Shown one piece after another: positions 1 to 34,497 of a DNA stretch of 34,497 nucleotides; position 1 is the stretch's first letter; each line of letters opens with the position of its first letter. The translations under genes were made by a program, and so were the position numbers. Source of the stretch: Acidobacteriaceae bacterium (GTDB lineage: Bacteria; Acidobacteriota; Terriglobia; Bryobacterales; Bryobacteraceae); contig JAFAYL010000023.1 of assembly GCA_019240405.1 (NCBI GenBank), forward strand, positions 1 through 34,497, in the 5' to 3' direction. The notes under the pieces are model-generated. The model did no database searches, had not been told where the DNA came from, and was given only the letters and a program-made list of their open reading frames with translations.

Positions 1-330
1 TTGACGACGTATGCTTGAGCGCCGCATAGAAACGCCTGCTCAACATACGCTTTGTGGGAGTGACTGGTAACGATTATTACGCGGACGCTAGGCAGGTTCT
101 TTCGAAATTGGACTGCGGCTTGAATGCCATTAAGGACGGGCATAGAGATGTCCAGGAATACCACACGGGATGCAACGTCTCCGCTCGGGTCAATCGCCGC
201 CTGCCCATTTTCCGCCTCGGCAGCCACTTCGCAGGTTTGTTGGACGATCGCCCGAAGAGCGTAGCGGGAAATGGGTCGTCGTCTGCGACGGTTGCGCGGC
301 ACCGGAGGATTACAACTCCGTCTCCTGTGA
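1..330 (-). pseudogene. Response regulator receiver domain, partial and frameshifted
   Basis: Reading the minus strand from about 270 to 1 gives an open frame with classic receiver-domain features: RYALRAIVQQTCEVAAEAEN, then VVFLDISMPVLNGIQAA, where the Asp is the phosphoacceptor, then VRVIIVTSHSHKAYVEQAF, with the conserved Thr/Ser after the fourth strand, and GAQAYVV at the window edge. The acidic N-terminal pocket (VADDDP) lies in the neighbouring frame. Adding one base to the three-G run at plus 273-275 would join VADDDP to ISRYALRA. The gene is therefore either a frameshift mutant or carries a one-base homopolymer error. The output domain, probably LuxR/NarL-type, would lie outside the window. 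The receiver assignment is firm; the inactive status is uncertain. The upstream start is not resolved. Confidence 0.72.
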
Positions 331-445
331 AACGTTCAACAGGCCGTCAGACTCCTATCCGCGTGTCACTTAGGTGAATTCCTTTCGATTTTGATGAGAG
401 GGCGGCTAAACGCCTTACAGGCCAAGTGGCGTGCTAAGAGGAACC

Positions 446-2314
446 GTGCCATTACTTGACGTTGTCTTGGGCCGTCCGCTCGCTACGTCCGAGGAGCGCG
501 CCGAGCAGATTGGTCCCGCGAAGGGCATTCCGGTCTTCGGACTGGATGCTCTGGGATCTGCGGCGTACGGACCGGAAGCTGCCCTCACGCTGTTGATACC
601 GCTGGGAGTGGCCGGCTTGCACCTTATTGTGCCGCTCACGGTTGTCATTATCGTGTTACTGCTCCTCGTGTACTTGTCGTACCGGCAAACGATATCTGCC
701 TACCCATCCGGCGGCGGATCCTACATTGTGGCGCGTCAGAACCTCGGCACCTTTGCGGGGTTGCTTGCCGCCTCAGCACTGCTGATTGATTACGCTTTGG
801 ATGCTGCCGTTGGTATCTCAACCGGCATCGGCGCCCTTACCTCGGCGCTGCCGGCACTGCATCCCCATACCCTTGTTCTGTGTTTGGCTGCACTGGCGAT
901 TTTGATGCTCGTGAACTTACGTGGAGTAAATGAGACGGGCGGGATATTCCTTCTTCCGACATACCTGTTTTTGGGATGTATGGGAGTTGTTCTGATACTC
1001 GGCATGGTGAAGACGATGGGGACCGGGGGCCATCCTATACCGGTGGTGAAGCCGCCGTCCAGTAAGGCAACAGCTGCTTTCAGCATCTGGTTGCTTATCA
1101 AAGCGTACGGCAGCGGCTGTACTGCGTTAACAGGTGTCGAGGCAGTTAGCAATGGAGTGGGCGCCTTCCGCGACGACAGGATCAAGAATGCTCAGCGCAC
1201 TCTAGGTCTCATCATCCTGGCACTCGCAATTATGTTGGCTGGTATCGCCGTGCTTGTGAAAGCGTACGGAATTGTTGCCACTGAACCGAACGGCAACAAC
1301 TATCAGAGCGTTCTTTCCATGCTGTTCGCAGCTGTTGCGGGTCGTGGATGGTTCTACTACGTTGCCATATTCTCAGTTTTGGTTTTGCTGACGCTCTCGG
1401 CGAATACGGCATTCGCAGACTTTCCGCGCGTGTGCCACTTCGTGGCGGAAGACGGATTTTTACCGACGTCCTTCGCTAACCGCGGCCGCAGACTCGTGTA
1501 TACGGAAGGTATCATCGTCCTGACGCTATTCACCGCTGCACTGCTGATTGGGTTCGGCGGAATCACAGACCGATTGATTCCGCTTTTCGCCATCGGAGCC
1601 TTCACGGCGTTCACGATGTCGCAGGCCGGAATGGTCGCTCATTGGAAGAGAGAAGGCGGAAAGCGGTCCCGACATAGCATGGCATTGAACCTGATTGGTG
1701 CGATTGCCACCGGTATCACGGTGCTCATCGTGATCGTAGCTAAATTCTCGGAAGGGGCGTGGATCACCCTGATCGCGATCCCGGCCTTGCTGTTTGCGAT
1801 GTATCGCGTACACAGGCACTACGAAACGCTGCGAAGTGAAATTAGTATATCGAGGCCGCTGAATCCGGATCTGTGTAGCTCGCCGATTCTTGTCATCACC
1901 ATGCAGTCGTGGACGCGAGTAAATGAGCAAGCGTTATGCGCCGCTATGTCACTCTCGCGCGAAATCAAGGTCGTACACGTGTCGGAAGATGATAAGCCCG
2001 ACGATTTCGCGGAGCACTGGAAAAAGTATGTGGAAGCTCCCGCGCGCAGTGCCGACCTGCCCCTTCCTGAAATCGTGCGGCTGCATTCTCCGTATCGCCT
2101 GGTAGTCACACCAATTGTGAATTACGTCAAACAGCTGGCAGCAGAGAACCCCGACAGGCGCATCGTCACAGTCATTCCAGAGCTCGTCGAGCACCGTTGG
2201 TATGAGTGGCTTCTCCATACACAGCGGGCCGAGATTCTGAAAGCGCGCCTATTGATGGAAGGCCATGATCGGATCTCGATTTTGAACATTCCCTGGTACG
2301 AAAAATCGGCATAG
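446..2314 (+). CDS. APC-superfamily amino-acid permease with C-terminal cytoplasmic domain
   Basis: Predicted inner-membrane transporter of the amino acid-polyamine-organocation superfamily. The N-terminal signature GIPVFGLDALGSAAYGPEAA, followed by YPSGGGSYIVARQNLG in the first unwound-helix region, matches the family that annotators usually call APC family permease. About 12 hydrophobic segments occupy residues 30-445. The last ~170 residues (from about SSPILVITMQSWTR) are soluble and alternate strands and helices, resembling a universal-stress or nucleotide-binding tail. I prefer the GTG at 446 over the in-frame GTG at 431, because AAGAGG at 436-441 lies just upstream and the protein then begins VPLLDVVLGRPL, typical of relatives. 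The substrate cannot be told from sequence. It is monocistronic here, with no partner gene. Confidence 0.85.
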   Translation: MPLLDVVLGRPLATSEERAEQIGPAKGIPVFGLDALGSAAYGPEAALTLLIPLGVAGLHLIVPLTVVIIVLLLLVYLSYRQTISAYPSGGGSYIVARQNLGTFAGLLAASALLIDYALDAAVGISTGIGALTSALPALHPHTLVLCLAALAILMLVNLRGVNETGGIFLLPTYLFLGCMGVVLILGMVKTMGTGGHPIPVVKPPSSKATAAFSIWLLIKAYGSGCTALTGVEAVSNGVGAFRDDRIKNAQRTLGLIILALAIMLAGIAVLVKAYGIVATEPNGNNYQSVLSMLFAAVAGRGWFYYVAIFSVLVLLTLSANTAFADFPRVCHFVAEDGFLPTSFANRGRRLVYTEGIIVLTLFTAALLIGFGGITDRLIPLFAIGAFTAFTMSQAGMVAHWKREGGKRSRHSMALNLIGAIATGITVLIVIVAKFSEGAWITLIAIPALLFAMYRVHRHYETLRSEISISRPLNPDLCSSPILVITMQSWTRVNEQALCAAMSLSREIKVVHVSEDDKPDDFAEHWKKYVEAPARSADLPLPEIVRLHSPYRLVVTPIVNYVKQLAAENPDRRIVTVIPELVEHRWYEWLLHTQRAEILKARLLMEGHDRISILNIPWYEKSA

Positions 2315-2473
2315 GGCGTCGTGTCGAAATGCGTGTGACCGCTTTATTAGTGTGCGGCTTCCGAGTTGTATCCGGCGGACTTAGGAACGACAAACGCGCA
2401 TGCAATCGTGGGGTTGAGGACCGGAGCTTACCGTATCCAATGCTGGTACAGAGTACGGCAATAACAGAATGTG

Positions 2474-2677
2474 ATGGAGAGGGCGCGCAAGATCACCGTC
2501 GAAATCTCGCCTGACCTGCTCGACAGGGCTCAGCGAGCAAGCGGGGCGGGTATTACCCAGACGGTTCGCACTGGATTACAGCTGGTAGCCGCATCGCAGA
2601 CGTATGCCAAACTGCGAGGACTCCGAGGCAAGGTTCGCTTCTCTCGAACCTCGGCCGATCTAAGAATCGACCGATGA
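2474..2677 (+). CDS. Type II antitoxin, VapB-like (ribbon-helix-helix)
   Basis: This 67-residue protein begins with an RHH-type segment: strand ARKITVEIS, helix PDLLDRAQRASG, turn, helix ITQTVRTGLQLV. The C-terminal half (KLRGLRGKVRFSRTSADLRI) is the usual toxin-wrapping tail. The stop codon overlaps the next start in an ATGA at 2674-2677, so antitoxin and PIN toxin are translationally coupled, as in VapBC loci. By family knowledge it should neutralise the toxin and repress its own promoter. GTG at 2471 is an alternative start. The antitoxin role rests on fold pattern plus position next to the PIN protein. Confidence 0.75.
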   Translation: MERARKITVEISPDLLDRAQRASGAGITQTVRTGLQLVAASQTYAKLRGLRGKVRFSRTSADLRIDR

Positions 2678-3057
2678 TCGCAGCCGATACGAGCACCTGG
2701 ATCGCTTTCTTTCAAGATGAGGCGGGTAAAGATGTCGAGCTGCTCGACCGGAGTCTCCAGGATCGGCAGGTGCTAATGGTCCCTCCTGTTCTGACGGAGT
2801 TGCTGAGCGATCCTGGTATTTCATCTGAAGTGTCGAAAACACTTTCAGAACTGCCGCTTTTCGAGATTCAGCCTGGATTTTGGAAGCGAGCTGGCGCACT
2901 TCGCGCGACCGTGTTAGCGAAGCGCCGCAAGGCTCGCCTGGGCGATGCGCTTATCGCTCAGAGTTGCCTGGATGCCGGGATTCCGCTACTGACACGAGAT
3001 CGAGACTTCCGCGCATTTGCTGAGACGGCATTTCTAACCACATTGGTTGATTCTTGA
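2674..3057 (+). CDS. vapC: PIN-domain ribonuclease toxin, VapC family
   Basis: A single PIN domain of 127 residues, the normal VapC length. The acidic metal-binding residues are visible: Asp5 in MIAADTSTWIAFF, Glu at PPVLTELLSD, Asp in RLGDALIAQSCLDAG, and the last acidic cluster in PLLTRDRDFRAFA. VapC toxins are Mg2+-dependent endoribonucleases that usually cut tRNA or rRNA and are held inactive by the cognate VapB. The start overlaps the antitoxin stop by four bases. It sits at the left side of an accessory region with a recombinase, a common setting for such modules. The target RNA cannot be predicted. Confidence 0.88.
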   Translation: MIAADTSTWIAFFQDEAGKDVELLDRSLQDRQVLMVPPVLTELLSDPGISSEVSKTLSELPLFEIQPGFWKRAGALRATVLAKRRKARLGDALIAQSCLDAGIPLLTRDRDFRAFAETAFLTTLVDS

Positions 3058-3422
3058 GCGTGACAGAAACTTAGGAAAGCTCCTTTTCTCGAGCAGCGCG
3101 TTTTCGGGTAGCCGGGTTCGTGTCAGGCTGACTAGCCGGTCGTCCGGGTTTAATTATGCCTCTGATGCGAGATTTTGCAGGGCGAACTTGATCTGGTAGC
3201 TGTGCCTTTGCACGAAGCCGACCGCTTGTAAACGCTGGACGTATTTCGCGATCTATGCGGCCGATCTAAGCCCAATCCAATTAGCCCGCCACTCGACCGC
3301 AACCAAGAAGGCCTTACAAATTAATTTGTGACCGAACCGATGGATGAGCTTAGAGGAGTTGGGAAACATTTCCTAGCGCTGGAACCTTGATCTCGGTCAA
3401 GCCGTTTTGTACGCTTGTCCGC
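3058..3422. other. Intergenic gap with a possible minus-strand gene remnant
   Basis: No intact gene is supported here. On the minus strand from about 3345 to 3160 a protein-like frame reads KAFLVAVEWRANWIGLRSAA, then one stop, then IAKYVQRLQAVGFVQRHSY and QIKFALQNLASEA before its terminal stop. The composition looks coding, but I do not recognise a family, so this is at most a fossil. A short stretch at 3117-3148 resembles pieces around 5850-6010 (GTAGCCGGG.TCGTGTCA and CTAGCCGGTCG), which hints at scattered repeat fragments. Confidence 0.3.
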
Positions 3423-4472
3423 ATGGCGTCTCCTGAACATAAGGCCATTGCTGAAGCAATAGGCGCGGTTCTTGAGAATCTCTCCGAATCGTCTCTGATA
3501 GGCGTTTACGAGGGCCAACGACGAACCTATGACTACTCTTGTTTGCTGATGAGAGATCTCGATCGCCCGCTAGTAGCGCAGGTGTTGTGGCAGCACGACC
3601 ACGGCCTCGAAAAGGACATTCGAACTCTTCTCTTCGACTCACACGCCCTAATCAAGCTTTACGTAATGCGAGATTCAGCGAGATTGCGAGCAACGATTGA
3701 TGACGTTCTCACGAGTTACCGCGATGATTTAACCACGCGTGAGAGGCTAATCGGGCTTAAGTTGATATTCGTTCCGCCCGACTTTGATGCTGATGACGAG
3801 ACGCAGCGGTTGTGGCTACGCTCGTACCTTTTGTCCACCTTTAGCCGGGATCTCGAATTCGGTGTGGCATTCGGCGGGTTTACGAGACACTCTTTTGATG
3901 TATTCGTGGCCCATCAGGGCCCCGTCGGTCTCAAATACGCAATACTCCACGAAATTTGCCAGAACGGGCTGCTCCGGAATCCTGAGTTCATGGAACGCTT
4001 GAAGTACCGAACTTCCGGTCCCATTAGGGAAGCCCTCGCGATGTTGAACGCGGCCGGGTTGGTCCGCAAGTGGGACACATCGGCTTGCTGTTTTCCGACC
4101 CTACGCGGCAGATTTTTGCTCGATTTCACGCGTCGGCTGCTGCTCGACATAGCGGCCGGATCGGAGTGGTCTTCGCAAACGAAGCGGCTGTTTCGGGCGC
4201 TCGGAATGGTGACTTCGGACTTTCCAATGGACGGGATCCACTCGACACGCCGAAAGCCGCGGGGCTGGTTTGGAGTAAACCTCCAGCACGCGGACCTCTG
4301 CGGCTCCCAATGGGGCCGCGATCTTCTCGCAGGCATCGATCCCGCGAAGCCGGTATTACATTCCAGATTTAGGATTGATCAGTTTTTGAGGGAAATGGCG
4401 ATCGCGAAGGGCTTTTCAAGCCGTTTCTTTTCCGAGCCCGAGTACCTATTTAGTCCGGAGGACGAGAGTTAG
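3423..4472 (+). CDS. Hypothetical protein with a winged-helix-like segment
   Basis: I do not recognise this 349-residue protein. It has no signal peptide or membrane segment, so it is probably cytoplasmic. Residues about 1-165 look alpha/beta with many Asp/Arg (YDYSCLLMRDLDRPLVAQVL, IFVPPDFDADDE). Residues about 172-238 resemble a winged helix: a helix around ILHEICQNGLL, a recognition-like helix SGPIREALAMLNAAGLVRKW, then a wing CCFPTLRGRFLLD. The last 100 residues are Arg-rich with a GWFG turn. ATG 3423 is preferred; a TTG at 3387 would add 12 unconvincing residues. The gene for an RHH-tailed protein begins 22 bases downstream, so the two probably form an operon. Possible roles are transcription factor, accessory defence component or the toxin-like partner of the next gene; none is shown. 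Confidence 0.6.
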   Translation: MASPEHKAIAEAIGAVLENLSESSLIGVYEGQRRTYDYSCLLMRDLDRPLVAQVLWQHDHGLEKDIRTLLFDSHALIKLYVMRDSARLRATIDDVLTSYRDDLTTRERLIGLKLIFVPPDFDADDETQRLWLRSYLLSTFSRDLEFGVAFGGFTRHSFDVFVAHQGPVGLKYAILHEICQNGLLRNPEFMERLKYRTSGPIREALAMLNAAGLVRKWDTSACCFPTLRGRFLLDFTRRLLLDIAAGSEWSSQTKRLFRALGMVTSDFPMDGIHSTRRKPRGWFGVNLQHADLCGSQWGRDLLAGIDPAKPVLHSRFRIDQFLREMAIAKGFSSRFFSEPEYLFSPEDES

Positions 4473-4494
4473 GTCGTGTTGCGTAGTCCCTTGG

Positions 4495-5142
4495 ATGAAC
4501 GCCCTGTCATCTATAAAGGCAGAGCAGCACAGAGCCATCGAGATGATCGAAGCAAGCCTGGCCTGTTATTTCTGGTCCGCAATCGAGGACTTTCTCGTTC
4601 AATTTCATAACTTCGAGCGATCTCTGGCTGCAGAAACCGCAACGACATGTTTGCGGCAACTGCCCACACCGGCAGGAGAACATTTCGGCGGATTATGCGC
4701 CGATCATATGATTTATCACGCTGAACCCTGGTACATCGCCTGCAACTTAGCTCAACAAGATCTATCGCTGAGCCAATATCAACGTGAGTACCGCAATGTC
4801 TTGCGGCGAAATAAACCGGCCTATAGGAGTGTGCAGCTCCCGGAGAAATCGCGGCCGGTTGATGCGATCTCTATCGCCGGTGCGAGAATCGGAGGTATGG
4901 AGAGAAGGAACTTTGCTCTACGCCTTCTCCCCTCGCTGCATAAAGCAGCAGTGAGAATCGCGCAGCGCGAGAATTGCTCGATGAATCACCTGATTAATCT
5001 AGCGCTTGCGGAGAAAATTGCCGTTTTGGAAGCGGGCTACTGGGGTGAGCGGAAAAAAGCTGCGGGTGCAAATCCGCGCGCTGATGTGTTGAAGCGCCTA
5101 GCTGGAAACGCGCCACCATCCGAAGGGAACGAAATCGATTAG
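4495..5142 (+). CDS. Hypothetical protein with C-terminal HicB-like RHH domain
   Basis: This 215-residue protein has two parts. The N-terminal ~125 residues (IEMIEASLACYFWSAIEDFL..., LCADHMIYHAEPWYIAC) are mostly helical, Cys/His/Trp-rich and unfamiliar to me. Residues about 135-182 form a clear ribbon-helix-helix domain of the HicB/Arc type: RRNFALRLLPSLHKAAVRIA followed by NCSMNHLINLALAEKIAVLE. In HicB-type antitoxins this domain binds operator DNA and is C-terminal, after a toxin-binding domain, the same order as here. The upstream unknown gene ends 22 bases before this start, so this protein may be a repressor or antitoxin for that gene. No HicA-like toxin is present. The DNA-binding role is well supported; the partner relation is inference. 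Confidence 0.65.
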   Translation: MNALSSIKAEQHRAIEMIEASLACYFWSAIEDFLVQFHNFERSLAAETATTCLRQLPTPAGEHFGGLCADHMIYHAEPWYIACNLAQQDLSLSQYQREYRNVLRRNKPAYRSVQLPEKSRPVDAISIAGARIGGMERRNFALRLLPSLHKAAVRIAQRENCSMNHLINLALAEKIAVLEAGYWGERKKAAGANPRADVLKRLAGNAPPSEGNEID

Positions 5143-5154
5143 CGATTTAGGCGG

Positions 5155-5642
5155 GTCAGCAGAGCCGCACGCTTACCACTAGCCGCACGCGGGCGCCAGT
5201 TAGCAGGATTTCGTTGAATTTCTCGAATGAGCCGAAGTGATAGCGGAACGCCGTCACGCAGCCGTTGCAATCCGTGATTCATCGCCGCTACGTACTTCGA
5301 GACTTCCTCCACTTCTGAAATCGGAACGCCCGGCAGTTCATCGTTTTCATACATCAGAAGGTCGGAAAGCGACGATTGAGTTCCTTCGATCTGTCATGAC
5401 AACACCGCTTCTTTGCGAACGTAGGTGTAGATAAACAGCGATAGATCCGGCAGAATGGAGGCTAGTCCGTCCAGTCGGCCTAATGCCTGGTTTGCCTGTT
5501 CGAGAAGCTGCTGGAGAGAATCGAGCCGAACCGCCGGGCTGGGTGGGAGTGGGGGCGACACAAATGCTCGAACTGATTCGTTGCCGTAGCGGTTGACGAC
5601 GTAGCGTCCGAGTCTCGGGCTTTCCTCGTTGTCCACCGGCAC
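5155..5642 (-). pseudogene. Fic-family protein, N-terminal remnant with in-frame stop
   Basis: The minus strand encodes the N-terminal domain of a Fic/DOC adenylyltransferase: GRYVVNRYGNESVRAFVSPPLP, then ANQALGRLDGLASILPDLSL, YVRKEAVLS, a TGA stop at plus 5391-5393, and directly after it in the same frame QIEGTQSSLSDLLMYENDEL, then SKYVAAMNHGLQRLRDG and PLSLRLIREI. Family members read KEAVLSSQIEGT, so TGA replaces a Ser codon by one base. After REI the expected EILLTGAR continues in another frame and the match ends near 5160. The catalytic HPFxDGNGR motif is absent. Start is a GTG at 5642 with AAAGGA four bases upstream. Only ~165 of a usual ~370 residues remain. Fic enzymes transfer AMP or similar groups to target hydroxyls; this copy cannot. 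Confidence 0.85.
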
Positions 5643-5645
5643 ACA

Positions 5646-5698
5646 ATCCTTTCGTTAACAGTTGGGCTAACGAAAGGATAAACCGTTTTCCTTTCGTT
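5646..5698. promoter_or_regulatory. Three-site operator-like array upstream of the fic remnant
   Basis: A perfect 12-bp inverted repeat (ATCCTTTCGTTA at 5646-5657, its reverse complement at 5668-5679) is followed by a third copy of the core CCTTTCGTT at 5690-5698. The three 9-bp cores alternate in orientation and their centres (5652, 5673, 5694) are exactly 21 bp apart, about two helical turns. The array begins four bases upstream of the fic GTG start and its first copy provides the Shine-Dalgarno. This geometry suits a dimeric repressor binding cooperatively, which would block both transcription and translation. The cognate regulator is not identified. Confidence 0.6.
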
Positions 5699-5938
5699 GT
5701 CCGGAATATTCTTTGGGCAGTATAGGAAAGAGCGACTCCTCCGAATCGTATCCCGTCACACACGCAAGCAGGTTGCGCGCTCACGCCGTTTGTGATTCTT
5801 CGGACAGCGACTTCGTAAAACCACTTCGCCTTCTTGAACAGCGGCCTTTCGCGTAGCCGGGCTCGTGTCAAGGCCGGCGCAGCCGCCCGTGGGGCTTGGC
5901 CTTTATCGCGAGCCTTAGGCGCAGCGGTATGCGCAAAA

Positions 5939-6388
5939 TCAAAAGGCGAAGTGGCGATCAACAGCCTGGCGAATCAGTGTAGACGAACCATCTAGCCGGT
6001 CGCCGGGAACTGTGCCTGAGGCGACGGGCCCCTCGTCAGGCATCGTTTTCTGTGTAGCTTGAAATGCACGAATGCGGTTCTCCGCCATTGCATACTTTTT
6101 GGCCTCGGCCTGCTGGATCATGGCCGCAATGCGCTGCTCGGTGAGCTTGTTGCCCTGCAATGCCTCGGTATGGAGCGCTAGGAAGACGGCCCGCATTGCA
6201 AGAAATTCAGAGAGCAACAACTGCGTTTCAGGCGGGGTATCTAGCGCGTTCAGGATCACGCGACGGCACCATTCACTCTTCGTTAAACCGGCCGCCTCTG
6301 CGCACCGTTTTACGTGCTTATCTTCCAGTAGCGTGAGCCTCAGAGCAGCAACTCCTGTAAGGGTTTTCGGTCTTTTTCCACTATGCAT
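5939..6388 (-). CDS. MobC-like small RHH protein (plasmid mobilisation-type)
   Basis: This 149-residue basic, helical protein reads ALRLTLLEDKHVKRCAEAAG, then LTKSEWCRRVILNALD in the first 50 residues, an RHH-type strand-helix-helix as in MobC and related relaxosome or regulator proteins. The middle (LLLSEFLAMRAVFLALHTEA, then LTEQRIAAMIQQAEAKKYAM) matches a conserved pattern of small proteins in acidobacterial integrated elements. The last ~35 residues are low complexity. The start at 6388 has AAAGAGGTG nine bases upstream. GTTTAC repeats spaced 10 bp lie upstream and fit binding of an RHH protein to its own promoter. No relaxase gene is present, so a mobilisation role is inferred only from family and island context. 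A plain transcription regulator is possible. Confidence 0.6.
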   Translation of the reverse strand: MHSGKRPKTLTGVAALRLTLLEDKHVKRCAEAAGLTKSEWCRRVILNALDTPPETQLLLSEFLAMRAVFLALHTEALQGNKLTEQRIAAMIQQAEAKKYAMAENRIRAFQATQKTMPDEGPVASGTVPGDRLDGSSTLIRQAVDRHFAF

Positions 6389-6419
6389 TTCTTACACCTC
6401 TTTCTTTGAGATACGGGCT

Positions 6420-6482
6420 GTTTACGGCTGTAAACTGTCGTGACGGAATACCAACTAAGTCAATACGTTTACTGCTGTTTAC
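6420..6482. repeat. GTTTAC repeat cluster, candidate operator
   Basis: Four copies of GTTTAC lie upstream of the MobC-like gene: 6420-6425 (forward), 6430-6435 (reverse, GTAAAC), 6467-6472 and 6477-6482 (both forward). Within each pair the spacing is exactly 10 bp, one helical turn. RHH proteins bind such tandem or inverted hexamer-like boxes on one DNA face, so autoregulation by the MobC-like protein is plausible. No direct evidence of binding exists. Confidence 0.45.
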
Positions 6483-6593
6483 CTGCAAGGGGTGGCCTCT
6501 CGTCCAAATGCATCCGGTGCGCAGCACCGCTACCGCCAGGGTCCACGACCCCGTCTTCGTGAAGGGGTAGGTTGTCCGGGTTTCTGATGCGTA

Positions 6594-6631
6594 TTCTGAC
6601 TCAAGAATGATGGGATTTTCTTGAATCAGAA
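6594..6631. repeat. 14-bp inverted repeat in the gap before the excisionase gene
   Basis: Arms TTCTGACTCAAGAA (6594-6607) and TTCTTGAATCAGAA (6618-6631) match at 13 of 14 positions around a 10-nt centre. It lies in a 558-nt stretch (6389-6946) without a convincing gene, between the divergent MobC-like and excisionase genes. It could be an operator, a recombinase or excisionase arm site, or a transcribed hairpin; neither side is followed by a T run, which argues against a simple terminator. Apart from this and the GTTTAC cluster I see nothing firm in the gap. Confidence 0.5.
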
Positions 6632-6946
6632 CTTGATGCGCCCTTTCACTTCGGTTTTGGGCTGTGAACTCCATGCGTGATCATGGTTACCTTGGAAACC
6701 ATGAACTGCTACGGACGCGATTGACTTGGCACGCCGTTGTTTTTCTCGTCTCAGGTATGTGGTGGCCTCTACTTTGAACGAAGGTTTCCGGAAGGAAAAT
6801 CCGACAAGAAGTTTTTCAAAATTCGTGTCGGATTTTGGGCTCGTTTTTCTCTCGTTGTAATTGAGGGGAGTTTTTCGCCCACGTTAGAAGAGAGGCTGTG
6901 GACGGTCAACGCGCTGAATCTCCTCAGTTCCAGGAAGGAGATCCAT

Positions 6947-7363
6947 GTGGGATCCGATTTGAACAAACAAGGATCGAGCAGAGAAACAGAAGCTACGGAC
7001 TGGCTTTCGCCCGGACAAGCTGCGGCAGAACTATTCTTGAGGCCTGCAACTCTCGCAAATTGGAGAACTCTGGGTAAAGGTCCGGCTTTTCATAAGTTCG
7101 GTCGCACGGTAGTCTATTTGCGAGGAGATCTGGAGATTTGGAAGAGGTCGCAAAGACATGAGTGTGACGAACCGAAACGGACGGCTGCAATACCGGTTTA
7201 CGTTCCGCGGCCAAGACGTGTTTCAGGCAACCGGCTTGGAGGACACCGCACACAATCGGAAGCTCGTGGCAGAGTTGGAAGCAGCCCACCGACTTCGGCT
7301 CCGGGAGGGAGCGCTGGGGATTCAAAAGATCGAAGCGCGGCCATTCTCGGAGGCAATCGATGA
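6947..7363 (+). CDS. Excisionase-like helix-turn-helix protein
   Basis: Residues about 15-60 form a MerR-type HTH as in excisionases and small regulators: DWLSPGQAAAELFLRPATLA, then NWRTLGKGPAFHKFGRTVVY with the wing, and LRGDLEIWKRSQRHE closing it. I place the start at GTG 6947, six bases after a strong AGGAAGGAG; the longer upstream frame looks non-coding. The tyrosine recombinase begins at 7158 in another frame, so the last ~68 codons here overlap it and the tail (many Arg, Pro, Gly, Ser) is probably not selected as protein. Such a protein would bind the attachment site and steer the recombinase toward excision. An alternative is a simple repressor of the integrase. Confidence 0.65.
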   Translation: MGSDLNKQGSSRETEATDWLSPGQAAAELFLRPATLANWRTLGKGPAFHKFGRTVVYLRGDLEIWKRSQRHECDEPKRTAAIPVYVPRPRRVSGNRLGGHRTQSEARGRVGSSPPTSAPGGSAGDSKDRSAAILGGNR

Positions 7364-8298
7364 ATTCATCGAGCACGAAAGAGCCGCCCGGAAAGGACAA
7401 AGGAATACGTGGCTGCGCATGAAAACCAGCGCCACATCCCTTCAAGCGTTTTTTCGGAAAGAAAACCGTTTACCTGATCACGCAACTCGATGTTGAAAAG
7501 TACAAACTATGGCGTTTAGAGGGCGACGCGACGACAACCGCGGTTAAGCCGATTACGGTCCGTCATGATCTGGATACGCTCTCGCTGTTCTTTAAGTGGG
7601 CGGAGCAAGCAAGATACGGACGAGGCAACTTAGTCAAGAACGTGAAGAAACCGCCAGAGGGAAATACGGAACGCATGCACATCCATACGGTGAATGAGGA
7701 GCGACGGTATTTCCAATTTTTAGAGCAGCACAGTGTAACTGAGAACAGAAATCTCTACGATTTGGGTCGCTTGATGATTAACCAGGGACTCCGCCCTGAT
7801 GAAGCGATGGCTCTGGAGAAATCTGCGGTCGATCTCGATCATCGTCTCCTCTGGGCGACAAAATCCAAAACAAAAAAGGGTCTCCGCGGGCTCAAGTTGA
7901 CGGTAGAAAGTTGGCAAATTGTAGCGCGGCGGATGGGTGTCGATAGCAAGTGGATTTTTCCCAGTTCACGCCGACCGGGGCAGCACATCACAAAGCTGAA
8001 CTGTCCCCACGACCGGGTGCTCGCGAAACTTGGGATGAAGTTCGTCCTCTACGATTTCAGACATACCTTCGCGACGCGAATGGTCGAAGCGGGAATTGAT
8101 CTCGCAACACTAAAGGATGTGATGGGTCATACAGACATTCGCACCACGATGCGGTACGTGCACGTCACGCGAGAGCACCAGGATCGCGCAATGGAGAAAT
8201 TCGAGGCAGAACGTCTACGCATCGAGAAGAAATACGAAGAAGATCAGCGGCGACAAGCGTCAGCGATAAGCATACCCCGAACGGAACGTTTGAATTAA
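7158..8298 (+). pseudogene. Tyrosine recombinase/phage-type integrase, split by a 1-nt frameshift
   Basis: Two frames together encode one site-specific recombinase. The first (7158-7496) carries the start of the arm and core-binding region (YRFTFRGQDVFQATGLEDT, IDEFIEHERAARKGQ). The second resumes as KKTVYLITQLDVEKYK and runs to 8298. Removing one T from the T6 run at 7449-7454 joins them as LQAFFGKKTVYL and gives 379 codons, a normal length. In that fused numbering the catalytic residues are Arg212 (GLRPDEA), Lys in the TKSKTKKG hairpin, Arg301 and following His in YDFRHTFATR, His324 (GHTDIRTTMRY) and nucleophile Tyr333. The first His of the HxxR box is Tyr. As written the enzyme is broken, but a homopolymer sequencing error or +1 slippage would restore it. 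It should move the surrounding island. Confidence 0.85.
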
Positions 8299-8838
8299 AG
8301 TGGCACAATCGCCTACGTCGCGCTAATGAGCCGAACAACGATATTCTTTGGAATTGCCGAGACGGACGCTGGTCAGCTGCGGCGTCTCCTATTGCGGACT
8401 GCAGGCGACTGATGCAGGTCCGTTGGTCGGTCTCGGTAATCCACTGAAACCCGGCGCGAACACTATCATTTCAAAACCCTCCAATGGGACGAGCCGATCC
8501 AGAACGACATTGGGTATAACTGCCGGGTCGGTTGGAGCAAACTTTTCTTTAAGGCGTCAAGTGGATCTGCGTGCGTGCTAGTCGCTTACAGGAGCGCACC
8601 CATCCGAAAAATTAACGCGATCCTGGATGTACGCGGACTTGTCGGGGTAATCACAGAGGAGCAGTGCATTCGCGACGACGCAATAATTGAGATCCCACGA
8701 TTCACAGAGCAGGTGATGGTGGAAGAAGGGGTTCGCGATCACCATCGACCGAGGTGTTCATCCGTGGCTTTTCTTTTTATCCTGCCTCTCTGGACCGCCG
8801 ACGGTTAAGCCTGCTAAGCTGAGATCGCACATTGAGGG
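8299..8838. other. 540-nt gap without a supported gene
   Basis: Short open frames exist on both strands (for example 8348-8581 plus, and a 55-codon frame at 8745-8578 minus), but none shows a family pattern or a good ribosome binding site. The stretch lies directly after the recombinase gene, where an attachment site would be expected; I could not find a convincing repeated core within the window. Confidence 0.4.
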
Positions 8839-10419
8839 GTGCATCTCGTCCGCGGAAAGGGATTATCCCCACCTTCTCGTTTTGCGGGTCATCACAACCC
8901 ACTCTCTTCTCGCCCGACGAAGCGGACCACCGGCTCTTACGAAGGAGTGAGTCATGTAATCACGCGAACTTCCGGTGCGCCCGCCAGTTTTGCCGCGTTC
9001 GATATAATATTGGCAAAGCCGAAACTTCCCGATGCACTCCACGTCATTGCTCGCGAGCATGGATTTGGGAGCTGGCTGGCTCTCAAACTAACTGTGGAGG
9101 CGACTTCAGAGAATCCGGTTGAAGCACTGATAGCAGCCCTCAAAGCCAACGACGTTTCGCTCGTTCGCAATGTTCTAGCTCGTCATCCCTCTCTGAAGTC
9201 ACAAGTCAACGAGCCGCTGCCGGGTTACGGCTTCGACGCGCCGGCGATCATCGCTGCCGCTCATCACAACAACCAGGAGATCATTGACGTTCTCCTCGAC
9301 GCCGGCGCGAATATAAACGAACGCTCGCGCTGGTGGGCAGGCGGTTTCGGCGTACTCGATTCTGTGGGCCCGGAACTGGCAAATTACCTGATATCTCGCG
9401 GTGCCGTCGTCGACATTCACGCCGCTGCACGGCTCGGCATGATTGACCGCGTCCGTGAGTTGCTGGCCGATGCGCCGCAACTCGTTCATGCGCGCGGCGG
9501 TGACGGCCAACTCCCGCTCCACTTCGCAGCCACCGTTGAGATTGCCTCTCTACTGCTCGATCACAGTGCAGAGATTGACGCTCGTGACATTGATCACGAA
9601 TCGACCGCAGCACAGTATATGGTGTGTCAGCGACAGTACCTGGGGTGGCGGGAACCTTACCGGCACGACGTTGCCCGATTCCTGATCTCCCGCGGCGCAC
9701 AGACGGACCTCCTGATGGCATCCTCCGTCGGCGACCTCGTCCTTGTCGAACAGATACTGAACCACGATCCGGAGACCATTCGAACCACCGTAAGTGAACG
9801 CTACTTTCCAAAGCATGATCCGAAGTCCGGCGGCAGCATTTACATCTACGGTTTTGGTCTAACCAAGTCGCCGCACATGATCGCCCATCAGTTTGGCCAT
9901 ACGGCGGTTTTCGAATTGCTGATGCAGCGCAGCGCTCCGTGGCTGCGCCTCACCCAGGCGGCTGAAACGGGGAATGAACCGCTGGTTCAGCAAATCGCCC
10001 AGCAGCATCCCTCCATTCTCGCCCGTCTCAGCCCCAATGCCGCCCGCCGCATTGTCGGTGCGGCTGTAAGGAATAATACTCGTGCGGTAGAACTTCTGCT
10101 TGCGCAGGGCTGGCCATCGAATGCTGCCCTCGATAACAACCAGACAGCGTTGCACTATGCCGCATGGCACGGCAACCTCGCCATGGTACGCGCGCTTCTG
10201 GAGCACGACGCTTCACTGAATGTCTTCGAAAATGAGCACGGAGGGAGTCCGCTTGCCTGGGCACTGCATGGGTCCTTACATGGATGGCATCGTGACCAAG
10301 GAGACTACCCAGGCGTTGCCCATGCGCTTCTTGCGGCGGGAGCCCCGATTCCCAGACCGGAACGTCTGCTTGAAGCTACGCACGAGGTTCTGGAGATCAT
10401 CAGGCGTCATATCCCATGA
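8839..10419 (+). CDS. Ankyrin-repeat protein
   Basis: About 526 residues with ankyrin-type repeats: APAIIAAAHHNNQEIIDVLL then DAGANIN; VDIHAAARLGMIDRVRELLA; QLPLHFAATVEIASLLLDH; and near the end TALHYAAWHGNLAMVRALLE. The segment KLPDALHVIAREHGFGSWLA is the helix that precedes the repeats in a large acidobacterial family, whose members read ALAREYGFxSWxALK. Residues 1-65 do not resemble the family, and no clear ribosome binding site supports GTG 8839, so the true start may be later, perhaps near 8947, or the 5' end may be altered. No signal peptide is visible. Ankyrin proteins bind other proteins; no partner is suggested by the neighbours. Confidence 0.8.
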   Translation: MHLVRGKGLSPPSRFAGHHNPLSSRPTKRTTGSYEGVSHVITRTSGAPASFAAFDIILAKPKLPDALHVIAREHGFGSWLALKLTVEATSENPVEALIAALKANDVSLVRNVLARHPSLKSQVNEPLPGYGFDAPAIIAAAHHNNQEIIDVLLDAGANINERSRWWAGGFGVLDSVGPELANYLISRGAVVDIHAAARLGMIDRVRELLADAPQLVHARGGDGQLPLHFAATVEIASLLLDHSAEIDARDIDHESTAAQYMVCQRQYLGWREPYRHDVARFLISRGAQTDLLMASSVGDLVLVEQILNHDPETIRTTVSERYFPKHDPKSGGSIYIYGFGLTKSPHMIAHQFGHTAVFELLMQRSAPWLRLTQAAETGNEPLVQQIAQQHPSILARLSPNAARRIVGAAVRNNTRAVELLLAQGWPSNAALDNNQTALHYAAWHGNLAMVRALLEHDASLNVFENEHGGSPLAWALHGSLHGWHRDQGDYPGVAHALLAAGAPIPRPERLLEATHEVLEIIRRHIP

Positions 10420-10718
10420 ATCCAAAAGCTCCTCATATCGATAAAGTCATTGTTCGCCATTGATCCCGCGCTGTTTGACAGTCTGGAATATCAATCGTCG
10501 GCGCGCTCATTGCGAAAGTTTCTTGCCGGTGCAACAGGATAGGTCCCCGAAAACGAGCTTGGTTCTGGTTTCGAGGTACCCACCAGATTAGGGCCGCTCA
10601 GCCGATTTGACGGCACAAACTGAACGGCACCCCAAGCGTTAAGCCGAAACAGATGTACCGGATGGGATTTCTGCTTTGCCGGGTTCGTCGGCACTGCGCA
10701 TCAGAGCGCCACACGCGT
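10420..10718. other. Gap between two convergent genes
   Basis: A minus-strand frame at 10491-10694 is open but has no recognisable pattern, and no terminator hairpin with a T run is evident. I see nothing that I can support here. Confidence 0.4.
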
Positions 10719-11204
10719 TCATCCGACTTTCCATCTCCGTCCGACACGGTACGTCGAGTCGGACTGGATCTGCTCATACATTTTTCTCAGTTGGCCAGTG
10801 CTCCTCTTTAAGAGGTATTTTTTCGGAAGCGAAATACCTTGCGCCTGCTGCCATTCGGCGAGTACTCCGAGCAACTCCTCGCGTGTCAGTTTTAGGTCGA
10901 ATGACGGCGTGCGCCGATCCGAAGTTGATTTTGACCCCGATGTTCTGTTCCGAAGCTCAGCTGCATGTTGCTGAAACATAAACCGTTCCAGTCGTGAGAC
11001 TCGTACCAACAACTCTTCTATTGTTTTTTCAATGTCTCCAGTCTCCACGGTCCACTCAGTAACAGATTCTACGCCACTTGGCCAAGTGGCGTGCAAATTT
11101 TGTGCAAGATCGACCAGGAAAACGCGGGATTCTCGCATTCCGGGTTCGGTGCGAGAGTGACCCTGCGGGAGCAATAACCCCCTGAACATGCTGCTATTTA
11201 GCAA
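10719..11204 (-). CDS. Hypothetical protein, C-terminal helical domain
   Basis: I do not recognise this protein of up to 161 residues. A middle segment (IEKTIEELLVRVSRLERFMF) looks like a short coiled coil, and the C-terminal part reads LTREELLGVLAEWQQAQGIS and KYLLKRSTGQLRKMYEQIQS, a charged helical pattern typical of real small domains. The N-terminal ~40 residues are less convincing and the start is unresolved; an internal ATG giving MRESRVFLVDLAQ is an alternative. It lies just downstream of tRNA-Cys on the same strand, a usual place for laterally acquired genes. It has no predicted membrane segment. Confidence 0.45.
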   Translation of the reverse strand: MLNSSMFRGLLLPQGHSRTEPGMRESRVFLVDLAQNLHATWPSGVESVTEWTVETGDIEKTIEELLVRVSRLERFMFQQHAAELRNRTSGSKSTSDRRTPSFDLKLTREELLGVLAEWQQAQGISLPKKYLLKRSTGQLRKMYEQIQSDSTYRVGRRWKVG

Positions 11205-11213
11205 GGATTTTTT

Positions 11214-11288
<75 letters not shown>

Positions 11289-11470
11289 AATTGAGACCTT
11301 CTCGCACCATAACACATATCCTCCGCTTACCAAACACTGCCGCCGTTCCCAGCGCTACGCCGCAACACTCGCTTCGCACCCGCATGCCGATTCACCATTC
11401 TTGAACAGTGAGCCGCAACGGGCATAAACTGATGTCGTTCGCCAGAGCAGGGGTGAAAGGGGATTTTCAC

Positions 11471-14400
11471 ATGAATCTACAGAGGTGCGGTCTCACAGCG
11501 AAGCTAATCCTTATCAGTTTTCTCATCGCAGGTTGGCAGACTCAAATGTTTGGCCAGATCGAAACGGGGACGCTCGTTGGTACAGTAACGGATGCCACAG
11601 GAGCCGTCGTCGCGGGCGCTCGTATAGACATTCGAAGTGTCGCCACCGATCAGAACAGAGTGCTTCAAACCAATGCGGACGGCAGCTTCGTCGCCAGCGC
11701 CCTGCCGCCCGGCGCCTATGAGCTTCAGGTCCAACAACGCGGTTTCCAAACCTACAAGCGTGAAGACATCCTCATTTCCGTAGCGCAAACCCTTCGGCTC
11801 GACATCACCCTTCATCCGGGAACGCTACAGCAAGAGATCGTCGTGACAGGCGCTCCACCCCAACTCCAAACCGAGAGCGCCACGCTTGGACAAGTGGTCA
11901 CCCATGAGCAAGTGATTGATCTCCCACTGAACGGACGCAATTTCATGAATCTCGCGACGCTCAGCGCGGGTACGGCCTCTTCCGAGCCGGGTTCACGCGA
12001 TCAGAGCGCCGGTGGCTTCTCATCAAACGGGAATCGAAGCTACGACAACAATGTAATGCTTGATGGCGTCGACGACAACAGTCTCGCCCCCGATCAGCGC
12101 AACGGAACTGATTTCATACTTGCCCCTCCGCCCGATGCGATCGAGGAATTCAGAGTCGAGACCAATGGCTACGGACCCGAATTTGGGCGCGGCGGCGGCG
12201 CCGCGATCAACGTAGTTACTCGCTCGGGGACGAACGAGTATCATTTCTCGGTTTGGGAGTTCTTGCGGAACAACAAATTGGATGCACGCAACTTTTTCGA
12301 TTTCACTACCACCACTCCGCCGTTCAAACAAAACCAATTCGGCGGTGCAGTAGGCGGACCCATCATCCACGATCATCTGTTCTTTTTTGGTGATTACCAA
12401 GGCACGCGCACTCGCCAGTCGCAAACCTACGTCTCGATTGTGCCCACTGCCCAGGAGAAGCTTGGAAACTTCAGCGATGGATTTCTTGGGACCATCATCA
12501 ATCCGCTAACCGGTTCACCATTTCTGAATCAGCAGATCTCGCCTTCTCAGATAGACCCCGTCGCTCTACGACTCGCCCAGCTCTATCCCAACCCGAACAT
12601 TCCCGGAACCAACACGTTCGCCTATAACCCGGTTTGGGCCTTAGACACGAATCAATTCGATATCCGCGTCGACGAGCCCATCAACACTTCAAACCAGGTA
12701 TTCGAGCGTGTCAGTTGGTCGAAGCAGACTCGCAACCAGCCGGGTGGATTTCCTGGCGAAGGAATTGGCGTCGTCAATACCGGAAGCGGGACGAATATGA
12801 CTGTGCCGTCGTTTTCCGGAGCCATTGGATACACGCACATCTTCTCTCCAAATGTCGTAAACGATTTCCGCTTCGGATATGGTCGATTAAATGTTCAACA
12901 AGTCCAGTTCTATGCGAATCAAGACTTGTCGGCGCAATACGGAATTCCGGGAATTCCCTTCGTTTCGGGATTGAGCGGAGGTCTCCCACAGTTCAACATG
13001 TCAGATGTTCGGAATCTCGGAACGTCAGGATGCTATCCGACTTTCGAGATCACCAATGCTTACACATATCGCGACGTACTGAGCATTGTTAAGGGACAGC
13101 ACACGATGCGTATGGGCGCGGAATTTCGGCCCACGGAGTTTACGATTAATCAGCCGTGCCAGGGTCTTGGGCAGTTCTCCTACAGCGGGCAATTCTCGGG
13201 ATCGGGCTTTGCTGATTTTCTGCTGGGTCTTCCGGACGTCTCCTACCTGGCGAACTTTCACAACATCGATTACTTGCGGCAGAATGTCGCCGGCTTTTGG
13301 GGTGACACATGGCGTTTCAGCCGAACGCTCACTCTCGATTTCGGGTTGCGCTGGGAGTATCACACGCCGGTCTATGAGCGATTTAACGCGCAGGCTGCAC
13401 TCGGATTCAACAACGTCTATGATGTCTCGCGGCCTGTCACCCTTCCAGCCGGATTCCCATTTCCTGTCCAAAATGTCGGCCAGTATCTTTCAGATCCGCA
13501 GCACAATGACTGGGCGCCGCGGCTCGGTCTAGCCTATCAATTGAACGATAAAACAGTTCTGAGACTTTCTTATGGCGTTTTCTGGCAGGCAGAAGAGATC
13601 GGCACATATAGTAATCCAAGCCCCGGATTCGACCCACCGTTCTATATCGACGCGGTTTTTCCGGCCCTGAGCACCACGACGGTAAATCCAATCGTCAACG
13701 CTCTCGGTAAAGGTTTTCCACCGAACGCATTGACAGCCGGGTTCTTCCCCGATGCAATCTCATACGTTCGCGTTCAGCATGACCTTAAGGATGGCCGGGT
13801 TCAGCAATGGAACGTTGCTGTGCAGCGCACGCTGGGAGGAGGCACGACGCTTGAGCTCGCATACGCCGGCACGTACGGGTCGGATTTGATTAACCTGGCA
13901 GTGGGCAATCAGGCAACGCCGACCGCAGACCCGAACGCTCCGATTCAGCCGCGGCGTCCAATACCTATTCTTCAAACAGGAACTCAGGACATTCTCTCGA
14001 ACGCTTATTCGAATTACAACGGTCTGCTTGTGACGCTCCGAAGACAACTGTCAACTGGGCTGAATTTCAACATCGCTTATACCTGGAGTCATGCACTGGA
14101 TTTAGCCTCCAGCTCGAACCTCGGTAGTAAGAACAATGGGTTCTTCCGCGATTACAATCACCAGGATTGGGAATACGGGAATGCCGACTTTGATTCGCGT
14201 CATCGCCTCACCGCGACTGTGCAATGGGAAGTTCCAGTCGGACGCGGGCATGCATTCGCTGGTCGCTCGCCGGACTGGCTGAACAGCATCATTGGAGGGT
14301 GGAACACTTATTCTATATGGACACTGCAAAGCGGCCGGTGGTTCACGCCGGTATCAGCAGTTGATCCGTCGAATTCGAATAGTCAGAACCCGCGGCCCGA

Positions 14401-14737
14401 CGCGATCTGTAATCCGAACAAGAACGCGCCCCACACTACCGCTCATTGGTTTAATACCGCCTGTTTCGTCACTGCGCCTCAAGGTACATTCGGCAACACG
14501 GGACGAAATATAATTCTCGGGCCAGCGCTTTTTTACACGGATCTTTCTTTAGTGAAGGCCTGGAGATTTCACCAGGAACAGCGACACGTTGAATTTCGCG
14601 CCGAAGCGTTCAACGTTTTTAATCGAACCAACTTTGCAGAGATTGACGATCTGACTCCAGAGGACCGGACGTTCGGCCAAATCCAAACGGCGTTGCCGCC
14701 GCGTCAGATCCAATTGGCTCTAAAGCTGTATTGGTGA
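11471..14737 (+). CDS. TonB-dependent receptor, Oar-like, with carboxypeptidase-regulatory domain
   Basis: A 1088-residue outer-membrane protein. ATG 11471 follows AAAGGGGA and opens a signal peptide (LILISFLIAGWQTQMFGQ); the upstream GTG 11408 is less likely. Residues about 32-110 form a CarboxypepD_reg/Ig-like domain (GTLVGTVTDATGAVVAGARI through DGSFVASALPPGAYELQV). A plug-like region follows (VIDLPLNGRNFMNLATLSAG, SNGNRSYDNNVMLDGVDDNS) and then a long beta-barrel with repeated aromatic strand ends (FGLRWEYHTPVYERF, FRAEAFNVFNRTNFAE). The C-terminus RQIQLALKLYW ends in an aromatic residue as barrel proteins do. Such receptors are expanded in Acidobacteriota and probably import oligomers or bind polymers; the ligand is unknown. 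A peptidase gene follows after 79 bases. Confidence 0.93.
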   Translation: MNLQRCGLTAKLILISFLIAGWQTQMFGQIETGTLVGTVTDATGAVVAGARIDIRSVATDQNRVLQTNADGSFVASALPPGAYELQVQQRGFQTYKREDILISVAQTLRLDITLHPGTLQQEIVVTGAPPQLQTESATLGQVVTHEQVIDLPLNGRNFMNLATLSAGTASSEPGSRDQSAGGFSSNGNRSYDNNVMLDGVDDNSLAPDQRNGTDFILAPPPDAIEEFRVETNGYGPEFGRGGGAAINVVTRSGTNEYHFSVWEFLRNNKLDARNFFDFTTTTPPFKQNQFGGAVGGPIIHDHLFFFGDYQGTRTRQSQTYVSIVPTAQEKLGNFSDGFLGTIINPLTGSPFLNQQISPSQIDPVALRLAQLYPNPNIPGTNTFAYNPVWALDTNQFDIRVDEPINTSNQVFERVSWSKQTRNQPGGFPGEGIGVVNTGSGTNMTVPSFSGAIGYTHIFSPNVVNDFRFGYGRLNVQQVQFYANQDLSAQYGIPGIPFVSGLSGGLPQFNMSDVRNLGTSGCYPTFEITNAYTYRDVLSIVKGQHTMRMGAEFRPTEFTINQPCQGLGQFSYSGQFSGSGFADFLLGLPDVSYLANFHNIDYLRQNVAGFWGDTWRFSRTLTLDFGLRWEYHTPVYERFNAQAALGFNNVYDVSRPVTLPAGFPFPVQNVGQYLSDPQHNDWAPRLGLAYQLNDKTVLRLSYGVFWQAEEIGTYSNPSPGFDPPFYIDAVFPALSTTTVNPIVNALGKGFPPNALTAGFFPDAISYVRVQHDLKDGRVQQWNVAVQRTLGGGTTLELAYAGTYGSDLINLAVGNQATPTADPNAPIQPRRPIPILQTGTQDILSNAYSNYNGLLVTLRRQLSTGLNFNIAYTWSHALDLASSSNLGSKNNGFFRDYNHQDWEYGNADFDSRHRLTATVQWEVPVGRGHAFAGRSPDWLNSIIGGWNTYSIWTLQSGRWFTPVSAVDPSNSNSQNPRPDAICNPNKNAPHTTAHWFNTACFVTAPQGTFGNTGRNIILGPALFYTDLSLVKAWRFHQEQRHVEFRAEAFNVFNRTNFAEIDDLTPEDRTFGQIQTALPPRQIQLALKLYW

Positions 14738-14816
14738 TTGCAACTTCTATGTGGTTTGCGAGACTCGACATTTTCTCGCATTTATCTCGCGGTACGCTCA
14801 ATGTAAAGAATTTCTA

Positions 14817-16502
14817 ATGAGACTCGCTCTCGTCATATTTTGCTCCGCGATGCTGATTGATGCTGAAACGAAACCGACCGCTGCATTCCCTGATGCGGCC
14901 CAATTGAACCAAATGGCCGCGCGGTTCGCACCCACACCGCTGACCGTTGATGTCACGCATCTTAGCCCCGGAGACCGGGACGCTCTCATCAAACTGATCG
15001 AAGCGGGCCGCGTCATCGACGACATCTTTCTCCAGCAACTGTGGAGCGGTAACGAAAAGCTCTACCAGCAGCTTCAAAAAGACACCTCGCCGCTCGGGAA
15101 AGCGCGCCTGCACATGTTCGAGATCAACAAAAGCCCCTGGTCAGATCTCGACGCTCACCGAACTTTCTTGCCCGGCGTTCCTGATCGCAAACCCCTGGGT
15201 GCCAATTTCTATCCCGAAGACATGACGCGAGACGAATTTGACCGCTGGGTCTCGACTTTGCCCGATAAAGAAGGCGAGCTCGCCAAGAGTTTCTTCACCG
15301 TGATCCGGCGCGATCCCAGTTCCCGCCATCTGGAATCTGTCCCGTACTATCGCGAATATCAAGCAGATCTTCAGCGCGCGTCAGCATTACTGCGCGACGC
15401 CGCTGCTTTGACCGGCAACAATTCTTTAAAGCGTTTCCTTGAAACCCGAGCCGTCGCGTTTCTCAATGACGATTACTACGAGAGCGATCTAGCTTGGATG
15501 GATCTCGACGCGCCTCTCGACATCACGATTGGGCCTTATGAGACCTATAACGACGAGCTGTTCGGTTACAAAGCCGCGTTCGAAGCCTACATTTGTGTAA
15601 CCGATCCGGCGGAAACCGAAAGGCTTAAAGATTTTTCAAATCATCTCCAAGCCGTCGAGAATAACCTGCCAATCGATCCGGCTTACCGCAACCCCAAGCT
15701 CGGCGCGACCACTCCGATACGCGTTGTGAACGAAGTACTATCCGCGGGTGACGGCAATCACGGTGTGCAAACGGCAGCGTATAATCTGCCGAACGACGAG
15801 CGAGTCATTCAGCAAAAAGGCAGTAAGAAGGTGATGTTAAAGAATGTCCAGCATGCAAAGTTTGATGGCACGCTTCTCCCCATCTCGCGCGTTGTGTTGC
15901 GGGCCTCATCACAACCCAATCTCAGTTTCGACTGGTTCTTCACTCATATCCTTGCCCACGAGCTCAGCCACGGTATCGGTCCGCACGAGATTAAAGTGAA
16001 CGGGAAAACAAGCTCCGTTCGCCTTCAGTTAAAAGACCTCTACAGCACCATCGAAGAGGCCAAGGCTGATGTGACCGGGTTGTTCATGCTGCAATACTTC
16101 TTCGATAACGGCATTCTGCCGCGCGGCGAAAGCGATGAGAAAAACCTCTACACTACATTTCTGGCTTCATCTTTCCGCACCCTGCGGTTCGGCACCTCAG
16201 AGGCCCACGGGCGTGGCATGGCGCTCCAGTTCAATTATTTGATAAGACACGGAGGATTCATCGCGCTGCCCGATGGCACGTTCGATGTCGACTATTCCAA
16301 GATCAAAACTGTCGTTCGCGATCTCGCGCACGATCTATTGACACTGGAAGCGCAAGGCGATTATGCCGCGGCAAAGAAAATGCTCGATGAGCTCGCTTCC
16401 ATCGGGCCCGATCTAGCGAAAGCTCTCGATCGCCTCAAAGGCATTCCGGTCGATATCGAACCGATGTTTGCTACAGCGGATGAGCTTACGGAGCGCCGCT
16501 AA
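14817..16502 (+). CDS. Secreted M49-like zinc metallopeptidase (DPP III-related)
   Basis: A 561-residue protein starting at ATG 14817 with a signal peptide (RLALVIFCSAMLIDA). The zinc site reads HILAHELSHGIGPHEI, an HExxH (His381, Glu382, His385 in this numbering), with the third ligand expected in STIEEAKADVTGL about 28-29 residues later, as in the M49 peptidases, which use a Glu in EECRAD-like motifs. Classic DPP III has HEXXGH with one extra residue; the HELSHG form is typical of the bacterial Nudix-associated M49-like branch. The likely role is a periplasmic exo- or dipeptidyl-peptidase. It lies between a TonB receptor and a membrane protein, which suggests peptide uptake, but this is inference. 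The end overlaps the next gene by 23 bases, implying coupled translation. Confidence 0.82.
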   Translation: MRLALVIFCSAMLIDAETKPTAAFPDAAQLNQMAARFAPTPLTVDVTHLSPGDRDALIKLIEAGRVIDDIFLQQLWSGNEKLYQQLQKDTSPLGKARLHMFEINKSPWSDLDAHRTFLPGVPDRKPLGANFYPEDMTRDEFDRWVSTLPDKEGELAKSFFTVIRRDPSSRHLESVPYYREYQADLQRASALLRDAAALTGNNSLKRFLETRAVAFLNDDYYESDLAWMDLDAPLDITIGPYETYNDELFGYKAAFEAYICVTDPAETERLKDFSNHLQAVENNLPIDPAYRNPKLGATTPIRVVNEVLSAGDGNHGVQTAAYNLPNDERVIQQKGSKKVMLKNVQHAKFDGTLLPISRVVLRASSQPNLSFDWFFTHILAHELSHGIGPHEIKVNGKTSSVRLQLKDLYSTIEEAKADVTGLFMLQYFFDNGILPRGESDEKNLYTTFLASSFRTLRFGTSEAHGRGMALQFNYLIRHGGFIALPDGTFDVDYSKIKTVVRDLAHDLLTLEAQGDYAAAKKMLDELASIGPDLAKALDRLKGIPVDIEPMFATADELTERR

Positions 16503-17934
16503 AGCACTTCAGCTACCTGCCCGCGCCTTGTTTAGCACGGGGAAATTTGATCTCACTGAAGCGCTCTTTTTGCGCCTGTTAGGCCTGATCTTCCTCGTCG
16601 CCTTCGCCTCGTTGTTGCCGCAAATCGTGGGACTTGCCGGCTCGCACGGAATCGTTCCGGTCAAGCAAGTCTTGGATGCGATGCACAGAGAACTCGGCGC
16701 TCGCGCCTTCCTTTACTCTCCATCCATTTTCTGGCTCGGCCTGAACGACAGCGCCTTGCTCGCCTGTTGCGTTGCCGGGTGCCTCGCCGCGATCTTTCTC
16801 GCCATCGGGCTTTTTTCGCGGACCGCAACCTTCGTGTGCTTCATCCTGTATCTCTCGCTGGTTTCCGTCGGACAGCCCTTCACGGCATTCCAATGGGACG
16901 CCCTGTTGTTGGAGTCAGGATTCCTCGCCATTTTTGCTGGCAGTCCCTGGTTGGTTTGGGCTTACCGCTTTCTTCTCTTCCGCCTGATGTTCGAATCGGG
17001 CGCGGTCAAACTTCTATCGGGCGACCCGAACTGGCGCAATCTTCACGCCATGCGATTCCATTTTCTGACGCAACCTTTGCCGAATCCGCTCGCCTACTAC
17101 GCCTATCGTTTGCCCGCGCCAATGCTCGACGCCATGACGGCGGGTACTCTGGCCATCGAGCTCGGTGCTCCTTTCCTGATTCTTGGCACCCGATTGCTGC
17201 GGCGCATCGGCGTGGCTCTGTTGATGTTCTTGCAAGTGTTGATTCTGTTGACAGGGAACTATGCCTTCTTCAACGTGTTGGCGCTTGCGCTCTGTCTGTG
17301 GGGTTTGGATGATCAAACATTCGCGCCGCTTGCGAATTTGCTGCGCAGGCGAGTGCGTCCCCTCCGTGCGCCTGTAATCCAACGCGCGGCGGGTGTTGTT
17401 CTGGTCGTATTAGTAGCAGTTGGCGCCACTCAGTTGATTACCATGTTCCGGCCCCGCTTCGAGCGCCCGTTTTCGGAGCTGCTCACGCTTATCGCTCCCT
17501 TCCAAATCGTGAATACATACGGTCTCTTCGCCGTCATGACGACCAGCCGGCCCGAGATTATCCTCGAAGGCTCTGATGATGGAGTGAATTGGAAAGAATA
17601 TTCGTTCCGTTACAAGCCTGGGGAGTTGCATCGCGAGCTTCCTCTCGTTGCACCTTACCAGCCGCGATTGGACTGGCAAATGTGGTTCGCCGCTCTTGGT
17701 GACTATCAGGAGAACGAGTGGGTGGGCGGACTCATGTACCGGCTCTTGAAGGACGAGCCAGCCGTGATTCGCCTAATGAATTCACCGCCATTCCCGAACC
17801 CTCCCCGCTACATGCGCGCACTACTGTACGATTATCAGTTCACTTCGCCCGACGAACGCGCGAGAACCGGAGCCATTTGGCAACGGAAAGTACTGCGAAC
17901 CTGGCTCGGACCGGTATCGCTGAACGCGCAATAA
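16480..17934 (+). CDS. Lipase maturation factor (LMF1) family membrane protein
   Basis: A 484-residue protein with about eight to ten membrane segments. Features of the LMF1/DUF1222 family are visible: GIVPVKQVLDA after the first segment, the run FQWDALLLESGFLAIF, FRLMFESGAVKLLSGDPNWR, LTQPLPNPLAYYA, and near the end the soluble part IAPFQIVNTYGLF, EGSDDGVNWKEYSFRYKPG and WQMWFAALGDYQENEW. In animals LMF1 assists folding of dimeric lipases; the bacterial homologues have unknown function. ATG 16480 lies inside the 3' end of the M49-like gene; a TTG at 16468 is an alternative. Overlap with the peptidase suggests one transcript. A 26-nt piece of this gene recurs near 22823. Confidence 0.88.
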   Translation: MSLRSAAKALQLPARALFSTGKFDLTEALFLRLLGLIFLVAFASLLPQIVGLAGSHGIVPVKQVLDAMHRELGARAFLYSPSIFWLGLNDSALLACCVAGCLAAIFLAIGLFSRTATFVCFILYLSLVSVGQPFTAFQWDALLLESGFLAIFAGSPWLVWAYRFLLFRLMFESGAVKLLSGDPNWRNLHAMRFHFLTQPLPNPLAYYAYRLPAPMLDAMTAGTLAIELGAPFLILGTRLLRRIGVALLMFLQVLILLTGNYAFFNVLALALCLWGLDDQTFAPLANLLRRRVRPLRAPVIQRAAGVVLVVLVAVGATQLITMFRPRFERPFSELLTLIAPFQIVNTYGLFAVMTTSRPEIILEGSDDGVNWKEYSFRYKPGELHRELPLVAPYQPRLDWQMWFAALGDYQENEWVGGLMYRLLKDEPAVIRLMNSPPFPNPPRYMRALLYDYQFTSPDERARTGAIWQRKVLRTWLGPVSLNAQ

Positions 17935-18161
17935 TTTTCAATGCTGGCTCGCAATGCCCTACCAGCCAGTGAAGCTTTATTTCCGCGCTCAGGCCAGTTC
18001 AGGCTCTCACGATTGCGGCCGAAGGAGCAGCGAACCTGATACTCCCTGATCGCCGACCGCGGCAGTTCCCCGCCGGTCAGTACGGGCAGTACCTAATCCT
18101 CTTCGCGTTCATGAGAGCAGAGCATTTCTGAACTCACCAGGTCAGCATGGAGGTAATCCTC

Positions 18162-18419
18162 ATGAGAGAAATAAAGAAAGCCCCGACGCTTAGAATACAG
18201 ATTGACCACGCAGAACTCTGCGAAATCGTAACAGAGAGCGAGCCAGGCGGCCTCACATACGCGCTAATCAGGCCCGATGGCCACAGCGAAATCTTCGGCC
18301 GAAGATCATATCTATTCGAGGCAATGTCGAGGATGCTGAGGAAGGCCGTTAATGAATCCCTGGAGTGGCAAATGGAAAACAGCGACTACATTAAGCAGGA
18401 CATCCGGTTGGCTTCGTAA
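18162..18419 (+). CDS. Small hypothetical protein
   Basis: An 85-residue soluble protein I do not recognise. It reads LRIQIDHAELCEIVTESEPG, TYALIRPDGHSEIFGRRSYL and FEAMSRMLRKAVNESLEW, a likely beta-beta-alpha fold. GGAGG at 18149-18153 sits eight bases before ATG 18162, which fixes the start over the earlier ATG at 18147. It stands alone between an LMF-like gene and a convergent RecA-like gene. The 227-nt stretch before it holds no other feature I can support. Confidence 0.6.
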   Translation: MREIKKAPTLRIQIDHAELCEIVTESEPGGLTYALIRPDGHSEIFGRRSYLFEAMSRMLRKAVNESLEWQMENSDYIKQDIRLAS

Positions 18420-18511
18420 ACAGATCAGATCGACGCTCGATGTCCAATATCCGATGCAAGCGATCTCCTGTTCTGGTCCTCACTGTTAAGATCTAAGCCC
18501 GGAAGACTCGA

Positions 18512-19834
18512 CTATGCGATCTCAACGAAATCCGCACTGCCCCCGAAGCCTATATTCAGCTCGGCAGTTCGCCACGGTGATCCAACGCAGTTTTTGATGA
18601 CGGTTGCCTTCGTCCGACACCCAACGACGTTATTAGCCCTCTTTTCCCCCGCCATCCGTGCAAGCTCTAACCGTATAGAGCAAAAATGGGCGAGGGCGTG
18701 TCCGCCTGGAGAGATCTTCACCCTTCCGAAGACTTCTTCGTGATTATGTCGAATTTGGTTTAAGAGGAGAACACAAGTGTTGCTTTGGCTTGCGGCAGAG
18801 GCAATTCTTGGCAAGGTCCTGGCGAGCAATCGTCCGATCTCGCCGCTAAACTCACCGTGCGAAGCTTCCAGCGCATCGCCCGGGACTAGTGCGGCAAGAG
18901 TGTCCAGAATTACGAGAGCAAACTCACCAGATCTGATAATTTCCAACATTGACTCGAGCGTGTCTAGAGCCTTTGCGGTTCTCAAAATCAACGCACGATC
19001 GAGGTTTATTCCCTGGAGGCGAGCCCACGACAGATCTATCTTGTGCTCGGCATCGAGGAACGCGATACAGTTGCCGCCTTGCTGCGCGCGACCCGCGGCT
19101 CTTAATGCAACCGTTGTCTTACCTGAACTCTCTTTACCGAAGATTTCAATGATTCGTCCCCGAGGAAACCCTCCCGTCTGGAGCGCGGCGTCAAGTGCCG
19201 GCCAGCCACTCTTGACGACACTCTCGGGCTGTTCGCTCACAACCCGGACGCCTAGTTGCTCCAGCCTTAATCGGAGATCTGCATTCCGTACAGAATCGGC
19301 TAGCGCCAGCGGGGGAAGGTTGAATTCTACCGTGGGAGCGTGCTCGGGTGAAATTAGCTCACATGTGTTCAGTGAGCGCGACAGCCCGAGCCGAAGACGA
19401 AAATACTCAGATCGCAAGGCGAGCCGGTCTCGCCAAATCGAAAGGCTTTCACGTAAGTATGCGGGTAACTCACTCCAATCCCCTGCGAGTGCCATCCTGG
19501 CCCGCTTGTATTTTCGAGAGAGTTTGATCTCACTTTCGAAGAGCTCAAGTTCGTGCCATAAAGGTTGGTTTTCTGCACCATGCGGCACTTCATCCCTGCG
19601 GTCACTCGCTCTTTCGTCCTCGAACTCGGGTTCAACGCGCGCCTTCCCGGGCTGCTGAAATGCGTTCTTCTGAATCCGCTCTTCAGGGAAAACAGCGGAT
19701 ACTGCTTCGAGTATCTCAGGAAGTTGTACCTTGCCGTGAACTGCAGAAGAACTGCCGGGACGTTGCGGTGGGCTCAGATCTCTACTCAAAGTGCTACCGG
19801 ATTTGCCCTTTTTTTTGAGAGAGTTGGAACCCAC
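18512..19834 (-). CDS. RecA-like recombinase/ATPase with long N-terminal extension
   Basis: Residues about 205-440 match the RecA core: Walker A GKESSGKTT (233-241), DAEH with catalytic Glu263, Walker B FALVILDTLAALVP (Asp311), LLLNQIRHN (359-362, equal to the NQIR before loop L2), PGGHALAHF and NVVGCRTKATVIKN. The order and spacing follow E. coli RecA. The RecA polymerisation helix is replaced by ~200 residues: about 90 disordered, then a helical region (LFESEIKLSRKYKRARMALA, LRSEYFRLRLGLSRSL). The acidic C-terminal domain of RecA is missing; the protein stops at the core. This is therefore a paralogue, not the housekeeping recA. Start is GTG 19834 with a distant GGAG. ImuA of the imuA-imuB-dnaE2 mutasome is also RecA-like, but no partner genes are present. 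A role in ssDNA handling is inference. Confidence 0.75.
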   Translation of the reverse strand: MGSNSLKKKGKSGSTLSRDLSPPQRPGSSSAVHGKVQLPEILEAVSAVFPEERIQKNAFQQPGKARVEPEFEDERASDRRDEVPHGAENQPLWHELELFESEIKLSRKYKRARMALAGDWSELPAYLRESLSIWRDRLALRSEYFRLRLGLSRSLNTCELISPEHAPTVEFNLPPLALADSVRNADLRLRLEQLGVRVVSEQPESVVKSGWPALDAALQTGGFPRGRIIEIFGKESSGKTTVALRAAGRAQQGGNCIAFLDAEHKIDLSWARLQGINLDRALILRTAKALDTLESMLEIIRSGEFALVILDTLAALVPGDALEASHGEFSGEIGRLLARTLPRIASAASQSNTCVLLLNQIRHNHEEVFGRVKISPGGHALAHFCSIRLELARMAGEKRANNVVGCRTKATVIKNCVGSPWRTAELNIGFGGSADFVEIA

Positions 19835-19960
19835 GGCTGCTTACTCCAAAACTCAGTATCTAGGCTCTTTGAAAGTTCTCGCAGTTGACTGAGCGCTTTC
19901 GTAGTCTCAGCGCACACTAGAGTCGTTTACGCTTTATTCTTGGCCCCGCGCTCTACTTTG

Positions 19961-20785
19961 CTACTTACGTGTTCCAATGGTTCGGCTCCAGCTCTGCCGC
20001 AACTCATCACCTTTTTTCACGGCAGTTTTATTTCGTGCATCTATCGCCGCAGCAATTTCAGGTTGGAGTTTCGGCCAAGGTACTTCCTTCTCACCCGAGC
20101 GCGTCATTAAGATTGTCCAAGCCAAGTAGATTGCGGAAAGAGCAATCATCATACTTATGCTCAGGATGGTGGGCGTGGGTTCGTCAAAACCAAGCAGGTT
20201 GGAACAAATCGCTCCGACAACATAAACGGAAAAGTAACAGATTAAAAGCCAAAGGTTTACGCGTACGTTTCTGGCCAGGCGTTTCGCAGGCTTTGGAAAT
20301 CTACACAGTAACGCGGAAGGGAGAATGAGACATCCTGCGAGAACAAACGAGAAGTAGCGATACGCAAAGAGCACCGCTTCCAGAACAGACTTTGTAAAGT
20401 GTTTGAATTCCCAGACGCTCGCAACGGCACTCGCGAGGGCCAATGATCCTACACACCAGCGCAGCATCGCCGAGGCAAAAGCTGCCAGACCGGGGTACTG
20501 ATTTGTAAGCTTTTCATGCGCCTCTAATACAGCCGCAGCTTGCGCGCACATTAATAAAGGTAGAGTGCCAGCCCAAACGTAGGAGTACTGCGGAGTAGTG
20601 ACATCGAAGAAGACCAGGAGAACGATGTCGCGGATGCAGTTGAGAACGGACAAGGCGAACAGAAATTTATATCGAGAGGCCAAGCCACGTTTCAATAGGA
20701 CAACAGAAAGCCCGAAAGCACATAAAATGCAGGCGATTCGTGATGCCGATTCAAACGCTCCAAGGCTATCCGCGTGTCGCCACAT
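19961..20785 (-). CDS. Hypothetical polytopic membrane protein
   Basis: An integral membrane protein with about seven hydrophobic segments, for example ASRIACILCAFGLSVVLL, WAGTLPLLMCAQAAAVLE, LWLLICYFSVYVVGAICS and ILSISMMIALSAIYLAWTIL, and a basic soluble tail. I do not recognise a family. The frame is open up to ATG 20980, but residues encoded before 20785 (MWRHADSLG) are unlike the rest, and a strong hairpin at 20894-20924 would sit inside that part, so I favour ATG 20785 and a structured leader. Neither start has a good ribosome binding site. It lies upstream of, and on the same strand as, the RecA-like gene with 126 bases between. Confidence 0.6.
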   Translation of the reverse strand: MWRHADSLGAFESASRIACILCAFGLSVVLLKRGLASRYKFLFALSVLNCIRDIVLLVFFDVTTPQYSYVWAGTLPLLMCAQAAAVLEAHEKLTNQYPGLAAFASAMLRWCVGSLALASAVASVWEFKHFTKSVLEAVLFAYRYFSFVLAGCLILPSALLCRFPKPAKRLARNVRVNLWLLICYFSVYVVGAICSNLLGFDEPTPTILSISMMIALSAIYLAWTILMTRSGEKEVPWPKLQPEIAAAIDARNKTAVKKGDELRQSWSRTIGTRK

Positions 20786-20893
20786 TTGTATAATTCGTGC
20801 CCAAATTTCAGTCTTTGTAGCTGATAAAATCGAAAGCTGTTTTGGGAAAATAAGAAAGCTATGCAAATATGGAACTGTTTTTTGCGCAAATAG

Positions 20894-20924
20894 AACAAGG
20901 GGAGGGATGGCCTCCCCTCTTGTT
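20894..20924. promoter_or_regulatory. Leader hairpin upstream of membrane-protein gene
   Basis: Arms AACAAGGGGAGG (20894-20905) and CCTCCCCTCTTGTT (20911-20924) form a 12-bp stem with a two-base bulge and a 5-nt loop. Neither strand is followed by a T run, so it is not a textbook terminator. It lies 109 bases before the preferred start of the minus-strand membrane-protein gene and could be a leader structure or attenuator. It could also end transcripts of the upstream small gene. Confidence 0.4.
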
Positions 20925-20989
20925 AGGTTCCCGAGGCAAAAAATGTGATTGGTGTAGAAATCACCCCCTTTCGTATTCATTCAGGAGAT

Positions 20990-21190
20990 CTAGAACGGTT
21001 TGTGTGGAAAAGGAGAGTCGGCCGGCTTGGCTGTCTCTTCGGCCTTTTCCGTGATTCGCTCAGGCCCCGCGGGTGCTGATCTTTCAGGCTTACCATTCGA
21101 GTTTCTTTCTCTGTTCGAGTAATGCCAAAGAAGGCTAGCGCCTACGGCGCCGATTGCAGTACCGAGTAACGCTTTAAAGACTGTGATCAC
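20990..21190 (-). CDS. Small single-span membrane protein
   Basis: About 66 residues: one membrane helix near the N-terminus (FKALLGTAIGAVGASLLWHY) then a charged, Pro/Glu/Lys-rich tail (NGKPERSAPAGPERITEKAE). The minus strand carries AAGGAGGTGATCA, an almost complete match to the anti-Shine-Dalgarno, just before the hydrophobic part. The only in-frame starts nearby are a GTG inside that sequence (21190), which I use, or codons further upstream (ORF open to 21307). The function is unknown. A similar arrangement, one anchor helix and a flexible tail, occurs in many small envelope proteins. Confidence 0.5.
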   Translation of the reverse strand: MITVFKALLGTAIGAVGASLLWHYSNRERNSNGKPERSAPAGPERITEKAEETAKPADSPFPHKPF

Positions 21191-21576
21191 CTCCTTACAA
21201 CGGCGTTTTCGCACGCAATCAAAGAAAACACTAGAGTGCGCTAATCGGTAAGGGGCGGATGCTGAAGATTTAATAACTAGGGCCGTTAACCTATCCACTC
21301 CTATCACTTAGCGGAACCACACCCACTTCGCAATTACCGGATTGAGTTTGTGACTGGCAGCGTGGTCCCAATACGGACCCGGTTCCAGCGCCGTCGGAAT
21401 TGGCGGTCCCGGCGGCGTTGGCCAGTCCCGGCAAACCAAGTCCAGCGTTAACAGGCAACCGTCCACTCCCCCTCTCTTGGTCACAGGTTCTCGGAAAAAC
21501 TTTTTTTCCTTTGGTACGAGCAGGATAGGTACGCTTCCGCGTTAGGTTTCACCTGGTTCTATGTGCACGCTACAGT
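21191..21576. other. Gap with an unconfirmed minus-strand ORF fragment
   Basis: No gene is firmly supported. The minus strand from about 21537 to 21308 is open and reads LLVPKEKKFFREPVTKRGGV, CLLTLDLVCRDWPTPPGPP and HAASHKLNPVIAKWVWFR before its stop, which looks protein-like but has no convincing start codon after the preceding TAA. A plus-strand frame over the same bases is open too, so this may be compositional. It also holds the region upstream of the secreted-protein gene, where I see no clear promoter. Confidence 0.25.
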
Positions 21577-22563
21577 ATGCCAGCAACAATCACCGCTCTG
21601 GAGCAGCCTGTCCGGCATTGTCGGTTGCAGACAGGCATTTCTCGATTCTGGACGATAAATCGGGCTATATCGCTATTATTTATTTTTGGTGTATCTCTCA
21701 GCTTTTCCCAAGCCACTAATTCCGCCCAGCAAGTTTATTCCGAAACGCCGACCGGCCAAATCGATGGTGTAAATACGACATTTTTCCTACAAAATACGCC
21801 GTCGTCCGTACAAAGTGTGATGGTCTTTAGAAACGGCATCAGACAAAAACCGGGGGCCGACTATTTTGTCTCAGGTAACGTGATAACCTTCGTGAGCTTG
21901 GCAACGCCAGCGCCTGGTGACAGCCTCCTGGTCGACTACGTAATCGGGAACTACCCTCCGCTGAATCCGGCATCGGCTAGCGTAATCACGAAGAATCTCG
22001 TCCCGGACAGCGATCTTAAACTGCCGACCACGTATTGGATCGGCGCGGCCATTCCGATCTCAAAAGCGCTGGGGGCGGACGGAGGGAACGCTTTCGTGTA
22101 CACGGGAACCGGTGCACCATCGGGTTGGCTGGTCTCCACAAGCGCACAGATCCCAGTCACCCCAGGCACGGTTTATACATTTTCGGGCTACATTGACGAA
22201 TCGAGCGTTATAGGCGGTGGTGGCCCGCTATGGGGTGTTTATAACTCGACCGTCACTGCAAATTTAGCCGGACTTTCCGGACCGTTCGGAACAAAGGGCC
22301 GTCTTTCGACGAGCTTCATGGTACCGGCCGGAGTAACAAGTGTCGTAGTTATCTGCGACACAAACAACACTGTGATTGCCGCCAATGGTCGATTGGCGTT
22401 CAGCAATCCACAGCTAGAGATCGGTTCACAGGCAACAGTTTATAAACCGAATCTGCTAGACGATGTGACGGGATACATTCCTGCATCGGCCATTGGCGGC
22501 TCGACGACCTTAACAACCAAGAAACCGAGCCTTGTCCGACGAATTCTGGAAAGCATTTTTTGA
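21577..22563 (+). CDS. Secreted protein with phage-tail-fibre-like N-terminal domain
   Basis: A 328-residue exported protein. An N-terminal hydrophobic segment (RAISLLFIFGVSLSFSQA, residues 29-46) looks like a signal peptide with a long n-region; a later start is possible. Residues about 53-125 match a beta domain common at the start of phage receptor-binding or tail proteins: ETPTGQIDGVNTTFFLQ, VMVFRNGIRQKPGADYFVSG, ITFVSLATPAPGDSLLVDYV. Residues about 135-285 resemble a carbohydrate-binding jelly roll (LVPDSDLKLPTTYWIGAA, VTPGTVYTFSGYIDESS, NPQLEIGSQATVYKPN), like CBM-type modules attached to surface proteins. The tail TKKPSLVRRILESIF is basic and amphipathic. No catalytic residues are evident. 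It likely binds glycans at the surface, by inference from the domains. Confidence 0.6.
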   Translation: MPATITALEQPVRHCRLQTGISRFWTINRAISLLFIFGVSLSFSQATNSAQQVYSETPTGQIDGVNTTFFLQNTPSSVQSVMVFRNGIRQKPGADYFVSGNVITFVSLATPAPGDSLLVDYVIGNYPPLNPASASVITKNLVPDSDLKLPTTYWIGAAIPISKALGADGGNAFVYTGTGAPSGWLVSTSAQIPVTPGTVYTFSGYIDESSVIGGGGPLWGVYNSTVTANLAGLSGPFGTKGRLSTSFMVPAGVTSVVVICDTNNTVIAANGRLAFSNPQLEIGSQATVYKPNLLDDVTGYIPASAIGGSTTLTTKKPSLVRRILESIF

Positions 22564-22611
22564 TTCGAAAATGCGTGGAGAATCGGCCTGACTGATCCTC
22601 TGAAGATTAGC

Positions 22612-22651
22612 GCAGGGAGTCGGTAATCTCGAAGGCCGCCTCCCTGCTTTT
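22612..22651 (+). terminator. Probable rho-independent terminator
   Basis: Arms GCAGGGAG (22612-22619) and CTCCCTGC (22640-22647) pair perfectly, with further possible pairing inside the 20-nt loop, and are followed by TTTT. It lies 49 bases after the secreted-protein stop codon, on the right strand to end that transcript. Confidence 0.55.
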
Positions 22652-22822
22652 GATGGTGATGATGAACTACGTTATACGTAGCCTCGTTGATGTAGTGGCG
22701 GAGAAACCCAATCTTCTCACGCCCCGCCCAAGTGTTGTGCACACTTTGGGGCGCTCCGGTCATTTGTCGCTCTTTGTCAACGGGCACCGGTATCGCAGGC
22801 TCTACATGCTCCGACCCGGCTG

Positions 22823-22848
22823 ATTGCTCCGTTCCAAATCGTGAATAC
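22823..22848 (+). repeat. 26-nt fragment matching the LMF-like gene
   Basis: This stretch matches 24 of 26 bases of 17491-17516 inside the LMF-like gene and encodes the same peptide, LIAPFQIVNT, before running into a stop. Flanks do not match. It sits in the 336-nt gap (22564-22899) before the di-haem oxidoreductase gene, where no complete gene is visible. The simplest reading is a relic of a second, deleted LMF-like gene or a small duplicated patch. Confidence 0.5.
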
Positions 22849-22899
22849 CTGCTAAGCGCAACCAAGTAGAATAACGGGAGCTTCAACTGGAGGTGCTCG

Positions 22900-24204
22900 A
22901 TGGCCATGCGGGTATTCTTACTCTTTTCAGCTCTCGCTGTAGCATTTCCATTCATGACTCCGGAGCGCCCCGAAGCGCCTCTCGGCTTTGATAACAAGAG
23001 CAACGGTCTGGTGGATGATCCAACACACCAGGCAGACCAAGAGAAATTTGATGAGATTGAAGCTCTATCGGACGGCCTCGGCCCGATTTATAACGCACAA
23101 TCCTGCCGTGAGTGTCATCAGAATCCAACCTCTGGCGCTTCGAGCCAGATCACAGAGCTGCGGGTCGGGCACTTGGGACCGGACGGCCGTTTTCGCAATC
23201 CGGATATTCCGATCAATCACGGAACAGAAATTATCAAAGGTCGCACGCTCGTAAACGATCGCGCGATTTGTCCCAACGCTGCCTTTCCCGATACGGACGT
23301 TCAAGAGCGAGTTCCAACAACCGAGACCATCCGAACCAATCGCATTGCGCTGAATCTTCTCGGCGATGGTTTCGTCGAAGCCATTCCCGATGAAGCGTTG
23401 ATCGATCTCGCGCGTTCGGAATGCAAAAGCACGCACGGCAGAATCTGCGGAGTCGCAATTCGCGTTCCCATAATCGAAGCTCCAGGGCAGAGCGCCGTGG
23501 GCCGGTTCGGCTGGAAAGACGAGCACGCGAGCCTCTTATCGTTCTCCGGAGATGCTTATTTGAACGAAATGGGAATCACGAATCCGTTATTCCCGGACGA
23601 GGTCACAAACCTCTGCAACACCGTGTCCGAGCCAAACGACACGCCAGGTCCCGACGGACTTTCTGACATCGATCACTTCGCCCGCTTCATTCGAGCTTCC
23701 AAGGCTCCGCCGCCAGATTTGACAGTAGCCAACACGCCGCCCGCGAAAAGAGGATCAGAGCTGTTTGACAAAATCGGTTGCGCAACCTGCCACATTCCAA
23801 CGATGACTACCGCGCCCGCCGGAACGAAAGTCAATGGCGGCGCTTTCACTGTCCCTGCCGCGCTCGCAGACAAAACCTTCCATCCGTTCAGCGATTTCCT
23901 CCTCCACAATGTAGGAACTGGCGACGGCATTGTGATTGCCGTGGTCGAGCATTTTGGGCGCATGGCAAGAAACATGCCCCATGACGTGCAAACCGTCGAT
24001 TTTGAGAAGAGTAGAAACAAGCTCCGCACTCCTCCTCTCTGGGGTGTTCGCTTTCACTCGCGTTTAATGCACGATGGAGCTTCCGTGACTCTAGTCGACG
24101 CGATTCACCGCCACGCCGGAGAAGCCAGTCTACCCGCGCATAGATTCCGCGAGCTTTCGCGCGCCGATCAGGATGCCCTCATCGCATTCTTGAAATCGCT
24201 GTAG
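22900..24204 (+). CDS. Di-haem cytochrome c oxidoreductase (DUF1111/DHOR family)
   Basis: A 434-residue periplasmic protein with a signal peptide (MRVFLLFSALAVAFPF). Two haem c motifs are present, CRECH at residues 69-73 and CATCH at 294-298, in the spacing of di-haem oxidoreductases related to MauG and bacterial cytochrome c peroxidases. Family motifs include LGPIYNAQSCRECHQNP, NLLGDGFVEAIPDEAL, GRFGWKDEHASLLSFSGDAY, NEMGITN and the C-terminal TPPLWGVRFHSRLMHDGAS and DAIHRHAGEA. Members of this family are often called thiol oxidoreductases in databases without proof. GGAGG six bases before ATG 22900 supports the start. The selenoprotein-like gene begins 34 bases downstream, so both may share a transcript and possibly a periplasmic redox role; that link is inference. 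Confidence 0.88.
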   Translation: MAMRVFLLFSALAVAFPFMTPERPEAPLGFDNKSNGLVDDPTHQADQEKFDEIEALSDGLGPIYNAQSCRECHQNPTSGASSQITELRVGHLGPDGRFRNPDIPINHGTEIIKGRTLVNDRAICPNAAFPDTDVQERVPTTETIRTNRIALNLLGDGFVEAIPDEALIDLARSECKSTHGRICGVAIRVPIIEAPGQSAVGRFGWKDEHASLLSFSGDAYLNEMGITNPLFPDEVTNLCNTVSEPNDTPGPDGLSDIDHFARFIRASKAPPPDLTVANTPPAKRGSELFDKIGCATCHIPTMTTAPAGTKVNGGAFTVPAALADKTFHPFSDFLLHNVGTGDGIVIAVVEHFGRMARNMPHDVQTVDFEKSRNKLRTPPLWGVRFHSRLMHDGASVTLVDAIHRHAGEASLPAHRFRELSRADQDALIAFLKSL

Positions 24205-24238
24205 TGTTTCCTTATCGCGGAACTTTTAACATAGAATT

Positions 24239-24814
24239 ATGCGGCGCGGGGTTACATTGGTCGTCGTTCTTCTTGCTCTTGGCGCGTTGGCGTGGTTCTT
24301 ATTGCCCGGCCATAAAACCCCACCCCAGCAACCAGGCCTCGCTGACCTGAGCTCCCAATCCCTTCCGGAATTGAAAGCCACTTTCAATCGGTATTCGAAC
24401 GACCTGCGGATCGTGTTACTTCTTTCGCCAACTTGAGGGGAGTGCTTGCGGGGGGCCTCCGCGATGCAACAAGTACTGCAGCAGCATCCCCAAGCGCGCC
24501 TGCGCGTCTTCGCCGTTTGGGAGCCGGTGCGTTTCGTCGACTGGCAGAGGCCGTCCACAGCAAACCTGGCGCGTCTCTCCGATCCACGTGTCTCCCAGTT
24601 CTGGGACCACGATCACCTTCTCGCTAACCAAATCGCCCGCGATGCTGCGGCCGACCAAACCCAAGCCAACTGTTGTGAGGCCAAGAGTATCCTTTTCGAT
24701 CTGGCAGCCGTCTACCCTGCCTCCGCGACCTGGTCAGATCACCTTCCGCACGCTAACGTGTTTGACGGGCCAATTGTGGACATCATTCCCAAAGTCCAGG
24801 CCGCTCTTCCCTAA
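24239..24814 (+). CDS. Predicted selenoprotein, membrane-anchored thioredoxin-like UxxC protein
   Basis: Two apparent ORFs, 24239-24436 and 24446-24814, are one gene if the TGA at 24434-24436 is read as selenocysteine. The 191-residue product has an N-terminal membrane anchor or signal (MRRGVTLVVVLLALGALAWF), then KATFNRYSNDLRIVLLLSPT, Sec66, GEC, LRGASAMQQVLQQHPQ, RVFAVWEPVRFVDWQRPS, DPRVSQFWDHDHLLANQ and a Cys-rich NCCEAKSILF. A strand followed by UGEC and a helix is the thioredoxin-fold active site with Cys changed to Sec (UxxC). Sequence on both sides of the TGA is in the same frame with similar character, and a bSECIS-like hairpin follows directly. A standard caller would truncate it. 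Likely periplasm-facing redox protein; partner unknown. The alternative is a pseudogene with one nonsense codon. Confidence 0.82.
24434..24468 (+). promoter_or_regulatory. Sec UGA codon and bSECIS-like hairpin
   Basis: After the TGA, T43-G-C pairs with G-C-A68 (24443-24445 with 24466-24468), an internal loop follows, and GCGG (24448-24451) pairs with CCGC (24459-24462) around a 7-nt loop GGGGCCT. Bacterial SECIS elements need a small hairpin starting about 16-37 nt after UGA with a G among the first two loop bases; here 15 bases separate UGA from the loop and it begins GG. SelB would bind it. Folding was done by eye. Confidence 0.6.
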
Positions 24815-24822
24815 AATTGAAA

Positions 24823-24846
24823 AAACGAACCCAATTGAGTTCGTTT
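24823..24846 (+). terminator. Possible weak terminator between selenoprotein and atp genes
   Basis: AAACGAAC (24823-24830) and GTTCGTTT (24839-24846) form an 8-bp stem with an 8-nt loop; the stem itself ends in TTT and starts with an A run. It lies eight bases after the selenoprotein stop and seven bases before atpZ. The stem is AT-rich, so termination would be partial at most. It could equally be a leader hairpin of the atp operon. Confidence 0.4.
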
Positions 24847-24853
24847 CGCAAAA

Positions 24854-25081
24854 ATGCCTGGCAGACCAGATAAATCGCTGATTTGGTTCGGAAAGTACCT
24901 ATCGCTCGCGCTGACCTTGCCGGGCTGCGTGATTGCCGGCTACCTCGTCGGAGCGCTCCTCGATTGCTGGCTGCACATCCCGTTCCTTCGGGTTCTTGGC
25001 ATCTTACTCGGCATGCTGGCAGGACTGCTCCAAGTCTTTCGCGAACTGGCCCGCGACGAAGCCAAAAACAAGTCAGGCTAA
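24854..25081 (+). CDS. atpZ: AtpZ/AtpI-family F0 accessory protein
   Basis: A 75-residue protein with two membrane helices (YLSLALTLPGCVIAGYLVGA and FLRVLGILLGMLAGLLQVFR) and a basic C-terminus, matching the AtpZ family (F0F1-ATPase subunit, Gly-rich first helix then LLD and FxxxG). AtpZ proteins assist ATP synthase assembly or Mg2+/Ca2+ uptake with AtpI; the exact role is debated. Its stop overlaps the next start by one base (TAATG at 25079-25083). Position at the head of atpI-atpB-atpE supports the call. Confidence 0.82.
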   Translation: MPGRPDKSLIWFGKYLSLALTLPGCVIAGYLVGALLDCWLHIPFLRVLGILLGMLAGLLQVFRELARDEAKNKSG

Positions 25082-25476
25082 TGACGAACCAGGACTTAGA
25101 TCAATCACTGCATCGCATTTACTGGCTTACGGCTGTAGTTGCCGCCATTGGGTTCGTTTCGTATTTTGGGCTGCAGGGCCCCCGTTCCGCCTTCGGTTTC
25201 CTTTTGGGCGCTTTGGGTTCGTTCGGTAATTTGGCGCTCTTCGTCTGGTTGAGCCGCGCCATCGCTCCCGGAGATCCTCACCGGCGCGCGTGGAAAGCAG
25301 GGGCCTTCGTGCTCCGCTACGTGGTCCTGTTCACAATCGGCTATGTTATAGTCCATGCTTTAGGCGTCAATGTGTTGGCGGTTGTTTTGGGGCTTTTCGC
25401 CAGCACCGCCGCAGTACTTCTTTCATCGGTAGTCGAAATTTTTCACGGATTTTCAGAAACTTCAGGCACGCACTAG
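25081..25476 (+). CDS. atpI: ATP synthase subunit I-like protein
   Basis: A 131-residue membrane protein with four predicted helices: LTAVVAAIGFVSYFGL, FGFLLGALGSFGNLALFVWL, VLRYVVLFTIGYVIVHALG and VLAVVLGLFASTAAVLLSSV. Length, helix number and the GFLLGALGSFxN motif fit the ATP synthase I chain family, which helps assemble the c-ring. It starts at ATG 25081 in a TAATG overlap and ends immediately before atpB, so translation is tightly coupled. The longer open frame from 24883 is a shadow of atpZ. Confidence 0.78.
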   Translation: MTNQDLDQSLHRIYWLTAVVAAIGFVSYFGLQGPRSAFGFLLGALGSFGNLALFVWLSRAIAPGDPHRRAWKAGAFVLRYVVLFTIGYVIVHALGVNVLAVVLGLFASTAAVLLSSVVEIFHGFSETSGTH

Positions 25477-26205
25477 ATGCACGAACTTTGGATCACTCGC
25501 CTGCTGAATAGCATCCTCGCCGGACCCGCTAACGTCCTGCTGAATGCCATTCACTTTCCGGCTCAAGATCCCAAGAATCCCTGGAGCGACTGGCTGGCTT
25601 GTGAAATTGTGGTCGTTATTTTTTGCGTGATTTTTTTCGCCGTAGTGCGAAGGCGGCTATCGGTGGACAGACCGGGCAAAGTGCAGCATGCCCTTGAAGT
25701 TGTTTATGAATTTCTGCATGCCCAAGCAGAAGAGGTGGTCGGCCATGACGGTGGAAAGTACATGGCGTTCTTCGGAACCATTTTCTTTTTCATTCTTTTT
25801 ATGAACCTGATCGGGCTGATTCCCGGTTTCGATTCGCCCACCATGTATCCCATGGTTCCGTTCGGGATGGCTGTTTCGACCTTTATCTTCTATCACGCCG
25901 CCGGCTTGAAGACGAACCGATTCGGCTATGTTAAGCAATTCCTTGGCCCGATGCTGTGGCTTGCACCCTTAATGCTGCCGATCGAAATCATCAGTCATTT
26001 CGCGCGCCCGCTTTCGCTCACAGTGCGTCTTTTCGCGAATATGTTTGCCGGCGAGCAAGTCTACCTAACGTTCATCTCTCTTACCAAGCTCATCATTCCG
26101 GCTGTTTTCATCGGCCTGCATTTATTCGTCTCCTTTCTGCAGGCGTACATTTTTACTCTGCTCGCGATGATTTATGTCAGCGGCGCGGTGTCGCACGAGC
26201 ATTAA
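25477..26205 (+). CDS. atpB: F0F1 ATP synthase subunit a
   Basis: A 242-residue membrane protein forming the ion half-channels next to the c-ring. The essential Arg is Arg184 in PLSLTVRLFANMFAGE, and the family motif continues with a long hydrophobic C-terminal helix pair (FVSFLQAYIFTLLAMIYVSG). The N-terminal region has FMNLIGLIPGF and the conserved Asn/Gln near the first channel. It begins directly after the atpI stop (25474-25476). This subunit works with AtpE, two genes along the same transcript, to convert ion flow into rotation. Confidence 0.97.
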   Translation: MHELWITRLLNSILAGPANVLLNAIHFPAQDPKNPWSDWLACEIVVVIFCVIFFAVVRRRLSVDRPGKVQHALEVVYEFLHAQAEEVVGHDGGKYMAFFGTIFFFILFMNLIGLIPGFDSPTMYPMVPFGMAVSTFIFYHAAGLKTNRFGYVKQFLGPMLWLAPLMLPIEIISHFARPLSLTVRLFANMFAGEQVYLTFISLTKLIIPAVFIGLHLFVSFLQAYIFTLLAMIYVSGAVSHEH

Positions 26206-26292
26206 GGCTTTATCCGCTTTCAGCGTGAGCGCCCGGCGTCCCAACGTACGGTGTCGAACCACCTCCTGGAAGCAATCTTTATAGGAGAAACA

Positions 26293-26598
26293 ATGAAACG
26301 TAAACTCATCATGCTCGGCGCCGGCCTTCTAGCCGCGGCGAGCCCAATGCTGGCGCAAACGACTGCGGGTGGCGGCGCTCCCGACTATCGTCTGCCCGCT
26401 GCATACATCGCCATGGGCATAGCCTCAGGTCTATGCGGAATCGGTCAAGGGAAAGCCACCGCATCTGCTTCGGAAGCGATGGCGCGCAATCCCGGTGCAG
26501 TCGCCGCAATCCGATTTGCTCTCATTCTTGGTCTCGTGCTCATCGAGTCTCTGGGACTCTACACGCTCGTGATCACCTACGTCGCTAAGGCCAGCTAA
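26293..26598 (+). CDS. atpE: F0F1 ATP synthase subunit c, with signal-like N-terminus
   Basis: A 101-residue proteolipid. ATG 26293 follows AGGAGA; the frame is open further upstream without coding character. Residues 1-21 (KLIMLGAGLLAAASPMLAQ) resemble a cleavable signal, a feature known for some Acidobacteriota c-subunits. Two helices follow, AAYIAMGIASGLCGIGQGKA and FALILGLVLIESLGLYTLVI, joined by the polar loop ARNP. The ion-binding carboxylate is Glu85. Gln52, Ser86 and Tyr90 match ligands of Na+-binding c-rings, while the usual Thr after Ser is Leu87. It is the last atp gene here; atpF, H, A, G, D and C do not follow. Confidence 0.95.
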   Translation: MKRKLIMLGAGLLAAASPMLAQTTAGGGAPDYRLPAAYIAMGIASGLCGIGQGKATASASEAMARNPGAVAAIRFALILGLVLIESLGLYTLVITYVAKAS

Positions 26599-26616
26599 TC
26601 TCGAGAGGGCAGGGAA

Positions 26617-27504
26617 GTGCTTAAGCTTCAAGGCATTTTTCCTGCCCTTACCACGTGCTTTGATCATGAGGGCCGCCTCTACAAGGCCAAGGTCTTTCAC
26701 AATGTCGAGAAGCTTAATCAGGTCGCGCTCAGCGGTTACGTCGTGTGTGGATCAACCGGCGAAACGCCGCTGTTAACCACTGCTGAGCGCATTCAAGTGA
26801 TGGAGTGGGTGCGTGAAGCAAGCAGCGAAGGAAAAAGTCTTATCGCCGGCGTCGGTGCCGAGAGCGTTCACGAAACCGTGTTGCTTGCGAATCTTGCCGC
26901 CGAAGCTGGTTATCACGCCGCTCTAGTATTGACGCCGCACTACTACCGCAACCAGATGCTCCGCGCCGACACCCAGGCTTTGTACTTCCGAGCCGTCGCG
27001 GATCGATCGCAACTGCCCGTTTTGCTTTACAACATCCCCGCGGCGACCGGTTACGACCTCGACGTTGATACTGTCGCCGAGCTTTCGCATCATCCCAACA
27101 TCATCGGCCTTAAAGACAGCTCAGGAAATATGGAGAAGCTGGGCCTCTTCGCAAAAGCCGTAAAGCCTGGTTTTCAGCTACTCACCGGTTCCGGCGGCAG
27201 ACTCGCAGAAGCCCTGGAGCTGGGCGCAACCGGCGCTATTCTCGCCATCGCGGATGCACTGCCTTATGCGTGCGTAACGATTTGGGAGGCATTTCGGAGG
27301 CGTGAACATGACGCTGCTCGAGACTGGCAAGCGCGCATCTACGCTGCCTCTGAGCTGGTTCCCATAAAGCACGGAATCGCCGGGTTGAAATACGCTATGG
27401 ATCTCAATGGTTACTACGGAGGTCCGCCCAGACTGCCGCTCATCCCGCCGGCAGCCGAAGCGCGAAGTGAAATCGAGAAGGCTTTTGAAGGTCTACGTAG
27501 CTGA
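26617..27504 (+). CDS. DapA-family aldolase, probably 4-hydroxy-2-oxoglutarate aldolase-like
   Basis: A 295-residue TIM-barrel class I aldolase/lyase. The Schiff-base lysine is Lys166 (IIGLKDSSGN), the catalytic Tyr is Tyr138 (LLYNIPAATG), and the pyruvate-binding GSTGE lies at 45-49. True DHDP synthases usually have Arg in YNVPSRTG to hold the second carboxylate; here it is NIPAATG, and the segment TGYDLDVDTVAELSHHPNII resembles animal HOGA1. I therefore favour HOGA or another pyruvate aldolase over lysine biosynthesis. GTG 26617 starts after a GA-rich stretch, 18 bases beyond atpE, so it may ride on the atp transcript. Its 3' end overlaps the convergent DUF6580 gene by 12 bases. Confidence 0.82.
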   Translation: MLKLQGIFPALTTCFDHEGRLYKAKVFHNVEKLNQVALSGYVVCGSTGETPLLTTAERIQVMEWVREASSEGKSLIAGVGAESVHETVLLANLAAEAGYHAALVLTPHYYRNQMLRADTQALYFRAVADRSQLPVLLYNIPAATGYDLDVDTVAELSHHPNIIGLKDSSGNMEKLGLFAKAVKPGFQLLTGSGGRLAEALELGATGAILAIADALPYACVTIWEAFRRREHDAARDWQARIYAASELVPIKHGIAGLKYAMDLNGYYGGPPRLPLIPPAAEARSEIEKAFEGLRS

Positions 27505-28047
27505 ACGATGCTGAAGCGCAATGCGCCGGCTTAGGAGCGCGTATGCTATAAACAGAACACCTGAATAGAACACGTCAGCCAGCAGCGTGCGTCCGAAGAA
27601 CGGCAATGCGGCGACATAACACTCAATCAGCCCGGAGACTGTGTGCGCGTACGGCGTTATGCCATGCCACCACTCAAACAGGTTCGTCAGTACATAGAAC
27701 TGAACGCTACCTGCAATGGCAACGGAAGCAATTCGCCAGGGGTTTGAAGAGTCACGCAGGAACAGCCGGCCAAGAAACACATTGATCAGAAAACATCCAT
27801 AGATCACCGGCGTCGCCCACGAGAATGGAGAATAACCTCCTTCCAGCCGGCTCCGAATGGGATCGGTCAACAGCATCGCGAGTAGAGGAACACAATAGGC
27901 CTGCCACCCCCGGAGCCTCGCTCCCCCGAAGAGCGCGACACCGCCGATGGGTGCAAAATTCGGTGGATGCGGGACTAGCCGCACCAAAGCCGCCAGCACT
28001 GTTAGCGTGAGCGCCAGCGGCTGGAATGAGGATTTCCGTCGATCCAT
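27493..28047 (-). CDS. DUF6580-family membrane protein
   Basis: A 184-residue protein with about five to six membrane helices. The opening LVRLVPHPPNFAPIGGVALF and the later YSPFSWATPVIYGCFLINVF and VQFYVLTNLFEWW match the DUF6580 family (related to ECF-transporter S-component-like proteins), found widely in Acidobacteriota and Planctomycetes. The function is unknown; a vitamin or metal uptake component is one guess. ATG 28047 (MDRRKSS) is chosen over the longer frame to 28194, which would run into the upstream small gene. It is likely cotranscribed with that gene, 35 bases apart. Confidence 0.8.
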   Translation of the reverse strand: MDRRKSSFQPLALTLTVLAALVRLVPHPPNFAPIGGVALFGGARLRGWQAYCVPLLAMLLTDPIRSRLEGGYSPFSWATPVIYGCFLINVFLGRLFLRDSSNPWRIASVAIAGSVQFYVLTNLFEWWHGITPYAHTVSGLIECYVAALPFFGRTLLADVFYSGVLFIAYALLSRRIALQHRSAT

Positions 28048-28082
28048 TCTCAGTTCAGTATAAGCGAGTCCTACCGAACGGA

Positions 28083-28274
28083 TTACCACGCCGAAGGAGG
28101 GTCGCTTGCCGGGAAACTGTCCTCGACTGTGATGTCGTGAGCTCTGTCGACACGAGTTTTCCTGGTACAGAAGAGGCGACCGCCGGCTTTGCACCAGAAC
28201 AAATACCCGGCCATCGGCAGGGCAATCCCGAGCGCGAAATAGGCGAATTTTAGGGCAGGGTTTTTCCTTGTCAT
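28083..28274 (-). CDS. Small membrane protein with SFPASDPP tail
   Basis: A 63-residue protein with one membrane helix (FAYFALGIALPMAGYLFW) and a C-terminus VEDSFPASDPPSAW. The ESFPASDPPxW tail recurs on many unrelated small bacterial proteins, often at the end after an acidic run; its role is not known. The start MTRKNPALK follows AGGGAAAG; the longer frame to 28307 is less likely. It precedes the DUF6580 gene on the same strand. Confidence 0.65.
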   Translation of the reverse strand: MTRKNPALKFAYFALGIALPMAGYLFWCKAGGRLFCTRKTRVDRAHDITVEDSFPASDPPSAW

Positions 28275-28349
28275 TTCTGCTTTCCCTGCCCAGTGGATGC
28301 CGCTCACAAGCGGATTGCTACATGCCGTCTCTTACCGGCCTAGCCGGAA

Positions 28350-29972
28350 TTAGCGCACGGTCGGATGTATGGTCACAAGCTCGCCCGAGAAACTGTGGAA
28401 CGTAAGCGGAAGCTGGTTGTCGGGCATAACGCTTAGCAAATCGGCCATCATTCGGATCGCAACCCATTCTCCCAAAAGCATTCCATTAACGCTGTCAGAG
28501 CGCCAATGCACGCCGGCTGCATCGCGAGAGATCGCAACGTTTGATGCCAGCTTGTTCAGTTCATTGCCCACCGTCAGTGGCTCGCCCGTATAGGGTTCGA
28601 GAGAATCGCCGGCGTCGCTTGGAACTACCGGTTTCGGAATCTCAAAATTCTCATCGAACAGCGCTTTCAGAACCGTTACGCATGCTCCTACAATCGTGCC
28701 GTGCCCTGCGGGATAAGACGGATGAAGCGGACAGCCTTCCGGATACGCTTGCGCCAGCAGATAGGTTCCTTGCTGCTTGTAAACGTAATCGAGCACGCCG
28801 GACGCAAACAGTTGCGAGGAGATTGGGAAGGCCTGTTTCTTAGTTAGAGTGTTGTGAACGCGGCTGCCAAACTCTTCGGGCCTGATCCGCAAGTGAACCA
28901 GCCATTTGTGATACCAGCAGGCTTTCAACGCTGCAACGGTTGCCCGGCCTATCCAGTCGATGATCATTGGCTGTCCGTAAGTGACGAACGGCGCTTGAGT
29001 CTTCGACTTTTTGTATGGGTTCCCCTTACTCAAAGCGGGACCGCCGAATCCGCCGAGAATCAAAGCGGCGCTAAGATCCGCCTCGAATGGAAAGTCTTTA
29101 TGCACATAAGTGACGAGATCTCGCGCCGTTATCGTGTATCGCGCAGGAGATAGAGGTGAAGCGGGCCCGGGAAGAGCGCCGTCTTCGATCGCGAGAAACT
29201 CATCGTATTGCGTCATGAAGTCTACGCCTGAACCGAGGCACGGGTACTGCTGATGGACAATCGCATTATCGGTAGGAACATCGAGCAACAGGAATTGAGA
29301 AAGGTAAGGTCCAATCGAGGTGCCCGGAAGTGGTGCTCGGAACATCGTCTGCGGGGTTACCTCCCCGTTCACGCGTGGAGCGCTGCTAGGACCGTATTTC
29401 GTGAGATCATCGCAGGCCTTTTTGATGAGAGGGTCCGAATCATAATCGGCAAACTTTATATCTCTCGTAAGCGATTGCCAGTACAGCTCAACCGCTTCAC
29501 CAGCCTCTTCATTGCTTGAAAATGCGGGTGGCGCGGCTGTCCACGTATTATGAGGGTCGACGCCCTCGAGCGTGTAAGCAAAAGCTGCAAGGGGATTGCT
29601 TTGTTTCGCTTTGCCGCCCAAAGGAATATCCTCGAAATCCTCCCATTTCCCGCTTCGCAAAGCTTTGAGCAAAGATTCAAAATCGAGCGGATCAACAATG
29701 TCGTATTGATTGTGCCGGAGACCCTTTGAATAATTTGCAAGGTGATTGGGATATCTTTCGGTATCACCATTCGTCTCTTGCGGCGGGATTTTGACTTGGC
29801 TTTCCGCCTTTGCGATTTCAATCCGAAGCCGAAGTGCTTTCTCAGCCCGGGCATTGCACTCAGCCCGAGTTTCCGCTTGCGCGCTCAACAGAGACGGGGT
29901 TAGCAATCCCCCTGTGATGCCGCCGCCCAATTGAGACAAAAAATTTCTTCTATTGCGAGACTTCATATTCAC
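28350..29972 (-). CDS. Vanadium-dependent haloperoxidase, algal-bromoperoxidase type, Tat-exported
   Basis: A 540-residue secreted enzyme of the acid phosphatase/vanadium haloperoxidase superfamily. A twin-arginine-like signal (SRNRRNFLSQLGG) opens it. Vanadate-binding residues are visible: Lys356 and Arg364 in KWLVHLRIRPEEFG, the active His424 in PSYPAGHGTIVGAC, and Arg483 with His489 in SRDAAGVHWRSD. The KWxVHxxxRPE pattern and the HPSYPAGHxTxxGA context match red and brown algal bromoperoxidases more than fungal chloroperoxidases or simple PAP2 phosphatases. The reaction would be oxidation of bromide or iodide with hydrogen peroxide. ATG 29972 and ATG 29966 are both possible. It lies upstream of two small membrane-protein genes with 75 bases between. 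Confidence 0.88.
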   Translation of the reverse strand: MNMKSRNRRNFLSQLGGGITGGLLTPSLLSAQAETRAECNARAEKALRLRIEIAKAESQVKIPPQETNGDTERYPNHLANYSKGLRHNQYDIVDPLDFESLLKALRSGKWEDFEDIPLGGKAKQSNPLAAFAYTLEGVDPHNTWTAAPPAFSSNEEAGEAVELYWQSLTRDIKFADYDSDPLIKKACDDLTKYGPSSAPRVNGEVTPQTMFRAPLPGTSIGPYLSQFLLLDVPTDNAIVHQQYPCLGSGVDFMTQYDEFLAIEDGALPGPASPLSPARYTITARDLVTYVHKDFPFEADLSAALILGGFGGPALSKGNPYKKSKTQAPFVTYGQPMIIDWIGRATVAALKACWYHKWLVHLRIRPEEFGSRVHNTLTKKQAFPISSQLFASGVLDYVYKQQGTYLLAQAYPEGCPLHPSYPAGHGTIVGACVTVLKALFDENFEIPKPVVPSDAGDSLEPYTGEPLTVGNELNKLASNVAISRDAAGVHWRSDSVNGMLLGEWVAIRMMADLLSVMPDNQLPLTFHSFSGELVTIHPTVR

Positions 29973-30159
29973 TTCAATCCTCCAGTCCGTGTATTCAAAT
30001 TAAACCCCTCGCTTCAGTCGCGAGGCGCGATAGTCTCTTAATTTTAGAAAAAAGGAAGTTGATAAAGCATCGTGGCCTATTAGTCCGGGAGGTACTGTTC
30101 GCCCGAGCGGCTGCGGAGTACCAGAAAATGTGCCGAATCTGCCGCGTAAAATGTTGGCC

Positions 30160-30606
30160 ATGCCACTGTTAGAAAGAATCCAAGCCGACATGGTCGAGGC
30201 GATGAAGACCAAAGATGAGGCACGGCTAGCGACGGTCCGCATGATTAAAGCTGCTCTTAAGAAACACGAGATCGACTCCATGAAGCCTCTCGATGAGGGA
30301 ACGGAAATGCAGGTCATGAATACCTTGATCAAACAGCGCCGCGAGGCGGCCGGTCTTTTCCGGAAGGGAGGGCGCGAAGAGCTGGCGCAGAAAGAAGAAG
30401 CGGAGATTAAGCTGATTGAAAGCTATTTGCCCGGCCTAGCCACTGAGGCCGAACTGGAAAGCGCCGTTGCCGCCGCAATTGACGAAACCGGGGGTGCTTC
30501 TCCCAAGCAAATGGGGATAGTGATGAAAACGGCGCAGGCCAAGCTCGCGGGAAAGCGCGTGGACGGCAAAACGCTGAGCGAGCTTGTGAAGCGGAGGTTA
30601 GGATAA
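30160..30606 (+). CDS. yqeY: YqeY/GatB-tail-like protein
   Basis: A 148-residue helical protein matching the YqeY family, which resembles the C-terminal tRNA-binding domain of GatB: LERIQADMVEAMKTKDEARL, LATVRMIKAALKKHEID, LIKQRREAAGLFRKGGREEL, EIKLIESYLPGLATEAEL and the C-terminal KLAGKRVDGKTLSELVKRRL. It may affect tRNA-dependent amidation; direct proof is lacking. ATG 30160 gives the family's usual beginning; ATG 30151 and a start at 30130 are alternatives, and none has a strong ribosome binding site. It is followed by rpmB after 65 bases. Confidence 0.9.
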   Translation: MPLLERIQADMVEAMKTKDEARLATVRMIKAALKKHEIDSMKPLDEGTEMQVMNTLIKQRREAAGLFRKGGREELAQKEEAEIKLIESYLPGLATEAELESAVAAAIDETGGASPKQMGIVMKTAQAKLAGKRVDGKTLSELVKRRLG

Positions 30607-30634
30607 ATTTCACGAGGTTTGCTAAAGTGAAATT
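30606..30634. repeat. 8-bp inverted repeat between yqeY and rpmB
   Basis: AATTTCAC (30606-30613) and GTGAAATT (30627-30634) are perfect arms with a 13-nt centre, directly after the yqeY stop. It is AT-rich and not followed by a T run, so it may be an operator or a weak processing hairpin rather than a terminator. Confidence 0.35.
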
Positions 30635-30671
30635 ACGATCGCTTGGCATAGGTTGAGCGGAGTGTGTCCTT

Positions 30672-30878
30672 ATGGCAAAAGTTTGTGAAATTTGCGGACG
30701 CGGACCGCAATTCGGGCATCGCATCAGCCATGCTCATAACGTCAGTAAACGGCGTTGGAATGTGAATCTTCAGACGGTTCATGCGCTCGTGAACGGCGCA
30801 GGGAAGCGACTTCGTGTATGCACATCATGCATCCGAAGCGGCAAAGTGCAGAAAGCTCCGCTAACGAAGACTGCTTAA
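30672..30878 (+). CDS. rpmB: 50S ribosomal protein L28
   Basis: A 68-residue ribosomal protein. MAKVCEICGRGPQFGHRISH and the middle SKRRWNVNLQTVHALVNGAG, then RLRVCTSCIRSGKVQKA are diagnostic of L28. The two CxxC pairs (CEIC and CTSC) mean it is the zinc-binding form; zinc-free paralogues, where present, replace the Cys under zinc starvation. It binds 23S rRNA near the exit region. GGAG lies about nine bases before ATG 30672. Confidence 0.96.
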   Translation: MAKVCEICGRGPQFGHRISHAHNVSKRRWNVNLQTVHALVNGAGKRLRVCTSCIRSGKVQKAPLTKTA

Positions 30879-30931
30879 ATTTCCAATTTCACCCGAATAA
30901 ACGTACCGCCTCTGTTTCCGAAGGCGCCGGC

Positions 30932-31139
30932 GTGGCGATCACTGCCCTGATCCTCAGCAGCAAACGAATGGACCGGATCGAAGTGCGGCTCGAGAAGATC
31001 GAAGCCGCGTTAGAAATGCTCACCGGAGCACTTCACCAGCTCGATAAGCGAGTTTCGGTCATAAAGAGGACCGGGTTTTTCGTCGAGAGTAGTTCGTTAC
31101 TCGGCCGAAATTTGCCGGAAAAACCGATCTCGTTTTTGC
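30932..31139 (+). pseudogene. Coiled-coil fragment upstream of kdsB
   Basis: From GTG 30932 the frame reads VAITALILSSKRMDRIEVRL then EKIEAALEMLTGALHQLDKR, a short helix plus a heptad-like coiled coil similar to small acidobacterial proteins of the form MxxRxxxxExxLxxLxGxLxxxxxRxxxLE. The frame has no stop until 31312 and would overlap kdsB, and the residues after VSVIKRTG are not protein-like. I read it as a remnant or an uncalled small protein; an intact gene is doubtful. Confidence 0.35.
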
Positions 31140-31154
31140 GTGATATACTCGGTT

Positions 31155-31916
31155 GTGCGGACGCGGATTTTGGGAGTTATCCCCGCCCGATTTGCCTCCT
31201 CCCGATTCCCCGGAAAAGCGTTAGCTACGTTAGCCGGAAGGCCGATGATCGAGCACGTGTACGAGCGTGCGAAGATGTCGCGCTATCTGGACGATGTTCT
31301 CGTCGCGACTGATGATGAGCGGATTGCCTCCGCCGTTCGGCAATTTGGCGGGCGCGTGCGCACGACGCGAGCTGACCATCCGTCGGGTACGGATCGCCTG
31401 GCGGAGGTGGCTGCATCGGACAGCGCCGCCCTTTACGTGAACATCCAGGGCGATGAGCCGCTGATTGATCCTGAGGCGATTGATGCGGCAATCCTCTCGG
31501 TGCACGGCGACGATTCGGTTCCGATGGGGACGCTCAAGAGGCGCATCGTCGATCCAACCGATATTGTGAATACGAATGTCGTGAAGGTGATTACGAACCT
31601 TCTGAATGACGCGATTTATTTTTCGCGGTGTCCGATTCCATATGACCGTGACGGAAACCGCGCCGCGCCGGGCTATGCGAAACACATTGGTGTCTACGTG
31701 TACCGGCGCGAATTTCTGCTGCGCTATCCCGATCTGACAATCGGACCGCTTGAACAGGTGGAGAGATTGGAGCAGTTGCGGGCGATCGAAAACGGCTATC
31801 GTATTCGTGTTGTCGAGACTGAATATGAGTCTCTTGGAGTGGACACGCCTGAGGATTTGGAACGAGTCAATCAGTTGTTCTCTGCTGTAGCGAATTCATT
31901 TGGACGCCGTTTGTGA
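31155..31916 (+). CDS. kdsB: 3-deoxy-manno-octulosonate cytidylyltransferase (CMP-Kdo synthetase)
   Basis: About 253 residues, the usual KdsB length. The nucleotide-binding start ILGVIPARFASSRFPGK, the ATDDERI and DHPSGTDRLAE motifs, NIQGDEPLI with metal-binding Asp, and YAKHIGVYVYRREFL plus LEQVERLEQLRAIENG are diagnostic. It activates Kdo with CTP for lipid A-core synthesis in the cytoplasm. GTG 31155 is preferred; GTG 31140 would add five residues. A TATACT at 31144-31149 could be a -10 box, in which case the mRNA would be nearly leaderless. pyrG starts 23 bases after its stop, and kdsA follows, which completes a Kdo/CTP cluster. Confidence 0.95.
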   Translation: MRTRILGVIPARFASSRFPGKALATLAGRPMIEHVYERAKMSRYLDDVLVATDDERIASAVRQFGGRVRTTRADHPSGTDRLAEVAASDSAALYVNIQGDEPLIDPEAIDAAILSVHGDDSVPMGTLKRRIVDPTDIVNTNVVKVITNLLNDAIYFSRCPIPYDRDGNRAAPGYAKHIGVYVYRREFLLRYPDLTIGPLEQVERLEQLRAIENGYRIRVVETEYESLGVDTPEDLERVNQLFSAVANSFGRRL

Positions 31917-31938
31917 GCACGGCTTTATCGAGGGGATC

Positions 31939-33591
31939 GTGACGAAGTACATCTTTGTAACCGGCGGTGTCGTTTCATCCTTGGGAAAAGGGATCGCGGC
32001 AGCTTCGATCGGGTGCCTACTTGAGAGTCGCGGCTTGCGCGTCACCCTGCAAAAGTTCGATCCGTATCTCAATGTCGACCCCGGGACCATGAGCCCGTTC
32101 CAGCATGGCGAGGTATTCGTCACTGACGACGGCGCGGAAACCGATCTGGACCTCGGGCATTACGAGCGGTTCACTCACGCGCATTTGACGCAAAGCAACA
32201 ACCTAACATCGGGGCGCATTTACGAAAACATCATCACTCGCGAGCGGCGAGGGGATTACCTGGGCAAGACCGTGCAGGTAATTCCGCACGTAACGAATGA
32301 GATCAAAGCCGCGTGCCGCAAAGTCGCGGCAGATGTGGATATTGCAATTGTTGAAATCGGGGGTACGGTGGGCGACATCGAGTCGCTTCCTTTTATCGAG
32401 GCCATCCGGCAGATGCGCCACGAGGAAGGCCGCGAGAACACGCTATTTATTCACCTCACGCTTGTGCCTTGGATTGCGGCGGCGCAAGAACTTAAAACGA
32501 AACCGACGCAGCATAGCGTGAAAGACCTGCGGTCGACTGGTATTCAACCGGATATTCTGCTTTGTCGGTCCGAGCGCCAGCTTCCGCGTGATGTAAAGGA
32601 AAAAATCGCGCTTTTTTGCGACGTCGATGTCAGCAGCGTTGTTACCGCTATTGACGTGAACTCGGTTTACGAGATCCCGATGGCTTTTGCGGAGCAAGGA
32701 GTGGATGAGAGCATCCTTCGCTTGCTGCATTTGGAAGCTGCTCCGCGCAATATGGGCCCATGGATCGAGATGGTTGACCGCATGAATCATCCTGTGCGGG
32801 AGGTCAGCATCGGCCTAGTGGGCAAGTATGTTGAATACGAGGATTCGTACAAGAGCCTGAAAGAGGCTTTGCTGCATGCCGGCGCTGCGCATGAAGCACG
32901 CGTGAGAATCGAATGGATCGAATCGGACCGCATGCACTGGCCGGAGTGCCGCGACGCCTTGCGGGGCTATGACGGCATTCTCGTGCCCGGAGGATTCGGC
33001 AAGCGCGGCACCGCAGGCATGTTGAATGCGATCCGGTTCGCGCGCGAACAGAAAGTGCCGTATTTTGGGATCTGCCTGGGCATGCAAATGCTGTGTGTAG
33101 AATTTGCGCGCAACGTCTGCGGATTGAAGGAGGCGGATTCAACGGAAATGAATCCCGGGACACCGCACCGCGTTATTTTCAAGTTGCGCGAATTGAAGGG
33201 TGTGGATGAGTTAGGCGGCACAATGCGGCTGGGCGCGTATCCGTGCCAGCTTACTGAAGGCAGCTTTGCAGGGCAGGCTTATGGCCGGACGGAGATCAGC
33301 GAGCGTCACCGCCACCGCTACGAGTTCAACCGCGAGTTCGAAGAGATACTGACGCAAGGAGGAATGCGCTTCACGGGGCAAACGCCGGACGCAGTGTATG
33401 TCGAAATCTGCGAAGTGACGGATCATCCGTGGTGCCTCGGCTGCCAATTTCATCCTGAATTCAAATCGAAGCCGCTCGAACCGCATCCATTATTTAGTGC
33501 TTTTTTGGGCGCGGCGCTTAAGTATCGCGAAGAGAAGTCCAATGTGAGGAGAGAAAGCTTCGCGATTCCCGAATATTCGCACGCGCGATGA
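31939..33591 (+). CDS. pyrG: CTP synthase
   Basis: A 550-residue bifunctional enzyme that makes CTP from UTP, ATP and glutamine. The synthase domain opens with KYIFVTGGVVSSLGKGIAAA (P-loop-like), followed by QKFDPYLNVDPGTMSPFQHG and EVFVTDDGAETDLDLGHYER. The C-terminal class I glutaminase has the nucleophile Cys in YFGICLGMQMLC, an oxyanion glycine pair VPGGFGKRG, and the His/Glu of GCQFHPEFKSKP. GTG 31939 is chosen because GAGGGG at 31930-31935 precedes it and MTKYIFVTGG is the family's standard beginning. Its stop overlaps the kdsA start (ATGA at 33588-33591). CTP made here feeds KdsB. Confidence 0.97.
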   Translation: MTKYIFVTGGVVSSLGKGIAAASIGCLLESRGLRVTLQKFDPYLNVDPGTMSPFQHGEVFVTDDGAETDLDLGHYERFTHAHLTQSNNLTSGRIYENIITRERRGDYLGKTVQVIPHVTNEIKAACRKVAADVDIAIVEIGGTVGDIESLPFIEAIRQMRHEEGRENTLFIHLTLVPWIAAAQELKTKPTQHSVKDLRSTGIQPDILLCRSERQLPRDVKEKIALFCDVDVSSVVTAIDVNSVYEIPMAFAEQGVDESILRLLHLEAAPRNMGPWIEMVDRMNHPVREVSIGLVGKYVEYEDSYKSLKEALLHAGAAHEARVRIEWIESDRMHWPECRDALRGYDGILVPGGFGKRGTAGMLNAIRFAREQKVPYFGICLGMQMLCVEFARNVCGLKEADSTEMNPGTPHRVIFKLRELKGVDELGGTMRLGAYPCQLTEGSFAGQAYGRTEISERHRHRYEFNREFEEILTQGGMRFTGQTPDAVYVEICEVTDHPWCLGCQFHPEFKSKPLEPHPLFSAFLGAALKYREEKSNVRRESFAIPEYSHAR

Positions 33592-34427
33592 CTTCGGTCA
33601 GGGTCGGCGAGCGCAATACAAAGGTTACCTTTTCAAATACTGCGCCGATTGCTCTGATTGCCGGCCCGTGTGTAATTGAGAGCGAACAGCACGTTCGCTG
33701 GTTGGCAGAGGTAATCTGGGCGGTTGCCGGGCCATACGTATTCAAGGCATCATTCGATAAAGCCAATCGCAGCAGTGTCCACTCATTCCGAGGCCCCGGT
33801 CTGAAAGAAGGCGTCCGAATTCTGAAAGAAGTGCGCGAATACGGGCTTCCCGTCCTGACCGATATTCACGAACCGGCTCAGGCCGCAGTCGCGGCTGAGG
33901 GCGCGGACATTTTGCAGATCCCGGCGTTTCTTTGCCGTCAAACCGATCTGTTGGTGGAAGCGGGCAAAACCGGGCGAGCAGTCAATATCAAGAAAGGGCA
34001 ATTTGTTTCCCCGGCCGATATCGCGAAAGCTGCGGAAAAGGTAGCTAGCACCGGAAATCAGCGCATTCTACTGACCGAGCGCGGCGCGAGCTTTGGATAT
34101 AACAACCTAGTCGTCGACATGCGGGGCTTGGAAATCATGAAGGGGACAGGCTATCCGGTAATCTTCGATGCGACGCACAGCGTGCAGTTGCCGGGCGCAG
34201 CGGGGGAGACCTCCGGCGGAGAGCCGCAATTTATTGCGCCACTGGCGCGCGCGGCGACGGCCGTCGGCATTGCGGGAGTGTTTGTTGAAATGCACGAGAA
34301 TCCAAGCCGGGCCTTTTCCGATGGGCGGAATGCGCTTCAGCTGGATCTGTTGCCGGCCTTGTTAGACAAGCTGCGTGCCATTGACGCACTGGTAAAAGGC
34401 GTGCCAGCGACCAATAAACCGAGCTGA
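33588..34427 (+). CDS. kdsA: Kdo-8-phosphate synthase, metal-dependent class
   Basis: A 279-residue TIM-barrel enzyme that condenses phosphoenolpyruvate and arabinose-5-phosphate into Kdo-8-phosphate. Signatures: LIAGPCVIESEQH, FKASFDKANRSS, HSFRGPGLKEGVRIL, LTDIHEPAQA, IQIPAFLCRQTDL (as LQIPAFLCRQT), NIKKGQFVSP, LTERGASFGYNNLVVDMRG, and FDATHSVQLPG. Cys28 in GPCVIES is the metal ligand of the metal-dependent class (as in Aquifex); E. coli-type metal-independent enzymes have Asn there. The start overlaps the pyrG stop by four bases, so translation is coupled. The product goes through a phosphatase to KdsB, two genes upstream. The last 70 bases of the window after it hold nothing I can support. 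Confidence 0.97.
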   Translation: MTSVRVGERNTKVTFSNTAPIALIAGPCVIESEQHVRWLAEVIWAVAGPYVFKASFDKANRSSVHSFRGPGLKEGVRILKEVREYGLPVLTDIHEPAQAAVAAEGADILQIPAFLCRQTDLLVEAGKTGRAVNIKKGQFVSPADIAKAAEKVASTGNQRILLTERGASFGYNNLVVDMRGLEIMKGTGYPVIFDATHSVQLPGAAGETSGGEPQFIAPLARAATAVGIAGVFVEMHENPSRAFSDGRNALQLDLLPALLDKLRAIDALVKGVPATNKPS

Positions 34428-34497
34428 CCTGAGACAACGCCATAGCTGTCCGGCACGTCATATCATGTAATGGAATGGTGTCCAAACAGTATGATTT

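Follow-up and report, generated by a model that had tools for sequence, protein, structure and literature searches.

The window analysed here, 34,497 nucleotides of an Acidobacteriaceae genome, holds a reading frame that is split by a single TGA. This raises the question of whether the TGA ends a gene or is read as selenocysteine (Sec), and what the product of the undivided frame would do.

The split frame and the TGA column

The frame is located at 24239-24814 on the plus strand, starting with an ATG and ending with a TAA stop at 24812-24814. The TGA at 24434-24436 is preceded by 65 and followed by 125 open codons, as the initial annotation had described. Read through as Sec, the gene encodes 191 amino acids, an assignment based on the frame, its homologues and the predicted fold. 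On the basis of the frame and the homologue alignment, the TGA is codon 66 and supplies the U of a UxxC motif (RIVLLLSPT-U-GEC-LRGAS), the second Cys of which is the TGC of codon 69 (24443-24445), invariant across 53 aligned rows. A 122 amino acid ORF with a TTG start, present at 24446-24814 in the mechanical ORF list, is the fragment that a gene caller might report. Flanks of at least 65 open codons upstream and at least 119 downstream are found at 6 of the 1078 TGA stops of the window in six frames, this one included. Openness alone is therefore unremarkable, and it is homology that lifts this TGA above chance.

A search of 60 near genomes, including its own, yielded nine matches, seven of them with one in-frame TGA. 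In a sample of the phylum, 50 of 396 genomes (about one in eight, own included) had a match; the 56 matches listed carried one TGA in 39 cases, two in 2 and none in 15. Thirty of these 56 became loci and were read, and the remaining ones enter as stop counts alone. Among the 38 loci from both searches (own included), the site is TGA in 28, a Cys codon (TGC or TGT) in 8, Arg in one and Asp in one, and the Arg and Asp variants have lost the second Cys as well. These two variants (L010, SPTRPES; L011, SPTDPQA) come from the same family of genomes and have no MerT-like neighbour within 1.5 kb; the genome of the former (G020) retains SelB above cut-off.

An 84,980-species collection was also scanned with a WEP-motif pattern that is independent of the TGA, giving 55 loci. 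The TGA is present at the site in 54 of them; the contig of the last locus (L115) ends 5' of the motif, and this locus was left out of the counts. By their titles, all but one of the loci belong to Acidobacteria/Acidobacteriota or to a group that we take to lie within this phylum. The exception (L093, VFZE01000084.1) belongs to a metagenome-assembled genome (MAG) with the title Acidimicrobiia; the presence there of DF, MerT-like and UxxC genes points to gene transfer or a mis-binned contig.

Counting seven duplicate loci once, we obtained 85 non-redundant rows, which show U in 75, Cys in 8, Arg in one and Asp in one at the TGA column. Sec or Cys thus occupies the site in 83 of 85 homologues, in agreement with the proposal that the TGA stands where a thioredoxin-fold protein has its active-site Cys. 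The finding of the same TGA in many separately assembled relatives argues against a base error in the window. A quick tree of the 85 rows with a midpoint root implies at least seven changes at the Sec column and places the window row together with eight Sec rows that are linked to MerT (SH-aLRT 91; fork drawn open). The window protein is 28-47% identical to 52 relatives, and the residues invariant over the 53 aligned rows include F49, S63-P64-T65-U66, C69, G72, W94-E95-P96, D101, D123 and D154, giving the family signature SPTUxxC...WEP...D...FWD. Viral contigs searched with the window protein and plasmids searched with a relative (L063) yielded no relatives.

The hairpin behind the TGA and the Sec machinery

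A bSECIS-like hairpin of eight pairs follows at 24446-24464 on the plus strand. The initial annotation had placed a hairpin with a GG-starting loop 15 bases after the TGA; the hairpin and its loop, GGC (24454-24456), are there, and the distance is corrected to 9 nt for the 5' arm and 17 nt for the loop. PMC13188914 gives as bSECIS rules a loop of 3-9 nt, a stem of 4-16 bp, a spacing of 16-37 nt, a G within the first two loop positions and a minimum free energy of -7.5 kcal/mol or lower. The window hairpin, with its GGC loop, 8 bp, 17 nt spacing and -9.5 kcal/mol for 19 nt, agrees with these rules. Folded from after the TGA, its extended stem reaches -14.1 kcal/mol, and in a free fold of the 54 nt of window sequence from the TGA another pairing is better by 0.9 kcal/mol. 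A search for RNA families at the window gene gave three sub-threshold matches and none above threshold.

To learn about conservation of the hairpin, we aligned 55 sequences ungapped from the TGA onward. Over the eight pairs, 98.0% of the 440 cells are paired, where column shuffles give 92.2% and a slid hairpin 38-64%. Both sides have changed in 37 cells, compared with an expectation of 13.3 from shuffles. At pair 17-27, 36 of the 55 sequences have G-C and the other 19 have A-U, and none breaks the pair. Here the change of the 5' base replaces Arg by Gln, whereas the 3' base is the third position of a Ser codon and its change is silent, so that protein constraint leaves the match unexplained. 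Covariation counted by pairs is in no excess over shuffles, either for pairs with two-sided change (2 vs 2.1) or for further pair types (6 vs 6.5). Four pairs are invariant, and 7 of the 55 sequences break pair 13-31.

In 74 Sec sequences (L035 not among them), the 24-nt stretch has a mean energy of -10.1 kcal/mol, compared with -5.7 kcal/mol (sd of null means 0.23) in synonymous codon shuffles whose codon usage was drawn from the distant portion of the genes, and 58 of the 74 are as stable as the top 5% of the shuffles made from them. When codon usage was taken from the SECIS stretch itself, a contaminated null, 74 sequences gave no signal (mean z -0.35).

The genome of the window (4.45 Mb in 63 contigs, 95.8% complete) encodes all four components that the initial annotation had suggested looking for, each above its curated cut-off: SelA (411 bits, cut-off 22.8), SelB (363 bits, cut-off 242), SelD (349 bits, cut-off 125) and tRNA-Sec (75 bits, gathering threshold 47), which ARAGORN also reports as tRNA-SeC with anticodon tca. 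Two of the findings that the initial annotation had named as refuting, a genome lacking selB or tRNA-Sec and homologues with neither Cys nor Sec aligned to the TGA, were thus looked for and not encountered. A SelB census over 50 genomes found 44 above cut-off, Cys carriers among them, and did not separate Sec carriers from Cys carriers. The six below cut-off comprise four TGA carriers (G005, G019, G301 and G325, all drafts of at least 510 contigs), the genome of the Asp variant (G028) and one non-carrier. Taken from sequence, the TGA is almost certainly read as selenocysteine at residue 66; SelB and the hairpin 3' of the TGA would let tRNA-Sec insert it.

The fold, the MerT-like partner and the role of the window copy

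AlphaFold2, supplied with the 53 aligned sequences, gave a model of high quality (pLDDT 94.0, pTM 0.85), in which a helix at residues 2-21 is followed by a thioredoxin-like order of elements, with a strand at 56-62, Sec66 and a helix at 67-82. The fold that it predicts with confidence is thioredoxin-like, preceded by a single N-terminal helix and with Sec where the active-site helix begins. This agrees with the thioredoxin superfamily, in which the redox pair opens the first long helix of a beta-alpha-beta unit. This helix (24242-24301, plus strand) is hydrophobic and is probably a single membrane anchor, with an orientation that we infer. The description as a membrane-anchored UxxC selenoprotein is thus supported for the fold and the hairpin, and the periplasmic side is the likely one, since there is one N-terminal helix and since relatives stand C-terminal of MerT. 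In MerTP fusions, MerP lies on the C-terminal side of MerT and is periplasmic.

Comparison of the model with PDB by Foldseek returned five matches at E of 0.001 or below (4.6e-4 to 9.4e-4), with a TM by query of 0.37-0.46 and prob 1.00. They are ResA, DsbE, GPx8, one thioredoxin-like protein and one secreted disulfide oxidoreductase. The family profile matched thioredoxin-class proteins alone among PDB sequences, at E 0.28 or worse. The window protein matched nothing in Pfam or NCBIfam up to E 10, a range in which HMMER filters drop most matches above 0.1, and did not reach the cut-off of the NCBIfam and Pfam models of known UxxC selenoprotein families. Thioredoxin-class matches among its relatives are few and weak: in 33 members, out of 38, that were scanned at E 0.1, PF00085 matched four (best 5.5e-4), TIGR01126 four (best 0.0089) and PF13462, PF01323, NF047695 and TIGR02738 one each (0.047-0.098), and PF08534 matched none. 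The stronger matches among the 33 were to MerT, HMA and CopZ models (PF00403, HMA, in two members), which we take to be fused parts.

Around the 54 named loci, three genes recur, mostly on the same strand, encoding a MerT-like membrane protein with a CC pair, a MerR-type regulator matched by three MerR Pfam models and a DF-family protein (NF049942 in L063, 105 bits, cut-off 70). By tblastn, every one of the 54 loci has a MerT-like stretch, either fused to the UxxC domain or directly upstream in the same orientation, and the match stops 87-242 nt short of the TGA; MerR was found in 26, DF in 24 and an HMA protein in 4. The MerT queries were neighbours from the same loci (17 of these clustered on their own), and the 54 of 54 hence rests on similarity among neighbours together with the model matches. 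In at least eight loci the MerT-like and UxxC domains share one open frame; the structure model of one such fusion (L112) is poor, with pLDDT 65. In four of the 54 loci (L063, L078, L080 and L092) a small membrane protein is also encoded near the gene; it contains a CCSSPA motif, and its only match, to LiaF-TM, is below cut-off.

Leaving aside the genome of the window, six of the 60 near genomes have the TGA gene, and strong MerT matches (E of 4.1e-32 or below) were found in exactly these six; the MerT profile has eight rows, of which one came from a member of this set. Seven weaker matches (4e-14 to 4e-4) lie in other near genomes, including the genome with the Arg variant. In the phylum sample, a MerT match lies within 1.5 kb in 9 of the 50 carriers (coordinates read by eye), and a further search adds a tenth, weak one. 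The MerT link is therefore a minority in the wider phylum, about four fifths of the sampled carriers having no MerT nearby. In the main clade, where the adjacency itself is plain, a functional partnership of the UxxC protein with the MerT-like protein is very probable.

As a whole, the explanation that we favour, with somewhat better than even confidence, is that of a selenoprotein with an anchored UxxC thioredoxin-like domain and a MerT-linked role in soft-metal or redox chemistry. The product would be a thioredoxin-like domain on a single anchoring helix that presents its Sec-x-x-Cys pair, most likely in the periplasm, the fold being modelled and the side suggested by topology. Selenium has a high affinity for mercury, and the Se/S pair may serve to bind a soft metal ion, for example Hg(II), or to reduce it. 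The metal might then be passed on to the two vicinal Cys residues of the MerT-like protein, or these might be kept reduced, with the UxxC domain standing where MerTP fusions have MerP. For this service in the place of MerP we would give somewhat less than an even chance.

As to which metal, the gene names suggest mercury, but the MerT-like protein of L063 scores 37 bits against the cut-off of 180 of true MerT models and has no Pfam match at E 0.01; the ZntR, MerR and CueR models score alike, all below cut-off, on the regulator of the same locus. MerA is above cut-off in 2 of the 60 near genomes and in one of six carriers, and not in the genome of the window. A palindrome, TTGACTCTGGAGT..ACTCCAGAGT, at a symmetry of at least 0.8 occurs in 17 of the 54 loci, and presumably resembles the zntA operator (ZntR) and not that of mer. 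Since the MerT scores are under cut-off, MerA is mostly missing and the operator is ZntR-like, mercury itself is no more than a candidate, and the putative substrate is a divalent soft metal. In L063 and other loci, the MerR-type gene is preceded by TTGACTCTGGAGT..ACTCCAGAGTGTA, an extended near-palindrome that resembles the operator of a MerR-type regulator.

A more ambitious version joins the DF protein, the MerT-like protein and the Sec-x-x-Cys thioredoxin into a MerA-independent soft-metal system of Acidobacteriota that works as a trans-membrane relay; we consider it rather unlikely. Such a relay would connect a cytoplasmic thioredoxin-like DF protein through the CC pair of the MerT-like protein in the membrane to the periplasmic Sec-x-x-Cys thioredoxin. 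Its cargo could be the metal ion or electrons, the latter making it a minimal DsbD-like conduit, and solo copies such as that of the window would be members recruited to another client.

The window copy stands outside such an operon. No MerT, MerR or DF gene lies nearby, and neither a single-sequence nor a profile search detected MerT in the genome; membership of the window copy in a mer operon was accordingly rejected. The copy probably acts alone, and would be a solo periplasmic thiol/selenol oxidoreductase or metal binder. On its 5' side lies, as a neighbour outside the conserved system, a gene for a di-haem oxidoreductase (DHOR; 22900-24204, plus strand; PF06537, 124 bits), and the product from 25477 onward reads by eye as ATP synthase subunit a. 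Elsewhere in the window, also by eye, an ORF at 7642-8298 reads as a tyrosine recombinase/integrase preceded by short odd ORFs, a possible mobile element, and an ORF at 18512-19834 on the minus strand resembles a RecA-type ATPase that is extended at its N terminus.

The solo copies bear on an alternative in which the selenoprotein is a general periplasmic thiol-disulfide reductase (TlpA/ResA-like) that shares no more than its regulation with the MerT-like transporters; under metal stress it might, for example, maintain exported Cys proteins in the reduced state. ResA and DsbE are among its nearest folds, most carriers of the phylum sample lack a MerT match nearby and the window copy is itself solo; against this, the unbroken MerT adjacency of the main clade and the fusions with MerT-like and HMA domains speak for a dedicated metal role. 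We regard this alternative as a real possibility, at roughly one chance in three.

The initial annotation had instead suggested a possible redox pair with the di-haem oxidoreductase, whose gene, on the same strand and ending 34 nt before the selenoprotein ATG, is possibly co-transcribed with it in the window genome. A DHOR-like stretch is absent, by tblastn, from 86 related loci (two of them doubles, several short), as is an AtpB-like stretch, whereas it is the MerT-like gene that recurs in close relatives. This partnership was rejected on the absence of DHOR and is improbable.

That the TGA is a real stop, in a pseudogene or between two genes with a frame held open by chance or decay, has in its favour the frequency of comparably split frames in the window and the divergence of the window copy, but was rejected as highly improbable, since 75 of the 85 rows have TGA, and not TAA or TAG, at this one column and the protein is conserved on both sides of it, the hairpin is conserved and partly covarying, and the genome has the full Sec machinery.

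Comparison with known systems

The UxxC thioredoxin-fold selenoproteins catalogued in Table 1 of PMC13188914 include Trx (PF00085), Thiol:disulfide interchange (PF13098), GOS_C (NF045500) and SaoT (NF040730). Our selenoprotein with the anchored UxxC domain shares with the known bacterial ones the UxxC pair, the thioredoxin-like fold, a bSECIS directly 3' of the UGA and Cys homologues at the site, and differs in having few and weak model matches and its own signature. In Table 1 of this catalogue of 119 families (2026), we could match no entry by name or model. Two further groups with UxxC, GOS 'Trx-like 3' (weak cd02950) and 'Redoxin family protein', are named in PMC2398784 and PMC13188914. 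The UxxC domain seems to represent an unnamed selenoprotein family, although it may coincide with one of these two. In the titles and abstract openings of the literature searched, no prior description of the family or of its MerT link appeared among the matches listed. The present analysis thus adds a selenoprotein family without an apparent Pfam or NCBIfam model, the genes of which would be called as fragments, and the MerT link offers a concrete case where selenium may be built into metal handling. At least one carrier record, KB906767.1 (Acidobacteriaceae bacterium KBS 96), is not titled a MAG, and the idea may therefore be testable in culture.

Two known families, NF045683 (MerT/CopZ fusion-like heavy metal transport selenoprotein) and NF041115 (UxxU metal-binding (seleno)protein), likewise connect selenoproteins with MerT-like or HMA domains. 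They match three and two of the 33 members, respectively, and since such a match is also found in a neighbour protein, we take the matches to concern the fused MerT-like or HMA parts and not the UxxC domain. The DF family (seleno)protein NF049942 is a separate small protein encoded next to the UxxC gene in 24 of the 54 loci, and its copies in which the motif was read have Cys, not Sec.

With ResA and DsbE, the top Foldseek class, the window protein shares an extracytoplasmic thioredoxin-like fold. The values for ResA (2f9s; TM by query 0.42, 8% identity) and DsbE (3gl3; 0.43, 12%) support a shared fold class and no closer relation. From MerT, MerP and MerTP the system differs in that the UxxC domain is thioredoxin-like and not HMA, that the MerT-like protein scores below cut-off and that MerA is mostly missing; it resembles them in the MerT-like neighbour with its CC pair and in the fusion of the UxxC domain at the C-terminal side, as with MerP in MerTP.
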